The translations under genes and the position numbers were made by a program. The notes beneath the pieces were generated by a model. That model was not told the DNA's origin, ran no database searches, and was given only the letters and a program-made list of their open reading frames with translations. Below, in pieces: positions 1 through 64,000 of a stretch of 64,000 nucleotides of DNA; the stretch's first letter is position 1; every line of letters starts with the position of its first letter. The DNA comes from Nitrospinota bacterium (GTDB taxonomy: Bacteria > Nitrospinota_A > UBA7883 > JACRLM01), in the NCBI GenBank assembly GCA_016208975.1, contig JACQXA010000004.1, positions 1,799,015 through 1,863,014 of the forward strand, read 5' to 3'.

Positions 1-1752
1 GTCGGGGATATGGGAATGATCCACGGCCCCCTCCGCCACAAGTTTGAAGGCCAGCGCGGTTACCAGGGATTGCAGGCTGGCCGCCGCCCCCATGTCCTCC
101 TCGATGTTTTCGAACACGCTGTAATGGCGCCCCTCGAAGCCGAAATATCCCGCTTTGTGGAACTCCCGGAGTTTGTATAGAAGATAGAGCGACATCCGCT
201 CGTCGAACACCCCAAGACTGGCCAGGTCTTTTTTTAACCGCCGGTCGTTATCCAGCCTGCCGTCCAGCGCCGGGCTGGACTCCGTTGAAAGCAGGCACAC
301 AAGATAGTCGATGAGTCTGAAATCCGGCACAAAGTCCCCTTTTAACCCGAAGGCGGAACTTACAAGATTGTCCAGCCACAACGGCCCGAAAGGGGTTATG
401 GGAAGCCCGAATACGTTGAGCCTGGCCTTCTTTTTCCACCGGCGCCACAGCATCCGCAGATGGGTAAAATCCAGCTCGTGGGAAAGAAACCCAAGCGCCC
501 GCTCCGGATGGAAGTCGGAAAACGCCAGCCGGTAGGGCGCGGCGCTGTATGTACCCACGAACAACGGCAGGAAATGCTCCACTATCTTTATGACCAGGTC
601 GCCCACCAGTTTTTCGCCGGCCCTTCCGAATCCGCTGTTCTTGTCGGCCCTGGCGGCCGTAAGCCTTTTGCTCCCGATGCTGATGTGGGTACCATTATTG
701 GCCAGGCTTATGTTGGAAACGTTGGGGAGCACAACCAGGTTGCTAGTGATAATCCCGGCGCTCCGGAGCTTAAGCACTGCGTTCAGCTGGCTCCGGGAAA
801 GGGTTTGGTGGCAAAGCCGCATATAGTCGTGCTTGTCCTCACCCCTGTCCCACCCGGAAAGGCATGGGCTCATGTAAAGCTCCCGATAAAACTCGTCGGA
901 CACCAGGTCGTTCAACTTCTTCTGCCGGATGGGCGGGTGAGGGGCGAAATACACCATTACCCTCTGCCCGTTGGCGGCCAGGCCGAACCGCTCGTTGGCG
1001 TACTGGGCCAACAACTGGATGAACATGTAGCGGAGCGCAGTTTCACGGGCAAGCGCCTTGCCCACGCCGTTTTCCCGGGTAAGGGTGGGGACGTAGAAAG
1101 AGCAAATCTCCGGAGACGTGTTATCCGACGAGAAATGCCCCAGCAGTTTTTCGGCCATATCCAGCGCGGGCAGGCTCATCCGCGAGCGAAGGGCTCCAAT
1201 AAGGTCGGCCAGCGCCAGTTTTAACAGATAGCTAATGGGAACCCTTACTATCTGCTCGCCGCTCTCGGTTAGCAGGAACCTGTCCGAATCGCTCCGGCGC
1301 GGCCCGTCGGGAACCCGCTTGTCCTCAAGCATATCCTGCGCCAGCGCCATGTCGGCGTAGTTGTTCAGTAACCTGCGGGGAAACCGGGCCCAGCTGTTCT
1401 CCCATACCCCCTGCTTGTTATCGCCCAAAAACTCTTCCAGCTCTGAAAGCCGCTTTTTGGGAGTGTCGCCGGACGCGGCCCTTCTTTCAACATTAGCGAA
1501 ATAACTGGACGCGGCTATGGTACGGGGAAGGTCCACGCGCTCTTTATCTCCAACCACCACCGCTAAAAGCTCGTTCTCGGCTCCTGCGGTGATATCACCA
1601 GGGGTGAAAGGCAACGATTCTATGAACGCGTCCCGCCCGGCATTGGCGTTAACGCCCAGGGATTCCAATATGGTCCCGATGGACGGAAGCCACGAACCGT
1701 CATCGCGGACGGCTTCGGGCGCGGGCATTTGAAGCTCTTCCAGACGGCTCAT
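1..1752 (-). CDS. Large protein of unknown function, C-terminus cut by left window edge
   Basis: One frame stays open on the minus strand from an ATG at 1752 to the window edge, 584 codons with no stop, so the protein is incomplete at its C-terminus. It begins MSRLEELQMPAPEAVRDDG. The composition looks like a soluble protein; I see no signal peptide, membrane segment or common catalytic motif. Tryptophan- and arginine-rich stretches such as SHELDFTHLRMLWRRWKKK lie in the second half. I do not recognise the family. The coding frame is supported by its length, by the strong third-position GC bias, and by only short frames on the other strand. It is divergent from the amphi-Trp gene across a 385-bp gap. 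Function unknown. Confidence 0.8.
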   Translation of the reverse strand, partial: MSRLEELQMPAPEAVRDDGSWLPSIGTILESLGVNANAGRDAFIESLPFTPGDITAGAENELLAVVVGDKERVDLPRTIAASSYFANVERRAASGDTPKKRLSELEEFLGDNKQGVWENSWARFPRRLLNNYADMALAQDMLEDKRVPDGPRRSDSDRFLLTESGEQIVRVPISYLLKLALADLIGALRSRMSLPALDMAEKLLGHFSSDNTSPEICSFYVPTLTRENGVGKALARETALRYMFIQLLAQYANERFGLAANGQRVMVYFAPHPPIRQKKLNDLVSDEFYRELYMSPCLSGWDRGEDKHDYMRLCHQTLSRSQLNAVLKLRSAGIITSNLVVLPNVSNISLANNGTHISIGSKRLTAARADKNSGFGRAGEKLVGDLVIKIVEHFLPLFVGTYSAAPYRLAFSDFHPERALGFLSHELDFTHLRMLWRRWKKKARLNVFGLPITPFGPLWLDNLVSSAFGLKGDFVPDFRLIDYLVCLLSTESSPALDGRLDNDRRLKKDLASLGVFDERMSLYLLYKLREFHKAGYFGFEGRHYSVFENIEEDMGAAASLQSLVTALAFKLVAEGAVDHSHIPD

Positions 1753-2137
1753 GGTTTACTGCTCCAAGTGTTCGGTTGTTTTCATAACCTGTTAAAATTT
1801 TAAGGAAATAAAGTTTTTTCCGGGGTTAGATTACGATTAGTATTTCGTTAGGAGCGCGTCTTTCGTGGCTTTTCCCTTTTGTTTCCCATGCGTTACAAAG
1901 GGGACCGTTCATCGCTGAATCCTGCCATGGTGATTTAACCGAAAGTTAAAATCCGGCGGACCCCGCTTCCAATACAATCTCCCATGGGGAAGCCCTGCAA
2001 GCGGGCAGAGGCTTTTCCGCATGGCTCATGGCTGGCGAATAATAAAACCGGCCATCTGCTTGCGGGCCGCCAGGCCGGATTGGTGGGCCGGTTGGGCCGA
2101 TGGGGCTTAAAGTCAGACAGAAAAAAGGAGACCTGAC
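1753..2137. other. Intergenic region between divergent genes
   Basis: This 385-bp gap separates the minus-strand unknown gene from the plus-strand amphi-Trp gene, so it should hold both promoters. The first half is AT-richer than its surroundings. I could not fix a -35/-10 pair with confidence. The Shine-Dalgarno AAGGAG of the amphi-Trp gene lies at its right end. No RNA gene or repeat was seen. Confidence 0.5.
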
Positions 2138-2494
2138 ATGAGCAAGAAGGAAGTGGAAGTTAAAGGCAACATGGATCTGAAAACCGCCATAGGCCATTTG
2201 GAGGAACTTGTGGCCAGCTTCAAGGCGGGGACGGTATGCATCCAGAACGGGAGCGAGTTTGTAACCCTGAAGCCAAAGCCTGCGGTGACTTTCGAGATGG
2301 AAGCGTCCCGGAAAAAGGGCAAGGAGAAACTGTCGCTGGAAATCGGCTGGATGATCGAGAAAATGCCCGTGGAGGAGAACCCCTCTCTCAAAATATCCTC
2401 CAAGGAGCCGGAGCAAGTAAAGGTGGAGACGCTCGCCGGCGAGGGTTCCAAGGGTGGAGAAAAGCCTGGCGCGGCCGCAAAACCCGCCCGCTAA
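2138..2494 (+). CDS. amphi-Trp domain-containing protein
   Basis: 118 residues. The core (about residues 1-80) matches the small amphi-Trp family: an N-terminal VEVKGNMDLKTAIGHLEELV helix, then alternating beta strands ending LSLEIGWMIEK, where the conserved Trp sits. The family is small, often stand-alone and of unknown role. The C-terminal 35 residues are Lys/Pro/Ala-rich and probably disordered. A strong AAGGAG lies 8 bases before the ATG, and a rho-independent terminator follows the stop, so this is a monocistronic unit. The family call rests on pattern recognition; the biochemical role is unknown. Confidence 0.75.
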   Translation: MSKKEVEVKGNMDLKTAIGHLEELVASFKAGTVCIQNGSEFVTLKPKPAVTFEMEASRKKGKEKLSLEIGWMIEKMPVEENPSLKISSKEPEQVKVETLAGEGSKGGEKPGAAAKPAR

Positions 2495-2514
2495 CCTTTA
2501 ATACAGGGTTATAG

Positions 2515-2547
2515 AGCGTCGGCGAAGGCCGGCGCTTTTTTATTTTG
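2515..2547 (+). terminator. Rho-independent terminator after the amphi-Trp gene
   Basis: A 9-bp stem (AGCGTCGGC with GCCGGCGCT, one G-T wobble) and a 4-base loop are followed by a run of six T and more T-rich sequence, 20 bases past the stop codon. Confidence 0.85.
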
Positions 2548-2584
2548 ATTTTTTATGCGCGGGGGGGATCAAGCTCGTGTCGCC

Positions 2585-4495
2585 CTATACCTTAAGGCAT
2601 ATGTCACAGAAAGCGGTTACGCTACTGGCCCTCAACGGGCCGGAAGCCGGGATGCCGTTGCAATTGGCGGACAACGACGCCACCACCACCTTGTCCGCCG
2701 AATGTTTCGCCTGTTTTTTCAGCTCGGCCAGGATACAGCTTATGTCGTCCACGTTATGCCTGTTGCGTTCCTGCGGCAGAACCAGCGCTCCGGCGGAAAC
2801 GGTTAGCAACGGGAACCGGCGCGTGTTCCCCTCCCGGTCTTGCGCGGTGAAAAAATCGTTGGCGATATCTTCCGCGGCATACAGGCTTATGGCCTCCGCG
2901 GAGAATTTATTCACCAGAGTCTTTACCGTTTCAATAGCGGTATGGCACTTGTCGCCTCGGATTCGGATGGCGGTGAAAAAATCGTCTCCGCCGATGTGCC
3001 CTGCGAAAACGTCGTTACCGGCTATCTCCTTTAACAACCCGCCGAAAAGCAGGATGGCCTCGTCCCCTTTCTTGAAACCGTAAGCGTCGTTGAACGGCTT
3101 GAAATTGTCGAAATCGAAATAGACCAGCATGTAGGTGGCGCCGTGGGATTCGGCCACCCTGGACATGAAGGCGCTAACCTGCACGTTGCCGGGAAGTTTG
3201 GTGAGAGGGTTTTGGTCCCTGGCCACCTGCAAGTTCTTTTCGTAGATGACCCGCAGGATGGACCGCGCGCCAAGCACGCCGATATACTTCCCGTTATTGG
3301 TGATAAGCAACCCCTCGGCCTCCTTCTCCAGCGAGAATATCTCCAGGATCCTCTCGGCGCTGGAGCTAAGCTCCGCCACGGGGCACCGGCTTATGAGGCT
3401 GTTTATGTTCACCCCCTTTTTTTGAAGGAGGGCCATGCCGTAAAAGTTGTACACGAAGTCCTTTATGTTCTTTTCCCTTATTATCCCCACCGGCTCGTAA
3501 TCGTCGTTCACCACGGGGATGAAGCTAATGTCCTTGTTGCTTCTGAATGTGTCGAATATCTCCGGAAGGCAAGCCCTGGCGAGGGTGGGCTTGTCCCCCA
3601 TCAGCCGCACCGGAGCCACCTCCTCCAGCATGGAGAACACCAGCCGGTTGTCGGGCAGGGCAGTGCGCTTGTCTTTTTTGCTGAGCGCCTCGATGTGAGG
3701 GTAATGGCGTTGCATGTCCAGGATTATTCCCGAAGGGCTTTGCACCAGGAAACCCTGGATAAGGTCGCACCCCAGGTCCTTGCACAGGTAAAACTCCTCC
3801 TTGGTCTCCACCCCCTCGGCTATCACATGGGCGCCTAGTGTATGCACCAGGTTTATGAGGTTGGAGACGAACACCTTCTTCTTCTCGTCATGGTTTATGC
3901 CGGAGATGAAAAAACGGTCAATCTTTATATAGTTGGGCTCGGAGTTGTAAAGCAGTTGCATCCCGGAAAAACCCGTTCCAAAATCGTCCAGGGCAATTTT
4001 AAAACCGGCCGACTTTATCCTGGAAAATAAGCGGCGCGCCCCGTCCATGGGGCATATCTCGTATTTTTCGGATATTTCCACGCACAGGTCATGTTTGTGG
4101 AGCTCGTGTTTGTCCAGGGACGCCTCGATGCCCTCAAGAACCTGTTCGAAGCTGAAGAGCATCCTGTTGTCGAAATTGACGAACAGCTTCGTACGCTTAT
4201 GGCATTCCGACTGTTTGAATTTGGCCATTACGCTGTCTATGAGCATCAGGTTCAGTCTTACCAGCGAGCCCTGTTCCAGGGCCGTGTCGAACACTTCGCT
4301 TATGGAGCCGAACCCCGCGCGCTCGTAACCCCTCAACAGGGCTTCGTAACCCACGCAATAACCCGTGCTTATATTTACTATCGGCTGGAAGGCGAAATCC
4401 ATGGACTTTACGGCTTCCGTCCAGTCCACATTCACAACTCGCCTGATTTTTCTGAGCATAACGTCGCTACCGTGCGCATCGCGGATATCGTTCAT
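2585..4495 (-). CDS. EAL-CBS-GGDEF c-di-GMP signalling protein
   Basis: 636 residues, no membrane segment. Residues about 25-270 are an EAL domain: EALLRG, NFDN, EISE, DDFGTGFSG, KIDRFFI, AEGVET and QGFLV are all present, so c-di-GMP phosphodiesterase activity is plausible. A CBS pair follows (about 300-430, with DDYEPVGIIREKNI and LLITNNGKYIGVLGARSIL), a likely nucleotide sensor. The C-terminus is GGDEF-like (about 440-600), with the signature altered to GGDDF and the RxxD inhibitory site reading AGND, so its cyclase activity is uncertain. The order EAL then CBS then GGDEF is the reverse of the common GGDEF-EAL order. The ATG at 4495 follows a purine-rich GGGAGAG. The gene is convergent with the amphi-Trp gene. 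Confidence 0.9.
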   Translation of the reverse strand: MNDIRDAHGSDVMLRKIRRVVNVDWTEAVKSMDFAFQPIVNISTGYCVGYEALLRGYERAGFGSISEVFDTALEQGSLVRLNLMLIDSVMAKFKQSECHKRTKLFVNFDNRMLFSFEQVLEGIEASLDKHELHKHDLCVEISEKYEICPMDGARRLFSRIKSAGFKIALDDFGTGFSGMQLLYNSEPNYIKIDRFFISGINHDEKKKVFVSNLINLVHTLGAHVIAEGVETKEEFYLCKDLGCDLIQGFLVQSPSGIILDMQRHYPHIEALSKKDKRTALPDNRLVFSMLEEVAPVRLMGDKPTLARACLPEIFDTFRSNKDISFIPVVNDDYEPVGIIREKNIKDFVYNFYGMALLQKKGVNINSLISRCPVAELSSSAERILEIFSLEKEAEGLLITNNGKYIGVLGARSILRVIYEKNLQVARDQNPLTKLPGNVQVSAFMSRVAESHGATYMLVYFDFDNFKPFNDAYGFKKGDEAILLFGGLLKEIAGNDVFAGHIGGDDFFTAIRIRGDKCHTAIETVKTLVNKFSAEAISLYAAEDIANDFFTAQDREGNTRRFPLLTVSAGALVLPQERNRHNVDDISCILAELKKQAKHSADKVVVASLSANCNGIPASGPLRASSVTAFCDICLKV

Positions 4496-4635
4496 CTCTC
4501 CCTTTCTGCGTCAGGGCGCTGATGGATACTCTTGCTGTAAACATAGGGCATCCAGAGGCGGCGGTACGTAAGGATTTAGTTAATTTTGGAGAGGATTTAA
4601 ACAGGCTGATTTCATTAATCCAGGGCGGCATCAGT

Positions 4636-4650
4636 TATAATAGACACCCA
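4636..4650 (+). promoter_or_regulatory. Candidate -10 element very close to the aroE start
   Basis: A perfect TATAAT at 4636-4641 lies only 8 bases before the aroE ATG, and no Shine-Dalgarno lies between. If used, the transcript would be leaderless or nearly so. No convincing -35 hexamer at 16-18 bp, so confidence is low. Confidence 0.35.
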
Positions 4651-5576
4651 TGAAAAATGAAATTAACGCCGCCAGCTCAACCGCCCCGGCCAAAAGAGCC
4701 TTGAAACTTGGCGTTATCGGCCATCCCGTAGGGCACTCCCTCTCACCGGCGTTACATAAAGTGTTCGCCGAGGCAAAGGGGGTGGAGATCACTTACGAAA
4801 AATTCGATGTGCCGCCCGCGAAGCTTCCGGAGTTTATGAAAAACGCCGCTTTAGCCCTGGACGGGTTCAGCGTTACCATCCCCCACAAGCTTTCGGTAAT
4901 GGGATATTTGAGCTCCGCGGACGCCAACTCCACAGCCATAGGCGCGGTGAACACGGTGCTACGCCGCGATAAGGATTTTTTCGGCTATAACACGGACATA
5001 GACGGATTCGCCCAGTCTCTGGCGCGGGCCGGTGAGCGGGGCTCCCCCGCCGGTAAAAAGGTTTTCATGTGGGGCGCGGGCGGCGCGGCCAGGGCTGTGG
5101 CCAAGGCCATGGGGGCGCAAAAAGCCGGATTGATAACGGTGGCGAACCGGGATCCAGGCAAGGCCGAAGACTTTTGCGGCCTCACGGGGGATACGCCGTG
5201 TCTGGTGATGGGAATAGGCGACGAGAAAAAGCTGATTGAATCAATAGTCGCCGCGGATATAATTGTGAATGCCACGTCGGTGGGTATGGCCGGGGGGCCG
5301 GATCCGGAGGGTCTGCCGCCCGGGGCTTCGGCCATACGCGCCGGCCAGCTGGTGGTGGACATAGTTTACAAGCCGCTTGTGACGCCTCTGCTAAAGGCGG
5401 CGGGAGAGGCAGGGGCGGGAACGCTGGACGGGCTTTGGATGCTTATATACCAGGGCGCCGTGGCGTTCGACATCTGGCTGGGAAACCGGCCTGTGCCGGG
5501 CGGTTACCCTGCGCAAAAGGCCAGGGACGCGTTGCTGATGGAACTGGGCGAAAAAAGGGATCAACCAGGGGTTTAA
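4650..5576 (+). CDS. aroE: Shikimate dehydrogenase (NADP+)
   Basis: 308 residues, slightly longer than the usual 270-290. Reduces 3-dehydroshikimate to shikimate in the chorismate pathway. The substrate-binding half has GVIGHPVGHSLSPALHK and SVTIPHKL (catalytic Lys), plus NTDIDGF. The Rossmann half has GAGGAARAVAKA, then NATSVGM, and the C-terminal DGLWMLIYQGAVAFDIW is typical. The extra length is an Ala-rich N-terminal tail before the first strand. Likely first gene of a plus-strand run aroE-pilT-DHH phosphoesterase, with gaps of only 7 and 3 bases. Confidence 0.95.
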   Translation: MKNEINAASSTAPAKRALKLGVIGHPVGHSLSPALHKVFAEAKGVEITYEKFDVPPAKLPEFMKNAALALDGFSVTIPHKLSVMGYLSSADANSTAIGAVNTVLRRDKDFFGYNTDIDGFAQSLARAGERGSPAGKKVFMWGAGGAARAVAKAMGAQKAGLITVANRDPGKAEDFCGLTGDTPCLVMGIGDEKKLIESIVAADIIVNATSVGMAGGPDPEGLPPGASAIRAGQLVVDIVYKPLVTPLLKAAGEAGAGTLDGLWMLIYQGAVAFDIWLGNRPVPGGYPAQKARDALLMELGEKRDQPGV

Positions 5577-5583
5577 GTGACCT

Positions 5584-6660
5584 ATGGCTAAAATAGACGC
5601 GTTTTTCAAATTGATGGCCGAGCAGAACGCCTCGGACCTTCACATGGTCTCGGGCCAGCAACCGGTTCTCCGCATCCATGGCGAGATGGAACGGGTGAAG
5701 TACAAGACCCTGGAGAACGAAGAGCTGAAATCCATGCTCTACGAGATATGCCCAGAAGACAAGGTGAAGCATTTCGAGGAAACCGGGGATTTGGACTTCG
5801 GTTACGAGATTCCCGGTCTGGCCCGTTACCGCGCCAACTTCTTCATGCAGAAATACGGCATCGCGGCGGTGTTCAGGCAGATCCCGTCGGAGATCCTTAC
5901 GGCGGACCAGCTGGGCCTGCCGCCGGTGTTCAAGAAGCTGTCCACATTGAACAAGGGGCTGGTGCTGGTTACGGGGCCCACAGGGTCCGGTAAATCCACC
6001 ACGCTGGCGGCCATTGTGGATCACGCCAACAAAGTGAGGAAAGACCACATCCTCACCGTGGAAGATCCTATCGAGTTCGTGCACAAGTCACAGGGTTGCA
6101 TAGTCAACCACCGCGAGGTAAGCACCCATACAAAATCGTTCTCGGCGGCGTTGCGCGGCGCTTTGCGCGAAGACCCGGACATTATCCTCGTCGGCGAAAT
6201 GCGCGACCTGGAGACCATACAGCTGGCGCTGGAGGCGGCCTCCACGGGGCACCTGGTGTTCGGCACGCTTCATACCCAGTCCGCCGCAAAAACGGTGGAT
6301 CGCGTTATAGACGTGTTCCCCGCCAACCAGCAGGGGCAGATCCGCACCACCCTTTCGGAAACGCTGAAGGCGGTGATAGCGCAGAACCTGTTCCGCAGAA
6401 TAGACAAAAAGGGAAGGTGCGCGGCGCTGGAGATCCTCATATGCACTCCGGCGGTGGGCAACCTTATCCGCGAAAGCAAAACTTTCCAGATCCCATCGGT
6501 TATACAGACCGGGAAAAAGTTCGGCATGATGTCGCTGGATGACGCCATACTGGAGATACTGCAAAAAGGCTGGATATCCCCCGAAGACGCTTATACCAAA
6601 TCTGTGGAGAAAGCGCGGTTCCTTCCCTTCCTCAAAGAGGCTCCGGACGTTTTCGGTTAA
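5584..6660 (+). CDS. pilT: Type IV pilus retraction ATPase PilT
   Basis: 358 residues. Hexameric cytoplasmic ATPase that powers pilus retraction in twitching motility. Sequence shows the PilT N-terminal domain (ASDLHMVSGQQP), Walker A GPTGSGKSTT near residue 137, the Asp box LTVEDPIEFVH, Walker B DPDIILVGEMRD and the His box GHLVFGTLHTQSAAKT. The length matches the family. It starts 7 bases after aroE and is followed within 3 bases by the DHH gene, so co-transcription is likely although the three functions are unrelated. No other pilus genes lie in the window. Confidence 0.95.
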   Translation: MAKIDAFFKLMAEQNASDLHMVSGQQPVLRIHGEMERVKYKTLENEELKSMLYEICPEDKVKHFEETGDLDFGYEIPGLARYRANFFMQKYGIAAVFRQIPSEILTADQLGLPPVFKKLSTLNKGLVLVTGPTGSGKSTTLAAIVDHANKVRKDHILTVEDPIEFVHKSQGCIVNHREVSTHTKSFSAALRGALREDPDIILVGEMRDLETIQLALEAASTGHLVFGTLHTQSAAKTVDRVIDVFPANQQGQIRTTLSETLKAVIAQNLFRRIDKKGRCAALEILICTPAVGNLIRESKTFQIPSVIQTGKKFGMMSLDDAILEILQKGWISPEDAYTKSVEKARFLPFLKEAPDVFG

Positions 6661-6663
6661 TAG

Positions 6664-7653
6664 ATGTCAACTAAGCCGTACAAAATTGAAACGCCCCGGG
6701 AGGCGTTGGAGTTCATCGCCGCCCACGACAGTTTCCTGATCTCCAGCCACGTCAACCCCGACGGGGACGGGCTGGGGGCCGTGATGGGCATAAAATGGGC
6801 GCTCCTCAAGTTGGGAAAACAGGCGGAGATAGTTATAGACTCCGACCCGCCGGAGATGTTCTCGTTTTTCGAGAACTACGGCTGGATAAAATCCCCGGCG
6901 CAATGGCCACAGGGCGCGCCAAAAGCCACCGCCGTCATCACCGCCGACGCGCCCAACCTGGAGCGGCTTGGCGCCGTGGGGGGGCTTATCGCCGATGGGG
7001 CCGCGATACTGGCCATAGACCATCACATATCCAGCGAGACTTTCGGGACCGTCAATTTTATTGACGAGCGGGCCGCCGCCTCCAGCGAGATGGTTGTGGC
7101 CCTTGTAAAAAGCCTGGGATTATCGCCGGACAAAGCCTGCGCCGAATATCTTTATTCCGGAATCCTCATAGACACGGGGCGGTTCCGGTTCTCCAACACT
7201 TCCCCGGCGGTGCTAAACACTGCGGCGGAACTGGTGGCGGCGGGCGTTAAGCCGGACAAAGTATCGGAACGCATTTTTTACCACAACACGCTGGAGACCA
7301 CCCGCGCCCTGGGCAGGATGATAAACACCATAGCGCTCCACGCCGGGGGCAGGATAGCCACCGCCTATTTCGACCTGCCGTTCATCCAGAGCGACGAGTG
7401 GAAGAGTGTGGACACCGAGGGTTTCGTGAACCACGCCCTGGCTATCCGTGGGGTGGAGGTGGCCGTGCTGTTCAAAGAGACAAAAGCCGGCGTCACCCGC
7501 GCCAGCCTGCGGGCGAAAAACGATTACGACGTGAACCGTGTGGCTGGCGTTTTCGGCGGCGGCGGCCACGCCAAAGCCTCCGGATGCACCATCAACCAGC
7601 CGCTGGAAGACGCCATCAAGACACTGGTGGCGGAGATAGGGAAGGGGCTTTAA
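6664..7653 (+). CDS. nrnA: DHH/DHHA1 phosphoesterase, NrnA-like nanoRNase/pAp phosphatase
   Basis: 329 residues, the usual length for NrnA-type proteins, which degrade short oligoribonucleotides and dephosphorylate 3'-phosphoadenosine 5'-phosphate. Motif I is SHVNPDGDGLGAVMG, motif III IDHHISSETFGTVNFID, motif IV GILIDTGRFRFSNT, and the C-terminal DHHA1 domain carries GGGGHAKASG for substrate binding. These metal-ligand motifs look intact. The gene follows pilT by 3 bases. Members of this family also hydrolyse linear dinucleotides such as pGpG, which would fit a window rich in c-di-GMP enzymes, but that link is inference. Confidence 0.88.
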   Translation: MSTKPYKIETPREALEFIAAHDSFLISSHVNPDGDGLGAVMGIKWALLKLGKQAEIVIDSDPPEMFSFFENYGWIKSPAQWPQGAPKATAVITADAPNLERLGAVGGLIADGAAILAIDHHISSETFGTVNFIDERAAASSEMVVALVKSLGLSPDKACAEYLYSGILIDTGRFRFSNTSPAVLNTAAELVAAGVKPDKVSERIFYHNTLETTRALGRMINTIALHAGGRIATAYFDLPFIQSDEWKSVDTEGFVNHALAIRGVEVAVLFKETKAGVTRASLRAKNDYDVNRVAGVFGGGGHAKASGCTINQPLEDAIKTLVAEIGKGL

Positions 7654-7797
7654 CCTTTGCGGGCATAACGCGCGTAGCGTTGTTGCAATGATGCCGTAAG
7701 CGTTCTCCCGGCTTCGGGAATTCCATTATTCCAGCTTGCGTTTCCATCCGCCGGTGACGCTTTGAGCGTTAACGTCCACCCATATTTCCGCAAAATG

Positions 7798-7832
7798 TTG
7801 ACATTTGGGATACAATGTAATCATATTGTGCC
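7798..7832 (+). promoter_or_regulatory. Promoter and possible operator of the BrnT/CopG pair
   Basis: TTGACA at 7798-7803 and CATATT at 7822-7827, spaced 18 bp. An imperfect palindrome CAAT-N8-ATTG (about 7813-7828) overlaps the -10, as expected for autoregulation by a ribbon-helix-helix antitoxin. The toxin start codon lies only about 5 bases past the -10, so its transcript may be leaderless. Confidence 0.5.
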
Positions 7833-8102
7833 GTGAAACGATTTGCTTGGGATGCAAGAAAAAACGCGCTTTTAAGTTCGAGCCGTGGTGTCACTTTTGA
7901 GGACGCGCTCATTGAGATATCGGAAGGCCGGTTGCTGGCCGTCCTTAAAAACAAAAAATATCCAGGCCAGCTGATTTACGTCATCAGCTTAAAAAAGTAT
8001 GTCCATTGTGTTCCGGCCGTCGAGGAAAGGGGCTGTATCAGGCTGATTACCATTTTCCCCTCACGGAAACTGAACGCCAAGCACGGAGAGAGCTTCAAAT
8101 GA
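7833..8102 (+). CDS. BrnT-like type II toxin
   Basis: 89 residues from a GTG start. The pattern FAWDARKNALLSSSRGVTFEDAL at the N-terminus and RLITIFPSRKLNAKH near the C-terminus resembles the BrnT family of RelE-fold ribonuclease toxins, which carry F-W-D then a KHG-V-F-E-A block and an R-I-I/T segment near the end. The usual KHG is altered to SRG, so it is a divergent member. The toxin gene precedes the antitoxin gene and overlaps it by 4 bases (ATGA), the normal brnTA order. Activity is not tested by sequence. Confidence 0.7.
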   Translation: MKRFAWDARKNALLSSSRGVTFEDALIEISEGRLLAVLKNKKYPGQLIYVISLKKYVHCVPAVEERGCIRLITIFPSRKLNAKHGESFK

Positions 8103-8425
8103 AACGGAAAGCGCCAAGACTTTCAAGGGAAGAAAGCAAAATCGAAAAAACGCTGGATGAAGGCGAATGGACAAGCGCCCCCGAGGCGGAAATCGGCAGG
8201 TATGTGAAAATGGCGAAGGCGTTTACGCGCGCGGCCATAAAAGAAGGGCGCGTAAACATCAGGATCGCTGAAAAAGATATCACCAGGCTAAAGAAAATCG
8301 CCGACTCCGAGGGCCTTCCTTATCAGACTTTGATGGCTAGCGTTATACATAAGTACGTCAACGGTTTGCTGGTTGACAGGAAACTGCTATCAGAACTGAA
8401 GGCCATTGTTCGAACGGGGAGATAG
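8099..8425 (+). CDS. CopG/BrnA-type ribbon-helix-helix antitoxin
   Basis: 108 residues. The ATG at 8099 overlaps the toxin stop as ATGA. A frame also runs upstream of this ATG but only as the toxin's other frame. The C-terminal part NIRIAEKDITRLKKIADSEG followed by LPYQTLMASVIHKYVNGLLV is a typical ribbon-helix-helix DNA-binding domain. The N-terminal part is charged (REESKIEKTLDEGEW) and fits the toxin-neutralising region of CopG-type antitoxins. Probably represses its own promoter at the palindrome upstream of the toxin. Confidence 0.75.
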   Translation: MKRKAPRLSREESKIEKTLDEGEWTSAPEAEIGRYVKMAKAFTRAAIKEGRVNIRIAEKDITRLKKIADSEGLPYQTLMASVIHKYVNGLLVDRKLLSELKAIVRTGR

Positions 8426-8435
8426 CGGGCCCCCT

Positions 8436-9512
8436 TTACGCCAGCGGGTCCTGCTGGTCGTAGATTATCTGGTAGCGGATGGGCCGGGCGGAGGTCTCCG
8501 ACGTTTTGGGTATCAACAGCTGGTTCCTGATCCTCAGCCACGCCACGTCGCTTTTTAAATCCCTCAATTTTCCATCGGCGGGCGGTTTGCTATGCTCGTT
8601 GTGGGCGTACACCACCGCGAAAGCCGCCACGCCGAAATCTTTTGTCTCGTGGATCAAAAAATGTTTGCGGAAATCCGGGTCTCCATTTGGGTGGCGCTCG
8701 ATGTTTTCCATGTCCCGGTTGTCCAGCCGCACCAGGGTGTATTTGGTCACCCCGTTTTCCGAAAGTTTTGTGAACGTCCTGCTCTCCGACGACGACACGA
8801 ACACCGTGCTGTAAAAAGGCGCCTGCCGAAGGAACTGCGCGGCCATCATGGCCGCCGTGCGCCTGCCCGACACGGTGTGGTGGAACGAGTAGAATTCGAA
8901 CAGTTTCTCCACCATGTCCAGCGCGTATTCCTCCCCCTTCTCGTAAAGGTCCTTGGAGATGTAGCGAAGCTCTTTGCCCAGCAGTTCGGCGGCGCTGTCC
9001 AGCATCCAGTCCACCCGCACATGGTAATGGCTCATGGAGAACCTGGTCTTGTGCTTTATGGAGGCGTCGCGCTGGATAAGCAGGGCATAGTCCACCGGCA
9101 GAAGGGCGCGGAGCAGGTCGTAAAACCCGTTGGTCTCGAAATATTTCTGCTTGGTCTGGAACCTGTCGGAAATGTTCAGCCCGGTAAGTTTCAACTCACC
9201 CAGGTTTTCTTTCGTGACCTTGTTGTTGTCGAAGAACCGGATGTTCTTTTTCATCTCCGGCGGCATGGCGTCTTCGGAGAAAATGACGATGAAGCTGTTC
9301 ACAAGCTGGTTCTCCTGCTCCACCACCTTGGAGCGGGGCTTTAGCTCGCGCTTCTCAACGAAGGGGAATTCCGCGCCCGCGTCCAGGAAATTCTGGTAGC
9401 TGTCCACCAGCGCGAAATCCATCAGGTACTGTTCCATGTCGTCGCGCAGGAACTTGTACACGGCGCGGCTTCGCTTTTCTTCCCGGCTAAGCTCGTTTTT
9501 ATGCAACCACAT
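8436..9512 (-). CDS. Conserved-looking protein of unknown function
   Basis: 358 residues, soluble, no signal peptide or membrane segment. Starts MWLHKNELSREEKRSRAVY. I recognise no family. The middle part is rich in aromatic and acidic residues (LYEKGEEYALDMVEKLFEFY), and the C-terminal part has alternating strands (FGVAAFAVVYAHNEHSK). Coding status rests on length and codon bias. It stands alone on the minus strand, convergent with the toxin-antitoxin pair. Function unknown. Confidence 0.75.
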   Translation of the reverse strand: MWLHKNELSREEKRSRAVYKFLRDDMEQYLMDFALVDSYQNFLDAGAEFPFVEKRELKPRSKVVEQENQLVNSFIVIFSEDAMPPEMKKNIRFFDNNKVTKENLGELKLTGLNISDRFQTKQKYFETNGFYDLLRALLPVDYALLIQRDASIKHKTRFSMSHYHVRVDWMLDSAAELLGKELRYISKDLYEKGEEYALDMVEKLFEFYSFHHTVSGRRTAAMMAAQFLRQAPFYSTVFVSSSESRTFTKLSENGVTKYTLVRLDNRDMENIERHPNGDPDFRKHFLIHETKDFGVAAFAVVYAHNEHSKPPADGKLRDLKSDVAWLRIRNQLLIPKTSETSARPIRYQIIYDQQDPLA

Positions 9513-9711
9513 TATTGATTACCTGCCGCTACACCTTTTAGACTGCCAGTAACTTATTGATTTCATAAATTTAACATTATTCCAGAAGCTCTTCAAGGTA
9601 AAGGCTTCCGTTTAAGCGCTCAAACTTGCCCGGACGTCATATCTGCGGCATGGTGTGGGCGCCAAACCACGAACCGGGGACTCCGTGTATAAGCCCATCC
9701 GGCGCGGATAC

Positions 9712-10305
9712 TTAAGGTGAGATCGTCCCACCCGCCAAAGCGGCTAGATGGGGCGATTCAAAGAAGACGAGTATTATCCCCTCCACCAATGGCTCGTCCA
9801 TGGAGAAATGGGCGACAGCCAGCGCAAGAGCCCCATCGCCGAAAAAACCGGCGGCCAGTTCCGCAGGGGTCTCCTCGTGATAGGCCGGAACGGAGAAAAT
9901 GGCCCTCAGCTGAACGGCGTTTGTTATGGAGCCCACCAGGCTGTTTATCATGATGTTCCCCAACTCGCTTAAGGCGCTGGAGCCGGCCTGGCTCAAACCG
10001 TTGGCAAGCGGCGGTTCCCCCGTGAGCGCCACAGCCATGTTGGAGGCGGAACCTGGTGGAAATAGTATGGCCGCGGCCCCGGCTATCTGGCCGTGGAACC
10101 GCATGGTGATGGCGGAAACGGCGCCAGAGCCCGGAAGGCCCATGAGATTGGCGGCTTCCCGGGCCGTGACCACATCCAGCCTGACGGGGGTTAGCCGGGC
10201 CGTTCCTCCGGTCATGGCGTTGAGCGCGGCGATGCCGCTGTTTATGCCGATGCGGACCATCCCGGTGATGGCGCTCTTATGCTCCGGTGTCAGCGTTACG
10301 GTCAT
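9712..10305 (-). CDS. CheC/CheX-like chemotaxis phosphatase domain protein
   Basis: 197 residues. Two helices resemble the CheC phosphatase repeats: MVRIGINSGIAALNAMTGG near residue 17 and ALSELGNIMINSLVGSI near residue 109, the second with the conserved E-x-x-N pair. Strands around LTPVRLDVVT and AVQLRAIFSVP fit the alpha-beta fold. CheC dephosphorylates CheY-P in bacteria such as Bacillus and Thermotoga. In the first repeat the usual Glu is replaced by Arg (MVRIGIN), so perhaps only one active site works. Start is the ATG at 10305, after AAGGGA. It lies downstream of tRNA-Leu and motAB on the same strand, which fits a motility role. Confidence 0.7.
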   Translation of the reverse strand: MTVTLTPEHKSAITGMVRIGINSGIAALNAMTGGTARLTPVRLDVVTAREAANLMGLPGSGAVSAITMRFHGQIAGAAAILFPPGSASNMAVALTGEPPLANGLSQAGSSALSELGNIMINSLVGSITNAVQLRAIFSVPAYHEETPAELAAGFFGDGALALAVAHFSMDEPLVEGIILVFFESPHLAALAGGTISP

Positions 10306-10347
10306 GCCATCCCTTTAAGCATGCGTACACCCCATGAGCTGGTATTT

Positions 10348-10435
10348 TGGTGCCGGAAGCGGGAATCGAACCCGCACAGCGCTAAGCGCCGGGGGATTTT
10401 AAGTCCCCTGCGTCTACCAATTCCGCCATCCCGGC
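10348..10435 (-). tRNA. tRNA-Leu (anticodon TAA)
   Basis: 88 nt on the minus strand with the CCA end encoded. The acceptor arms GCCGGGA and TTCCGGC pair with one G-T. The D arm reads GGCGGAATTGGTAGACGC, the anticodon stem-loop GGGGACTTAAAATCCCC gives anticodon TAA, and a long variable arm (GCGC-TTA-GCGC) and a GGTTCGATTCC T arm mark a class II leucine tRNA. Confidence 0.96.
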
Positions 10436-10498
10436 ACAGGTTGGATTTTATCACGCAAGGGTGGGGGAGTTCACCAGTATGTTAAGTCTAAACGCCGG

Positions 10499-11443
10499 TT
10501 ATTCCTTCAGAAAATCCGGTTTTCCACCCCGGGAAGGCAGTCCCATGTCGCCGATGATCTTGGATCTGTCTATGGGAACTATTTTCTCCGGCTCCGGCGC
10601 AGGTTGCGGAGCGGATGGCGCGGGCTCTGTTGGTATTATGGAGAAACTCTTGGCGCCTTCCGCCTCGGGCTTTGGAGTTTCCGGGATCACCAACAGGCTG
10701 ATCCGGCGGTTTCGCGGGTCGAAAAGGTCGTCCTTTATCAGCGGATCCCTGTCCGACATGCCCACTATCTTCGCAAACCGGCCCGGATCCAGCCCGTTTC
10801 CCTCCAGTTCCCTGCGGGCGGCCGAAGCGCGGTCTGTGGAAAGTTCCCAGTTGGTTATCATCCCGCCCTTGAACGGCGACGAGTCGGTGTGCCCCTCGAT
10901 TATTATCTGGTTGGGGATGTCTTTCAGGTTTTCCGACACCACCTTGAGGATATCCCTGCCTCGGCTTGTTAGCGAGTCCGACCCTAGGTCGAAAATGGGT
11001 TTCCCGGCCATGTCCACGATCTGGATTTTAAGCCCGCTGTCGGTGATCTCCACCAGTATCTGCTCCTTTAGCCCCTTAAGCTTCTCCTTTATTTCCTTCT
11101 CCAGCTTTTCCTTGAGCATCTCCGCGGGGGCCTCGTACATCCCCTTCACCCGGATGTTTTTTTGTGACGTGCCAAGCCCAGTCTCTTTGAGCACACTTTC
11201 GGTGCCCGGCATGAACGACTGGCCGTGCTCGAACACGGAGAAATGCTTGAAGAAGTCCGCCAGCACCACCTTACGGTCTGGAGAGACCATGGAGATGAGC
11301 CACAGCAGAAGAAACAGGGCCATCATGGCGGTGACGAAATCGGCGTAGGCCACCTTCCAGCTTCCGCCGTGGTGGCCTCCGTGGCCCTTCTTTTTCTTCT
11401 TGATGATGAAGATCTTGGGCTTTTCGCCCCCCTTTTCGGCCAT
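10499..11443 (-). CDS. motB: Flagellar motor stator protein MotB
   Basis: 314 residues. N-terminal cytoplasmic Lys/His-rich stretch, then one membrane helix with the proton-carrying Asp: AYADFVTAMMALFLLLWLIS (residues about 33-52). The periplasmic C-terminus is an OmpA-like peptidoglycan-binding domain: IIEGHTDSSPF, NWELSTDRASAARRELEGNG and DRDPLIKDDLFDPRNRRISL. It starts 1 base beyond the motA stop on the minus strand. The final part has a Pro/Glu-rich tail not found in all MotB proteins. The Asp-type helix suggests H+ rather than Na+ coupling, but this cannot be decided from sequence alone. Confidence 0.95.
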   Translation of the reverse strand: MAEKGGEKPKIFIIKKKKKGHGGHHGGSWKVAYADFVTAMMALFLLLWLISMVSPDRKVVLADFFKHFSVFEHGQSFMPGTESVLKETGLGTSQKNIRVKGMYEAPAEMLKEKLEKEIKEKLKGLKEQILVEITDSGLKIQIVDMAGKPIFDLGSDSLTSRGRDILKVVSENLKDIPNQIIIEGHTDSSPFKGGMITNWELSTDRASAARRELEGNGLDPGRFAKIVGMSDRDPLIKDDLFDPRNRRISLLVIPETPKPEAEGAKSFSIIPTEPAPSAPQPAPEPEKIVPIDRSKIIGDMGLPSRGGKPDFLKE

Positions 11444-11444
11444 G

Positions 11445-12302
11445 TTACTTCTTGTGCCTTAGGGCTTCCTCCACCTGGGCGAAAGGCGGCCTGGCGGTGG
11501 TTGGGATGACGCGCCGGCCGAACTCCACCGAAATTTGCGGAGGGGCGCCGCGGATGAAGGCCATAATGGCCACCTTCAACACTGTTATGTATTCAAAATC
11601 CTCCTTGGCCACCATCTCCAGGGCGCGCGCCAGCGGCCCCATAAATCCGTAGGACAGCAAGACGCCAAGGAACGTGCCCACCAGCGCCGAACCAATGGAA
11701 TGGCCCAGCACTTCCGGCGGCTCGCCCATCTTCTGCATGGTGAGCACTATGCCCAGCACCGCCGCCACTATCCCAAGGCCCGGCAGGGCGTCCGCCACGG
11801 TGTTCACGCTGGCCGACGGCGTAAGCGCCTCCTCATGGTGGGCCTCAAGCTCGGTGTCCAGCAGGGCTTCCAGCTCGTGCGATTCTATGGTGGTGGTCAT
11901 GACCGTGCGCAGGGTGTCGGTTACGAAATCCAGGGCGTGGTGGCGCGCAAGGAAACGGGGGTATTTGGAGAATATCTTGCTTTTCGCGGGGCTGTCCACG
12001 TCGGACTCTATGGATATAAGCCCGTCCTTCCTTATCTTGCTGAAGATGTCGTTCAACAGCAGGAGAAGCTCCATGTAGTCGTCCTTGGAATAGGCCGCCT
12101 TGTTGGTTATCACCCTCATGAAAAAATCCAGGACCGCCTTGTGCACCTTTAACGGGTAGCCGATGATAAAGGCCCCCACCGACGCGCCGCCGATGATCAC
12201 AAGCTCCGCCGGTTGCCACAGGACGGAAAGGTTCCCGTGTTCCATCAGGTACCCGCCTATTACCGCCACGGCGACTACGACGGATCCGATTATGGCGAAC
12301 AT
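11445..12302 (-). CDS. motA: Flagellar motor stator protein MotA
   Basis: 285 residues with four membrane segments: residues 1-20, 30-50, about 158-180 and 195-215. The motif DALPGLGIVAAVLGIVLTM holds the conserved proline near the ion channel. The large cytoplasmic loop between helices 2 and 3 carries charged residues that contact FliG. The C-terminus has the ISVEFGRRVIP segment. The ATG at 12302 lies 10 bases past the PilZ gene stop, so the order PilZ-motA-motB forms one operon. Confidence 0.95.
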   Translation of the reverse strand: MFAIIGSVVVAVAVIGGYLMEHGNLSVLWQPAELVIIGGASVGAFIIGYPLKVHKAVLDFFMRVITNKAAYSKDDYMELLLLLNDIFSKIRKDGLISIESDVDSPAKSKIFSKYPRFLARHHALDFVTDTLRTVMTTTIESHELEALLDTELEAHHEEALTPSASVNTVADALPGLGIVAAVLGIVLTMQKMGEPPEVLGHSIGSALVGTFLGVLLSYGFMGPLARALEMVAKEDFEYITVLKVAIMAFIRGAPPQISVEFGRRVIPTTARPPFAQVEEALRHKK

Positions 12303-12312
12303 TTTTTAACCT

Positions 12313-12828
12313 CTAATACCCTTCTTCATGTTTTTCGCGGAGGATGTCCCGCTCGCGCCGGAAAACAAAGTCCACTATCTTGTCACGCACGGTTTCGTCC
12401 ATGGAGATGAACTCCACGCCTACACGGTTACCGCTCTCCAATTTCTCCACCGACTCGACTTTCCCGTAAATGTATAAGGCCAAAGGCGACACCGATGGCA
12501 GGACAAGCTTGATCTCCAGCGTGTCTCCCGGCTGGTATTCGGTCCTGGTGATAAAAGATATCCCCCCGCCGCTGATGAGCACATGCCGCATGGGCAACGA
12601 GGAAAATCCTTCCCGCTGTAGGGTGAGGATGTGCAAAATGGCGTCCAGTTTGGAGTTTATCAGCGTCATCCATTCCGACAGCGCCTCGTTTTCCACCACA
12701 GGCGGCTCCGCAAACTCCGCCACCACAGCGTCTTCGACAGTGCGTGAGGTGAGGTTTTCCAAAACGTCTGGCGGCACGGCCTTGGCCGACAGGGGTATGT
12801 GCGCCTCCACGTGTGAAAATTGTCTCAT
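12313..12828 (-). CDS. PilZ-domain protein, co-transcribed with motAB
   Basis: 171 residues from the ATG at 12828, preceded by GAGAGAG; a longer frame upstream exists but has poor coding character. Residues about 70-165 form a PilZ-like c-di-GMP-binding barrel: MRHVLISGGGISF, YQPGDTLEIKLVLP, YIYGKVESVE, NRVGVEFISMDE. The usual RxxxR switch motif before the barrel is not clear; the LPMRHVLISGGGISF segment corresponds to the D/NxSxxG strand. The preceding helix INSKLDAILHIL is shared by many PilZ proteins of delta-type lineages. The position directly before motA suggests a YcgR-like brake or a regulator of the stator; this is inference. Confidence 0.8.
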   Translation of the reverse strand: MRQFSHVEAHIPLSAKAVPPDVLENLTSRTVEDAVVAEFAEPPVVENEALSEWMTLINSKLDAILHILTLQREGFSSLPMRHVLISGGGISFITRTEYQPGDTLEIKLVLPSVSPLALYIYGKVESVEKLESGNRVGVEFISMDETVRDKIVDFVFRRERDILREKHEEGY

Positions 12829-13057
12829 TTCAAACTCTCTCAACCAATGAAAGTGTCCAAATTTTGGCGCTATAAACTGAACGCCGCCAGTAAAAATACA
12901 ATGCAATACGGATGCCGGATGGGCGATGGTCGCTTTAAACACTTCCCGCCGGGGGCAGGAAACGCCATTGCCGGTATTATGGGCCTGACAGCGGACGGCG
13001 CCTATCGCCGGCGGTGGCGCGGACGAGTTGGCCGGAGACAATATTTTGACGGCGGAT

Positions 13058-13927
13058 TTACTCGACGGCAAAAACCTCCGCGTCCGAGGTGGACTGTTTG
13101 AGCGTCACCAGCCTCTCCTGCGCGGAAGCGTGGTTTAATGACCCTCCTGGCGACATAAGCCCCAGTATCTCGAACACCAGGTTCGCCCCTTCCTGCGAAT
13201 ATCCTGTTTCGCGCAACGCTTCGGCGGCGAAAAGGTCGGCCCTGGTCTCCTCATCTTCCAACGGGGCATATTCACCCAATGGGGTTTGTTGTCGCGCCAG
13301 TTGCGAATGGCCCAGCTCGTGATAAGTGACGAAGGCAAGCGCGGAGGCGAAAAGGGCGCCAGCCTCGCCGGTCATGGTTTCATTTTGTGTGGAGTCAATC
13401 GGGGAATTGTAAATCCCGGCTTCGGCGTCCATTGCTATTTTCAATAGCGCCCCGTCATAGGCCGCGCCGGAGCCATACAAAACCTTGGCCGTGGCCGCGT
13501 CGTTTAATAAGGAAAGCAAACCCTCATGGAGCACAACAAGGGAATCATACGAATACGCGGCCACTTTGGAGCCTGCGCACACCCGCACCGCAACGCCGTT
13601 TTCCGGCGCGTCCGGATGCCCCACGGGAACCGGCCAGGGCGCCCCGTCGGCTACCAGGCCGTTGAACCGCGCCACCACGTCGTCCAAAACCATTCCGGCC
13701 TGGCCCGTGGCGGCGGCGCAACCGGGGTCGGCCAGCAGGGCCTGTTCTTCTTCCATGGCCCTGGCGTTTGGATTTGCTGTATAGGGCTGATCAACGCTGG
13801 ATTGGGCCTCGTTTGCGCCAGCCAAAGCGTTTCCAGCGGAGCCCGGCGCCGAGCCGCAGGCGGAGAGCATTAGCATGCCCGCAAAGGTTAATATCCCGGA
13901 AACCGCCCTGAACCTGTTTCTTCTCAT
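13058..13927 (-). CDS. Lipoprotein with HELGH zinc-protease motif
   Basis: 289 residues from the ATG at 13927. The N-terminus MRRNRFRAVSGILTFAGMLM followed by LSAC is a lipoprotein signal with lipobox LSAC, so the mature protein is anchored by a lipid at Cys. The motif TYHELGHSQLA with a downstream ETRADLFAAE is the HExxH...E arrangement of gluzincin-type metallopeptidases, suggesting a zinc protease or relative in the envelope. The rest has no recognised domain. A decayed copy of the 151-bp repeat sits just upstream of the start. Substrate unknown. Confidence 0.8.
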   Translation of the reverse strand: MRRNRFRAVSGILTFAGMLMLSACGSAPGSAGNALAGANEAQSSVDQPYTANPNARAMEEEQALLADPGCAAATGQAGMVLDDVVARFNGLVADGAPWPVPVGHPDAPENGVAVRVCAGSKVAAYSYDSLVVLHEGLLSLLNDAATAKVLYGSGAAYDGALLKIAMDAEAGIYNSPIDSTQNETMTGEAGALFASALAFVTYHELGHSQLARQQTPLGEYAPLEDEETRADLFAAEALRETGYSQEGANLVFEILGLMSPGGSLNHASAQERLVTLKQSTSDAEVFAVE

Positions 13928-13982
13928 AACGTTTAATGATAACAGGGAAAAGCCAAATCCGGCAAACCGGGGTTGATGGAGA

Positions 13983-14131
13983 GTGGCGGCCCAGTTTGAA
14001 AGCACAGGAGAGATTCTTCGTTTCCGCTCAGGATGACGACATAAAAGCCGTTTAAAGTTGTCATACTGAACGAAGCGCAAGCGAAGTGGAGGACCTGTTT
14101 GTTAATTGGGATTCAAGCTGAAACACTATCC
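13983..14131 (-). repeat. Decayed, inverted copy of the 151-bp MITE-like repeat
   Basis: About 149 bp aligning along its length with the reverse complement of the three intact copies (24067, 26355, 51735). Recognisable blocks are CCAGTTTGAAAGCACAGG, GAGATTCTTCG, CTCAGGATGACGACATAAAA, and GATTCAAGCTGAAACACTAT at the far end. Its terminal repeats have several mismatches and I see no clear target-site duplication, so it is an old insertion. It fills most of the 226-bp gap between the lipoprotein gene and hisI. Confidence 0.8.
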
Positions 14132-14153
14132 TGGCGGGCGGATGGCGACGCCT

Positions 14154-14552
14154 CTACTCGATTATCTCCAGCCGCCCGGTGTCCATATTCAAACGGCGGT
14201 AGAAACATGAATGGCGGGCCTGGCCGGTCCTTTGGCTTTTGGTGTGGCATGCCCCGCCGCCCTGCGGCTCCACAAGATATATGATTGCGTCCTGGTCACA
14301 ATCCACATATATCTCCATCGTCTTCAGGTAATCGCCGGAGGTCTCCCCCTTCTTCCATAACGCGTTGCGGGATGTGGAATAGAAAGTGGCCATGCGGGAG
14401 CGCACCGTTTCCTCCACAGCTTCCCGGTTTGCGTAGCCTAGCATGAGGACCTGTCCGTTGCGGGCGTCCTGCGCGATGGCGGGGATGAGCCCGCCCCGTT
14501 TTTCAAACTCCAGCGACAGGGTTTCCCCCTCCTCCAGCTCGTTAAAACTCAT
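14154..14552 (-). CDS. hisI: Phosphoribosyl-AMP cyclohydrolase HisI
   Basis: 132 residues, the usual length for the stand-alone cyclohydrolase. Opens the adenine ring of PR-AMP in histidine synthesis. Motifs: MLGYANREAVEETV, ATFYSTSRNALWKKGETSG, the metal-binding DCDQDA, then ACHT and SCF, giving the three zinc Cys. The start is the ATG at 14552, which overlaps the stop of the upstream coiled-coil gene as ATGA. No hisE domain follows, so PR-ATP pyrophosphohydrolase must lie elsewhere. It is not in a his operon here. Confidence 0.93.
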   Translation of the reverse strand: MSFNELEEGETLSLEFEKRGGLIPAIAQDARNGQVLMLGYANREAVEETVRSRMATFYSTSRNALWKKGETSGDYLKTMEIYVDCDQDAIIYLVEPQGGGACHTKSQRTGQARHSCFYRRLNMDTGRLEIIE

Positions 14553-14971
14553 CGCTTCGAGCCCATTCCCCGCACCTCGCGCCAGGTGAAAGTGGATTCC
14601 ACGGTTTCCAGCCTCTTCTCCGCCTTGTCCAGCCATTGCCGCTGGGCCGAAAGCCTGGCCTCTGTCTGGGCAATCTGGCTGGCGGTTTCCCGGGCCATGC
14701 GCGTTTTCGACGCTATCCTGCCAAGGATGGCCGTCTCATCCAATCGGAGTTTTTTTGTGCGCTCCCCGGTGGCCGAAGCCATTTTCTCCCGCATGATGGA
14801 AAGTTTTTTTGCGGCCAGCTTTTCGGATAGCGAAAGCCCCTTCAGGTTTTCCCTAAGCTTGGCGAGGCTCTGCTCCATTTTCAGGTTGGTCTCGGTGAAC
14901 TTCACTTTCAGCTCGTAAAGCTCTTCCGCCGTCAACCCCTCCGGATCAGGAAACTTCACCGCCCCAGCCAT
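14549..14971 (-). CDS. Coiled-coil protein of unknown function
   Basis: 140 residues, almost entirely helical, with heptad-like Leu/Lys/Glu patterns (LKMEQSLAKLRENLKGLSLS and ASQIAQTEARLSAQRQWLDK). No signal peptide or membrane segment. It overlaps hisI by the ATGA at its stop and follows the hemerythrin gene by 4 bases, so the three minus-strand genes probably share a transcript. No family recognised. Confidence 0.7.
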   Translation of the reverse strand: MAGAVKFPDPEGLTAEELYELKVKFTETNLKMEQSLAKLRENLKGLSLSEKLAAKKLSIMREKMASATGERTKKLRLDETAILGRIASKTRMARETASQIAQTEARLSAQRQWLDKAEKRLETVESTFTWREVRGMGSKR

Positions 14972-14975
14972 TGTC

Positions 14976-15413
14976 CTACCGTATGCCCTTGGAGTTTAGA
15001 AACATCCCGTAATCCTTGTCGGCGATACGGATGTGCTCCATCAGCCAGTCCGTAAGCACCGCTATGATCTCGATAAGCATTTTCCTGCCTGTCTCCCGGC
15101 CCACATGGAACCTCACGTGATACTCCCGCACAGCGGCCACAAGCTTGTCGTGGGCCTCTTTGTGTTTAAGATAGCCGGGATAGCCGCTTTTGGAAAGCTC
15201 CACCTCCTCTTCAAGGAAATGGTTCAGGGTGTAATCGGTGAGCTTGTTGAGCACTTTGCCCACCACTTCCTTCTCGCTTTTATCCCTCATGGCGTCGTAC
15301 AGCTCGTTGAGATATTCGAACAGCACCTTGTGTTGGTCGTCGAACCTGGATACGCCAACGCTGAAACTTTCGTCCCAAGCAAGCTTCTGCCTCATTTTGA
15401 CGGCGGCGGTCAT
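14976..15413 (-). CDS. Bacteriohemerythrin
   Basis: 145 residues. A four-helix bundle with a di-iron site that binds O2. Ligand motifs are in order: FSVGVSRFDDQHKVLFEYLN (first His and Asp region), LNHFLEEEVELSKSGYPGY (His and Glu), KHKEAHDKL (His, His) and MEHIRIADKDYG (His and Asp). The length matches single-domain bacteriohemerythrins, used for oxygen storage or sensing in motile microaerophiles. It lies upstream of the coiled-coil protein and hisI. Confidence 0.93.
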   Translation of the reverse strand: MTAAVKMRQKLAWDESFSVGVSRFDDQHKVLFEYLNELYDAMRDKSEKEVVGKVLNKLTDYTLNHFLEEEVELSKSGYPGYLKHKEAHDKLVAAVREYHVRFHVGRETGRKMLIEIIAVLTDWLMEHIRIADKDYGMFLNSKGIR

Positions 15414-15561
15414 TCAGTAACATTCCCCCAGGTAGAGTGGATAAGCCACATGCAATATATAAAAGGCGTCACGGGGAGAGGGCCCCAGCGCCAGGGTTAC
15501 ACTGCTTTTTACAGCCGGTCCGGCGCACCCCGTATTGGCTGGAGTTACGCGCCGGAAAGCT

Positions 15562-16251
15562 TTACATCAAGGCGTTGAGGGCGGACGTGAAAAGCGCAAG
15601 CCCGTCCTGGCCGCCCAGCGGGTTTTCCATCACCCGTTCAGGATGGGGCATCATTCCGGCCACGTTCCGTTTTTCCGAAAGCACCCCGGCGATGTTCCGG
15701 GCCGCCCCGTTGGGGTTGGACTCCCTGGTAACGTTCCCGCTGGCGTCGCAATACCTGAAAAGCACCCGGTCTTCATCATCCAGGGCTTTCAAGGTGTCTT
15801 CCCCGGCTATGTAGCATCCCTCCATATGGGCTATCGGCAGGCGCAGGACATCACCCCTGGCGCTACCGGATGTGAGGAACGAATTGGAAGTCTCCACCCG
15901 CAGGTTCACGGTTTCGCAAATGAATTTCAGCGTGTCGTTCCTTACCAGCGCGCCAGGCAAAAGCCGCGCCTCGGTTAATATCTGGAACCCGTTGCATATA
16001 CCCATAACGTATCCGCCCCGGGAGGCGAAATCGTCCAGCGCCGCCATCACCGGCGAGAACCTGGCTATGGCCCCAGGCCTAAGATAGTCGCCGTAGGAAA
16101 AGCCACCGGGCACTATAACAAGGCCGTAACCCTTAAGGGAGCGCTCCTGGTGCCATATGAAATCAGCCTCGCGCCCCATTACGTGTTTTACGGCGTGGTA
16201 ACAGTCGTGATCGCAATTGGAGCCGGGAAAAACAAGGACGGCCGTTTTCAT
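15562..16251 (-). CDS. purQ: Phosphoribosylformylglycinamidine synthase subunit PurQ
   Basis: 229 residues. Glutaminase subunit that supplies ammonia to PurL in step 4 of purine synthesis. The class I amidotransferase triad is visible: Cys in GICNGFQILTEA, and His and Glu in MMPHPERVMENPLGG. The N-terminus AVLVFPGSNCDHDCYHAV and VPGGFSYGDYLRPGAIA are characteristic. It is the last gene of the run purB-purC-purS-cNMP-purQ on the minus strand. purL is not in the window. Confidence 0.95.
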   Translation of the reverse strand: MKTAVLVFPGSNCDHDCYHAVKHVMGREADFIWHQERSLKGYGLVIVPGGFSYGDYLRPGAIARFSPVMAALDDFASRGGYVMGICNGFQILTEARLLPGALVRNDTLKFICETVNLRVETSNSFLTSGSARGDVLRLPIAHMEGCYIAGEDTLKALDDEDRVLFRYCDASGNVTRESNPNGAARNIAGVLSEKRNVAGMMPHPERVMENPLGGQDGLALFTSALNALM

Positions 16252-16261
16252 CCAGCGGGCC

Positions 16262-16726
16262 TCACCTGAACACGTCGGCGAACCGGCCTGAAGTGAACCG
16301 GAGCCGCTTGGAGAGCGATTTTGCTATGTTGCGTAATATCTTTATGCCTATCTGCGGGGAAGTTTGCAGAAGTTTCTCGAAGTTCTCCCGGGTGAGTATG
16401 AGAAGCTCGGCGTCGTCCAAAGCCATGGCCGTGGCCGACCTTGGCGAATCCTCCACAAGGCTCATCTCCCCCACCGAAGCGCCCTTGCCGAACCGGGCCA
16501 GCACAGCCTGCCGCCCGTCCATGGACTCTTTTCTGATCTCTATCTTCCCGTTGACGATGTAATACAGCGAGTCGCCCACAGTGCCTTCCCTGCATAGCAC
16601 AGTTCCAGCGGGAGCCCGGCGCAGGAAAATGCTCTTGCTGAGCATCTCAAGCTCATCCGGCTCAAGCTGGTCAAACTCCGGCACCTCGCACATGAGGGCT
16701 TTTATCTGTTCGCTCTGGTTATCCAT
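16262..16726 (-). CDS. Cyclic-nucleotide-binding-domain protein inside the pur operon
   Basis: 154 residues, a stand-alone cNMP-binding domain of the CRP/PKA type. The phosphate-binding cassette reads GEMSLVEDSPRSATAMA, with the conserved Glu and Arg; strands APAGTVLCREGTVGDSLYYI and NGKIEIRKE precede it. There is no helix-turn-helix: the C-terminus ends in a basic helix (ILRNIAKSLSKRLRFTSGRF). It sits between purS and purQ with gaps of 10 bases on each side, so it is co-transcribed with purine synthesis genes. A regulatory role is possible but not shown. Confidence 0.88.
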   Translation of the reverse strand: MDNQSEQIKALMCEVPEFDQLEPDELEMLSKSIFLRRAPAGTVLCREGTVGDSLYYIVNGKIEIRKESMDGRQAVLARFGKGASVGEMSLVEDSPRSATAMALDDAELLILTRENFEKLLQTSPQIGIKILRNIAKSLSKRLRFTSGRFADVFR

Positions 16727-16736
16727 CGAAACAAAT

Positions 16737-16985
16737 TCAGGCTTTCTCGATGTCTATCTTGTAGTTTTCCATCACAGGGTTGGCCAGCAGGGCCTCGCAC
16801 ATTTTTTTAATGGCGGCCCTGGCGGTGTCCGGGCTTTTCTCTTCCATCTCAAGCTCGATGATTTTGCCGACCCGGACGTTTCGCAGGCTCTTTACGTTCA
16901 TGGTCTCCAGCGCCCCCTGGATCGCCCTTCCCTGTGGGTCCAGCACCCCGGGTTTCAACGTAACGGTCACCCTGGCTTTTAACAT
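16737..16985 (-). CDS. purS: Phosphoribosylformylglycinamidine synthase subunit PurS
   Basis: 82 residues. Small bridging subunit of the PurLQS complex. Pattern ARVTVTLKPGVLDPQGRAIQ, then VRVGKIIELEME and LLANPVMENYKIDIE is typical of the family. The ATG at 16985 is chosen because the family begins with the K-A-x-V-x-V strand; the longer upstream frame overlaps purC in an out-of-phase reading. 8 bases separate it from purC. Confidence 0.93.
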   Translation of the reverse strand: MLKARVTVTLKPGVLDPQGRAIQGALETMNVKSLRNVRVGKIIELEMEEKSPDTARAAIKKMCEALLANPVMENYKIDIEKA

Positions 16986-16993
16986 ATATCTCC

Positions 16994-17719
16994 CTACACC
17001 GTGGCCAGCGCCCGCCTGGCCATCTCCTCGTAAACCTCGGTGAGCATTCCCAGGTCGCGCCGGAACCGGTCTTTGTCCATCTTCTCGCCGGTGGCCTTGT
17101 CCCACAAACGGCATCCGTCGGGGCTTATCTCGTCGGCCAGCAGAACCCCTTCCGGGCTCCGCCCGAACTCCAGCTTGTAGTCCACCAGCCGGATCCCCAT
17201 CCTGTCGAAATAACCCAACAGCCACTTGTTCACCCGGAAGGCCAGCTGTTCAACGGTGGCCATTTCCTCATCGGTGGCCAGGCGGAACGCCCGGATGTGG
17301 GATTTGTTTATCATCGGGTCGCCAAGCTCGTCGTTCTTGTAATAAAACTCCAGCACAGGCTCGGGCAACTGCTCCCCTTCGGGAACGCCCATGCGGGTGG
17401 ATAGCGAACCGGCCGTTACGTTGCGCATCACCACCTCCACGGGGATGATGCCCACCTTCTTCACAAGCATCTCCCGGTCGGACAGCTTTTCAACGAAATG
17501 GGTTTTCACCCCCTCCTTTTCCAGCAGGGAAAAGATGTGGGACGAAATGGTGTTGTTGCAAACACCCTTGTTGGAGATTATCCCCTTCTTCTTCCCGTTG
17601 AAAGCCGTGGCGTCGTCCTTGAAATACTGGATTACCAGGGATGGATCGCTGGTGGCGTAAATCTGCTTGGCCTTGCCTTCGTAGAGCTTTTCGCCTTTTG
17701 TAACGACACTTTGGGTCAT
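16994..17719 (-). CDS. purC: SAICAR synthase PurC
   Basis: 241 residues. Joins aspartate to CAIR with ATP, step 7 of purine synthesis. Motifs: GKAKQIYATSDPSLVIQYFK, DDATAFNGKKKG, VEVVMRNVTAGSL, LVDYKLEFGR and ADEISPDGCRLWD. The ATG at 17719 has GGAAGG 9 bases upstream; a TTG directly before it is a less likely start. The gene follows purB by about 19 bases. Confidence 0.95.
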   Translation of the reverse strand: MTQSVVTKGEKLYEGKAKQIYATSDPSLVIQYFKDDATAFNGKKKGIISNKGVCNNTISSHIFSLLEKEGVKTHFVEKLSDREMLVKKVGIIPVEVVMRNVTAGSLSTRMGVPEGEQLPEPVLEFYYKNDELGDPMINKSHIRAFRLATDEEMATVEQLAFRVNKWLLGYFDRMGIRLVDYKLEFGRSPEGVLLADEISPDGCRLWDKATGEKMDKDRFRRDLGMLTEVYEEMARRALATV

Positions 17720-17738
17720 CAAGGGCCGCCTTCCTGAA

Positions 17739-19034
17739 TTATTCCTTGAAAACGCGCTTGTAGATAAAGTCTATATTCTTCAAATGATAGGTTATATCAA
17801 AGGATTCTTCAACCTGTTCCTTCGTGAGCTTCTCCCGCACTTTGGGCTCTTCCCACAAAAGCTCCTTGAACGCCACCTTCTCTTTCCAACACCGCATGGC
17901 GGCCCGCTGGGTTACGGCGTAGGCGTCCTCCCGGGAGACCCCGGCGTTCACAAGGTCCAGCAATATCTTCTGGGAGAAAATCAAACCCTTGGTCTTGTCC
18001 AGGTTCTCCAGCATGTTCTCCGGATAGGCCACCAGCCCGTTAATCAACTGGGTGGCCTTGTGGAGCATGTAGTCCATAAGGATGGTGGCGTCGGGCATTA
18101 TCACCCGCTCCACCGACGAATGGGATATGTCCCGCTCGTGCCACAGGGCCACGTTGTCCAGCGCCGGGAAAACATGGCTTTTCACCATCCGCGCAAGCCC
18201 CGTCAGGTTCTCGGCGGTGATGGGGTTTCTTTTGTGGGGCATGGCCGAGGAGCCTTTCTGCCCCTCGTGGAATTTCTCCTCCGCCTCCAGCACCTCCGTC
18301 CTCTGAAGATGCCTAAGCTCCACCGCTATCTTTTCTATAGTGGCGGCGGTGATGGCCAGGGCGCACATGTATTCGGCGTGCCTGTCGCGCTGGACCACCT
18401 GGGTGGAAAGTGGCGCGGGCGCCAATCCCAGCTTCCCGCAGACGTATTCCTCCACGAAAGGGTCTATGTTGGCGAAGGTTCCCACCGCCCCGGACAGCTT
18501 GCCCGTAGCCGCCGATTCCCGCGCCGCCACTAACCGTTTCCGGTTGCGCTCCATCTCCGCGTGCCAAAGGGCGAACTTGAGCCCGAAGGTTACGGGTTCG
18601 GCGTGGATGCCGTGGGAGCGGCCGATGCACAAAGTGGTTTTAAATTCATACGCCCTGCGCTTTAAAGCCGCCAGAAGGCCGTCCACACCCACAAGTATCA
18701 TATCCATGGCCTCGGTCATCAGGCAGGCCAGGCCCGTGTCCACAACGTCCGACGAAGTAAGCCCCATGTGGATGAAGCGGGAATTCGGCCCCACAAATTC
18801 CGACACGGAGGTAAGGAAGGCGATAACGTCGTGCCGCACCTCGGCCTCTATCTGTTCTATCCGCGTCATGTCGAAAGCGGCTTTTTCTTTTATCTCGCTC
18901 AATGCGGCGGCTGGTATCTTGCCTTTCCCGGCCCAAGCCTCGCAGGCCAACAGCTCTATTTTCAGCCATGTGGCGTATTTGTTCTCCAGCGACCAGACTT
19001 TCTCCATCGCCGGACGTGTGTATCTGGGTATCAC
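17739..19034 (-). CDS. purB: Adenylosuccinate lyase PurB
   Basis: 431 residues from a GTG start with GGAGG upstream. Releases fumarate from SAICAR and from adenylosuccinate. The family signature GSSAMPHKRNPI lies near residue 260 and contains the flexible catalytic loop; SRFIHMGLTSSDVVD and GRSHGIHAEPVTFG hold the conserved catalytic residues. The length is that of the short bacterial PurB type. It starts the pur run; about 90 bases separate it from the upstream sirtuin gene. Confidence 0.96.
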   Translation of the reverse strand: MIPRYTRPAMEKVWSLENKYATWLKIELLACEAWAGKGKIPAAALSEIKEKAAFDMTRIEQIEAEVRHDVIAFLTSVSEFVGPNSRFIHMGLTSSDVVDTGLACLMTEAMDMILVGVDGLLAALKRRAYEFKTTLCIGRSHGIHAEPVTFGLKFALWHAEMERNRKRLVAARESAATGKLSGAVGTFANIDPFVEEYVCGKLGLAPAPLSTQVVQRDRHAEYMCALAITAATIEKIAVELRHLQRTEVLEAEEKFHEGQKGSSAMPHKRNPITAENLTGLARMVKSHVFPALDNVALWHERDISHSSVERVIMPDATILMDYMLHKATQLINGLVAYPENMLENLDKTKGLIFSQKILLDLVNAGVSREDAYAVTQRAAMRCWKEKVAFKELLWEEPKVREKLTKEQVEESFDITYHLKNIDFIYKRVFKE

Positions 19035-19125
19035 TAGTAACCGTCCTCCAAAAAGGGATAGCGCCCAAGGGGTGGAATTGTAATAAAATCCGCCTCCGGG
19101 CGCAAATGGAAGGATACCACGGTTT

Positions 19126-19881
19126 TTAGCCGCCGGAAGCGGTTTGGGCCAGTTTGGCCAATAGGGGGAGGGCCTCGCCCGACGGGGCCCGGATGGTGGC
19201 GTGGGCCATGGCGGTCACAGGGGTGCGTTCCGTGTTCACCTCTATCACGAAGGCCCCGGCGCTCCGGGCCATTCCGGCGAATGACGCCGCAGGCTGGACC
19301 ACTCCGGATGTGCCCGCCACGATGAGCGCGTTGCAGTTCTCCAGCGCCTCCAGCGCCAGGCCGAGTTTATCCTGATCCAGTTGTTCGCCGAACCAGACGA
19401 TATGGGGCCGCTCCATTCCCCCGCAATTGGGGCATACGGGAGGTATAACCTGGAGGGGCGTTTCCCTGTTTTCCCGCACGGTTCCTTCCTGGACGCATCT
19501 TGCAAACCAGATGTTCCCGTGAATCTCAATGGGCGCGGCGCTTCCGGCTTTGGAATGGAGCCCATCCACGTTCTGGGTTATCAGGGTGAATTGTTTGAAC
19601 TTTTTTTCCATCCGGGCCAGGGCGTAATGGCCGGGGTTGGGCGAAAGGGGGGCTATCAATCCACGGCGCCAGTCATACCACCGCCACACCAGGGCCGGGT
19701 CGCGCATGAACGCCTCCGGGGTGGCCAGGTCCTCGGCGCGATGGTTCTCCCAAAGCCCCCCGGCCCCCCGAAAGGTGGGGACGCCCGATTCCGCCGATAC
19801 GCCCGCCCCGGTGAGCGCCACCACATGGTTGGCGTTTAGCAGGGCCTCCTTCACCTCTTGCGGCAGGGTTGGCTCATCCAT
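19126..19881 (-). CDS. cobB: Sir2-family NAD-dependent protein deacylase
   Basis: 251 residues. NAD-binding motifs ALTGAGVSAESGVPTFRG, TQNVDGLHSKAG (with the catalytic His in PIEIHGNIW) and GTSGVVQPAASFA are intact. The motif WYDWRRG supplies the Tyr-x-x-Arg pair that marks SIRT5/CobB-like enzymes able to remove succinyl or malonyl groups. The zinc site is unusual: the first pair reads ARCVQEGTV, with only one Cys where CxxC is expected, while the second pair is the normal CPNC. So the zinc may be held by three Cys or lost. Lies between ptsN and purB on the same strand. Confidence 0.92.
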   Translation of the reverse strand: MDEPTLPQEVKEALLNANHVVALTGAGVSAESGVPTFRGAGGLWENHRAEDLATPEAFMRDPALVWRWYDWRRGLIAPLSPNPGHYALARMEKKFKQFTLITQNVDGLHSKAGSAAPIEIHGNIWFARCVQEGTVRENRETPLQVIPPVCPNCGGMERPHIVWFGEQLDQDKLGLALEALENCNALIVAGTSGVVQPAASFAGMARSAGAFVIEVNTERTPVTAMAHATIRAPSGEALPLLAKLAQTASGG

Positions 19882-19897
19882 ATCGCCTGTTTAACGG

Positions 19898-20398
19898 TCA
19901 TTCTACGCTGGCCAGCAGTTGGTAAGCCTCTTCCGGCGACCGCGCCGACGTCAGCCTGTCCACAAGCTCCCGGTTCTTAAGCAGTCGCACTATCATGGCC
20001 AGTATCTGCAAATGGGCCTTGGGCGCCCGTTCCGAGCCGACTATTAGAAAAATCAGTTTTACCGGAGCCCCGTCCAGCGATTCAAACTCCACCCCGTCTG
20101 GAATCTGGGCGAACACTATCACCGCCTGCGCCAGATCCTCGCCAAAAGTATGCGGGATGGCCACCCCGCCCCCCATACCGGTGGAGGAAAGTTTTTCACG
20201 TTCGATAATTTTTTCGTAAAGGGGGTCGCGCCGCTCCGTCGCCACAATGCCGCTGGCCACTAACAGGTCCACCAGCTGGGCGCAGGCCTCTTCTTTGGTG
20301 TCGGGGGCCAGCCCGGTGGCCACAAGGTCTCCGGTAAGGTAATCGGTTATCCGCAAAACAAGGCCTCCCGGCTTATCAGGTTTAATCGGCGCCGCCAT
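19898..20398 (-). CDS. PTS EIIA domain protein, PtsN-like
   Basis: 166 residues. Matches the fructose/mannitol/nitrogen EIIA fold. The phosphorylated His is in GMGGGVAIPHTFGEDL, and KAHLQILAMIVRLLKN is the second conserved block. No EIIB/EIIC genes are near, so a regulatory PTS-Ntr role is more likely than sugar transport. An HPr-like domain is encoded at 58052 as a fusion, the only other PTS part here. It lies 16 bases upstream of the sirtuin gene and overlaps a small membrane-protein gene at its start. Confidence 0.85.
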   Translation of the reverse strand: MAAPIKPDKPGGLVLRITDYLTGDLVATGLAPDTKEEACAQLVDLLVASGIVATERRDPLYEKIIEREKLSSTGMGGGVAIPHTFGEDLAQAVIVFAQIPDGVEFESLDGAPVKLIFLIVGSERAPKAHLQILAMIVRLLKNRELVDRLTSARSPEEAYQLLASVE

Positions 20399-20519
20399 TT
20401 TTGGCGTTGTTATCCATACCGGACTTGGCGTCTTTCACATCTTTTCTAAGATACCAGCCGTTTATGATGAAGAACATTACCAGACCGAACAGAATAAGCC
20501 ACATTAAAAACCGGACCAC
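20382..20519 (-). CDS. Small single-helix membrane protein (45 aa)
   Basis: A short minus-strand frame from a GTG at 20519 with a strong purine stretch (GGGGGGAG) 7 bases upstream. It encodes MVRFLMWLILFGLVMFFIIN followed by GWYLRKDVKDAKSG and a short polar tail: one membrane helix with a positively charged cytoplasmic side. Its 3' end overlaps the ptsN start by 17 bases, suggesting translational coupling. No family recognised. Reality is supported by the ribosome site and the clean hydrophobic/charged pattern, not by homology. Confidence 0.5.
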   Translation of the reverse strand: MVRFLMWLILFGLVMFFIINGWYLRKDVKDAKSGMDNNAKNGGAD

Positions 20520-20691
20520 CGCGCCACTCCCCCCGGATATGAAATAAAGAAATTTTTCCGCCCGCCGGGCGCCCTCCGGCGGTTCGGGTTGAATCTACCA
20601 CAACCCTCCCTTCGGGAAAACAGGGCTTGCCACAGCGGCCAGGATTTCCGACAATTCCCAATTTGACGCAATACAGCTCTGGTGGAGTGAA

Positions 20692-20880
20692 ATGGAGCGG
20701 ATAATAATACCTGCGGTCCTTATCCTTGGCTTGATATTGGCGGCCCTTCTCACAAAATGGGCCAACTGGTACGCCTGGGGCCAGAACCGGGAGAAACGGG
20801 AACAGATGGAGAAAAGAATGAAGGAACGGGCCGCAATGCGCAAGGAAGGCCAGCCCGGGGAAAAGAAAAAGGATGGATAA
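20692..20880 (+). CDS. Small membrane protein upstream of mutS2 (62 aa)
   Basis: 62 residues: one hydrophobic helix (MERIIIPAVLILGLILAALL) followed by a strongly charged Lys/Glu/Arg tail (NREKREQMEKRMKERAAMRK). GGTGGAG lies 5 bases before the ATG. The stop overlaps the mutS2 start by 8 bases, so translation is probably coupled. Function unknown; the layout resembles small membrane-anchored scaffold or stress peptides, but no family is recognised. Confidence 0.7.
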   Translation: MERIIIPAVLILGLILAALLTKWANWYAWGQNREKREQMEKRMKERAAMRKEGQPGEKKKDG

Positions 20881-23221
20881 TTTCCTTCGTTGCGCCTCCC
20901 TGCTGGGGGTGGACATGGCGCTGGACCGGTTAAAATCCCTGGCCGCCACCGAAGGGGGGAAAGCCCTGGCGGACAACCTCCGTCCATCCCCAAACCGCCA
21001 GGAGGCCGAAAAACTGCTGGACGAGACCGCCGCCATGGTGGAGATAATCACCACCAGCCCTGATTTCGACATTGAACCGGCTGGGGACATCCTCGCGTTT
21101 CTATCCAAAGCGGGCAAGGGGCATACCCTGGTCGGCCAGGAATTAAGGGCGTTCCTGCCACTGCTAAACGCCACCCGCAGGGTGAAACATATTTTCGACC
21201 GGGAGCGGGTTGTGGAGGGGCATCCCCTTTATTGCGACCTGCCGCTGATCCATGGGGTGGCCGAGCTTATCGAGGAGTCCATAGACGAGGATGGAATGGT
21301 CCGGCCAGACGCCACGCCGGAGATAGAAAGGCTTTACGATTCGGCCAACGGGCTAAAGCAGACCATCCGTAACCGCGCGGAAACCATGCTCCGGGACATT
21401 AAGCTGGCTCCCATGTTGCAAGAGGATTACGTTACCCTCCGGGAGAACCGTTTTGTCCTCCCCGTGCGGGCCGAGCATAAAAACCACGTGGAAGGGATAA
21501 TCCACGACTCTTCCAACACCGGGCAGACTTTTTATATCGAGCCCAAGGCGCTGGTGGAAATGAACAACCGGCTCAAGGAGGCGGAGATGGCGCTGGCCGC
21601 CGAAATCGCCCGTCTGCTTATGGAGCTTACCTCCATGCTGGCGGCCGAAGCCGAGCCCATTAAAGCCGCCCATGCCTCCATCACGCGGCTGGACCTTATA
21701 TTCGCCAAAGCGCGGCTGGCCAAAACGCTGGCCTGTTCCCGGCCGCTCCTGCAAGGCCCGGTAAACCTGCGCAACGCGGCCAATCCCGTAATGCTTCTTG
21801 AAAGCCGCGACGTTGTGCGCAACGACATTGGCATGCCCGAAGGCGCCAGGACGCTGATGATATCCGGCCCCAACACTGGCGGCAAAACAGTAATACTCAA
21901 GACCATCGGCGCCATTGGCCTTATGGCCAGGATGGGGCTTTTCATAACCGCCGAAGAGGGGTCTTCCATACCCTTCTACAACGAGATATTCGTGGATATC
22001 GGCGACGCCCAGTCCATCCACGACAGCCTCTCCACCTTCTCGGCCCATCTTGTGACCCTGAAGGATGTGCTGGCCGGGGCGGGGGAGGGTTCGCTGGTCC
22101 TGCTGGACGAATTGATGGTAAGCACCGACCCCAAAGAAGGTTCCGCCCTGGCGCTGGCGGCGCTGGACAACCTGGCGAAAAGCGGGGCCGATGTGGTGGT
22201 GACCACCCATTTCGGCGAGCTTAAGATGCTGGCCCAGTCCCAGCCGGGCTACCACAACGCGTCCATGGAGTTCGACACGCTTCTGCTAAAGCCCACATAC
22301 CGGCTGGTGAGCGGGGTGCCCGGCGCCAGTTCCGCCATAGCCGTGGCCGAACGGCTAGGGTTGCCGTCTTCCATAGTGGCCCAGGCCAAGACTTATCTTG
22401 AGGGTGGCGACGAACGGCTTGAAAAGGCCATGGAGGCTTTGCGGGAAGAGAAAATCCTCATGGAACGCGCCCGGCGGGAGGCGGAAAAGGCCCGGGACGA
22501 GGCGGGACGCGCATTAAGAGATGCCGAGCGGATAAAACAGGAATTGGCGGAGGCTCGGCAGGAGCTGGCCAAGACCGCCAAACGAAAAGTGTCGGCAGAC
22601 GTGGCCGCGGCCAAAAGCGAGATATGGAAAATGGTGGAGGAAGTGAAGACCAAATCCGCCGAGAAAGAAACCGCCCGCCGGGCTCTGGTCAAGCTGGATG
22701 ATTTGGCCGCCCAGGCCAAAGCCGCCGCCGCGCCCGAGGAAACGATAGAGCGCGCCCGGCTGAAAACCGGCGACATGGTTTACGTCGTCCCGCTGGAGCG
22801 CAAGGGGGAGATAGTGGCGGGGCCGGAGGATGGCAAACTGGAGGTGCAGTTCGGCGGGGTGCGCGTTACCGCCCGGCTTGAGGACGTGGTGGGGATAGAC
22901 AAAGACGGAAAACCCAAAACACAGGAAGCAGGGCTGGCCGAAGTGTACGCCAAAAAACGCCCGCCACATGCCGGTGAGCTTGTGGAGGTGGACTTGCGCG
23001 GCATGCGTGTGGAGGAAGGGCTGGACGAACTGGGGCGGCAGTTGGATGACGCCGTTAAAAACCGGGCCAGGGCCGTGCGCATTATCCACGGCAAGGGGAG
23101 CGGGGCCATGCGCAATGCTGTTAGGGAATACCTTTCAACCTCCAGGTATGTGGAAAGCTTCCGGCCCGGCGGCGTGGAAGAAGGGGGCGACGGGGTTACG
23201 GTTATCGAATTTAAAGGGTGA
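20873..23221 (+). CDS. mutS2: MutS2 family ATPase/endonuclease
   Basis: 782 residues, the family length. The MutS core has Walker A GPNTGGKTVILKTIG (near residue 332), a Walker B region LLDELMVSTDPKEGSALALA, and TTHFGELK. A long coiled coil (about 500-620, rich in Glu/Arg/Ala) follows. The C-terminal Smr nuclease domain has VDLRGMRVEEGLDELGRQLD and RIIHGKGSGAMRNAV. MutS2 proteins act on branched DNA or collided ribosomes, depending on species. The Walker B loop has MVST where GSGT/GAGT is common. Flanked by two tiny membrane-protein genes on the same strand. Confidence 0.95.
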   Translation: MDNFLRCASLLGVDMALDRLKSLAATEGGKALADNLRPSPNRQEAEKLLDETAAMVEIITTSPDFDIEPAGDILAFLSKAGKGHTLVGQELRAFLPLLNATRRVKHIFDRERVVEGHPLYCDLPLIHGVAELIEESIDEDGMVRPDATPEIERLYDSANGLKQTIRNRAETMLRDIKLAPMLQEDYVTLRENRFVLPVRAEHKNHVEGIIHDSSNTGQTFYIEPKALVEMNNRLKEAEMALAAEIARLLMELTSMLAAEAEPIKAAHASITRLDLIFAKARLAKTLACSRPLLQGPVNLRNAANPVMLLESRDVVRNDIGMPEGARTLMISGPNTGGKTVILKTIGAIGLMARMGLFITAEEGSSIPFYNEIFVDIGDAQSIHDSLSTFSAHLVTLKDVLAGAGEGSLVLLDELMVSTDPKEGSALALAALDNLAKSGADVVVTTHFGELKMLAQSQPGYHNASMEFDTLLLKPTYRLVSGVPGASSAIAVAERLGLPSSIVAQAKTYLEGGDERLEKAMEALREEKILMERARREAEKARDEAGRALRDAERIKQELAEARQELAKTAKRKVSADVAAAKSEIWKMVEEVKTKSAEKETARRALVKLDDLAAQAKAAAAPEETIERARLKTGDMVYVVPLERKGEIVAGPEDGKLEVQFGGVRVTARLEDVVGIDKDGKPKTQEAGLAEVYAKKRPPHAGELVEVDLRGMRVEEGLDELGRQLDDAVKNRARAVRIIHGKGSGAMRNAVREYLSTSRYVESFRPGGVEEGGDGVTVIEFKG

Positions 23222-23228
23222 GCGTGAT

Positions 23229-23333
23229 ATGTCCACTGCGGGTATCGTTATCCTGTCCATTATCGCCATCTGCTGTATCGGCGCGCCGCTGGCGTTTTAT
23301 TTCATCATGAAACGCGGGAATGGCGGAAGATGA
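23229..23333 (+). CDS. Tiny membrane protein downstream of mutS2 (34 aa)
   Basis: 34 residues: MSTAGIVILSIIAICCIGAP followed by LAFYFIMKRGNGGR, a single membrane helix with a basic end. GGTGAG lies 5 bases before the ATG, which is 7 bases after the mutS2 stop. Likely part of the mutS2 transcript. Function unknown. Confidence 0.55.
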   Translation: MSTAGIVILSIIAICCIGAPLAFYFIMKRGNGGR

Positions 23334-23354
23334 AGGGAAAATGATACGGGTTTC

Positions 23355-23651
23355 TTACGTTCGGTTACGCCAGAGGATCGGGGCCCGGTGGCAGTGGAAT
23401 ACAGCGACGATTGTTATCGTGGCGCCGCTTGCTACATAAAAGATTGAGTATGGAAAGCGCCGTGTTAATATCCGCCGCGCATTTTTATGAATAGCAGGAA
23501 AACTGAGAGGGCTCTCTTTTATAGCGTTAATGGCCGCTTCGATACATAAAAGGAAATCTTCCCCTAATCCTTTTCTTTGCTCTTCATACCATCGGTAGGC
23601 CTGCCGGACATCTTCCTCCGCTGATGGGTGAAAAACAACGGAGCCGCTCAT
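23355..23651 (-). CDS. RelE/ParE-family toxin
   Basis: 98 residues. Pattern VVFHPSAEEDVRQAYRWYEE and LGEDFLLCIEAAINAIKESP, then RRILTRRFPYSIFYVASG and IVAVFHCHRAP, matches the ParE/RelE toxin fold of type II toxin-antitoxin systems. Targets are gyrase or mRNA depending on the subfamily and cannot be told from sequence. The antitoxin gene is 2 bases upstream on the same strand. Confidence 0.85.
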   Translation of the reverse strand: MSGSVVFHPSAEEDVRQAYRWYEEQRKGLGEDFLLCIEAAINAIKESPLSFPAIHKNARRILTRRFPYSIFYVASGATITIVAVFHCHRAPILWRNRT

Positions 23652-23653
23652 TC

Positions 23654-23869
23654 TTATCCACGCGCCCGGATTTTAACTTCGTCCCAAGGTGAGCCCGTCA
23701 ATGGATTCTTATGGTAGTACTCCAGGCGTTTATCCAGTTCCGTCCGTTGCGCATCGGTAAGCTGAACCGTTTCAGGAGTGGCGGCTATGCTGTCCCACAC
23801 ATCCTCCACAAAAAGAATCCGCTCGGAAACAGGCATGGAAAGAACATCAGCGACAGTTATTTTTTTCAT
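23654..23869 (-). CDS. Addiction-module antitoxin
   Basis: 71 residues. The pattern LSMPVSERILFVEDVWDSIA and LTDAQRTELDKRLEYYHKNP ending GSPWDEVKIRARG is typical of the small addiction-module component that pairs with RelE/ParE toxins. It precedes the toxin gene with 2 bases between, the standard antitoxin-first order. The module lies next to the tRNA-Sec gene. Confidence 0.85.
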   Translation of the reverse strand: MKKITVADVLSMPVSERILFVEDVWDSIAATPETVQLTDAQRTELDKRLEYYHKNPLTGSPWDEVKIRARG

Positions 23870-23926
23870 GCGCCGACCCTATTCGATTAAAAGACAATTA
23901 AGATAATAACATGGCGGCGTTAAAAT

Positions 23927-24020
23927 TGGCGGAAGATGAAGGGAGTCGAACCCTCCGGGGGCTTTTACGCCCCCGCCTGGATTTGAAGTCCAGCCGCATC
24001 ACCGGACACGCGCATCTTCC
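23927..24020 (-). tRNA. selC: tRNA-Sec (selenocysteine, anticodon TCA)
   Basis: 94 nt on the minus strand including the encoded CCA end. The acceptor stem is 8 bp (GGAAGATG with CATCTTCC), as in bacterial tRNA-Sec. The anticodon stem-loop CTGGACTTCAAATCCAG gives anticodon TCA, identical to E. coli selC in that region. A long variable arm (CGGGGGC-GTAAAA-GCCCCCG) and a T arm with GGTTCGACTCC follow. These features together identify selC rather than a serine tRNA. It shows that the genome decodes UGA as selenocysteine; selA, selB and selD are outside the window. Confidence 0.97.
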
Positions 24021-24066
24021 ACATTGATTTCTAACCCGGCTGGCCATGTTTATCAATGGGATTTTC

Positions 24067-24217
24067 GGTGGTGTCTCAGTTTGAATCTCAAATAATAGAC
24101 AGATCGTTCACTTCGCTGGCGCTTCGCTCAGGATGACAATGTTATCAACGGCTTTTATATTGTCATTCTGAGCGTAAGTGAAGAATCTCCCCTGTACTTT
24201 CAAACTGAGACACTACC
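24067..24217. mobile_element. Intact 151-bp MITE-like element, copy A
   Basis: Ends are terminal inverted repeats: left GGTGGTGTCTCAGTTTGAA, right TTCAAACTGAGACACTACC (one mismatch). Inner arms also pair (CTCAGGATGACAAT with ATTGTCATTCTGAGC), so most of the element can fold into one hairpin. An exact 8-bp duplication, GGATTTTC, flanks it at 24059-24066 and 24218-24225. It encodes no protein, so it needs a transposase from elsewhere. It sits between tRNA-Sec and the response-regulator gene. Confidence 0.92.
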
Positions 24218-24251
24218 GGATTTTCGCCATGGGCCTTTAGCGCGGGCCTGT

Positions 24252-24280
24252 TTGACACCACCGGAATAACTGTGTAAGCT
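24252..24280 (+). promoter_or_regulatory. Candidate promoter of the response-regulator gene
   Basis: TTGACA at 24252-24257 is a perfect -35; the sequence 17 bp further on is TAAGCT, a weak -10. A hairpin (CGGCTCC with GGAGCCG, 24319-24341) lies between here and the start codon. Confidence 0.35.
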
Positions 24281-24352
24281 TTGCCTGAAACAAAGGTTTA
24301 TTAAGGTGGGATAAACTCGGCTCCGCGCTAAGTGGAGCCGCTTCATATAAAA

Positions 24353-25534
24353 ATGGGTCAAAACAAAGTCCTGGTGGCCGACGACAGCGTCACCATACAA
24401 AAAGTTTTCGAGCTGGCCTTCGAAAGCGAAGGGGTGGAAATCCTCCTGGCTTCCGACGGGCGCGCCGCGCTGGACATGGCCCGCAAACACATGCCCTCCA
24501 TCATCATCGCCGATGTGAACATGCCGGAGATGGACGGGTTCGACCTGTGCCGTTTTATTAAAAAAGAGAGCGAACTTACGCATATCCCCGTTTATCTGCT
24601 TTCCTCCGCTCTGGACGATTTCGACGACGCCCGGGCGGCCCAGGCGGGCGCGGCGGGCCGGTTTGAAAAACCATTCCGCTCCGAGGAGATGGTCAAAAAG
24701 GTGATGGCCGCCGTGAAGGAGGCCGAAGCGAAAACCCACGCCATGGCCGCCTCCGCGAATACCGAAGACACCTTTGAGGATATAGACGTATCCCTCGAAA
24801 ATATCCTCGAATCCGTGAGCAAGCACGGCCCGGCTGAGACGGGGTATGAAGAGGATGCCGACAGTGGCATGGATGAGGAGCGCGGCCCGGAGCCGGTGGT
24901 GAAGATACTGGAGCTGTCGGCGGAGGCGATTTCGCCGGAAGACGGGGAACTGGAAGACGAATTGGCGGTGGAGACTGTCTCCGGCGACGAGGAGGAGACC
25001 GTAGCCGGTTCCGCCGGATCTTTTGCGCGCGACCCCTCGGCCACGGAGCCGGACCTTTCGGACATCCTGGAGTTAAAACGGCCCGAAGGGGCGGTGTCCC
25101 CCCTGGAGGCGGAGCTTCCGGCGGATGATGAAAACCTTTCGGAAGAGGCTTTGCGGATGCTGGCGGCCATAGACGAGGCCGTGAAGGGTGGCGGCGCTAT
25201 GGAGCCACAGGTTAAGCCGGAACGCGCGGTGGAAGGCGTAAGCGACGAGCGGCTGGAAGGAGCCGTGGGCCGGGCGGTGGCCAAGGTGCTGGAGGACTGG
25301 ACAAAGTCCGGCCACTTAAAAGAGATAATGCTTCAGCATATACACTCCACTATGTCCCACGCGCTCAGCGGGGAGCAGTTTGAGCGGATGGTGGACGCTT
25401 CCGTGCGCCGGGCCGTGGACGCCATGGAGCCCCGGTTGCTGGAGACGTTCCGCAAAGTGGCCGAGGAGAGCACGTTGAGCGTGGCCGAAAACCTTGTCCG
25501 CCAGACCATAGAGCAAATAAAGTCTGGAGACTAA
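24353..25534 (+). CDS. Response regulator with long acidic linker
   Basis: 393 residues from the ATG at 24353; a GTG 21 bases upstream is the alternative. Residues about 4-125 are a receiver domain: KVLVADDSVTIQ, the phospho-acceptor Asp in IIIADVNMPEMDG, YLLSS and the Lys in FEKPFRSEEM. Then comes about 170 residues of acidic, low-complexity linker (many Glu/Asp/Ala/Ser), and a C-terminal helical part (RAVAKVLEDWTKSGHLKEIM, VRRAVDAMEPRLLETFRKVA). There is no DNA-binding domain. The layout recalls delta-proteobacterial receiver proteins with scaffold-like tails, or PopZ-like C-terminal helices. No partner kinase is adjacent. Confidence 0.85.
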   Translation: MGQNKVLVADDSVTIQKVFELAFESEGVEILLASDGRAALDMARKHMPSIIIADVNMPEMDGFDLCRFIKKESELTHIPVYLLSSALDDFDDARAAQAGAAGRFEKPFRSEEMVKKVMAAVKEAEAKTHAMAASANTEDTFEDIDVSLENILESVSKHGPAETGYEEDADSGMDEERGPEPVVKILELSAEAISPEDGELEDELAVETVSGDEEETVAGSAGSFARDPSATEPDLSDILELKRPEGAVSPLEAELPADDENLSEEALRMLAAIDEAVKGGGAMEPQVKPERAVEGVSDERLEGAVGRAVAKVLEDWTKSGHLKEIMLQHIHSTMSHALSGEQFERMVDASVRRAVDAMEPRLLETFRKVAEESTLSVAENLVRQTIEQIKSGD

Positions 25535-25569
25535 AAAAAACGGGGAGGCTTATTAAGCTCCTCCCCGTT
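25532..25569 (-). terminator. Strong rho-independent terminator
   Basis: A 10-bp stem (AACGGGGAGG with CCTCCCCGTT), 11-base loop, and on the minus strand a run of eight T. It lies 40 bases past the stop of the winged-helix-like gene. It also overlaps the stop codon of the response regulator and may end that transcript too. Confidence 0.88.
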
Positions 25570-25609
25570 CCATTCAAAATCCACCTGCGCGTTATTTGAC
25601 GCGCCTCAT

Positions 25610-26083
25610 TTACGCCTGCGTGGCGGCTCCGGTCGCTTCCTGTTTGGAAAGCTTCCCCCGGCGTTTCTTGCCTTTTTTCCCGGCGGGGCGGCCTGGCTTT
25701 TTAGGGGCGGCGCCCGCAACCGCCGAATAGGCCACCCCGTCCGGCGTTTTGGCCTTTTTCAATGTCCCGCGCTTGGCCATCTGCAACAACAGCGCGTAAA
25801 CCGAAGATGATTTCGGATCCGCCAACCCCTGTTTCACCATGGCCTGCTTTATTTCCCCGGAAGTCAACGGCCTGTTGGAATTCTCCACCAGCGTGATGAT
25901 GGCCGCTGAAAGAGACCCGCGCCTGGCTCCGGCTTTCCTGCCACGGCCTCTGGCGGAGCCTTTTTCCTCCGCGCGGCCGCCCGAAAGCAATACGCCTATC
26001 TGAAGCAGTTCGCGCAGAACGTTCAGCTGGGCCTCCAGGTCGGCTATTTTGGCGTTGACCTCTTTTACGTTAATGAACGACAT
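25610..26083 (-). CDS. Winged-helix-like DNA-binding protein with basic AT-hook-like tail
   Basis: 157 residues. An N-terminal short coiled coil (VNAKIADLEAQLNVLRELLQ), a basic Gly/Arg/Lys linker, a winged-helix-like middle (AAIITLVENSNRPLTSGEIK, then KSSSVYALLLQMAKRGTLKK), and a Lys/Pro/Gly-rich end (KKPGRPAGKKGKKRRGK) with the GRP core of an AT-hook. The combination suggests a nucleoid-associated or histone-like DNA-binding protein. No operon partners; the stop is followed by a strong terminator. Confidence 0.75.
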   Translation of the reverse strand: MSFINVKEVNAKIADLEAQLNVLRELLQIGVLLSGGRAEEKGSARGRGRKAGARRGSLSAAIITLVENSNRPLTSGEIKQAMVKQGLADPKSSSVYALLLQMAKRGTLKKAKTPDGVAYSAVAGAAPKKPGRPAGKKGKKRRGKLSKQEATGAATQA

Positions 26084-26354
26084 TACTAAATCTCCGGATT
26101 GATAATTAATGTAGAGTGTTACGGCTTATATTAGATAAAAGTATAAGTCGCTGGAAATGGAAAGTAAAATTTATTTTGCTCCGCGCGAACGTCCAAACGC
26201 ACGCCTATCAAGCCTTTTGGGCAGTCTTTACGCCTTATGGCGAAAGCCTAACTTAGATTATGGAATTTCCAATGTTAGATTTATAGCCCCGCCGGAACGC
26301 TTATGGACAAGAGGATTTCACAAACGGATCCACCGGCGGGCCAGCTGGCCTTCC
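26084..26354. other. AT-rich intergenic region left of MITE copy B
   Basis: About 270 bp, noticeably AT-richer than the neighbouring genes. It should hold the promoter of the minus-strand DNA-binding gene. I see no convincing gene in it: the one short open frame has no ribosome site and runs into the mobile repeat. Confidence 0.5.
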
Positions 26355-26505
26355 GGTGGTGTCCCAGTTTGAATCTCAAATAACAGACAGATCCTTCACT
26401 TCGCTTGCGCTTCGCCCAGGATGACAATGTTATCAACGGCCTTTATATTGTCATTCTGAGCGTAAGTGAAGAATCTTCCCTGTACTTCCAAACTGGGGCG
26501 CCACC
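26355..26505. mobile_element. Intact 151-bp MITE-like element, copy B
   Basis: Same length and sequence as copies A and C, with a few substitutions, including several in the ends (GTCCCAG for GTCTCAG on the left and CTGGGGCGCC for CTGAGACACT on the right, which keep the ends largely complementary). Flanked by GGCCTTCC on the left (26347-26354) and GGCCTTGC on the right (26506-26513), an 8-bp duplication with one change. No coding capacity. Confidence 0.9.
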
Positions 26506-26520
26506 GGCCTTGCCGATGAT

Positions 26521-26549
26521 TTGATTTGAGCCCTCCGTTAAACTAGAAT
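26521..26549 (+). promoter_or_regulatory. Sigma70-type promoter of the PRC-barrel gene
   Basis: TTGATT (26521-26526) and TAGAAT (26544-26549) are separated by exactly 17 bp. It begins 8 bases past the target duplication of MITE copy B. Transcription would start near 26556, which favours the ATG at 26603 over the one at 26552. Confidence 0.65.
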
Positions 26550-26602
26550 TGATGTTGGCCGCGGGAGCGGCTCTTGATAATCCTGGCGTAAATGGTGTGA
26601 GC

Positions 26603-27079
26603 ATGGGCCTTGTAACGGCTTCCTCAATAAATTTCGACATGGCCCCAGCCTATCGGGTCATGGGCTATTACGTCTATGACGACATGGACAAGGACATCAC
26701 CAGCATCCGTGAGCTGTTGGTGGACGAGGCCACGCACAGGCCCCGGTACGTCATTATCGAGGTGGGCGGGTTCCTGTCCATCATGGGGAAGAAGATACTC
26801 ATCCCGTGGTCGGCCCTGGCCAAGGGGGGCATGTCCCGGCTGAACGTGAACTGCTCCATGGAGCAGGTTCTGGCGGCCCCGTCCCCCCATACGCCCTTGA
26901 GCCCCACCCAGGTGGAGGAAGAGGGCATCCACCGCCATTTCAATGTGGAGCCTTACTGGTTCGAGGAGTCGCCGGACGAAAAGCCCATATCCGGTTCAGC
27001 TGGAGAGGTGGAAAAACCGGAGGCCCCCGGAGGGGACAGCGCCATAAGCGGCCTTTCCCTGGAGAAAGACGCCAAGTGA
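26603..27079 (+). CDS. PRC-barrel domain protein
   Basis: 158 residues from the ATG at 26603. Residues about 15-75 match the PRC-barrel pattern: AYRVMGYYVYDDMDKDITSI, LLVDEATHRPRYVIIEVGGF, KKILIPWSAL. PRC-barrels occur in photosynthetic reaction-centre H subunits, RimM and many stand-alone bacterial proteins of unknown role. The C-terminal half is Pro/Glu-rich with a conserved-looking VEEEGIHRHFNVEPYWFEE. An upstream in-frame ATG (26552) lies before the predicted transcription start and was not chosen. The VKOR gene follows after 66 bases. Confidence 0.75.
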   Translation: MGLVTASSINFDMAPAYRVMGYYVYDDMDKDITSIRELLVDEATHRPRYVIIEVGGFLSIMGKKILIPWSALAKGGMSRLNVNCSMEQVLAAPSPHTPLSPTQVEEEGIHRHFNVEPYWFEESPDEKPISGSAGEVEKPEAPGGDSAISGLSLEKDAK

Positions 27080-27145
27080 ACTTCAGCCCCCCGCCAGCTT
27101 GCGCAAAAACGGCGGGCGCAATGAACCTTTTTATGAAAAGAATCC

Positions 27146-28189
27146 ATGGGTAAAAAAAGTAAACCGTCAATTAGCGCCCCGGCGCCGGAGGCCGCGGGCG
27201 GCCTGTTGAAATCCATTATTTATATCGTGGCCTGCCTGGGGGCGGGGATAACCGCGCTTACGGAGCTTTCACACCATTTCCCCGTGATCATGGCGATATG
27301 CGGCGGCGGGTCAAGCGGATGCGCGGACGTGGCCAACACCCCGTATTCGAAGGTATTCGGCGTTTCCGTGGCGTACTGGGGCCTATTATCGTACATCGTC
27401 TTTATCGGGTTGGCCCGGTACGCTGAAAAGCTGGCCCTGCCCATGGCTTCGTTCCTTGTGGGGGCGGAGCTTTATTTCCTGTGGGTAATGGCGTCGGTCA
27501 TCCAGATATACTGCGCCTTCTGTCTGGTGCAGTTCGTGAACGTGCTGTTGCTGTTCGCGCTTACGCTGGCGTGGCGGCTGAAAAGCGGGGACACGTTCGC
27601 CGCGCCGTCCATGTGGGCGGCGCCGGTAATTATCCTCGTGTCCTTCGCCGGGTTCGCCGCGCCGGTGAAATTCGCCGCAAGGCCGGTGGCGGTATCCACT
27701 GGCGAATATTTAACTTACGAGGGGGACAAAAACTCCCCTGTCCGGGTGGAGTTATTTTCGGATTACCAGTGCGGGTACTGCAAGAAGCTGGAGCCGGAGA
27801 TAGACAAGATGCGAAAAGAGCATCCGGGCATACTTATTGTGTACCGGGATTTCATAATAAACTCCCACCAGTTGTCGGCGGTGGCGGTGTCTTACGCCAA
27901 CGGGGTGGCTTTAACCAGCGGGCCGGAAGTGTTTCTGGCGGCGCGCAAGGCGCTGTTCGATAATCAGGACAAGCTGTACGACCATCTTAAGGCGCGCCTG
28001 CCGGATATAAATTTCACCGATGAGCTGAAGGGCAGGATAAACGCCAAGGTGGAGGCGGACAGGAAACTGGCCGAGTCGCTGGGGGTCTATCAAACTCCCA
28101 CCATGCTCATCTACCATAAAGGCGAGTTGGCGCAAAAGGTGAGCGGATACGCCCCTTATGATCAATTCTCCCGGTTCCTGCCCCGGTAA
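27146..28189 (+). CDS. VKOR-thioredoxin fusion, disulfide-bond formation
   Basis: 347 residues. The N-terminal half (about 20-175) is a membrane vitamin K epoxide reductase domain: loop Cys in MAICGGGSSGCADVANTPYS and the active CxxC in IYCAFCLVQF, across several membrane helices. The C-terminal half (about 185-347) is a periplasmic DsbA/thioredoxin-like domain with SDYQCGYCKKLEPEI as the CxxC site and YQTPTMLIY holding the cis-Pro. Such fusions oxidise secreted proteins and pass electrons to quinone, replacing DsbA and DsbB. Lies between the PRC-barrel and PcrA genes; 2 bases to the next start. Confidence 0.92.
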   Translation: MGKKSKPSISAPAPEAAGGLLKSIIYIVACLGAGITALTELSHHFPVIMAICGGGSSGCADVANTPYSKVFGVSVAYWGLLSYIVFIGLARYAEKLALPMASFLVGAELYFLWVMASVIQIYCAFCLVQFVNVLLLFALTLAWRLKSGDTFAAPSMWAAPVIILVSFAGFAAPVKFAARPVAVSTGEYLTYEGDKNSPVRVELFSDYQCGYCKKLEPEIDKMRKEHPGILIVYRDFIINSHQLSAVAVSYANGVALTSGPEVFLAARKALFDNQDKLYDHLKARLPDINFTDELKGRINAKVEADRKLAESLGVYQTPTMLIYHKGELAQKVSGYAPYDQFSRFLPR

Positions 28190-28191
28190 TC

Positions 28192-30540
28192 ATGAGTATC
28201 CCCGTGTCACAGGACAATTTCACCGACATCTCGCACACCTTCACCAGCATGGCCGAGCGGTTTAGCCGGGAGCGCTTGGAGGAAGAGCTTAACCCGCCCC
28301 AGCTGGAGGCGGTGGATCACGGCAACGGCCCCCTTCTTATCCTGGCCGGGGCAGGATCCGGGAAGACCAGGGCCATAACCTATCGCATCGCCAGGCTCAT
28401 AGCCGGGGGGTTAAGCCCGTACAGGCTCATCGCCCTCACTTTCACAAACAAGGCCGCCGCCGAGATGAAAGAGCGCGCCCAGAGCCTGTTGGGCGGCAAG
28501 CGGATGGATATATGGATATCCACCTTCCACTCGGCATGCCTGCGTCTGCTCCGGCGCGATGCGGAGCGTATCGGCTATCCGGCGGACTTTGTGGTGTACG
28601 ACGCGCAGGACCAGGAACGGCTTATGCGGCTGTGCCTGGCGGATATCGGCCTTGATGAAAAGAAGTTCCCGGCCCGGCAGATGGGCGCCATGATATCCGG
28701 ATTCAAGAACCGGCTGAAAGGCGCCAAAGAGGCCGAGGCGGAGCTGAACCCCCGCAGGTTCGAAGAGTTCCTGAAAATATTCTACATGTATGAAAAACGG
28801 CTGGCCGACAGCCGCTCCATGGATTTTGACGACCTGCTGGGCAAGGCCGTTTATCTATTGAAGAGCCAGCCGGATGTAAGGGAACGGTACGTCTCAAGGT
28901 TCTCCCACATTCTGGTGGACGAGTTCCAGGACACAAACGTGGCCCAATACGAGCTTATCCGGCTTTTAATAGGCCCGGAGCGGAACATCTGCGTGGTGGG
29001 GGATGACGACCAGTCCATCTACCAGTGGCGCGGCGCCAACATCGCCAACATCCTGAACTTCGAGAAAGATTTCCCGGAAGCCAAGGTTGTGAAGCTGGAG
29101 CAGAACTACCGCTCCACCCGCACCATACTCGAATGCGCCAACGCCGTGGTGTCACGCAATCCCAACCGGAAGAAGAAAAGTTTGTGGACCAACAACTCCG
29201 CCGGGGAGAAGGTCACCGTTTACATGGCGGCCGACGAGGTGGACGAGGGCTGGTTCGTTGCCCGCTCCGTCCGCAGGCTGATGGCTGAAAAAGGGCATGG
29301 GCTCAGCGATTTCGCGGTGTTCTACCGCACCAACTCCCAGTCGCGCGCCATAGAAGACGCGCTAAGGCGTGAAGGGCTTGCATACCAGGTTTACGGCGGC
29401 CTGAAGTTCTACGAGCGCAAGGAAGTAAAAGACATCCTGGCCTATTTCCGCGCCGCGCTGAATCCTTACGACGAGGTTTCGTTCAACCGGGTGGTGAACA
29501 CGCCGCCCCGGGGCATCGGCGCCACAACTCTTGAGCGGCTGGAGGCTTATGCCCGGGAAGCGGGTATGCCGCTGGCGCTGGCGCTGGATGAAATAGACCA
29601 CATGCCGGAGATGGGGCGCGGCGCCAAGCCCAGGCTCGCCGGGTTCCGCGAGACCCTGGCGCGCATCCGGAGCCTTGCGGCCACAAAAACGGCCCCCGAC
29701 GCTTTTGCCGAGGCCCTGCAGGTGTCAGGCTATATGGACTGGCTGGCCAAAGAGGAAACCAGCGAGGCCGCCTCCCGCATGGAAAACCTTAACGAGCTTG
29801 TGAACGCCGCCGAGGATTTCGCCGAACGGACGGAAGACGGCTCCATCACAGCGTTTCTTGACCAGGCGGCGCTGGTGGCCGACGCCGACACGGCGGACCA
29901 AAGCGGGGCCGTGCGGCTTATGACCGTGCATATCAGCAAGGGGCTGGAGTTCCCCGTGGTGTTCATCACCGGGCTGGAGGAAGACATTTTCCCCCACGCC
30001 AGAAGCAAAGACGACCCTTCCCAGATGGAGGAGGAGCGGCGCCTGATGTACGTCGCCATGACCCGGGCGCGGCAAAAACTGTTTATCACCTACGCGGACA
30101 CCCGGCGGGTGTTCGGCGTGTCGCAGATGAACCGGCCGTCGCGGTTTGTGGCCGATCTGCCCCAGGAGATGACCGCCGGGGAGCGTCCTTCGTTCGCTTT
30201 CGGGGCTTCGCGCCGCCCGGCTTTCGATGGGGGATACAGGCCGTCCGCCGCGCCGGAGCGTCGTTTCCCTGTGGAGTCTGTAAGGCCCTCCCGCGAATCG
30301 TGGCCCAAACCCCCGGCTCAAGGAGGGCTGGATTTTGAGAGCCGCCCCACGCCGCCTGCGGCGTCCACCGTTCCGCCGGGAGAGTTTGCGCCGGGAATGA
30401 AAGTGCGGCACAAGTCCTTCCAGGTGGGGTTCGTGCGCAACGTTGAGGGGAAAGGGGAGAACAGCAAGATAACCGTTTATTTCCCCAGGTTCGGCGAGAA
30501 GAAGCTGGTGTTAAAGTACGCCAACCTGGAAGCGGTGTGA
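28192..30540 (+). CDS. pcrA: UvrD/PcrA-type DNA helicase
   Basis: 782 residues. Superfamily 1A 3'-5' helicase for repair and removal of bound proteins. Motifs in order: Walker A LAGAGSGKT, FTNKAAAEM, DEFQDTN, GDDDQSIYQWRGA, LEQNYRS, TVHISKGLEFPVVF, and RRLMYVAMTRARQKL. The final 50 residues (GMKVRHKSFQVGFVRNVEGK onward) are the Tudor-like domain that binds RNA polymerase in PcrA/UvrD. A Pro/Arg-rich linker of about 70 residues precedes it. The N-terminal about 30 residues before the Q motif are longer than usual. Confidence 0.95.
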   Translation: MSIPVSQDNFTDISHTFTSMAERFSRERLEEELNPPQLEAVDHGNGPLLILAGAGSGKTRAITYRIARLIAGGLSPYRLIALTFTNKAAAEMKERAQSLLGGKRMDIWISTFHSACLRLLRRDAERIGYPADFVVYDAQDQERLMRLCLADIGLDEKKFPARQMGAMISGFKNRLKGAKEAEAELNPRRFEEFLKIFYMYEKRLADSRSMDFDDLLGKAVYLLKSQPDVRERYVSRFSHILVDEFQDTNVAQYELIRLLIGPERNICVVGDDDQSIYQWRGANIANILNFEKDFPEAKVVKLEQNYRSTRTILECANAVVSRNPNRKKKSLWTNNSAGEKVTVYMAADEVDEGWFVARSVRRLMAEKGHGLSDFAVFYRTNSQSRAIEDALRREGLAYQVYGGLKFYERKEVKDILAYFRAALNPYDEVSFNRVVNTPPRGIGATTLERLEAYAREAGMPLALALDEIDHMPEMGRGAKPRLAGFRETLARIRSLAATKTAPDAFAEALQVSGYMDWLAKEETSEAASRMENLNELVNAAEDFAERTEDGSITAFLDQAALVADADTADQSGAVRLMTVHISKGLEFPVVFITGLEEDIFPHARSKDDPSQMEEERRLMYVAMTRARQKLFITYADTRRVFGVSQMNRPSRFVADLPQEMTAGERPSFAFGASRRPAFDGGYRPSAAPERRFPVESVRPSRESWPKPPAQGGLDFESRPTPPAASTVPPGEFAPGMKVRHKSFQVGFVRNVEGKGENSKITVYFPRFGEKKLVLKYANLEAV

Positions 30541-30556
30541 GAGAAAGGGGCTCCAA

Positions 30557-31408
30557 TTGCTCAAGTCCCTGCTGGCGATAATTGACGACATAAAGGTGGC
30601 GCACACCATATTCGCCATGCCTTTCGCCGTCATGAGCGCTTTTATGGCGGCCGGGGGTTTCCCCTCATGGGCGCTGTTGGGCTGGATTGGGCTTGCCATG
30701 GTGTTCGCCCGGTCGGCGGCCATGGCGTTCAACCGGCTGGTGGACGAGCCTTTCGACCGGGAAAACCCCCGGACGCAAAACCGGGCCCTGCCCGCCGGAA
30801 AAGCGGACAAACTGCATTATGTGGCTTTCATCCTCGTTTCGGGCATGGCTTTCATCATGGTGTGCGGGGAGATAAACATGCTGGCCTTGAAACTGTCCCC
30901 GGCGGCGCTGTTTATCGTGTTCTTCTACTCTTACACCAAACGGCTCACGGCATACTCCCATTTCTTCCTGGGCGCGGCCCTGTCGCTGGCGCCAATCGGC
31001 GCGTGGGTGGCCGTGCGGGAGGAGATTGTTACGCCGCCCATACTGTTGGGGCTGGCGGTGATTTTCTGGCTGGCGGGGCTGGACACCATTTATTCGTTGC
31101 AGGACATGGAGTTCGATAAGGGCCGGGGCCTCAAATCCATCCCACAGCGGTTCGGGGTTGGCCGGGCGTTGTCCATGGCGGCGGTGTTCCACGGGATTAT
31201 GGTGGCCCTGCTTCTGACCCTGGCGGCGGTGACGGACCTTTCGTGGATTTACGTCACCGGCGTGGCGCTCACCGCCGGGCTGTTAATGTACGAGCATTCG
31301 CTTGTGAAACCGGAGGACCTGACAAAGGTGAACGTGGCCTTCTTCAACGTCAACGGCATAATAAGCGTGGGGCTGATGATATTCACCATCGCCGACGTTC
31401 TGGCGTAA
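30557..31408 (+). CDS. UbiA-family prenyltransferase, MqnP-like
   Basis: 283 residues with about eight membrane helices. The two Asp motifs are AFNRLVDEPFDRENPRT and DTIYSLQDMEFDKGRG, followed by LKSIPQRFGV. This second motif pattern is typical of the MqnP/UbiA group that adds a polyprenyl tail in the futalosine menaquinone pathway or to 4-hydroxybenzoate. The chosen start is TTG with AAAGGGG 7 bases upstream; the first internal ATG would cut into helix 1. No other men/mqn genes are visible here. Downstream RadC follows after 7 bases. Confidence 0.85.
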   Translation: MLKSLLAIIDDIKVAHTIFAMPFAVMSAFMAAGGFPSWALLGWIGLAMVFARSAAMAFNRLVDEPFDRENPRTQNRALPAGKADKLHYVAFILVSGMAFIMVCGEINMLALKLSPAALFIVFFYSYTKRLTAYSHFFLGAALSLAPIGAWVAVREEIVTPPILLGLAVIFWLAGLDTIYSLQDMEFDKGRGLKSIPQRFGVGRALSMAAVFHGIMVALLLTLAAVTDLSWIYVTGVALTAGLLMYEHSLVKPEDLTKVNVAFFNVNGIISVGLMIFTIADVLA

Positions 31409-31415
31409 GGCGGCC

Positions 31416-32159
31416 ATGGAAGAGACTCAGGCCGGGCACAGGCAAAGGTTGCGGGACAAGTTCTTGAAATTCGGGCTGGACAAGTTCACCGACGACGAGA
31501 TTGTGGAGCTTCTGCTTACCCTGGCCACCCCGAGGAAGGACTGCAAACAGGCAGCCCGCGCCGCTTTGAAACAGTTCGGAAGCCTGGCGGGGGTTCTGGA
31601 GGCTTCCATACAAGACCTGCAGAAAATAGAAGGCATCGGCCCCAACAACGCCCTGGGTTTAAGGCTGGTGCACGCCATCGCCCGCAAATTCCTCCGGGAG
31701 CGTATCCTGCGCGAGAATTATTTAAATTCTTTCGGCGAGGTGCTGGAATATTTCAGCCACGCCTTGCGGGGGGAGAAGCGGGAGTCTTTCCACGTGCTGT
31801 TCCTCAACTCCCAGAACGCCATCCTCCACGAGGAGCGCATTTCAGCGGGAGCGCCGGGGAGCGTAACCCTGGCGCCCAGGCAGGTGATGGAAAAAGCCAT
31901 CGCCCACGCCGCAACAACTTTGGTGCTGGCCCATAACCATCCCGGCGGGATGGCGGAGCCATCGGCGGAAGACATCATCCTCACCCGCGAGATTTGTTTC
32001 ACCGCCAGGCTGATGGATATTTGGGTGAGGGAGCATCTGATAATCTGCCCCAACGGTTATTACTCTTTTCTCAAGGAAGGGTTGATGGCCAAGTTCGAGG
32101 CGGAGTTCGAAAAATTCCACGAACGGCTTATGGACGCGGGCAGGAAAGAATATTTTTAA
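31416..32159 (+). CDS. radC: RadC-family JAMM protein
   Basis: 247 residues. N-terminal helix-hairpin-helix region (LQKIEGIGPNNALGL) and a C-terminal JAB/MPN+ metalloenzyme fold with LAHNHPGGMAEPSAEDIILT as the zinc motif. The usual DHLIIG strand reads EHLIICPNGYYS, with Asp to Glu. Despite the name, RadC proteins have no proven repair role. Starts 7 bases after the UbiA gene; last gene of the plus-strand run that began at the PRC-barrel. Confidence 0.92.
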   Translation: MEETQAGHRQRLRDKFLKFGLDKFTDDEIVELLLTLATPRKDCKQAARAALKQFGSLAGVLEASIQDLQKIEGIGPNNALGLRLVHAIARKFLRERILRENYLNSFGEVLEYFSHALRGEKRESFHVLFLNSQNAILHEERISAGAPGSVTLAPRQVMEKAIAHAATTLVLAHNHPGGMAEPSAEDIILTREICFTARLMDIWVREHLIICPNGYYSFLKEGLMAKFEAEFEKFHERLMDAGRKEYF

Positions 32160-32171
32160 GCCGGGAGGCGT

Positions 32172-34142
32172 TTAAAGCCCGCCCATCACCTTCACTATCT
32201 CCGCCACCCGGTGGGCGTATGTGTGCTTCTCCAAAACCTCGCGCCTGCCGGCCTCGGCTATGGCGTCCCGCTCTGTGTCATGGGCCAGGTAATGCCCGGC
32301 CAGATCCACGATATCCCCATCCCCGTAGATCACAAGATGCGCCTTGTCCCTGAAAAAATCCGTCAGGCCGTCGGCGTTGTCTGTCAACAGCATGGCCCCC
32401 GCGCACATGGACTCGAACACGCGCATGTTCAGGTCGTTCTTTATTGCGTTGTTGAACACGATCTTCGAGCCGCAGAAAAAATCCGCCATCTCCCGCAGGA
32501 ACAGCCTGCCGTACTGTACGTCCATTTTTTCCGCCAGACGCATAAGGAGCTTTACCCGCCGTTCATCGGTTAATGAGCCCACGAACCCCACGTCGCGGGT
32601 TTTTTCCATGGGCCGTTTGCCGTGGATTTCAGGGTCGCACGCCAGCGGAAGCCAATGGACGTTCTTTACGCCCGCCGCCTGGAACAGGGGAATGTAAGCC
32701 CGCTGGGCCACGAACACAACGTCGAACCCCCTGGAGTTTTCAATATCCCGCTCCGGATGCACATGGGTGTCTATAAGGTAAGCGGCTTTGGGGATGTCCA
32801 GCTTGTGAAGGTTCACAGGCGCCCTTCCCAGCCCGGTTTCAACCCACAAAAGAAAATCCGGCTTAAACCCCTGGGGCAGGCGGGGCAAAATAAAATCCAT
32901 ATCCCCCGTAAGGTCTGGCGTGGGGATGTCGTGGGTTTTTATTTCCCCCCTCATGTTGTGGAGGTTCCACATGTTCACGATGCGGTCGTTGATTCTGCCC
33001 CCGGCGGTGACCACGTCATGGCCCGTCCGGAAAGCCCGTTCAATGTATGCCGCCGCCGTGATGGGATAAGAGGTGTATGAGAGCAAAACGTTCTTTCCCG
33101 CCGGGTGTTTTTTGGCAAACCGCCTGCGGGGCGTTTCCGTGCCCGCGGCGGGGAATATCACCCCCGGCGGTTTCGGGCTCCAGTCCATGGCGCGTCCGAT
33201 GGCGGCGGCCCATTTTTCATGGAACGCCGAAATGGGGAACAGCCGCTCCACGGTTTTTCTTCCCTCGGCGCCGATGGATTTCGCCTGTGGCAGGTCTTCC
33301 AGCAGGCGTTGCGCCCTGGCCCGCAGATCGGCGGCGGTGGCGCCCACGAACCCGTCCACCCCGTCCGTGAGCGGGCAAGTGGGGTTTTCCAGCGTCAGCA
33401 CTGGCATCCCCGTGGCCATGGACTCCAGCATGGCAAGGTTGTAGCCATCCTCCCACGGGGCCATGGTGGTGTTTATGAACAACCGGTTTCTGCGATAAGC
33501 TTCTTTCAGCTCATCCCATCCAGAGGACAGCCTGCTGGCGGGAATGTCGGCGTTCATGCCGAATATGACATTGGCCAGATCGGCCAGCGCTTCCTCCTGC
33601 ACGGAGTAGCCGGTCATCAGGTCCCGCACCTTCAAATTGTTGCCGATGCGTAACACAACGGGGTTCTCCCCGGTGTAGCCGCCGTACAGGGATGTATCTA
33701 TGCCCGGCATGATTATCTCGCCGGGGATCCCCCAATCGTGCCTTTTCGTCTCCGATATGAAAACGCAATATACGCCGGACACCAGCTGGCGCACCCATTC
33801 GCGGTAATCTTTCACTATCTCCGGTTTTTTCCCAAGCTCCGCTTCGGTGGAAAGCCGGTTGTGGAACACCAGTATCTTGGGCAGGGCGAAATCCTTTGCC
33901 ATGACGATGTCTTTAACGTTGTGGGCTATCATCAGGTCGTAATAACCGGGGTTTGAAAGCCTTTCACGCGCCTCTTCTTTTGTGATGGCCGAGACGTTCT
34001 CCGGCATGGGGCGCATGGCCTCATCCCACGGTTTAAGGAAAGACGCTTCCAGGTTGGCGGGGGCTATCTCGAAAGTATGCTGGCGCAAGCCTGCCAGTAA
34101 TGAAAGATAGGGCGTGTGCCAGTTGAACGACAATATCTTCAT
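32172..34142 (-). CDS. Two-domain glycosyltransferase
   Basis: 656 residues from the ATG at 34142, which overlaps the preceding gene's stop as ATGA. N-terminal half (1-330): GT-B-like, with DLMIAHNVKDIVMAKDF, IGNNLKVRDLMTG, and the donor-binding PWEDGYNLAMLESMATGMPV (GT4-like E-x7-E). C-terminal half (350-656): a second GT-B part with FLLWVETGLGRAP, VGFVGSLTDERR and NMRVFESMCAGAMLLTDNAD, the CgeB-like glycosyl-transferase pattern. No membrane segment. Together with the two upstream genes it probably decorates a surface polysaccharide or a protein such as flagellin; the acceptor is unknown. Confidence 0.82.
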   Translation of the reverse strand: MKILSFNWHTPYLSLLAGLRQHTFEIAPANLEASFLKPWDEAMRPMPENVSAITKEEARERLSNPGYYDLMIAHNVKDIVMAKDFALPKILVFHNRLSTEAELGKKPEIVKDYREWVRQLVSGVYCVFISETKRHDWGIPGEIIMPGIDTSLYGGYTGENPVVLRIGNNLKVRDLMTGYSVQEEALADLANVIFGMNADIPASRLSSGWDELKEAYRRNRLFINTTMAPWEDGYNLAMLESMATGMPVLTLENPTCPLTDGVDGFVGATAADLRARAQRLLEDLPQAKSIGAEGRKTVERLFPISAFHEKWAAAIGRAMDWSPKPPGVIFPAAGTETPRRRFAKKHPAGKNVLLSYTSYPITAAAYIERAFRTGHDVVTAGGRINDRIVNMWNLHNMRGEIKTHDIPTPDLTGDMDFILPRLPQGFKPDFLLWVETGLGRAPVNLHKLDIPKAAYLIDTHVHPERDIENSRGFDVVFVAQRAYIPLFQAAGVKNVHWLPLACDPEIHGKRPMEKTRDVGFVGSLTDERRVKLLMRLAEKMDVQYGRLFLREMADFFCGSKIVFNNAIKNDLNMRVFESMCAGAMLLTDNADGLTDFFRDKAHLVIYGDGDIVDLAGHYLAHDTERDAIAEAGRREVLEKHTYAHRVAEIVKVMGGL

Positions 34143-36436
34143 GGCCGCGCTCCTTTCATGGCGCGCCAGGCTTCGGCCAACATGGCGCTCCACGCTTCAC
34201 TGGCGGAAAGGCTTTCCCCTTGCGCCTTGGTTGTGGCGCTGGCGGTTATCCTTTCCATTGCGTCCCCGTCCGCCAGATATTTTTCGGCCAGGCCCACCGC
34301 CTCATCGCCGTTTTTGCAAGTTATAAAATCCACGCCCGGTTTAAAAAACGCCTCCAGCCCCGGCGCGGTGTTTGTTACGAGAAGCGCGCCTTCGCTCACG
34401 GCCTCCAGCGCCACGGGGGGGAGGCTTTGGGCGGTGAAGGCTGGAATTTTCGAAAGGCATATCTTTGCTTCCATAAGCCCGCCGCCAACAGCCACATCAA
34501 TTCCCTTTTCCCGGAGAGTTGCGGCAATGGAGTCAAGCGCCCGCGCAGAGGCTTCATCGGCCAGCGCGAACAGAAGCGCGTCAGTTTCCAGTCCGAACCG
34601 TTCCACCCTCAGGCTTTCCACAATTTCCTTGGCGGCGCCCCATGGGATGGGAGTATCGGAGCCCAGCGATTCGATTATCTTTCCGATCCGGCGCAAGGCG
34701 GCGAAAATCCCGTTTTTATCTTTTTCCGTTCCGGTGTTGTCCATCAATTTGGAGCGCAGGGTATCCAGCGCACCATCGTATGTGGCGCGAACCGTCCGTG
34801 GAGGGACAACCAGGACGTCAACCGTTTTCCGGGCCTGTGGTTTGCCGGTAACGCCCGCGCAAGGGGGTAGATACTTTATTCCCAGCGCCCCGGCATCCTT
34901 CAGCCGCTCCACATCTTCTCTAATCGGTGTGAACACCAGAGTGGCGCCGTATTCGTTGTCCCGCCGCAGGGCTTCGGCGGCGGTAACCGGCCATGTGGGC
35001 CGGGCCAGATACAATATGCCCATATCCGCCGCCATCTCCGCCAGTTGCGGATTCAGCCTGTCGGACACTATCACCTGCGCGTAAAACTCCCGGACCGGCT
35101 TTTCCACCTGCCAGTCCGGGGCGGAATCTCCCGGCGCCACCACCCGCTCCACGGCGTGACCCAGTGTCTCGATAATACCGGCTGTATGCCCGGCGCCGGG
35201 GCCCACGCCAACCACCACCACGCGCAACCCGTTTGCCGTTTGGAGCGCATGCTCCTGAAAAGGAACCGGCCACAAAGAATCCGGGTCGGCTGGAAGCGGG
35301 GCGGAAGGGTCCAGCTCTCTCAGCTTCCTTAACGCAGACGCGGCAACCCCTGCCATGCCCGCCGCCAGCGCGCTTTGCGCCCGCCCGGCCGCCTGTTTAG
35401 ACAACCACAGGTTGAGCTTGCGCCCGTAATCAAAATCCGCCTGTTCCCCTTTGGGCTTCTTCTGGATGATGGCGTAGAAGGACCATTTGTTCATGCACGT
35501 CCCGACGCTGGCTATTTTTAACCCATCAACCAGGGAGACGAGGTTTTTTATGGAGCGTTTGGTGAAAACGTGCAGATGGGTGGAATCCGCATGGATGGTG
35601 TCGAACTGGTCGTCGTCGGGCAGGACAAGGGCTATAACGCCGCCGGGCTTTAATACCCGCCGCCATTCCATGAGGGTCTTCAGCGGATCAACGTAATGCT
35701 CCAGGTTGTGCCGGGCGATGATGTAATCCAGAGAGCCGTCTTCAAACATCGGCATGTCGTCTCCGGATGCCTCCACGTCGGCCTGGGATACCCGCCCTTT
35801 CTGGCTGGCATCCTGCCCCCGCTCACCGGGCGGGATGATGTCCACCCCAATGGCGGCGGGATGGGTTTTTGCGCCGCCGCACCCCACGTCTATCCCTTTC
35901 CCTTCCGCTACGGGGATGGCGAATTCCGCCTCGGGGTTTAAATGGGTGTGGGTGTTTTTCATCATTGAAACGCCAAGGTTCAGCAACAGCCTGGCGTCCT
36001 GATGGTTGGCGTTCACGCGGCAGGCTTCCTGCCAGTCCATGAACGCTTCGGAATAAAGCCCCATCTGGTAGTTGGCGATGCCGTAAAGGAACCAAAGCTC
36101 GCCATATCCCGCGAACCGGGTTACCGCCCGGCCAAAAAGCCGGGCCGCCTCGTGATAGCACTGGAGGGAGAACATTATCTTCCCCCGCAGGTAGTCGAAC
36201 TCCCAGGACACAAATGGCCCCGACGTGGTTTGATACGCCCTCGCCAGGTTGCCGGAAGTGGCGTACCCCGCCGCGAGGTTTAGCGTTTCAAGCTCGGCGG
36301 GGCTGGTGGATTCCGGCAATAGCGGGACGTCCGAGAAATCTATGGGCATGCCGCACATCCGCCCTACAAGTCGCTCCAGCGTCTGGGGCGCTTCCCCTAT
36401 GGAAACGGTTATGCCCTCGTCTATTTTATCCATCAT
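34139..36436 (-). CDS. TPR-methyltransferase-glycosyltransferase fusion
   Basis: 765 residues. Residues about 50-165 are TPR-like helices (GYGELWFLYGIANYQMGLYS). About 170-330 is a class I SAM methyltransferase: GKGIDVGCGGAKTHPAAIGV, ASGDDMPMFEDGSLDYIIAR, NLEHYVDPLKTLMEWRRVLK. About 400-765 is a CgeB-like glycosyltransferase part, with VALEAVSEGALLVTNTAPGL near its end. The first two parts are a paralogue of the next gene upstream (36437-37492). The start is the tandem ATG ATG directly after the upstream stop. Probably a sugar-modifying enzyme with methylation and transfer in one chain; substrates unknown. Confidence 0.8.
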   Translation of the reverse strand: MMDKIDEGITVSIGEAPQTLERLVGRMCGMPIDFSDVPLLPESTSPAELETLNLAAGYATSGNLARAYQTTSGPFVSWEFDYLRGKIMFSLQCYHEAARLFGRAVTRFAGYGELWFLYGIANYQMGLYSEAFMDWQEACRVNANHQDARLLLNLGVSMMKNTHTHLNPEAEFAIPVAEGKGIDVGCGGAKTHPAAIGVDIIPPGERGQDASQKGRVSQADVEASGDDMPMFEDGSLDYIIARHNLEHYVDPLKTLMEWRRVLKPGGVIALVLPDDDQFDTIHADSTHLHVFTKRSIKNLVSLVDGLKIASVGTCMNKWSFYAIIQKKPKGEQADFDYGRKLNLWLSKQAAGRAQSALAAGMAGVAASALRKLRELDPSAPLPADPDSLWPVPFQEHALQTANGLRVVVVGVGPGAGHTAGIIETLGHAVERVVAPGDSAPDWQVEKPVREFYAQVIVSDRLNPQLAEMAADMGILYLARPTWPVTAAEALRRDNEYGATLVFTPIREDVERLKDAGALGIKYLPPCAGVTGKPQARKTVDVLVVPPRTVRATYDGALDTLRSKLMDNTGTEKDKNGIFAALRRIGKIIESLGSDTPIPWGAAKEIVESLRVERFGLETDALLFALADEASARALDSIAATLREKGIDVAVGGGLMEAKICLSKIPAFTAQSLPPVALEAVSEGALLVTNTAPGLEAFFKPGVDFITCKNGDEAVGLAEKYLADGDAMERITASATTKAQGESLSASEAWSAMLAEAWRAMKGARP

Positions 36437-37492
36437 TTAATCACCGGCCCCCGTCAGCCGTTTCTCCTCCACGGCGCATTCCGCGCAGAGCCATTCCCGC
36501 CCATTCATTTTTTGCCGCAGCGCGCTTTGCCTTAACCGTTCGATGTCTCTTGCAATGCCCGATTCGATATAGTTGAACGGTTCCGGTTCCGGCGTCTTCA
36601 CCGCCACGGCCATGATGGACCATCGCGGCACAAGCCCGCCCGCATAGGCCACGCGCATGGAGGGTAATAAACCAAACAGCCGCTGGAGGCTGTCTAAAGT
36701 GAAGGCGTGGTAATGGGTAGGGTCCAGCCTTATGGTGTCCACCCATCCATGGTCCGGCACGGCCACGCCCAAAAGCCCACCGGGTTTTAACACCCTTACC
36801 CATTCCTTGAGCGCCTTTACATGGTCTTTGTAATGCTCCAGGTTGTGCCGGGCGATGACGTAGTCCAACTCCCCGCCGCCGAACATTGGCAGATAATCGC
36901 CGGAAGCCACTACATCCGCCGAGGATGTCACGCTTTTCTGGCCGCCATGGGCGCCTTTCGCGCCGCCAGGGGTAAGGTCCACCCCTATGGCTTCGGGGCA
37001 GGTTTTGTTTCCGCCACAACCCACGTCTATCCCCTTGCCACGGCATAACAATGTAAAAGCGTCCGCCTCGGGGTGCCAGGAGGGGTTTTGTTTTATCATC
37101 CCCCGCCCCAGATTTATGAGGGAGAGGTACAAAGATTGTGGCGCTTCTTTGGGGAGCATATAAGCCAGCGACTCCCAATAGAATACCGCTTTTTGATAAA
37201 GCCCCAACCCCGCCATCACAAGCCCCGTCAACGCCGCTGAATGGGGATGGTTCACCGCCACAGGCTCCAGCAGGCCAACGGCGTCGCTCAACCGCCCATT
37301 TTGGAGCGCTTTTTGACCTTCGGCGATAGGGGCGATAAGCTCGGCGGGGCCGTCTTCCACAGATTGGGCCAGCGCTTCGGCGGAGAGCAAAGGCGGATTC
37401 CTTAAAAAATCCTCCACCACGCCCGAAAGCCACCCGGCCACGTCTCCCGCTTCATCGGGAAAGGCCAGGGGCGGTGGAGGCCATCCGCTCAT
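36437..37492 (-). CDS. TPR-methyltransferase, paralogue of the fusion downstream
   Basis: 351 residues from the ATG at 37492, with GGGGGGA 6 bases upstream. TPR-like helices (about 60-140) precede a class I SAM methyltransferase (about 150-310): GKGIDVGCGGNKTCPEAIGV, ASGDYLPMFGGGELDYVIAR, NLEHYKDHVKALKEWVRVLK, PGGLLGVAVPDHGW. These blocks align well with the neighbour at 34139-36436, showing tandem duplication. A CxxC near the C-terminus (EWLCAECAVEE) is extra. First gene of the three-gene minus-strand operon. Confidence 0.82.
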   Translation of the reverse strand: MSGWPPPPLAFPDEAGDVAGWLSGVVEDFLRNPPLLSAEALAQSVEDGPAELIAPIAEGQKALQNGRLSDAVGLLEPVAVNHPHSAALTGLVMAGLGLYQKAVFYWESLAYMLPKEAPQSLYLSLINLGRGMIKQNPSWHPEADAFTLLCRGKGIDVGCGGNKTCPEAIGVDLTPGGAKGAHGGQKSVTSSADVVASGDYLPMFGGGELDYVIARHNLEHYKDHVKALKEWVRVLKPGGLLGVAVPDHGWVDTIRLDPTHYHAFTLDSLQRLFGLLPSMRVAYAGGLVPRWSIMAVAVKTPEPEPFNYIESGIARDIERLRQSALRQKMNGREWLCAECAVEEKRLTGAGD

Positions 37493-37712
37493 CAAGAATC
37501 CCCCCAGGGTTTATAGAATGTGGCGAAAGCCCGCCATGAACCCGGCGGGCGAGACTATTTTAACCGAAATGGAGGGATTTTATCGTCAACTTAAGATGGA
37601 AAATGCGTTTTCGATGGCCCGGGGCTTCTTTGTGAGGAGGGAGGGTATCCACGAGACTCACGAAACCCTGGGCCAAGGAAACGTTAACCGTTTTGTGGGA
37701 ATGCAATTACCC

Positions 37713-37744
37713 CGCGGCCGCCAGGCGGCGCCTGGGCGGCCGCG
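37713..37744. other. GC-rich perfect hairpin in intergenic region
   Basis: CGCGGCCGCC pairs perfectly with GGCGGCCGCG, and AGGCG with CGCCT inside it, giving about 15 bp of stem in 32 bases. There is no T-run on either strand. It lies 36 bases past the stop of the minus-strand gene at 37780-38166, so it may be a pause site or an RNA-stabilising 3' structure. The rest of the 287-bp gap holds no supported gene. Confidence 0.6.
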
Positions 37745-37779
37745 ACAGGTTTCAATCGGACATCCTCGTCGCGTTGTGG

Positions 37780-38166
37780 TCAGAATATGAGCCGGGCCTT
37801 TTTCAACCAAGCCCTTTCATCGAACCTTTCAGCCACCCATTCCCGGAAGGAGACTTCGTTCTTGCTCTGCTCCCGTCCGTCCACCAGTTCTTTGCGGCGG
37901 GCCAATACGAGTTCCTGTTTTTCTTCCCCCGTTTCAGCCATGGGCGTTTCGGTCATTTCCTCTATTTCGTCCTGCCGGTACATCATGCCGGATACTTCGA
38001 TGATCTCGCCGATCCTCAAAGCCAGCCCCAGTAAAGTGGAAGAATCCACCACCTGCCGCTTCTTGAGGTCCTGCAAGAGGGCCATCACATCTTCGTTTCG
38101 AGTAATGGCTTCCATGATCGCCTGCGAAAGAGCTTTCAGTTCTTTCTCGTTGCCGTTCCCGTCCAT
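37780..38166 (-). CDS. Small acidic protein of unknown function
   Basis: 128 residues, helical and charged. The ATG at 38166 has GGGAGG 7 bases upstream; a GTG two codons earlier is too close to that site. Sequence features: ELKALSQAIMEAITRNEDVM, LRIGEIIEVSGMMYRQDEIE, and a basic/aromatic end WVAERFDERAWLKKARLIF. No family recognised. Single gene between two gaps. Confidence 0.65.
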   Translation of the reverse strand: MDGNGNEKELKALSQAIMEAITRNEDVMALLQDLKKRQVVDSSTLLGLALRIGEIIEVSGMMYRQDEIEEMTETPMAETGEEKQELVLARRKELVDGREQSKNEVSFREWVAERFDERAWLKKARLIF

Positions 38167-38484
38167 GGCCACGCCTCCCTGTGTGGTTCCTTGTTCTTAG
38201 CTTCTTATCGGAACCATCGTCTCGTTTAATAAATTTATGTTACATAGCTTTGCATAAGCGATACCAACTTGAGGCGATAACGGCGTCTTCCCGCATCGCA
38301 TTGTATTCAAAAAGTTTTTGCGGTAACGAAGTGTTTTTGAGGCTGGCGCGGCGCGCGGAATTGTCTGTTTTTCAGCCAGAAGTTGTCGCCACATGCGGAA
38401 AAAACGTCACTTTTTTGATAAACAAAACGTGGCCCGGGATAAAATATGGCCACGGTGAAACACTATCATCCATTCTAAAAGCCA
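38167..38484. other. Intergenic region between divergent small genes
   Basis: 318 bp, AT-richer than its surroundings. A hairpin CGTGGCC/GGCCACG lies at 38428-38454, with TTGATA (38415) and TAAAAT (38440) around it, spaced 19 bp, a weak candidate promoter for the gene at 38485. No supported gene here. Confidence 0.45.
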
Positions 38485-38937
38485 ATGAAACAGGCCATAA
38501 TTCCTTTAGTCATTCTCTTTCTGGCGGCGGCAGGTGGCGGGGCGTACTTCTTTATAATGAGGAACCATGCGCCGCAGTCCGCCGGGAATCAGCCAGTGGA
38601 GGAGGGCGGGGAACATAAAGCCGCCCCGGAAGAAGCCAAAGCCCCGGAGCATGAGGCGGCCGAGCCGGAAAAACCCGCCGCCACACCGAACAGCATTCAA
38701 AGAGTTTCCGACGATACCGACTGGAAGCTGGATAAGCCCATCGAGATGATGAAGATGGAGGATCCCAAAGACCTGGACAAGGCCCGCCGAAGGGTATTGA
38801 GGGACATGCGCATGACGCGCAAAGAAGCGGTGAAAGATTTAAAAGACGCCGATAAAGAGGAACAGGCCAAAAAAGAGCGGGCGGCGGCCATCGCCGTATG
38901 GCTGGAGAAGGATGACCACCAGGACGTCGTGAAGTAA
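38485..38937 (+). CDS. Membrane-anchored charged protein of unknown function
   Basis: 150 residues. One N-terminal hydrophobic helix (MKQAIIPLVILFLAAAGGGA) then a Pro/Ala/Glu-rich linker (about 30-70) and a charged helical end (LDKARRRVLRDMRMTRKEAV onward). Probably a periplasmic protein held by its N-terminal helix. No family recognised. The repeat-rich block begins 29 bases past its stop. Confidence 0.65.
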   Translation: MKQAIIPLVILFLAAAGGGAYFFIMRNHAPQSAGNQPVEEGGEHKAAPEEAKAPEHEAAEPEKPAATPNSIQRVSDDTDWKLDKPIEMMKMEDPKDLDKARRRVLRDMRMTRKEAVKDLKDADKEEQAKKERAAAIAVWLEKDDHQDVVK

Positions 38938-38965
38938 ATTCCTTCCGGGTGGTTTTTTCATTTTT

Positions 38966-39040
38966 CGCTTCCCCGTGACCGCCACATGGCCGCTTCCCCG
39001 TAGTCGCCCTTTAACCGCTTCCCCGTGGTCGCCTGACCAC
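38966..39040. repeat. Three 25-bp tandem repeats
   Basis: Units starting CGCTTCCCCGT at 38966, 38991 and 39016 are spaced exactly 25 bp; about 18 bases of each are well conserved. A fourth, separate copy (CGCTTCACCGTGGTCGCC) starts at 39445. The third and fourth copies continue into GTGGTCGCC-x-GACCACGG, a small palindrome. Confidence 0.75.
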
Positions 39041-39073
39041 GGATTCCTGTCGCTTCTGTCGTTGACTAAAGAA

Positions 39074-39408
39074 GACCGGGGTCAGCAACTGTGAGGCGCA
39101 ACATTTTATTGCGGCTCGTTCCATGTCACCCTTCGATAAACTCGCGGTGCGCCATTTGTCATCCCGGCCAAGCGTAGCGCGAGCCGGGATCAGGGCCTCA
39201 ACGGGGAATGGACGAAGCCCCGATGCCGGGTCAAGCCCGTTGACCGGGGTCAGCAACTGTGAGGCGCAACATTTTATTGCGGCTCGTTCCATGTCACCCT
39301 TCGATAAACTCGCGGTGCGCCATTTGTCATCCCGGCCAAGCGACAGCGCGAGCCGGGATCAGGGCCTCAACGAGGAATGGACGAAGCCCCGATGCCGGGT
39401 CAAGCCCG
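39074..39408. repeat. Tandem duplication of a 168-bp intergenic unit
   Basis: Two nearly identical units, 39074-39241 and 39242-39408, differing by a couple of substitutions and one indel. Each holds small palindromes: ATCCCGGC...GCCGGGAT, and ATGCCGGG-TCAA-GCCCGGCAT in the second. Open frames across it are repetitive and lack ribosome sites, so it is taken as non-coding. Confidence 0.85.
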
Positions 39409-39658
39409 GCATGACAATGTTCCCACTATTAGGGATATTCTCACCGCTTCACCGTGGTCGCCCGACCACGGACTCCTTCCCTACATTTGTCATGGCGAAC
39501 CTGTCGAGCCACGAACCATGCCCCCCAGCGTTTTTCATGTTTTTCAACTCCCTCAGGTTTATCAAATCCTCCAGAATCTCCTTTTCCTCCACCTCCGATT
39601 TAACACCAACTGTCTTTTAGATAGACTGCGCTTTGTGGCTGGCGAAGGCCGTCAGCGC

Positions 39659-39687
39659 TTGTCCCGGATGTGGAGTCAATCTATAAT
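39659..39687 (+). promoter_or_regulatory. Promoter of the NCS2 permease gene
   Basis: TTGTCC (39659-39664), 17-bp spacer, perfect TATAAT (39682-39687). The leader of about 33 nt holds GGCG-AAA-CGCC and then a second GGCG that could pair with the same CGCC, next to the Shine-Dalgarno GGGAGGGG. So two exclusive hairpins are possible. Confidence 0.65.
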
Positions 39688-39726
39688 GACTCGGTGGGCG
39701 AAACGCCTTGATAGGCGGGAGGGGTT

Positions 39727-41079
39727 ATGGCCGGTCTTGTCGAAAAGCTTTTCGAGGTTGATAAACGCGGCAGTTCCATAAGCCGCGAGGTTACCGCCGG
39801 AATCACCACTTATCTCACCGCCAGTTATATAATTTTTGTACAACCCGCCGTGCTTTCCCTGGCGGGGATGGATTTTGGCGCGGTGATGACCGCCACCTGC
39901 CTTTCCACCGCGCTGGCCACCATCTTCATGGCTTTTTTAGCCAATTACCCCATAGTGGTGGCCCCGGCCATGGGGCACAACTTTTTCTTCGCCCTTACCG
40001 TATGCGGCGCCGTGGCCGCCGGAGGGATGGGGTTCCACTGGAGCCAGGCGCTGGCGGCGGTGTTCATCTCCGGGTCGCTATTCCTTTTCCTGTCCCTCTT
40101 CGGGTTCCGGGAAAAGATAATCAGCGCCATTCCGGCCTCCCTCCGGCTGGGGATAGCCGTGGGCATCGGCCTTCTGATAGCCCTGCTGGGGCTGGAATGG
40201 GGCGGCGTTATAGTGGCCAAACCGGGGGTGCTGGTGGGGTTGGGTAGTATAAAATCCCCCCCGGTCATGTTAACCCTGTTCGGGACGTTCCTGATATTGA
40301 CCCTGATGATACGGAACGTGAAAGGCTCCATACTGTGGGGCATATTGGGCTCGGCGCTGGTGGCGCTGCCATTTGGCCTTACGGAGTTCCATGGTGTGGT
40401 CTCGGCCCCTCCTTCGCTGGCGCCAACGTTACTGCAACTGGATTTTCCAGGCCTTTTCGGGAATAAACATTTCTGGCTGGTGATAGCGGTGTTCTTCATG
40501 CTGGCTCTGTTTGACACGGTGGGCACCCTGGTGGGCGTGGCCACCACCGCCGGGCTTATGGACGCGTCGGGGAAAATACCCAAAGCCGAAAAAGCCATGG
40601 CCGCGGACGCGGCGGGCACCGTGGCGGGCGCAATGCTGGGCACTTCCACCGTCACCGCATATATAGAGAGCGCCGCGGGCATAGCCGTGGGCGGGCGCAC
40701 GGGCCTGGCGGCAATCGTTACCGCGGGGCTCTTTCTGTTATCCACTTTCTTAAGCCCCCTGGCGCAAATGGTGGGGGGCGGGTACAAGGTGGCCGAAGGG
40801 GTTTATCTCTACCCCATCATCGCCCCTGCGCTTATAGTTGTCGGGTCGCTGATGCTGGCCCTGGTAAAAGAGATCAAGTGGGAAGACCCTGCGGACGGGT
40901 TTTCCGCCTATCTGGCGATAATTATAACGCCTCTTTCGGTCAGTATCACCGAAGGGGTGAGCGCGGGTTTTATCGCCTATTCCCTGCTGAAAACCGCGCA
41001 AGGCAAATTTCTGGAAGTCCACTGGCTCACGCATGTAATAGCCCTGGCGCTAGCGGCCCGCTACACCTTTTTGGTTTAA
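39727..41079 (+). CDS. NCS2-family purine permease (AzgA-like)
   Basis: 450 residues, about 12-14 membrane helices. The pattern REVTAGITTYLTASYIIFVQ, TALATIFMAFLANYPIVVAP, AMGHNFFFALTVCG, and TSTVTAYIESAAGIAVGGRT is that of AzgA-type hypoxanthine/adenine/guanine permeases in the NCS2 family. Brings nucleobases in by proton symport. GGGAGGGG precedes the ATG. The following SDR gene starts 6 bases past the stop. Confidence 0.9.
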   Translation: MAGLVEKLFEVDKRGSSISREVTAGITTYLTASYIIFVQPAVLSLAGMDFGAVMTATCLSTALATIFMAFLANYPIVVAPAMGHNFFFALTVCGAVAAGGMGFHWSQALAAVFISGSLFLFLSLFGFREKIISAIPASLRLGIAVGIGLLIALLGLEWGGVIVAKPGVLVGLGSIKSPPVMLTLFGTFLILTLMIRNVKGSILWGILGSALVALPFGLTEFHGVVSAPPSLAPTLLQLDFPGLFGNKHFWLVIAVFFMLALFDTVGTLVGVATTAGLMDASGKIPKAEKAMAADAAGTVAGAMLGTSTVTAYIESAAGIAVGGRTGLAAIVTAGLFLLSTFLSPLAQMVGGGYKVAEGVYLYPIIAPALIVVGSLMLALVKEIKWEDPADGFSAYLAIIITPLSVSITEGVSAGFIAYSLLKTAQGKFLEVHWLTHVIALALAARYTFLV

Positions 41080-41085
41080 AAAATC

Positions 41086-41817
41086 ATGAAAAGCAGAAAA
41101 GTTGCGGTGGTTACCGGCGGCAACCGGGGCATCGGGTTCGAGGTTTGCCGCAGGCTTGCCCTGGAGAAAATGACCGTGGTGCTAACCAGCCGGGACGAAT
41201 CCAAGGGAAGGCTGGCCGCCGGCGAACTGGAGCGCAAAGGCCTTACGGTGATATACCACCAGCTGGATGTGACCGACATCCACAGCATCAACCTTTTTGT
41301 CCAATGGCTGGACGAGGAGTTCGGCAAGGCGGACGTGCTGGTGAACAACGCCGGGGTGATGCTGGATAAAGACTCCCCGGAGGAGGGGGTCTGCCAACTG
41401 GACGAAAAACTGGCCATATGGGTGGACATCCTCCGCAACACGCTGGACACCAACGTGATGGGCCCATTGCTTCTTACCCTGTCCCTGCTTCCCCTCATGC
41501 GAAAACATTCTTACGGGCGGATCGTGAATGTCTCCTCCAGCCTGGGCCAGCTTACGGAAATGGGCGGCGGCTGGAAGGCGTACCGCATATCCAAAACCGC
41601 CATCAACGCCATGACCCGCATATTGGCCCACGAAACCGCCGGTGCGGACATACTGGTAAACTCCTGTTGCCCGGGCTGGGTGAGAACCGACATGGGCGGG
41701 CCGCAGGCCCCCCTCTCCGTGGAAAACGGCGCCGAGACCATCATTTGGCTGGCCACGCTTCCCCCTCACGGGCCCACCGGGGCCTTTTTCAGGGAAAAAC
41801 AGAAGATAAATTGGTAA
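41086..41817 (+). CDS. Short-chain dehydrogenase, carbonyl-reductase-like
   Basis: 243 residues. Classical SDR: NAD(P)-binding TGGNRGIGFEV, VLVNNAGV, catalytic Ser in VNVSSSLGQL and Tyr/Lys in YRISK. Arg in SRDES after the second strand suggests NADPH preference. The pattern with NTLDTNVMGPLLLT is close to plant/animal carbonyl reductases. Substrate unknown. Probably co-transcribed with the permease (6-base gap). Confidence 0.88.
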   Translation: MKSRKVAVVTGGNRGIGFEVCRRLALEKMTVVLTSRDESKGRLAAGELERKGLTVIYHQLDVTDIHSINLFVQWLDEEFGKADVLVNNAGVMLDKDSPEEGVCQLDEKLAIWVDILRNTLDTNVMGPLLLTLSLLPLMRKHSYGRIVNVSSSLGQLTEMGGGWKAYRISKTAINAMTRILAHETAGADILVNSCCPGWVRTDMGGPQAPLSVENGAETIIWLATLPPHGPTGAFFREKQKINW

Positions 41818-42107
41818 AGCTTTTAAAAATCAAAAGGCTTGGCTCCGTCCACGCCAGTTCGCCGCTAAGCGGATACAAGTTGATGATGGTGGCATTCGTT
41901 TTTTATTGCCTCAAAACATGTACCGCGGTGAATCTTTTTTGCCGCAGTTCTCATCAACAGCTTGTAGCGGCCCCGGTTAAAAGCTTAAACTGGAATTGTT
42001 AGGCTTACCGTTTTCCGTGTATCATTTTCACTTTCCACCGGAAAGAGGTTTTGAAAAGGAATAGAACAGGCTTGCCTGTTTATTGATATTTTGGGGGACT
42101 TTAACAG
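41818..42107. other. Intergenic region before nfnA
   Basis: 290 bp with no supported gene. A GGGGGA ribosome site precedes the nfnA ATG. No clear promoter or repeat was found. Confidence 0.45.
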
Positions 42108-43748
42108 ATGAATGACAAAATTGCGGAAATAGCCGCCGGGTTTGCGTCTCATTCAAACGAAAAACTCGACGAAGCGCTTTCCAGTGTGGCCTCCCTGCAA
42201 AACCTGGCCGTTAACGAAAAACAGCGGCTGGCCGAGGCCATCTCCACGGTGTTTTACCGTGACCATTCCACAGACAGCGCCCTGGCGGCGGTGATAGAGA
42301 AGGCCGAAAAAGCCATGGCCTCTTTGGGTGGCGACGTGGCCGAATGGGTTATAGAGCAGTTGGCCGAGGCCGACTCCGAATCGGCGGAGCATTTCGCCCG
42401 GGCGCTGGGGCTGATGGGCGCCCCAGCCGTGGACAAGACCATTCTGGCCCTGGGCCGCAAGAAGGGGGATACTTACGCGCTGATAAACCTCCTGCTGGCC
42501 GTGGGCAATTTCACCGACCCGGCCATCACGAAAACCTCTGCGGCGTTATTGGCCTGCGCCGATTCCCAGGACAAACAGCTGAAATCCTCCGCCTGTTATT
42601 GTCTGGGGCGGATATTCAACCGCATCCCCCATGGCTCTTTTGGCGAGCGGGAGCGGATGGTGATGTTCGACAAGCTGTTCGCCAGCCTGTCAGACAATTC
42701 CGCGCTGGTCCGCCGCCACGCCGTGCGGGCGTTGGGGAAGGGGACGCGGCAATCCTATTTCACCCCGGAGCAGGTGGACAAGACCCATAAGGCGTTCCGC
42801 GCCATTCTGGGGATGGACAATTTTGACTGGGACAGCGCCTTCATCGTGCGCAACGAGGCGGAGAGCCAGTTGCATTACTGCCGGGGAGGCAAGGAAAGCG
42901 GGAAAATGACCAAGAGCAGGTATAAGCAGGAATTCAAGATCCTGGAGAAACGGGAGCTTTGCCCCAACACCTATTATTTTAAATTCAGCGCTCCGTTTCT
43001 GGCGCGCAAAATTGAGGCGGGGCAGTTCATCATAGTCCGCCCCAACGAGAATTCGGAGCGTATGCCCCTTTCCATCGCCGGATGGGACAGGGAGCAGGGT
43101 TATATAGAGATAATCATCATGGCCGCCGGCCGCACCTCCACCGAGGCCGTAAGAAAAGAGGTTGGGGACTGTTTCACCGACGTGGTTGGCCCGCTGGGCC
43201 AGCGTTCCCACGTGGCCAAATACGAGGGCGCCTGCGTGGTGCTCGGAGGCGGATATGGCACGGGAGCGGTAATCCCTACCGCCCGGGAGTTGAAAAAACT
43301 GGGCAACCGCGTGTACGGCGTGGTGGGCGCCCGCTCAAAAGACCTTTTGATAATGGTGGACGAGCTTAGGGCCGCCTGCGACGAGGTGTTTGTAACAACC
43401 AACGACGGTTCCGCGGGCATACAGGGTTTTGTGACGCACGCCATGGAAAAGATCATGGAGAAGGAAAAAGTGTCCATGGCCCTGGCTGTGGGCCCGGTTC
43501 CCATGATGCAGGCGGTCACCAAAATGACCGAAGGCAAAGACGTGGAGACCTGGGTGAGCCTCAACGCCATCATGGTGGACGGCACCGGGATGTGCGGCGC
43601 CTGCCGGGTAACGGTTGGCGGGAAAACCAGGTTCGCCTGTTATCACGGGCCGGATTTCCTGGGGCATCAGGTGGACTTCAACGAGTTGACCAAACGGCAG
43701 AAAATGTTCGTTGAAAAGGAAAAGGCCGCCCTTGAGGCGATGAAATAA
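42108..43748 (+). CDS. nfnA: NfnA (FAD/2Fe-2S subunit) with N-terminal HEAT-like extension
   Basis: 546 residues, about twice the length of normal NfnA (about 280). Residues 1-255 are helical repeats of HEAT/armadillo type (EWVIEQLAEADSESAEHFAR, ALIRRHAVRALGKG-like unit ALVRRHAVRALGKG). Residues 265-500 are a ferredoxin-NADP reductase fold: RMPLSIAGWDREQGYIEIII (FAD) and GGGYGTGAVIPTARELKKL. The C-terminus binds 2Fe-2S: VDGTGMCGACRVTVGGKTRF then ACYHGPDF. With the next gene it forms the electron-bifurcating NADH-dependent ferredoxin:NADP+ oxidoreductase, or its sulfide dehydrogenase relative SudAB. The HEAT part has no known role in that complex. Confidence 0.88.
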   Translation: MNDKIAEIAAGFASHSNEKLDEALSSVASLQNLAVNEKQRLAEAISTVFYRDHSTDSALAAVIEKAEKAMASLGGDVAEWVIEQLAEADSESAEHFARALGLMGAPAVDKTILALGRKKGDTYALINLLLAVGNFTDPAITKTSAALLACADSQDKQLKSSACYCLGRIFNRIPHGSFGERERMVMFDKLFASLSDNSALVRRHAVRALGKGTRQSYFTPEQVDKTHKAFRAILGMDNFDWDSAFIVRNEAESQLHYCRGGKESGKMTKSRYKQEFKILEKRELCPNTYYFKFSAPFLARKIEAGQFIIVRPNENSERMPLSIAGWDREQGYIEIIIMAAGRTSTEAVRKEVGDCFTDVVGPLGQRSHVAKYEGACVVLGGGYGTGAVIPTARELKKLGNRVYGVVGARSKDLLIMVDELRAACDEVFVTTNDGSAGIQGFVTHAMEKIMEKEKVSMALAVGPVPMMQAVTKMTEGKDVETWVSLNAIMVDGTGMCGACRVTVGGKTRFACYHGPDFLGHQVDFNELTKRQKMFVEKEKAALEAMK

Positions 43749-43765
43749 AAGGAGACCATAGGAAG

Positions 43766-45268
43766 ATGGCCGAAGAGAAAAAAGGGCTTTCCCAGAAAGA
43801 GCGGATGAAAAAACCGCGCAACCACATGCCTTTGAACAAGGCGGAAGAGCGCGTTCACAACTGGGACGAAGTGCCCATGGGCTTTGCGCTTGAACAGGCG
43901 ATGGACGAGGCTGGCCGGTGCATCCAGTGCAAGAAACCCGAGTGCGTGGAGGGATGCCCCGTGGGTATAGACATACCCGCCTTCATTAAACTGGTGGAAG
44001 AAGGGGATGTGGCCGCCGCCGCGAAAAAGATCCGCGAGAAAAACTTCCTGCCAGCCGCCTGCGGCCGGGTTTGCCCCCAGGACAAACAGTGCGAGGCGGT
44101 GTGCGTTGTGGGCAAGAAAAACAGCCCCGTAGGCATCGGCAACCTGGAGCGGTTCGTGGCCGATTACGAGCGCCAGCATCATCTGGACCGGATGCCGGCC
44201 ATCCCCCCCTCCACCGGCAAAAGGGTGGCGGTGGTTGGTTCGGGCCCGTCGGGGCTCACCTGCGCTTATGAGCTTCGCGTTCGCGGGCACGAGGTGACTG
44301 TGTTCGAGGCGTTCCACAGGGGCGGCGGCGTTATGGTTTACGGCATACCCAGGTTCCGCCTGCCGCTGGAGATAATAGACGAAGACCTGAAGCTTTTGGA
44401 AGAGATGGGGGTGGAGTTCGTCTATAACATGATCATAGGCAAGATCCTCACCATAGACGACCTCATGGAAAAAGAGGGGTTCGACGCGGTGTTCATAGGC
44501 ACCGGAGCCGGTTTGCCGAAAATGCTGGGCATCAAGGGGGAAAACCTCAACGGCATTTATTCCGCCAACGAGTACCTCACCCGCATATACCTTATGCACG
44601 CCAACCAGTTCCCGGAGTATCCCACACCCATATTCCAGGGAAATAAAATGGCGGTGATAGGGGCGGGAAACACTGCTATGGACGTGCTTCGCACCGGCAA
44701 ACGGCTGGGGGCGGATGTGACCTGTTTCTACCGGCGCTCCCGGGACGAGGCCCCGGCCCGCACCGAGGAGCTGGAGCACGCCGAACAGGAGTTCATTAAC
44801 TTCAAATGGCTCTCCAGCCCGGTGGAGTTCATAGGCGACGAGAACAACTTCGTGAAAGCCATCAAGTGCGAGAAGATGGTCCTCTCCGAACCGGACGAGT
44901 CTGGCCGCAGGAAACCCGTGGCCACCGGCGAGTATTTTGTGGACGAGATAGATACGGTGGTCTTTTCCCTGGGTTGTGACGTGAACCCCATTATCCCGTC
45001 GGTCACGCCGGACCTGCGCGTCAACAAGTGGGGCATCATCATGGTGGACCAGCAGACCTGCCACACATCCAAAAAAGGCGTGTTCGCCGGGGGCGACGCC
45101 ATCACCGGCGGCTCCACTGTGATACTGGCCATGGGGCAGGCCAAGAACGCCGCCGCCCATATCCACGAGTATCTTACGGACAGTTTCAACTATGAGCTGA
45201 ACATCCCCACAGACCCCAACGCCTCCGGCGTACAGTGGGAGGGGCGGTTCTCCAAAGGGAAACGGTAA
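43766..45268 (+). CDS. nfnB: NfnB / glutamate-synthase-small-subunit-like FAD protein
   Basis: 500 residues, slightly longer than the usual 460-470 because of an N-terminal tail. 4Fe-4S motifs CIQCKKPECVEGCPVGIDIP and ACGRVCPQDKQCEAVC are intact. FAD site: VAVVGSGPSGLTCAYELRVR; NADPH site: MAVIGAGNTAMDVLRTGKRL; then GGDAITGGSTVILAMGQAK. Pairs with the preceding gene (17-base gap), which makes the NfnAB complex more likely than glutamate synthase. Moves electrons between NADH, NADPH and ferredoxin. Confidence 0.92.
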   Translation: MAEEKKGLSQKERMKKPRNHMPLNKAEERVHNWDEVPMGFALEQAMDEAGRCIQCKKPECVEGCPVGIDIPAFIKLVEEGDVAAAAKKIREKNFLPAACGRVCPQDKQCEAVCVVGKKNSPVGIGNLERFVADYERQHHLDRMPAIPPSTGKRVAVVGSGPSGLTCAYELRVRGHEVTVFEAFHRGGGVMVYGIPRFRLPLEIIDEDLKLLEEMGVEFVYNMIIGKILTIDDLMEKEGFDAVFIGTGAGLPKMLGIKGENLNGIYSANEYLTRIYLMHANQFPEYPTPIFQGNKMAVIGAGNTAMDVLRTGKRLGADVTCFYRRSRDEAPARTEELEHAEQEFINFKWLSSPVEFIGDENNFVKAIKCEKMVLSEPDESGRRKPVATGEYFVDEIDTVVFSLGCDVNPIIPSVTPDLRVNKWGIIMVDQQTCHTSKKGVFAGGDAITGGSTVILAMGQAKNAAAHIHEYLTDSFNYELNIPTDPNASGVQWEGRFSKGKR

Positions 45269-45303
45269 CCGGTTTTCCCCAGGATTTTACGGCGGGCGTC
45301 TTG

Positions 45304-45894
45304 ATGGCGCCCGCTTTTTCCGGCTTTTTCCACCGGTGGTTCCCAAAGGCGAAAGGCGTTACAGTGGCTGGATTCCTGAACATCTTCGGTATTCTTTGCG
45401 CCATAGCCCTCACCGCATCGCTGGTGATGGGTTATATGGCGCATTTGGGTATTGTTTCCATTTCAACCCATGTGGTCATAGGAGTGGTCACTCCGCTGGC
45501 GGCGATCCTCGGGCTTTCCATACTCATGTTTTACTTTATCGCCACCGGCTCGGCGGTCAAAGACGTCGCAAAGCGGGGCCTTGTAAACCGCGACTCGTAT
45601 TATGAAACCAGAAGCTTCAAGAAACAGCTGTTTCCATTGATAATCGCCGCAATAGCGCTGTTGATGGCAACGCCTGTCCTTGGCGCGGCGTTCGACGCCC
45701 GAAAAGCCCCGCTTATCATCCACTCCCTTTCCGGATGGGCGGCGCTGGCGGTTTACTGGTTCACCGCGATCCGGGGGATGGATTATTTAAAGCGGAACAT
45801 GGAAATCCTCAACGAAGCGTCCGTAGCGTCGGATAAGCCGGAGGCGGAAGCTGGCGTTACAAAGGGAGTTGAGAGCGAAGGTTCAAAGAGTTAG
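45304..45894 (+). CDS. Four-helix membrane protein of unknown function
   Basis: 196 residues from the ATG at 45304; the start is uncertain because no good ribosome site is seen. Four membrane helices: GFLNIFGILCAIALTASLVM, STHVVIGVVTPLAAILGLSI, LFPLIIAAIALLMATPVLGA, SLSGWAALAVYWFTAIRGM. His residues near helix ends (YMAHLGIVSISTH, LIIHSLSGW) could ligate heme, as in small membrane cytochromes b, but that is a guess. Directly downstream of nfnB, so possibly linked to redox metabolism. Confidence 0.6.
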   Translation: MAPAFSGFFHRWFPKAKGVTVAGFLNIFGILCAIALTASLVMGYMAHLGIVSISTHVVIGVVTPLAAILGLSILMFYFIATGSAVKDVAKRGLVNRDSYYETRSFKKQLFPLIIAAIALLMATPVLGAAFDARKAPLIIHSLSGWAALAVYWFTAIRGMDYLKRNMEILNEASVASDKPEAEAGVTKGVESEGSKS

Positions 45895-45904
45895 CCTCCC
45901 CGCA

Positions 45905-45965
45905 TACCCCCATGCCTCCAGCGCGCAAATGGGGTGGGGGTTCTCCAAAGGGAAATGGCAATGTT
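45905..45965 (+). other. Degenerate duplicate of the nfnB 3' end
   Basis: About 55 bases after the membrane-protein stop resemble the last codons of nfnB (45215-45270). The block GGTTCTCCAAAGGGAAA is shared, and translation gives HASSAQMGWGFSKGKW against NASGVQWEGRFSKGKR. Looks like a remnant of a local duplication. The remaining 175 bases to the next gene hold nothing recognised. Confidence 0.6.
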
Positions 45966-46139
45966 TTACTGGGTCGCAGGGTGTAGTAAAATGTATTTTA
46001 ATGACAACTTTAGAGAAGGCAGATCCTTTGCCATATTGCGACGGCGCTTTCGGCAATTGGAGAAGGGGCCTTTTTTCTGAAGCCTTAACCCTTGTCAGCC
46101 CTTTGAAAACACATACTGGAAATTAACCGGCGGCGTAGC

Positions 46140-48845
46140 ATGTCAGAAAAGAAAAACCATGCGGTGAGAATGGAGCTGATTCTTACCGGGGCTGTGGTTA
46201 CCGCCATGCTGTTCCTTGCCTTGCTGGCATTCCACCATTTCTCGTGGCGCGCGGCCATGCAGGAAAACGGGCCGTTGCTCAATGGGCTTACCCTGGCCAG
46301 GGCGGACATCTACAAAGGAGCACTGCTTGTTGAAGAGGCGGCGCCTGCGGGTTCGGCGGAAACGCTGAAAAACGCTTTCACAAACTTCACCGACGCCAAA
46401 AGACACTTGCGCCTTTCCGTGAAAAGCGTGGACAGCCCTGATGGGGCGGAAGTCCACGATCCGGCCATAAAAAGAAGGCTTGCCGAGCTGGATGGGAAAA
46501 TCGAGGAACTCAGCGGAGCCGCGCTTGGATGGTGGGCTGTTCGAGGCTCGGCGGATGAGAAGGGAGCATCCTTAAAATTCGCGGAGCTTTTAAATTCGGC
46601 GCAAAACGACGCCGCCGGGCTTGAAAGCGCCTTGTACGAGCTGACCAGGGTGGAGTTGGAGTGGAAAAACCAGCAGTTCGGCCTTGTGGTGGGCATATGG
46701 TTTATTACTCTCGTGGTTGGGCTGGGGATACTCTACCGCATAATCAGGCGGCAGGCCCTGGCGGAAGACGCTCTTTTGAAAAGTGAAAGCAGGCTTTCAA
46801 GGGCTCAGAAAATGGCGCGGCTTGGGGCGTGGGAACTGGATTTGGGCTCGGGGGTCTATTCAGTGTCAGAGGAGACCCTGGATATTTTCGGCCTTGGCGC
46901 CGGGAACGGCCCTCTTACCCGTGAAATAATGATGGCCAGAGTGCATCCCGACGACAAGGAAGCGGTGGAGAAAGCCCGGGCGCAGGCGGAGCAAAACCGT
47001 TCCATCAGCATGGAGTACAAGATAGTCCGCCCCGATGGCTCCACCGGGGTTGTGTATGAATACGGGGAGTTGGAGGCCGCCCGGCCCGGCCAGGCCGCGC
47101 GCCTTATTGGAGCGGTGCAGGATGTCACCTATTTGCGGCAAGCAGAAGACCTTTTGCTCCTGGCCACCAACGTGTTCGCCAATGCGATAGAAGGGGTTTT
47201 GGTGACCGATCCCAGAGGGGTAATAGAATTCGCCAACCCGGCGGCCACAGAAATCACAGGGTATAGCCAGGAAGAACTGGTGGGCAAGACTCCTCGAATA
47301 CTCAAGTCGGACCGTCACGACAACCAATTCTACAAAGAGTTGTGGGGGGCTCTCTTAAAAGACGGCGCGTGGCAGGGGGAAATCTGGAACCGGAGGAAAA
47401 ACCGGGAGGCGTATCCTGAAAAGCTCACCATAACCGCAATCAAGGACATGAATGGCCGGATAACCAAGTTTGTTTCGGTCTTCCACGACATAAGCCAGAT
47501 AAAGAAGAGCGAAGAAAAGATTGAATACCAGGCTTATCACGATGCCCTTACGGCCTTGCCCAACAAAGTGTTATTCAGCGACAGGCTTACCCAGTCCATA
47601 GGATACGCCCACAGGACAGAAAAGAAACTGGCTGTCCTCTTTTTTGGTTTGGACCGGCTCAAGAACATAAACGAGACCTTGGGGCATAACAAAGGGGACA
47701 TCCTCTTGCAAAGAGCCGCCCAGCGTTTACTCAACATCGTCAGGGAGGGAGACACCCTGGCCCGTTTCGGCGGGGACGAGTTCGCTCTTATCCAGGAGGA
47801 CATCCAGACCGAGCAGGACGCGGTAAAGATGATATTGAAAATCCTTCGCGCGGTTTCAGAACCATTCGACCTGGAGGGACACGAGCTATATATAACCACC
47901 AGCGCGGGCGGCGCCATTTATCCCGCCGACGGATCCGACTCGCCGACTCTCATAAAAAACGCCGAGATAGCCATGCGCCGGGCCAAGGATTCTGGCAGGA
48001 ACACCTATCAGCTCTATACATCCTCCATGAACGTCAAAAGCTTCGAGAAACTTTCTCTGGAGGCCGACCTTCGAAAGGCAATAGAACGGGGCGGTTTCCT
48101 TGTGCATTACCAGCCCAAGGTGTCTCTGGCCACGGGGGAAATTACCGGCATGGAGGCGCTGGCGCGCTGGAACCACCCGATGAGGGGGCTTATACCGCCA
48201 GCGGAGTTCATACCCCTGGCGGAAGAGACCGGCCTAATCGCCCCCATAGGCGAATGGGTGATGGAAACCGCCTGCGAACAGAACCGAAGGTGGAGGGAGG
48301 CGGGGTATAAGGACCTGACCATAGCGGTAAACCTTTCGGCAGTCCAGTTCAGGAAGAAGGATTTGAACCGCACAATAGAGACCATTCTGTCCCGCGCGGG
48401 GCTGGAGCCTGCCTATCTGAACATAGAGCTTACCGAGAGCGTGGTGATGGGGGAGGTGGACTCGGCAATATCCATCCTGCGAAAACTCAAGGACATGGGG
48501 GTGAAAATATCCATAGACGATTTCGGTACCGGATATTCATCGTTAAGCTACCTGAAAAAATTCCCCATAGACTACCTAAAGATAGACAGGAGTTTTATTA
48601 AGGATGTCATAAACGATCCGGACGACGCCGCCATAGTGTCGGCCATAATCCACATGGCCAAGCGGCTGGAGTTACAGGTGGTGGCCGAAGGGGTTGAAAC
48701 TGAAGAACAGTTGGAGTTTGTAAGGCGGAATGGATGTGAAGAGGTTCAAGGCTACCTTTACAGCCCACCCAAGACCGCCATGGAACTTACCAGGATTTTA
48801 GCCGCTGGCGGTTTGTTGCGGCCAACAAAGCTTGGCGCGGTTTAA
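46140..48845 (+). CDS. Membrane PAS-PAS-GGDEF-EAL c-di-GMP enzyme
   Basis: 901 residues. Two membrane helices (about 11-31 and 180-200) bracket a helical periplasmic sensor of about 150 residues. Two PAS domains follow (about 215-330 and 335-455; YKIVRPDGSTGVVYEYGELE, then ITGYSQEELVGKTPRILKS). GGDEF domain near 543: RFGGDEFALIQED, with the substrate strand reading LFFGLDRLKNINETLGHNKG. EAL domain near 671: MEALARWNHP, IELTESVV, IDDFGTGYSSLSYLKKFP, LKIDRSFIKD, VVAEGVETEEQ, EEVQGYLYSPP; all catalytic residues are present, so phosphodiesterase activity is likely. Monocistronic. Confidence 0.93.
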   Translation: MSEKKNHAVRMELILTGAVVTAMLFLALLAFHHFSWRAAMQENGPLLNGLTLARADIYKGALLVEEAAPAGSAETLKNAFTNFTDAKRHLRLSVKSVDSPDGAEVHDPAIKRRLAELDGKIEELSGAALGWWAVRGSADEKGASLKFAELLNSAQNDAAGLESALYELTRVELEWKNQQFGLVVGIWFITLVVGLGILYRIIRRQALAEDALLKSESRLSRAQKMARLGAWELDLGSGVYSVSEETLDIFGLGAGNGPLTREIMMARVHPDDKEAVEKARAQAEQNRSISMEYKIVRPDGSTGVVYEYGELEAARPGQAARLIGAVQDVTYLRQAEDLLLLATNVFANAIEGVLVTDPRGVIEFANPAATEITGYSQEELVGKTPRILKSDRHDNQFYKELWGALLKDGAWQGEIWNRRKNREAYPEKLTITAIKDMNGRITKFVSVFHDISQIKKSEEKIEYQAYHDALTALPNKVLFSDRLTQSIGYAHRTEKKLAVLFFGLDRLKNINETLGHNKGDILLQRAAQRLLNIVREGDTLARFGGDEFALIQEDIQTEQDAVKMILKILRAVSEPFDLEGHELYITTSAGGAIYPADGSDSPTLIKNAEIAMRRAKDSGRNTYQLYTSSMNVKSFEKLSLEADLRKAIERGGFLVHYQPKVSLATGEITGMEALARWNHPMRGLIPPAEFIPLAEETGLIAPIGEWVMETACEQNRRWREAGYKDLTIAVNLSAVQFRKKDLNRTIETILSRAGLEPAYLNIELTESVVMGEVDSAISILRKLKDMGVKISIDDFGTGYSSLSYLKKFPIDYLKIDRSFIKDVINDPDDAAIVSAIIHMAKRLELQVVAEGVETEEQLEFVRRNGCEEVQGYLYSPPKTAMELTRILAAGGLLRPTKLGAV

Positions 48846-48875
48846 GCTTTAAGGTTTGCGCGCGGGAAAGGGGGG

Positions 48876-48908
48876 GCGGCCCAGGAAAAGGGGTGTTTTC
48901 CGGGCCGC
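48876..48908. terminator. Hairpin between convergent genes, possible terminator
   Basis: GCGGCCC/GGGCCGC and GGAAAA/TTTTCC form a 13-bp stem with one bulged A and a short GGGGTG loop. It sits between the PAS-GGDEF-EAL gene and the convergent small gene at 48920. Neither strand has a long T-run after it, so termination is only probable. Confidence 0.5.
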
Positions 48909-48919
48909 TTGCGTGGGGG

Positions 48920-49081
48920 TCACTCTTCAGCGAACAGATGGCTGTAAATGCTCTTTTCATATAGCCGGGCGGTGAGTATGGCCGTTCTCTTGCGCAAAAC
49001 CCAGGAGAGCGAACAATAGACATGAAGCGGATTGAACACATGCCGCATCCTGTCTTTCAGTGTCAGCTCCGTGGTTCTCAT
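48920..49081 (-). CDS. Small basic protein of unknown function (53 aa)
   Basis: 53 residues from the ATG at 49081, which has AAGGAG 9 bases upstream; upstream in-frame starts lie too close to that site. Sequence includes LKDRMRHVFNPLHVYCSLSW and LTARLYEKSIYSHLF, amphipathic and basic, with a pattern that looks conserved rather than random. No family recognised with certainty. Isolated on the minus strand. Confidence 0.55.
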   Translation of the reverse strand: MRTTELTLKDRMRHVFNPLHVYCSLSWVLRKRTAILTARLYEKSIYSHLFAEE

Positions 49082-49370
49082 GGCCTTCATCTCCTTAGCT
49101 AACAAACTTATCGGCGAACCGGGAAATTTATATAACTGAAAAAATATTTTGCATAAGCGGCGCCATTACATAAATTGCCGGTTTTACAATGGGTTGATAC
49201 TTTGCCGCTGGTTTTAGAAGTAAGAGCCTCCAAAAAAGGTGGACTAAATTAAGACAAAAGGCGACGTAATTTGTCAACAGTGGTGAAGGTGATTTAAAGG
49301 CTTTTTGCGCCCGGGTACAGCAATCATGGGTGATAGGGGTTGAAAACCCAATAACCGGCTTAAAAGTGTT
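49082..49370. other. Intergenic region, no gene seen
   Basis: About 290 bp, AT-rich, between the small 53-aa gene's start and the terminator of the SelW-like gene. It must hold the promoter of the 53-aa gene; no clear elements were found. Confidence 0.45.
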
Positions 49371-49400
49371 AAAAACCTGGCGCCGCGGCGCCAGGTTTTT
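49371..49400 (-). terminator. Perfectly palindromic terminator after the SelW-like gene
   Basis: A 30-base perfect palindrome: AAAAACCTGGCGC meets its complement, ending TTTTT on both strands. On the minus strand it overlaps the TAA stop of the selenoprotein gene and ends that transcript. Confidence 0.88.
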
Positions 49401-49629
49401 AACTTTTCCCCAAGGCGGAAAGTTTTTCCACTATTTCGGCATTATCCGGGAACCTGCCTGCCTCATATTTGGAGAAAACAAGCTCCCCATCGGCATGAAC
49501 GTCAAAAATCCCGCCAGATCCGGCGGTCATTTCCGGAATAATACCCAGTTTCGCCTTCAATTCGTCCGCCAGACTGGCGGCGCGTGGAAGGTAGTTTCAC
49601 TGGCGGCAATATGTTATGGACACTTTCAT
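49399..49629 (-). CDS. SelW/Rdx-family selenoprotein with in-frame UGA
   Basis: 76 residues when the TGA at 49597-49599 is read as selenocysteine. The protein starts MKVSITYCRQ, then U, then NYLPRAASLADELKAKLG, then GGIFDVHADGELVFSKYEAG and RFPDNAEIVEKL. This is the complete Rdx (SelW/SelT/SelH) thioredoxin-like pattern: CxxU redox site after the first strand, N-Y-x-P-R-A helix, and the G-x-F-x-V...E-x-G-R-F-P end. Past the TGA the frame stays open to a TAA with full family similarity. A stem-loop CCGCC-AGUCU-GGCGG starts 16 bases after the UGA, where bacterial SECIS elements lie. tRNA-Sec is at 23927. The gene follows the GDT1 gene by 11 bases. Probable thiol redox function; substrate unknown. 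Confidence 0.92.
49566..49599 (-). promoter_or_regulatory. Bacterial SECIS-like element
   Basis: The UGA codon, a 16-base spacer, and a 5- to 6-bp stem CCGCC/GGCGG with loop AGUCU. The E. coli fdhF SECIS has an apical loop of very similar sequence (GGUCU), and the G-U pair needed for SelB binding is present, three bases further from the UGA than in fdhF. Confidence 0.65.
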
Positions 49630-49640
49630 ATTCACCTCTC

Positions 49641-49910
49641 CTACGGTTTTATTAGATACATGACGCCGAATACTATGAAAAGGATCCCAGCCCCCCGGTG
49701 CAAGAACGCCGGTGGCAAGTATTGCGAAAGGACGCTTCCAAACACTGTGGCGATGGCGGAGGTTGCTATAAGGGCTGTGGCAGAGCCAATAAACACGCTC
49801 CACCTGGAACTCTCGCCCGATGAGAACGCCAGCGTGGCCAGCTGGGTTTTGTCTCCCAGTTCCGCCAGGAAAATCGTAATGAATACGGATGATATGACCT
49901 TTAAATCCAC
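49641..49910 (-). CDS. Half-size GDT1/TMEM165-family transporter
   Basis: 89 residues from a GTG with AAAGGGG 5 bases upstream; a TTG 15 bases earlier is less likely. The signature AELGDKTQLATLAFSSG is the metal-binding motif of the GDT1/UPF0016 family, Mn2+ or Ca2+ exporters. Most members have two such repeats in about 190 residues; this one has a single repeat with three helices and would have to act as a dimer. Ends normally at a TAG. Its neighbour 11 bases downstream is the SelW-like selenoprotein, and the IspH-UbiA gene lies downstream of both on the map but is read toward them from its own start. Confidence 0.88.
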   Translation of the reverse strand: MDLKVISSVFITIFLAELGDKTQLATLAFSSGESSRWSVFIGSATALIATSAIATVFGSVLSQYLPPAFLHRGAGILFIVFGVMYLIKP

Positions 49911-49941
49911 CAAAACCCCTTTCAAAACTTCATGTTAACGA

Positions 49942-51684
49942 TCAGGATATCAAAAGCCACGTGATGGCCAGCAATCCGGTGAAATGAAATACGCCATCCA
50001 CCACCAGGTCAAAAGCCAGCCCGCGGTCTATAGTCCGGCGGTGGTATAGCCACAAGTACATGGCAGTGTAGCCTATGGATAGCAATAGCGCGTAGGCAAA
50101 TGGGCCCACCAGCCCCGAGTATGCCGCCGAAACCAACATGCATGCAAGCCCCGTGGTTACCATCGCCAGGAATGTTTTTGAGCCAGTGATACCTATGAGT
50201 ATGGGGATTGTTTCTCTTCCAACTACTCTGTCGCCCCGAATGTCCCTGATGTCTGACAATACGGACCGGATGTAAACCATGGTAAAAGCGAACACGAAGG
50301 CCACTGCGGCGGCCGGAAAACTTACATCCCCCGGCGCCGACATGGCGGGCATGGCCACAGTCACAGCGGCCCAGCCCAATCCCGCGAAAATGTCCTTTGA
50401 GGCTGGTATATCCTTAAGCCTGTGGATGCGGATGATTCTGGTTTTCGGGAACCATTTTACGGTGTACGCAAGTCCCATGAAGGTCGCCATGGTGTATATT
50501 AGCGCCGCGCTTGCATCCAAGTACGCCGCCAAAGCCAGCCCCATCACCGCCGAAAGGCCCGCCAGAACACCCATCAACCGGCCCCAGCGTTGATAGAACC
50601 GGGTTTTTTCCGGCTCATTGTGCTTGAAGGTCTGCAAGTCGTTCAACTGGTTTAACACGTGCATGGAGAATATATACATGGCCGCCACCGCCGCCGGGCG
50701 CCATCCGGGCTCGTAACCTGCCAGCATGGCGTTGGCCAGCGTTAAAAGGCCCGCGCCCGCGCCAAGGTGCAGGTTGCTTACCACCCACGCCTCCGCCAGC
50801 CGGGCCAACAGCCCCCGCGCCGGCCCTTTCCTGCCTTCGCGGATTCCGGCCACTCGGTCGCGGACCCGTTCTATCATCCAGGTCGGCGTGGAGGCTCCTG
50901 CGGTGATGCCTATCCTTTGGTATTTAAGGATTTCGGCCGGATCCAGCTCCGTTTCGGTTTCCACCAGTGATACGCCCACGCCCGTTTCCCGGGCAATGGC
51001 CGCAAGCCTTGCGGTGTTGGCGGAGCTTTTTCCGCCTACCACAATTAAAAGGTCCACCTCCCCGGCAAGCCTTAAAACCTCGTTCTGCCGCTCATCTGTA
51101 GCGTCGCAGATGGTGTTAGTGATGTCGGCGTTGGGGAACCGTGCCTGTATGGCCTCCACAATGGCTTTATATTTGGTTATATCGCAGGTGGTTTGCGCCA
51201 CCACGCATACGCTGTCCATTTGAGGCAAACCGGCAACTTCCTCCACCCTTGCGACGACGTGCCCCTTCCCATCGGCGAATCCCAACAGCCCCACAACCTC
51301 CGCATGGCCCAGGTCGCCGATGATAATGGTGGAGAAACCTTTAGCCGCGTGCTTTTTGATTATGCCTTGCACCTTTGCCACCAGCGGGCAGGTGGCGTCG
51401 TTAATGGTCAGTCCTTTTTCTTTCAGTCTCCGGCGCACCTGGGGGGTAACGCCGTGGGTGCGGATGATTACCGTGCCGTGATCCAGCGTGGTGGCGTCTT
51501 CCAGCGCGAAGATGTCCTTACCCTCCAGGGTCTCTATCACCTGGGGGTTATGGATAAGCGGGCCGTGGGTGTACACGGGCCCATCGGCATTATTGGCGGT
51601 GTCCATGGCGATATCCATGGCCCTCTTGACACCCCAGCAAAAACCCGCCGTGCGGGCGATTTTTATTTCTTCTTTTCCGGACAT
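49942..51684 (-). CDS. ispH: IspH-UbiA fusion protein
   Basis: 580 residues from the ATG at 51684. Residues 1-285 are 4-hydroxy-3-methylbut-2-enyl diphosphate reductase: the three 4Fe-4S Cys are in RTAGFCWGVKRA, NDATCPLVAKV and NTICDATDERQ, with HGPLIHNP, RTHGVTP and GGKSSANTARL. This enzyme makes IPP and DMAPP in the MEP pathway. Residues 300-580 are a UbiA-type membrane prenyltransferase: LNQLNDLQTFKHNEPEK and YIRSVLSDIRDIRGDRVVGR, with about eight helices. The fusion joins isoprenoid precursor formation to a prenyl-transfer domain. MITE copy C lies 50 bases upstream of the start. UbiA acceptor unknown. Confidence 0.9.
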   Translation of the reverse strand: MSGKEEIKIARTAGFCWGVKRAMDIAMDTANNADGPVYTHGPLIHNPQVIETLEGKDIFALEDATTLDHGTVIIRTHGVTPQVRRRLKEKGLTINDATCPLVAKVQGIIKKHAAKGFSTIIIGDLGHAEVVGLLGFADGKGHVVARVEEVAGLPQMDSVCVVAQTTCDITKYKAIVEAIQARFPNADITNTICDATDERQNEVLRLAGEVDLLIVVGGKSSANTARLAAIARETGVGVSLVETETELDPAEILKYQRIGITAGASTPTWMIERVRDRVAGIREGRKGPARGLLARLAEAWVVSNLHLGAGAGLLTLANAMLAGYEPGWRPAAVAAMYIFSMHVLNQLNDLQTFKHNEPEKTRFYQRWGRLMGVLAGLSAVMGLALAAYLDASAALIYTMATFMGLAYTVKWFPKTRIIRIHRLKDIPASKDIFAGLGWAAVTVAMPAMSAPGDVSFPAAAVAFVFAFTMVYIRSVLSDIRDIRGDRVVGRETIPILIGITGSKTFLAMVTTGLACMLVSAAYSGLVGPFAYALLLSIGYTAMYLWLYHRRTIDRGLAFDLVVDGVFHFTGLLAITWLLIS

Positions 51685-51734
51685 CTTTCTATTGTGCCAC
51701 ATGGCCCGCCCCGGCCCAAGAGTACCGGCGTTTT

Positions 51735-51885
51735 GGTGGTGTCTCAGTTTGAATCTCAAATAACAGACAGATCCTTCACTTCGCTTGCGCTTCGCTCAGG
51801 ATGACAATGTTATCAACGGCTTTTATATTGTCATTCTGAGCGTAAGTGAAGAATCTCCCCTGTATTTTCAAACTGAGACACTACC
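51735..51885. mobile_element. Intact 151-bp MITE-like element, copy C
   Basis: Identical ends to copy A (GGTGGTGTCTCAGTTTGAA and TTCAAACTGAGACACTACC) and the same 151-bp length. Exact 8-bp target duplication GGCGTTTT at 51727-51734 and 51886-51893. It sits in the divergent intergenic region between ispH-ubiA and the heme-binding cyclase gene and may affect both promoters. Confidence 0.93.
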
Positions 51886-51948
51886 GGCGTTTTACGGCCA
51901 TCATGGTGGAAAGCGCGCATAATCTGTTTCACTCCCCGTTTTGCGGGT

Positions 51949-51960
51949 TATAATTGCAAA
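51949..51960 (+). promoter_or_regulatory. Candidate -10 element abutting the start codon
   Basis: TATAAT at 51949-51954 lies 5 bases before the ATG, and no Shine-Dalgarno is visible. The region 17 bp upstream (GTTTCA) matches the -35 consensus at only 3 of 6. If used, the mRNA would be leaderless. Confidence 0.35.
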
Positions 51961-54089
51961 TGTTTGAAAACCCACGAATAAACGACCATAAGCGTATTAA
52001 CGAGATGTTGCTTTGGCATGAACGGTTATCCGCGAAGATTGTTGGCATAGGCCTGGTATTCTTCGCCGTCATGGCGCTATCCATTTACGCCTATTATGAC
52101 GCGCTCCGGGACGAGCTTGTGAGCGCCAGCAGGAAAGACGCGGCTCGTTTGGCGCAAAGCCTTGTGGCCAGTTTCAATACCTTCATCCTCAACACACCCC
52201 AGGGCGGAGCCATTATCGGGGAATACGTGGACAACGTAAACACCGGGTTGCAGGGCGCCCGCGCCCGGATGGTGCGCGGCGATTCGATAAACAGACAATA
52301 CGGCATCCATCCAGATGGGAGCCCCATGAGTCCCGAGGAGGAGGCGTCGCTGAAAGACGGAGCGCGGCGAACCTGGGAGTCGGCGGAATATTTCCATCAG
52401 GTAAACCCGGTGAAGTCCGAAAAGGGTTGCGGATCATGCCATGCCATGGCGGACGGTTCCGGCCGGCCGGTTCCGGACGGGGCCACGCTGGGGCTCATAG
52501 TTGTAAGCGTCTCCAACGCCGGGATGAAAGCAAGCCTGGCCAACCTTAAAGAGGAGTCGTTCAAGATCCTGGCGCTTATGGCCCTGCTGATCTTCATGAT
52601 AGCCGCCTATATCAACTTCAGGGTGGCGCGGCCATTGGAAAAGGTGCTTTCGGCCATGAGGGAGGTGACCCTCGGAAAGCTGGAGGAACGGGTGGACATC
52701 CGCCAGAAAGACGAGATAGGCAAGCTGGCCGAAAACTTCAACCACATGGCCGGGCAGATGGAGCGTTCTTTCCGCAGGATAGAGAACTGGAACGTGGAGC
52801 TTGGCGCCGAGGTGGAGCGTAAAACTGACGAGATCAGGAAAATGCGGGACTACTATCACGCGGTGATAGACTCCACCCAGCGCATAATCCTCACCACCGG
52901 GCTGGATTTCCTTGTGGATTCTGTGAACGCCGAGTGGGACAAGCAGGCGGAGAAACTGGGCGTATCCCTGAGGCGGGATGATCTGACAGGCAGGGACATC
53001 ATCTCTTTACTGCCAGAGGGAGACCGGGAGATGATGCGGGAGGTTTGCCGCGGGATAGCGGGCCGGGGGAGCGAGGCCACCGACGGGCTTTACAAACGGG
53101 AATACGAATTAACCATCGGCGGGGCCAGGAAGTATTTCAGCCTCTCCATATCCCCACTGCTGGATTCGGCATGGGCGGTGGTGGGCCTGGTGTTCGTGGT
53201 GGTGGACATCACCGACAGGAAAGAAGCCGAAGAGCTATTAAAAGTCGAGCGCAACAAGCTGAACGCCATTATGAACGGGATGGGGGCCTCGGTTTGCATC
53301 GTGGATTCAAGCCACCGCATCACCTTCATGAACCGCGTCATGCGGGACACCTTCGGCGAAGCCGCTTACGGCGCGCCTTGTTACAGCGTGGTATCCACCT
53401 TTAAAGAGCCTTGCGCCGGTTGCGAAACCGGCAAAATGGAGGGGGTGGTGAACATGGAGGTGAAAGGCCCCAACGGCAGGAGTTATCTGCTCACCCACTC
53501 GCCCATTACAGACATGGATGGAAAACGCTCCATTGTGGAGGTGATAGAGGACATCACCTATCTTAAGGACATGGAGGAGCGCCTGAGGGAGCTTACCATT
53601 ACAGACAACCTTACACAGCTTTACAACAAACGGCATTTCATCGACAGGCTGGCCGACGAGATGACCCGCGCCCAAAGGGTGGGAGCCCCGCTTTCTCTGC
53701 TGTTCGCCGATATCGACAAGTTCAAAAGCTTTAACGATACATACGGCCACGTGGAGGGGGACCAGTTGCTGGCCGCACTTGGCGGGATAATACGCGGCTC
53801 CATCCGCTCCCATGTGGACATGGGGTTCCGTTACGGAGGCGAGGAGTTTACCGTTATCCTGCCGGGGGCCGGGACCAGGCAGGCGGTCATCGTGGCCGAC
53901 AGGATACGTCAGGGATTCTCACAAAAAAGGTTCAAGGTTGGGGCCGGTGGCCGGGAGGATTACAGGACCATAAGCCTTGGTGTGGCCATCTTCAATCCCG
54001 GCGAGGATATGGACTCTTTTCTGGAGCGGGCCGACGCGGCCATGTACCGCGCTAAAAAGGCCGGTGGCGACCGGGTGGAAACGGCCTGA
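51960..54089 (+). CDS. Heme-binding membrane diguanylate cyclase
   Basis: 709 residues from the ATG at 51960. TM1 near 25-45, periplasmic sensor to about 200, TM2 about 200-220. The periplasmic part holds one c-type heme motif, GCGSCHAMADGS (CxxCH), with a Tyr/His-containing stretch before it (SAEYFHQVNPVKSEK). HAMP (about 222-275: VARPLEKVLSAMREVTLGKL), two PAS parts (about 295-420, 425-530) and a GGDEF domain follow, near 626: YGGEEFTVILPGAG. The substrate strand is intact (FADIDKFKSFNDTYGHVEGD), so it should make c-di-GMP. The second PAS contains PCAGCETGK, possibly redox-active. Likely senses a gas or redox state in the periplasm. Confidence 0.92.
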   Translation: MFENPRINDHKRINEMLLWHERLSAKIVGIGLVFFAVMALSIYAYYDALRDELVSASRKDAARLAQSLVASFNTFILNTPQGGAIIGEYVDNVNTGLQGARARMVRGDSINRQYGIHPDGSPMSPEEEASLKDGARRTWESAEYFHQVNPVKSEKGCGSCHAMADGSGRPVPDGATLGLIVVSVSNAGMKASLANLKEESFKILALMALLIFMIAAYINFRVARPLEKVLSAMREVTLGKLEERVDIRQKDEIGKLAENFNHMAGQMERSFRRIENWNVELGAEVERKTDEIRKMRDYYHAVIDSTQRIILTTGLDFLVDSVNAEWDKQAEKLGVSLRRDDLTGRDIISLLPEGDREMMREVCRGIAGRGSEATDGLYKREYELTIGGARKYFSLSISPLLDSAWAVVGLVFVVVDITDRKEAEELLKVERNKLNAIMNGMGASVCIVDSSHRITFMNRVMRDTFGEAAYGAPCYSVVSTFKEPCAGCETGKMEGVVNMEVKGPNGRSYLLTHSPITDMDGKRSIVEVIEDITYLKDMEERLRELTITDNLTQLYNKRHFIDRLADEMTRAQRVGAPLSLLFADIDKFKSFNDTYGHVEGDQLLAALGGIIRGSIRSHVDMGFRYGGEEFTVILPGAGTRQAVIVADRIRQGFSQKRFKVGAGGREDYRTISLGVAIFNPGEDMDSFLERADAAMYRAKKAGGDRVETA

Positions 54090-54102
54090 GTCAAACACCG
54101 CA

Positions 54103-54960
54103 ATGAAGACATTCCACCACATCTCCAAAATGAGGGATGCCGTCCGGGCCGAGCGGGCCAAAGGCGGAAGGATAGGTTTCGTGCCAACGCTTGGCTTCCT
54201 GCACGAGGGGCATGAGGCGCTGATTGCCGCCGCCATGCGCGATAACGACGTGGTGGTGGTCTCCCGGTTTGTAAATCCGCTCCAGTTCCGGAAAAAAGCT
54301 TTCGGCCGGTATCCCCGGGACGAAGCCCGCGATGCGGCCATTTGCGACAAGAACGGGGTTGACTATCTATTTTCCCCCGGCGTGGAGGAAATGTATCCAG
54401 AAGGGTTTGACACCCGGGCGGAGGTGATGGACCTCACCGGCAGGCTTGAAGGGGGCGCTATCCGCTGGCACTATCGTGGCGTGGTCACGGTGGTGGTGAA
54501 ATTGTTGAATATCGTCCAGCCCGACACGGCGTATTTCGGCAAGAAGGACGCGCATCAGCTGGCCATAATAAAAAGGTTCGTCAAGGACCTGAACATCCCC
54601 GTGGAGATAAGGGCCGTGGCCACCCGCAGGGCCAAAGACGGGCTCGCTTTATCCTCCCGCAACAGCCTGCTGACACCAGAGGAGCGCAAAGCGGCTGTGG
54701 TGATACCAGACGCCATAAAGGCTATTGGGAAAAAACTGAAATCCGGTTATGCCGATTACCGCGCTTTGGGGATGGAGCTTGAGAAGCTAATAGAAAAAGA
54801 GCCGAAGGCCAGGGTGGATTTCACCGCGGTGGTGGATGCGGAAACGTTGAGGGAAGAGGTTTCGGGGCCTTCGGCCATGATATACGCGGCGGTGTTCATC
54901 GGTGGCAAAAGGCTGACAGACAACCTGGTGGTGAAACTTGGCCCGCTGAATAAAAAGTGA
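54103..54960 (+). CDS. panC: Pantothenate synthetase PanC
   Basis: 285 residues. Joins pantoate and beta-alanine with ATP. HIGH-like motif FVPTLGFLHEGHEALI (Met of the usual PTMGxLHxGH replaced by Leu), VVSRFVNPLQF, YFGKKDAHQLAIIKRFV, and DGLALSSRNSLLTPEERKAA (the KMSKS-like SSRN). The start at 54103 is 13 bases past the cyclase stop. In the VNP motif Leu replaces the common Thr. No other pantothenate genes near. Confidence 0.93.
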   Translation: MKTFHHISKMRDAVRAERAKGGRIGFVPTLGFLHEGHEALIAAAMRDNDVVVVSRFVNPLQFRKKAFGRYPRDEARDAAICDKNGVDYLFSPGVEEMYPEGFDTRAEVMDLTGRLEGGAIRWHYRGVVTVVVKLLNIVQPDTAYFGKKDAHQLAIIKRFVKDLNIPVEIRAVATRRAKDGLALSSRNSLLTPEERKAAVVIPDAIKAIGKKLKSGYADYRALGMELEKLIEKEPKARVDFTAVVDAETLREEVSGPSAMIYAAVFIGGKRLTDNLVVKLGPLNKK

Positions 54961-54964
54961 CCGG

Positions 54965-55990
54965 CTAAACAGCGCCGCGCGACTCTTTGGCGGCGGAAAA
55001 AATTTCCTTGAGCATTCCCGCAATCTTTCCGGCCCTTAAACTCCCCCGCGAAACTTCCAGAAGCGTTTTCATGGAGGGCGCTATGTATGGAACATAAGTT
55101 GACACGCCCCGGACTGATGTTTGATAACCATAAGTGCCCAGCGCTTTGTAAATCCTTTGAAGCGTTGAAAACTCCAGAAGTTCCATAAATCTGTCTTTGG
55201 GCCACAGAGCCGCCCCGGAGGTTTTAAGAGCGTCGTAATAAATATCCCCAAGCCTGTTAACAAGATTAGGCGACAGCCCGGCGTATGGGTCGTACAGAAG
55301 CGAAGCCAGGTCGTACAGCATCCGGCCCATGCGGGCGTCCTGGTAATCTATCCACACCCGGCGTTTTTCCACGGCCATTATGTTCCGGCAATGCAGGTCC
55401 CGGTGGGCAAGGGTTTCCATCCGCCCGGCCAGGTCTTCTATAACCATCTTCCATTCGGCCATGAAATCATTACGCATGGAAACGGACATCTCAAACCCCA
55501 GATGCCCGCCAACAAAATGGGTGTTGGCGAACTCCACCTCCCAGGTAAGTTTCTCCACATCGAAGGCAAGTATGTAAGGCGGCAGGTTTTTATTGTCCAG
55601 GCGGTTGGCGTTAAGCTGGAACCTCACAAGGTCATGCAGGATGCGGCTGTACTCAGCTTCCAGTTCATCTTCCGCCATTGCGGAAATATGGTTTTGAAGA
55701 AGGTTGTCCCCAAGGTCTTCCAGTACAAGGAACGGCCCATCGCCGCCGAGGATTTTTGGAGTGTCCACCGCCAGTTCGTTCATAAGGGAAGTCATGGCCA
55801 TAAAATGCGCCGTCTGCCCTTTTTCCGGCGTCTGCATTATCACCACCGAACCGTTGGGATGGACGACCCGGTAGTATCTTCTGGTGGAAGCGTCCCCGGC
55901 CAGGGGGATTATCTCAAGCTGGCTTTCGGGAAATCCAGCCAGTGAGACAAGCCGCGCGGCCTGGCCCAATGTCAATGAAGGTTGGGTCAT
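54965..55990 (-). CDS. AmgK-like sugar kinase (aminoglycoside-phosphotransferase fold)
   Basis: 341 residues. APH-type kinase fold: GDASTRRYYRVVHPNGSVVI (glycine/phosphate loop), LVLEDLGDNLLQNHI hinge, catalytic ETLAHRDLHCRNIMAVE, and WIDYQDARMGRMLYDLASLL with the metal Asp. This spacing and the Q-D-A-x-x-G variant resemble AmgK, the N-acetylmuramate/N-acetylglucosamine 1-kinase of peptidoglycan recycling. anmK lies 5 kb away, which supports that reading. It overlaps waaA as ATGA. No murU-like nucleotidyltransferase is adjacent. Confidence 0.8.
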   Translation of the reverse strand: MTQPSLTLGQAARLVSLAGFPESQLEIIPLAGDASTRRYYRVVHPNGSVVIMQTPEKGQTAHFMAMTSLMNELAVDTPKILGGDGPFLVLEDLGDNLLQNHISAMAEDELEAEYSRILHDLVRFQLNANRLDNKNLPPYILAFDVEKLTWEVEFANTHFVGGHLGFEMSVSMRNDFMAEWKMVIEDLAGRMETLAHRDLHCRNIMAVEKRRVWIDYQDARMGRMLYDLASLLYDPYAGLSPNLVNRLGDIYYDALKTSGAALWPKDRFMELLEFSTLQRIYKALGTYGYQTSVRGVSTYVPYIAPSMKTLLEVSRGSLRAGKIAGMLKEIFSAAKESRGAV

Positions 55991-57261
55991 TTTACAAGCT
56001 CCAAAATGGCGTCAACCGCTTTTCCCACCGCGCCCCGGTTGGCTTCTACCGCCTTTTGGGCGTTCCGTCCGGCTTCGGCTCTGGCCGCCTCATCGGCTAA
56101 AAGGTTCACAAATTTTGCGATGATTTCATCTTCCGTGGCCGCCACATGGGCGCCACCGGAGTTTAGAAGGATAGCGGCGGCGTCCCTGAAATTGCCCATA
56201 TTCGGGCCGAACACCACAGGTACGCCATGGGCGGCGGGCTCCAGCGGGTTTTGCCCGCCGCGGGAGATAAAGCTCCCGCCCACGAACGCCACATCGGCAA
56301 CGGCGTACAGGCGGGAGAGTTCGCCGAACGTGTCTATCACCGGCACATTTATCACCCCTGGGGATTCAGCAGGCTTCCCCTGTGACCGGCGGGCCAACCT
56401 GTATTCCGCCGGAATGGAGCGCTCAATCCATCCCAAATCGTCCACCCGCCTGGGGGCGATGACAACCCGTGCGCCTCCCGCCCGTTCCGCCGCAGAAAAA
56501 GCGGCGCGGATTGCGGCCTCCTCCCCCTGGTGGATACTGCCGAGGAAGATAACCTTCTCCATACGGTTTAGGCCTAAAGACATTTTCAGCTCATCCCGCC
56601 CGCGCCCGTCCAACGGCTGGTGGGGCTTGTCGAATTTTAAATTACCGGCCACGGAAACCTTTGCGTCACCGGCGCCCAGATCTTTTAAACGCCTGGCGTC
56701 CTCTTCGCCTTGCATGAGGAACAAATCCATCCGGGCCAAGGCAGATTTTAACAACCATCGGGCCTTCTTGTACCGTGGATACGACCGGTCTGAAATGCGG
56801 CCGTTCACCAGCGCCACCTTGCCCCCATGGGCTTTCACCTCTTTGATCACGTTGGGCCAGATTTCCGTGTCGATCATCACCAGCGCCGAAGGATTTATGG
56901 CGGAAACTGCGCGCCGGGCCGAACCGGGAAAATCGTAGGGGAACCATAGTATCCGCGCCATGCTGGCCAGCTTTTCCTCCGCCACTTTCCGCCCCGTGGG
57001 GGTGCTTACCGTAAGGGTTATGGGTATGTGGGGCGCCTTTTCCGAAAGCAGGCGTATCAAAGGCTCCGCCGCCAGAGTCTCCCCCACCGAGACCGCGTGG
57101 ATCCATATGCATCTTTTCCCGCTAACCGGCGTCCTGAAACCTAACCGCTGAAAGAAATCCTGCCGGTACTCCGGCCTGGTGAGAAGCCTCCAGCCAATAT
57201 AGGGCGCCGCCAGGGGAAGCGACGCCAAGAGGCCGATGTTGTAAATTGTGTAAGCGGTCAT
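55987..57261 (-). CDS. waaA: Kdo transferase WaaA (KdtA)
   Basis: 424 residues. Adds Kdo sugars to lipid A precursor at the inner membrane. A membrane-binding N-terminal helix, catalytic Glu in HAVSVGETLAAEPL (near residue 61), VMIDTEIWPNVI, LVNGRISDRSYPRY and the C-terminal donor site VGGSFISRGGQNPLEPAAHG. Overlaps the genes on both sides by ATGA, forming a tight three-gene operon with the acyltransferase and the AmgK-like kinase. Confidence 0.95.
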   Translation of the reverse strand: MTAYTIYNIGLLASLPLAAPYIGWRLLTRPEYRQDFFQRLGFRTPVSGKRCIWIHAVSVGETLAAEPLIRLLSEKAPHIPITLTVSTPTGRKVAEEKLASMARILWFPYDFPGSARRAVSAINPSALVMIDTEIWPNVIKEVKAHGGKVALVNGRISDRSYPRYKKARWLLKSALARMDLFLMQGEEDARRLKDLGAGDAKVSVAGNLKFDKPHQPLDGRGRDELKMSLGLNRMEKVIFLGSIHQGEEAAIRAAFSAAERAGGARVVIAPRRVDDLGWIERSIPAEYRLARRSQGKPAESPGVINVPVIDTFGELSRLYAVADVAFVGGSFISRGGQNPLEPAAHGVPVVFGPNMGNFRDAAAILLNSGGAHVAATEDEIIAKFVNLLADEAARAEAGRNAQKAVEANRGAVGKAVDAILELVK

Positions 57262-57923
57262 GTTCTAGGTTCTTTAAAATAGCCGTCGGCCCGTTGGGTG
57301 ATGGCTGTCATGTCGGCCTCCATGTCAAGCCGGGCTTTCTCCAGGGCATCTTCGCCACAGTCCCGTGAGAGCGTCACCGGTGTTCCGTAGATCACCACCA
57401 CCTTGGAGAAAGGTTTTGGGATCATCAATTTGTCCCATGTGGGCAGGGTCCAGTAACTTGAGAAAGAGACCGTGACCGGCAAAGCGGGAGCGCCGGAAAG
57501 TTTTGAGATCAACAATGCGCCCGGTTGAAGATTGTAAATGGGGCCTCGGGAGCCGTCGGCTATCAGCACTGGGCAATATCCGTCCGACGCGCTCCGGGCC
57601 AAGGCCAGCAAGGCTTTCGCCGCGCCTTTGAATGAAGAGCCCCGCACCACGCCGAACCCGAACAGCTTCAGCGTCCGGGCTATAATCTCGCCGTCCACGC
57701 TGGGGCTGGCTAAAATACGGAACCGTCCGGCGGTTTTCCTGTAATAATATGGAAGGTAGAACAGCCTGCCGTGCCAGAATACCAGTGAATAGTTCTTTCC
57801 CTGGCCCAGCAAGGCGGATTCCCGCTCCCCTCCCTCGACAAAAAGCCGGAGGGTGACGCTTATCAGCCAGATAAGCAGGAAAGCCACTGGCGGGGCCACG
57901 TAGGAGTTTAAGAAATTTTTCAT
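57258..57923 (-). CDS. DUF374/lysophospholipid-acyltransferase-like protein
   Basis: 221 residues, one N-terminal membrane helix. Motifs: LVFWHGRLFYLPYYYR (H-x4-D-like site region), SVDGEIIARTLKLFGFGVVR, IADGSRGPIYNLQPGALLIS. This family is often next to waaA and is thought to act on lipid A or phospholipids. First gene of the operon with waaA and the kinase; the overlap with waaA is ATGA. Confidence 0.85.
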   Translation of the reverse strand: MKNFLNSYVAPPVAFLLIWLISVTLRLFVEGGERESALLGQGKNYSLVFWHGRLFYLPYYYRKTAGRFRILASPSVDGEIIARTLKLFGFGVVRGSSFKGAAKALLALARSASDGYCPVLIADGSRGPIYNLQPGALLISKLSGAPALPVTVSFSSYWTLPTWDKLMIPKPFSKVVVIYGTPVTLSRDCGEDALEKARLDMEADMTAITQRADGYFKEPRT

Positions 57924-57967
57924 CGGCGGTTTATTATGTCAGATGGCCGGGGCCGGTTCAACCGCGG

Positions 57968-57996
57968 TTGACTGGACCCGAGCTTTTGGATATTAT
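57968..57996 (+). promoter_or_regulatory. Sigma70-type promoter of the HPr-fusion gene
   Basis: TTGACT (57968-57973), exactly 17 bp, TATTAT (57991-57996). The TTG of the -35 could itself be read as an in-frame start codon, but transcription would begin near 58004, so the ATG at 58052 is the true start. Confidence 0.75.
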
Positions 57997-58051
57997 CCAC
58001 AATCTTAGCGCGAAACCAGCCATTACACGTGGTTTAAACCCCAGTTGCGGA

Positions 58052-59365
58052 ATGGAAACAAGCAGATCCCTAACGCCCATCATCAATGAGGAAGAGTTCC
58101 TTCCCCTGGTGCAGGAGAAATGCCAGAATTTCATGGCGATTCTTTCCGTGCACCAGGATGAGACCATGAGCGTCAACAAGCTCTATTATTTCACCCTGCT
58201 TCAGGAGGCTGAGCGGCTGGAGGGTTTCCTGGACGATCATGGCGCCCGCTCCAACAAACGCTGGTTCGGGTTCGCGGAGCTGGTGGCTTGTGTGCGGAAC
58301 TTCGCCATGGCCGGGTTCCACCTTTATCACGTGCTGGACAGGTATTCAGACTACCTGGCCGGAGAAAGCACCCAGTTAAGCCGGGAGTTCCAGGACAGCG
58401 CCTACAAGACGCTGGAGAGGTTCTCGGCGGTGTTCAACAGGTTTTACCAGACGCTGGTGGAAGAGGCCGCGTCCCAGGGTGTGAGCATTTTCACAAAACC
58501 CATGGCCACCGGGCAGTGGGACCTGAAAGTGACCCCGCAACTGCCATACACCCTTACCGACGGGGAAGACACCCTGGAGGAGGACGAACGACTCATCTCC
58601 ATAGCCCAGTCTTACAGGAAAGCGGTTCGCGCGTTCCGCGAAAGCAGGCTGGACCGGAAAGTGAAAGCCGCCTCCCTGGGCGAGATAATACCGTCCAGGC
58701 TGAACGAAACCCTGTTCGCGGAGTTTGAGACCCGCCTGCACAGCATCCAGAGCGAGTATGACACGTACATCAAGGGTGGCAAGGTATGGAAGCACGACGA
58801 GCGGGCCAACCGCCTTCGGGGGCTCACCGCCATCCCCATGCACCTTTTCGATTTTTTAAGGTGGCTGGCCCATTTTTACGAGCGGCACGAGAGCGACAAC
58901 CGCAAGAGCCAGTTGAAAGAGCGCATAGCCTCCATCGCTCCCGACGAGGAGTTATTAAACATCATCCTCAACTTCGGCCTGCGGTTCTCCGGGAAATACC
59001 TGGGGGAAGGGGTAAAGGTTGCGGAGCGCATACTTACCTCCTTCGTCAAACCCATATCATATGAATTGCCCATTCCGAAACCCCAGGGGTTCCACGCCCG
59101 CCCGGCAACATACGTTTCGCTGGTGGTGCAGGAGCACGGCACCGACGTATTCATGCTGGTGAATGGGGAAAAATACGATTGCCGGTCGGTGCTGGACCTG
59201 CTTCAGGCCGGAGGCGCCGTGGCCGACCATTCACTCAACACGGTGGTGTTCGAGGGGGACAGGCGCGCGCTGGACGACCTTAAGATACTGGCGGAGAACA
59301 ATTACTGCGAAGACCGGGACATACCCCAGGAGCTAAGCTACCTGCGGATACTTCGAAACCTTTAA
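58052..59365 (+). CDS. Unknown helical domain fused to C-terminal HPr domain
   Basis: 437 residues. The last 90 residues (about 350-437) are an HPr fold: PKPQGFHARPATYVSLVVQE with the phosphorylatable His, GEKYDCRSVLDLLQAGGAVA (the Ser-46 loop region has Cys-Arg-Ser), and ALDDLKILAENNY. The first 340 residues are mostly helical and acidic and match nothing I know; there is no phosphoryl-transfer or kinase motif. The start at 58052 follows from the promoter. With the stand-alone PtsN-like EIIA it hints at a regulatory PTS without sugar transport. The M20 gene follows 15 bases later. Confidence 0.8.
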   Translation: METSRSLTPIINEEEFLPLVQEKCQNFMAILSVHQDETMSVNKLYYFTLLQEAERLEGFLDDHGARSNKRWFGFAELVACVRNFAMAGFHLYHVLDRYSDYLAGESTQLSREFQDSAYKTLERFSAVFNRFYQTLVEEAASQGVSIFTKPMATGQWDLKVTPQLPYTLTDGEDTLEEDERLISIAQSYRKAVRAFRESRLDRKVKAASLGEIIPSRLNETLFAEFETRLHSIQSEYDTYIKGGKVWKHDERANRLRGLTAIPMHLFDFLRWLAHFYERHESDNRKSQLKERIASIAPDEELLNIILNFGLRFSGKYLGEGVKVAERILTSFVKPISYELPIPKPQGFHARPATYVSLVVQEHGTDVFMLVNGEKYDCRSVLDLLQAGGAVADHSLNTVVFEGDRRALDDLKILAENNYCEDRDIPQELSYLRILRNL

Positions 59366-59380
59366 TCTAAGGGCTGAAAC

Positions 59381-60577
59381 ATGGCCAATCCAATTCCGGA
59401 GAAAAAGAAAGCCATCGCCTCGGCGGTGGCGGCCCTGGCGAAGGACGCGCACTCCATCAACAAGGAAATATTCGACAATCCGGAGCTTTGCTACGAGGAA
59501 AAACGCGCCTGCAAGCTTGTTAGCGGGTATCTTGCCGCCAGGGGCTTTAAAGTTACAACCCCGGCCGGGGGGATGGAAACGGCTTTTGTGGCCACCCACA
59601 AGGGCAAGGGTCCAGGGCCGAGGATAGCCATCCTGGCGGAGTATGACGCCCTGCCGGAGCTGGGCCACGCCTGCGGACACAGCATGATAGCCGCTTCCGC
59701 CTGCGCCGCCGCCACAGGGATAATCCAGGCCGCGCCGGACCATCCTGGCGAGCTCATGGTCATAGGGACGCCCGCCGAGGAGGGTGGCGGAGGGAAGATA
59801 CGCCTGATAGAAAAAGGCGTTTTTAAAAATGTGGACGCGGCCATCATGACCCATCCAAGCAACAAGACCCGGGTGGTGGCCCGCATGTACGCCATAGCGG
59901 ACCTGGGTTTCTCCTTCCGCGGCAAGGCGGCCCACGCGGCGGCGTTTCCGCATGACGGGGTGAACGCACTGGACGCGGGGGTGGTTTTTTACAACGCCGT
60001 CTCGGCGCTCCGCCAGCAGATTAAAGACGAGGCCCGGGTACACGGGATATTCACCCATGGCGGCGACGCGCCGAACATAATACCCGAGAAGGTTGAGATG
60101 CGGTTCTATGTGCGCGCGCTGGACAAAGAGTATTTCGCGGCGCTTAAGCGGAAGGTTGTGGAGTGCGCCAGGGGCGCGGCGAAAGCCGCCGGTTGCACGG
60201 TATCGGTGAAAGAGCGGGCTTTCGCCTACGATCCGTTCTATCCCAGCTACCCCATGGGGGATGCGTTCAGGAAGAACATGGCCGCATTGGGTGTCGCCGA
60301 GGACGGGTTCTCGGAGACCGACGAAATAGGTTCCTCGGACATAGGCAACCTCAGCCAGGTGGTTCCAACTCTCCACCCCGAATACGCCATTGGCGGACGG
60401 GACGATATTAACCATTCCAGGAATTTCCTTGCGGCGGTCATGTCCGGCCATGGCGCCAAGGCGATGATGGGCATGGCCGGAGCCATGGCCATGACGGTGT
60501 ATGACCTGCTGGCGGATCCCGGCCTTATGACGCGGGTGGCGACAGAGTTTAAGGGCCTCTCGAAGAAGAGGGGCTGA
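59381..60577 (+). CDS. M20-family amidohydrolase
   Basis: 398 residues. Di-zinc metal-dependent amidohydrolase: first ligand region LAEYDALPELGHACGHSMIA, then TPAEEGGGGKIRLIEKG with the catalytic Glu, ALVHP-like MTHPSN, the dimerisation lid (FRGKAAHAAAFPHDGVNALD), and IGSSDIGNLSQVVP near the end. This pattern fits the AbgB/p-aminobenzoyl-glutamate and N-acyl amino acid hydrolases. Substrate unknown. Lies between the HPr fusion and anmK, with gaps of 15 and 4 bases. Confidence 0.88.
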   Translation: MANPIPEKKKAIASAVAALAKDAHSINKEIFDNPELCYEEKRACKLVSGYLAARGFKVTTPAGGMETAFVATHKGKGPGPRIAILAEYDALPELGHACGHSMIAASACAAATGIIQAAPDHPGELMVIGTPAEEGGGGKIRLIEKGVFKNVDAAIMTHPSNKTRVVARMYAIADLGFSFRGKAAHAAAFPHDGVNALDAGVVFYNAVSALRQQIKDEARVHGIFTHGGDAPNIIPEKVEMRFYVRALDKEYFAALKRKVVECARGAAKAAGCTVSVKERAFAYDPFYPSYPMGDAFRKNMAALGVAEDGFSETDEIGSSDIGNLSQVVPTLHPEYAIGGRDDINHSRNFLAAVMSGHGAKAMMGMAGAMAMTVYDLLADPGLMTRVATEFKGLSKKRG

Positions 60578-60581
60578 ATAA

Positions 60582-61727
60582 ATGCCCCATTATATCGGGC
60601 TTATGTCTGGCACCTCCATGGATGGGGTGGACGCCGTGGCCTGCGAAATTGCCGCAGGGAAGAATGCCCCGCTCCGGATAAAACTACTGGCCCACGCCGC
60701 ATGCGGTTATCCGGAAAAACTTAAAGAACGGCTGTTCAAAGTCGCGGGGCCCGATGGTTCCGCCGGGGAAGTTTGCGCTTTGAACGCCGAATTGGGCGAG
60801 TTGTTCGCCAAAGCGGCGCTTAAACTTATGAAACATCCGGCGCTCGCTGGCATAAAGCTCGCCGCCATCGGCTCCCATGGGCAGACAATACGCCACATGC
60901 CCCAGTTGGGCGCAACGCTTCAGATAAGCTCTTCCGCCCTGATAGCCGCCCGCGCAAAACTTCCTGTGTGGAGTGATTTCCGCTCCGCGGACATGGCCCG
61001 GGGCGGGCAGGGGGCGCCACTGGCTCCGGTTATCCATCTGCCGCTGTTCGGATCGGCCCGGGAGAACGTGAGCGTGGTGAACCTCGGCGGCGTCGCCAAC
61101 ATCACCCATATCCCCGCCGGGGCCAAAAGCGTGAAGAAGCTCATAGCGTACGACACCGGGCCGGGCAACATGCTTATGGATTACGCCGTGGGAAGGATGG
61201 GCGCCGGAGGGTTCGACAAAAACGGGCGCATCGCCGCCCGGGGCGAAGTGGACGAAGCGCTTTTACAGCGATGGCTCCGGTTCCCCTACTTCCGGCGGAA
61301 AGCGCCCAAGTCCACGGGAAGGGAGATGTTCGGGGGCGATGTTTTTTTCGCTACCGCCGGAGCCCCCCTCCGGTGGGACAGTAACGCGGTGGCCACCATC
61401 ACAGAATTGACGGCCCGGTCCATAGCTGGGGAAATAATCAAGCTCGGCCGCCTGGGCAGGCCAACGGACATGCTGGTATTATGCGGCGGCGGCGCCAAAA
61501 ACAGGTATCTGGCCGGAAGGATTTCAGCGCTGTTGAAGGGCATAAAGGTGAGAACGTCCGATGACCTGGGCGCCCCGGCCCAATGGATTGAAGGGGCGCT
61601 AATGGCCCTGCTGGCCCATTACGCCGCCGTGGGGGAGCCGTTGGACATGTCCTCCATCACCGGCGCCCATGAAGGGCCCGCGCTGTTGGGCGCGCTGGCC
61701 CCCAGGCCCGAATCCGCTAAGGATTGA
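60582..61727 (+). CDS. anmK: Anhydro-N-acetylmuramic acid kinase AnmK
   Basis: 381 residues. Opens and phosphorylates 1,6-anhydroMurNAc released by peptidoglycan turnover. Motifs: GLMSGTSMDGVDAVACEI, IGSHGQTIRHMP, VVNLGGVANITHIP, YDTGPGNMLMDYAVGRM, and TDMLVLCGGGAKNRYLAGRI. The length and all blocks fit AnmK. It converges with the FN3 lipoprotein and overlaps its 3' end by 11 bases. Confidence 0.95.
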   Translation: MPHYIGLMSGTSMDGVDAVACEIAAGKNAPLRIKLLAHAACGYPEKLKERLFKVAGPDGSAGEVCALNAELGELFAKAALKLMKHPALAGIKLAAIGSHGQTIRHMPQLGATLQISSSALIAARAKLPVWSDFRSADMARGGQGAPLAPVIHLPLFGSARENVSVVNLGGVANITHIPAGAKSVKKLIAYDTGPGNMLMDYAVGRMGAGGFDKNGRIAARGEVDEALLQRWLRFPYFRRKAPKSTGREMFGGDVFFATAGAPLRWDSNAVATITELTARSIAGEIIKLGRLGRPTDMLVLCGGGAKNRYLAGRISALLKGIKVRTSDDLGAPAQWIEGALMALLAHYAAVGEPLDMSSITGAHEGPALLGALAPRPESAKD

Positions 61728-62646
61728 GGCTTATCCCCACCTGTATGGTAGGATCGCTCTCCGCTCCGGTGTTAAAGGCTGTCACCATGAAGAAATAGGG
61801 CAGTGTGGCGTTGAGGCCCGACAGGCTGTATGTCAGCGCCGAGTTCATAACTATCCTGCTGTCCTGGATGGTGACGTTGCCGGAGTTGTTGTAGTAAAGG
61901 TTGTAAGACTGGGCGGTGGACACCGCGCTCCACACCAGGGTAAGTTGACCCGTGTTGTCGTATTCCATGGAAATGCCCGCCGGGGCCGAGATGGACGGAT
62001 CCCGCATGATTACCGAAAACTCGGCGGAAAGGGGGCCCTCGCCGGAATCGTTGGAAGCGGCGACCCTGTAAAAATAGGGCGTGCCCGTAGTCAACCCGGT
62101 GTGGGTGGTGGAGGTGGAAGTGAGGGACGAAATGCGGTTGTCCAAAGCGGTCACCCCGCCGGTGTTGTTCCAGTAAATGTTGTATGTCGTGGCCCTGTCA
62201 ACGGAGTCCCAACTCAACGTGACCTGCCCAGCGATGGAGGAAAGGCTTAACCGGGAAAGGGCGTCCGGAACCGGAACCCTGGGCGTGGCGGACACTATGG
62301 CTGAGACCTCGCTTTCCCCTTCCGGGTACATGGCGGTGACCGCGAAATAGTAAACCGTGTTATTGGCAAGGCCCGTGATGGAATACGAATTCCCGGCTAT
62401 CCCCGCCAGCCTGCTGGAGGATTTTGTCACGTCTGAAGCCAGGCTCCAGTAAACGTTGTATGAAGTGGCTCCTGTCATGGTGTCCCAATTAAGGGTTATC
62501 TGGCTGTCCCCTTCGGCGACTGTGACAGTTGTTGGGACTGGAAGGGAAGGGCCAGCGCTGTCCGACCCGGAAGAACCAGAGCCGCTACACCCGGACAATA
62601 AGGCCACAACGCCCAAAACCGTGATAAACCCCAACGCTCTTTTCAT
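61717..62646 (-). CDS. Lipoprotein with three fibronectin type III domains
   Basis: 309 residues. Lipobox LLSGC after a hydrophobic signal (MKRALGFITVLGVVALLSGC), then a Ser/Gly linker and three FN3 repeats of about 90 residues. Each has the W-x-x-x-x-x-A-x-x-Y-N-x-Y-W pattern (LNWDTMTGATSYNVYW, LSWDSVDRATTYNIYW, LVWSAVSTAQSYNLYY). Probably an outer-membrane or periplasmic lipoprotein for binding or spacing. Function unknown. Confidence 0.9.
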   Translation of the reverse strand: MKRALGFITVLGVVALLSGCSGSGSSGSDSAGPSLPVPTTVTVAEGDSQITLNWDTMTGATSYNVYWSLASDVTKSSSRLAGIAGNSYSITGLANNTVYYFAVTAMYPEGESEVSAIVSATPRVPVPDALSRLSLSSIAGQVTLSWDSVDRATTYNIYWNNTGGVTALDNRISSLTSTSTTHTGLTTGTPYFYRVAASNDSGEGPLSAEFSVIMRDPSISAPAGISMEYDNTGQLTLVWSAVSTAQSYNLYYNNSGNVTIQDSRIVMNSALTYSLSGLNATLPYFFMVTAFNTGAESDPTIQVGISLNP

Positions 62647-62792
62647 CTTTACCCTTCTATATTTGTTAACAGGCTAAAGCCCTGGATGGAGCCGGAAAAC
62701 TCCCGATTAGCAGGCATTGTAAAGGAAATAGCCATGGTATGCGCAAAAAAAATGCTTCTTTTGACCAAAGCCTTAATCCACGGGAACGGGAA

Positions 62793-62826
62793 TAAAAAAC
62801 AGGCCCGGGTGGGCTTCCGGGCCTGT
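62793..62826 (-). terminator. Rho-independent terminator of the Hsp20 gene
   Basis: A 9-bp stem CAGGCCCGG with CCGGGCCTG and an 8-base loop, followed on the minus strand by TTTTTTATT. It lies about 55 bases past the hsp20 stop. The rest of the 232-bp gap up to the FN3 gene holds nothing recognised. Confidence 0.88.
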
Positions 62827-62878
62827 TTTAAGCTAACGCCGAGGCAAGGGGAGAAACCTGGCGCAACGTCCTTTACGT

Positions 62879-63313
62879 CTATTCGATGCTTATCTTTTTG
62901 GGAAGGGCTTTACCGGTTTTCGGCACAGTTACCGACAGCACCCCGTCCTTGCAGGTGGCGGAGATCTTCTCCTGATCCACATCGGAGAACCGGAGCGACC
63001 GGGTGAAAGCGCCGTACCGCCGTTCAACCCTGTGGGTTTTCTCTGTCCTCTCCTCTTCCTCCTGTTTCTTTTCGCCGGAGATGGTGAGGATGGAGTTTTC
63101 GAACTCCACCTTGATGTCCTCCTTGCTCATGCCCGGCGCCTCCAGCCGTACCTTGTATTCCTTGTCTGTCTCTGCCACGTCCATGGCGGGCATATAGATA
63201 GCTTCGGACTGGATCAGCGAAGAAGGCCACAACTCGTTAAAAAGGGACAGGGAAGCAAATGGGTCGAAATCGGCCAAAGGATGTTCGCTTCTGTTCATTC
63301 TGGTCAGCAACAT
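62879..63313 (-). CDS. Hsp20/alpha-crystallin small heat-shock protein
   Basis: 144 residues from the ATG at 63313, which has AAAGGAGG 9 bases upstream. ATP-independent chaperone that holds unfolded proteins. The alpha-crystallin core runs from PAMDVAETDKEYKVRLEAPG to VTVPKTGKALPKKISIE, with GMSKEDIKVEFENSILTISG and RRYGAFTRSLRFSDVDQEKI. The C-terminal I-x-I-like motif is KISIE. Expression probably responds to heat or stress. Confidence 0.94.
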   Translation of the reverse strand: MLLTRMNRSEHPLADFDPFASLSLFNELWPSSLIQSEAIYMPAMDVAETDKEYKVRLEAPGMSKEDIKVEFENSILTISGEKKQEEEERTEKTHRVERRYGAFTRSLRFSDVDQEKISATCKDGVLSVTVPKTGKALPKKISIE

Positions 63314-63558
63314 GGCGGATAACCTCCTTTCAACAACGTTGACTTTCCTGTTGTCCAGATAAAACCGCATCGCCGGTTAGTCAAGCCGGGCGGTTTTCGT
63401 CTTCGTGGTGGGATATAAAACCGCGATTACCGGGTGTCAAGGCGGCGATAGTTTAAAAGAGGCCAGCGGCCAATAATGAATAAAAAGCCGCTTTTGGTTG
63501 ACCGTCCGCTGAAGGGTGGCAATAATTAAGGGGATAGGTGGAATTTCACGGGGAGAGC

Positions 63559-64000
63559 ATGGCCGAAACCGGGGCGGGGCGCTGGAAAGGGAGCCTTGAG
63601 TATTGGGAGAAACTTGCGGGTGTTTATGCCTCGCGGTACAAAAAGAACCCGTATTCATATATGTATGTACCCCTGGCGGACGCTCTGGTGAACGCTGGCC
63701 GGTCCTCGGAGGCTGTGGACACGCTGGAGTCCGGGCTTGCGGCATTGCCCAACAGCCGGGCGGGGAAGATAATGCTGGCCGGTCTCAAGTACGCGTCGGG
63801 CGAACATGGGCAGGCGAGAGCCATTCTTGAGGACGTGGTGGAACAATGGCCGGACTCCTCCGCCGCCGTAAAACTGCTATGCTCCATTTACGAAGATGAA
63901 GGGAGGCTTGAGCAGGCCGCCCGCATATCTTCAGCGTTGTCGAATTATTACCCGGACGTTCCTGCGGTACAGCGGTTAGCGGGGAAATACGAGGCCATCG
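63559..64000 (+). CDS. TPR protein, cut by right window edge
   Basis: At least 147 residues, open to the end of the window. The ATG at 63559 has GGGGAG 6 bases upstream. TPR-like units repeat about every 34 residues: SYMYVPLADALVNAGRSSEA, AGKIMLAGLKYASGEHGQAR, AVKLLCSIYEDEGRLEQAAR, AVQRLAGKY. A protein-protein interaction scaffold is likely; the specific function cannot be seen because the C-terminus is missing. Confidence 0.8.
   Translation, partial: MAETGAGRWKGSLEYWEKLAGVYASRYKKNPYSYMYVPLADALVNAGRSSEAVDTLESGLAALPNSRAGKIMLAGLKYASGEHGQARAILEDVVEQWPDSSAAVKLLCSIYEDEGRLEQAARISSALSNYYPDVPAVQRLAGKYEAI

Follow-up and report, generated by a model that had tools for sequence, protein, structure and literature searches.

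Does a TGA within a short reading frame close a fragment of ten residues, or does it stand for selenocysteine (Sec) inside a complete gene? The question is raised by the minus strand of a 64,000-nucleotide stretch of a Nitrospinota genome (the window), where a frame at 49399-49629 continues through an in-frame TGA at 49597-49599. We conclude that this TGA is almost certainly read as Sec, resulting in a complete SelW-like redox protein. Specifically, we hold with high confidence that the gene encodes a SelW-like selenoprotein of the Rdx family, most likely a thiol/selenol oxidoreductase, in which Sec is inserted at codon 11 in a SelB-dependent manner. The case for Sec is carried by homology, the conserved TGA and the machinery of the genome.

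The gene and its product

Read directly on the minus strand, 49629-49399 gives MKVSITYCRQ-TGA-NYLPRAASLADELKAKLGIIPEMTAGSGGIFDVHADGELVFSKYEAGRFPDNAEIVEKLSALGKS-TAA, running from an ATG at 49627-49629 to a TAA at 49399-49401 and encoding 76 residues, of which Sec is residue 11. A ribosome-binding-like GGAGAGG (49635..49641, minus strand) lies 5' of the ATG and shares one base with the stop of the upstream gene. The product contains a CxxU motif (C8-R-Q-U11), whose last codon is TGA or a Cys codon in relatives, followed by NYLPRA (residues 12-17) and GRFP (residues 58-61). The preliminary description of this locus had given the frame and these three motifs correctly, except that it took GRFP for the end of the protein; the motif is present, but 15 residues follow it, the last of them GKS before the stop.

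The product belongs to the Rdx family, as that description had predicted. With Cys replacing the TGA, it scores 70.7 bits against the Pfam Rdx model PF10262 (cut-off 22.6, 1.2e-19) and 59.3 bits against the NCBIfam SelT/W/H model TIGR02174 (cut-off 34.2). A third model, NCBIfam NF041051 (SelTWH_Campy, SelT/SelW/SelH family (seleno)protein), is matched over the full length at 86.2 bits with C scored instead of U, 1.8 short of its equivalog threshold of 88, and the product is therefore filed under the wider SelT/SelW/SelH (Rdx) family only. The structure model, for which 26 window and locus proteins were aligned, reached a pLDDT of 94.8. Its best PDB matches by Foldseek are 2fa8, 2obk, 2ojl, 2p0g and 3dex, with TM mostly 0.85-0.90, so that the top matches are all SelW-related; mouse SelW and thioredoxins come next after these bacterial structures. 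In the model, strand 1 spans residues 3-8 and helix 1 residues 14-28, and C8 and residue 11 are predicted to lie between them, just where strand 1 ends, which is where a thioredoxin-like fold and the Rdx/SelW-like family usually carry their redox motif.

As a control for chance, all frames in the window that span a TGA were considered. An open frame on both sides was found for 247 TGAs, and gene-like codon usage on both sides for three of these, selW included. The other two were rejected as candidates: one is located in front of a PRC-barrel gene, the domain of which lies entirely past the TGA with no match across it, and the other has no family match.

Sec-decoding machinery and the codon in relatives

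The host genome (2.97 Mb in four contigs, 100% complete) holds the full set of selA, selB, selD and tRNA-Sec expected where bacterial selenoproteins are made. The tRNA-Sec (UCA) lies in the same window, as first described, at 23927..24020 on the minus strand, and is called by both ARAGORN and Rfam (76.9 bits). The preliminary description named a genome lacking selA or selB as evidence against its reading and proposed looking for selA, selB and selD elsewhere in the genome; all three were found above their curated cut-offs, at 569, 344.9 and 353.6 bits respectively. The selD gene (L018, G000:C4:1005397-1006353) carries an in-frame TGA of its own, and SelD of this genome is probably itself a selenoprotein. 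The gene at 49399-49629 is the single convincing Rdx copy in the genome.

Within the phylum, TGA occupies the same codon in six of 24 genomes, the host and five others, which disposes of the suspicion that resequencing would show TGC or TGT here. Cys forms occur in three of the 24, two of which also carry a Sec form. The alignment with Cys-bearing Rdx proteins that had been proposed places Cys at this position, and the in-frame UGA is aligned with Cys or UGA in homologues, as in other selenoproteins. Of the 79 loci recovered when one genome per species was scanned, 78 have TGA as codon 11, a ratio that is no census of Sec versus Cys because only one of the two peptide patterns used could match TGA forms. 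These loci come from many phyla, mostly from Planctomycetota and Deltaproteobacteria/Myxococcota-type records. A separate search of 385 genomes gave TGA in 64 of 80 matches (counted from the table, with the codon position checked for part of the matches only), and TAA or TAG without TGA in none. Among the first 60 genomes, selB exceeded its cut-off in eight of the nine that have the TGA form and in 21 of the remaining 51 (Fisher p 0.01); a TGA-bearing genome with no selB over the cut-off, G021, is 81% complete and in 600 contigs. One TGA relative (L032) and G018:C32 are one and the same contig, identical in the stretch after the UGA. Another genome carries one Sec copy and three Cys Rdx copies, two of the latter in tandem (L011 and L012, G023:C18:177961-178521).

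The hairpin after the UGA

A SECIS-like hairpin lies at 49564..49582 on the minus strand, its stem formed by 49576-49580 with 49566-49570 and its loop, AGUCU, by 49571-49575, starting 22 nt after the UGA (21 nt between). The published rules for bacterial SECIS elements ask for a stem of 4-16 bp, a loop of 3-9 nt, a distance of 16-37 nt from the UGA, a G within the first two loop positions and an MFE of at most -7.5 (PMC13188914). The hairpin noticed in the preliminary description is real and fits this model, with a 6-bp stem counting A-U, a loop read as A-GUC-U and a distance of 21-22 nt. Its energy is -8.6 kcal/mol alone, and -18.9 kcal/mol (z -3.4) over 50 nt. Two outer positions at each end, unpaired in the window, are paired in many relatives.

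Covariation was assessed in 78 TGA sequences aligned without gaps from the UGA, over seven pairs (columns 18-24 with 30-36). Standard pairs fill 80.8% of cells, and two-sided changes account for 54 cells, versus 16.6 +/- 3.4 in shuffles (0/500), with all slid versions lower; these pair counts are inflated by sequence relatedness and coding constraint. Among the swaps in mid-stem are C-G replaced by U-A and G-C replaced by U-A. The strict single-hairpin limit of -7.5 kcal/mol is passed by 39 of 79 TGA sequences.

With the hairpin in place, SelB carrying Sec-tRNA(Sec) would bind it and deliver Sec at codon 11. The product would be a thioredoxin-like protein of 76 residues with C8-x-x-U11 ending its first strand, most likely a small thiol/selenol oxidoreductase, the redox role being suggested by the motif. 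What the computation shows is the reading frame and its family, the fold as predicted, conservation of both the TGA and the paired hairpin, and the presence of the machinery; Sec insertion, expression, this role and any partners of the protein are inferred.

Alternative explanations

The interruption might reflect a dead gene or a sequencing error, in which a Cys codon (TGC or TGT) had mutated to or been misread as TGA, and Cys homologues with TGC or TGT at this codon do exist within the same order. Against this, the TGA is found in independent genomes of many phyla, and compensatory changes maintain the hairpin behind it; the remainder of the frame is undamaged, with gene-like codon usage before and after the TGA. 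Conservation of the TGA refutes this explanation in practice, and we regard it as extremely improbable. That the frame is open does not depend on what the UGA encodes, which would also suit readthrough with Trp or some other standard residue, as well as a genetic code that treats UGA as sense. Homologues have Cys and not Trp at the position, the genome carries tRNA-Sec together with selA, selB and selD, and the adjoining LytB-UbiA gene has a TGA as its stop codon (49942-49944), so that TGA also terminates genes here. We give a standard residue at codon 11 hardly any credence.

A further doubt concerns the hairpin and leaves Sec itself in place, since the fold might be a mere by-product of the conserved PRAASLA peptide and GC-rich codons, with another signal driving Sec insertion. 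Hairpins that fit the rules are indeed common: among all 1513 TGAs on both strands of the window, 76 (~5%) meet them at -7.5 kcal/mol and 54 have a hairpin as good as that of selW, so the hairpin alone is no evidence. Against a by-product, both sides of the stem change together even where the amino acids differ, for example GCUUCC..GGAAGC in L063, and the five Cys copies lack any hairpin that reaches -6 kcal/mol. A by-product is very improbable, and a SelB-dependent Sec at codon 11, with the hairpin as its signal, is the reading that we retain.

Genomic surroundings and origin

The TAA of selW lies inside a strong terminator, as the preliminary description had it, namely a symmetric hairpin of 16 pairs at 49368..49403 on the minus strand (GTTAAAAACCTGGCGCCGCGGCGCCAGGTTTTTAAC; -28.1 kcal/mol, z -6.3). 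Upstream, a half-size GDT1 protein of 94 aa with a single repeat is encoded at 49641..49925 on the same strand, with 11 nt separating its end from the selW ATG; the two genes probably share one transcript. Beyond it, LytB (IspH) and UbiA domains are fused in one 605-aa ORF (49942-51759, minus strand). Neither the GDT1 half gene nor the LytB-UbiA gene adjoins any of the other Rdx copies in relatives.

Also present in the window is an interspersed repeat, about 142 bp in length and bounded by 15-bp terminal inverted repeats (GTGTCTCAGTTTGAA), with the appearance of a MITE or a palindromic element. Copies lie at 24071-24213, directly 5' of tRNA-Sec, and at 51739-51881, with degenerate pieces near 14025-14126 and 26359-26462. 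At least about 40 near full-length copies with 96-100% identity are present in the genome, a lower bound, as 40 of 124 candidates were scored. The listed TTG start of the LytB-UbiA ORF falls within one copy, and the true start is therefore probably further in.

The top-scoring named relative of the product is from a planctomycete, at 65% identity. A tree of 86 proteins groups the two with weak support (88/20) and no starred set, and the 76-residue product offers too few columns for the order of Sec and Cys or for transfer to be read from it. That a Planctomycetota-like donor passed the Sec form to this lineage horizontally, in an event independent of the other Sec copies of the phylum, is conceivable and rather unlikely. 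Copies recovered in a search of plasmids were all below 60% identity.

Comparison with known systems

Bacterial SelW-like selenoproteins have been known since 2005, and the gene described here is one more member. The SelW-like family, with CxxU, was the most abundant selenoprotein family in the Sargasso Sea survey, which called its function unclear (PMC1088965), and likewise in the GOS marine metagenome survey (PMC2398784). Geobacter, Desulfotalea, Symbiobacterium and others have such proteins (PMC1794560), and SelW genes were overlooked by annotation in Epsilonproteobacteria (PMC4607533). Because the family is so well known, the importance implied in the preliminary description was overstated, and the gene raises no new mechanistic question. 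A search of the available library for papers on selenoproteins in Nitrospina gave no hit. It is plausible that standard gene calling overlooks this selW; NCBI already has a comparable model in NF041051. The locus may well serve as a clear illustration of how table-11 calling cuts an entire gene to ten residues. Additionally, a SelW-like selenoprotein and a full Sec-decoding set are added to a sparsely sampled phylum, represented here by 24 genomes.

The product shares its fold and the position of the CxxC/CxxU site with the bacterial Rdx structures 2fa8, 2obk, 2ojl, 2oka, 2p0g and 3dex at 27-38% identity, and with mouse SelW (2npb) at 23%. In the two bacterial structures aligned residue by residue, 3dex and 2fa8, Cys stands where the product has Sec. 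The SelW-like selenoproteins already described from bacteria (PMC1088965, PMC1794560, PMC2398784) are, as here, small CxxU proteins of the SelW/Rdx type with a SECIS just after the UGA, and the sole difference found is the host lineage, the phylum with Nitrospinota.
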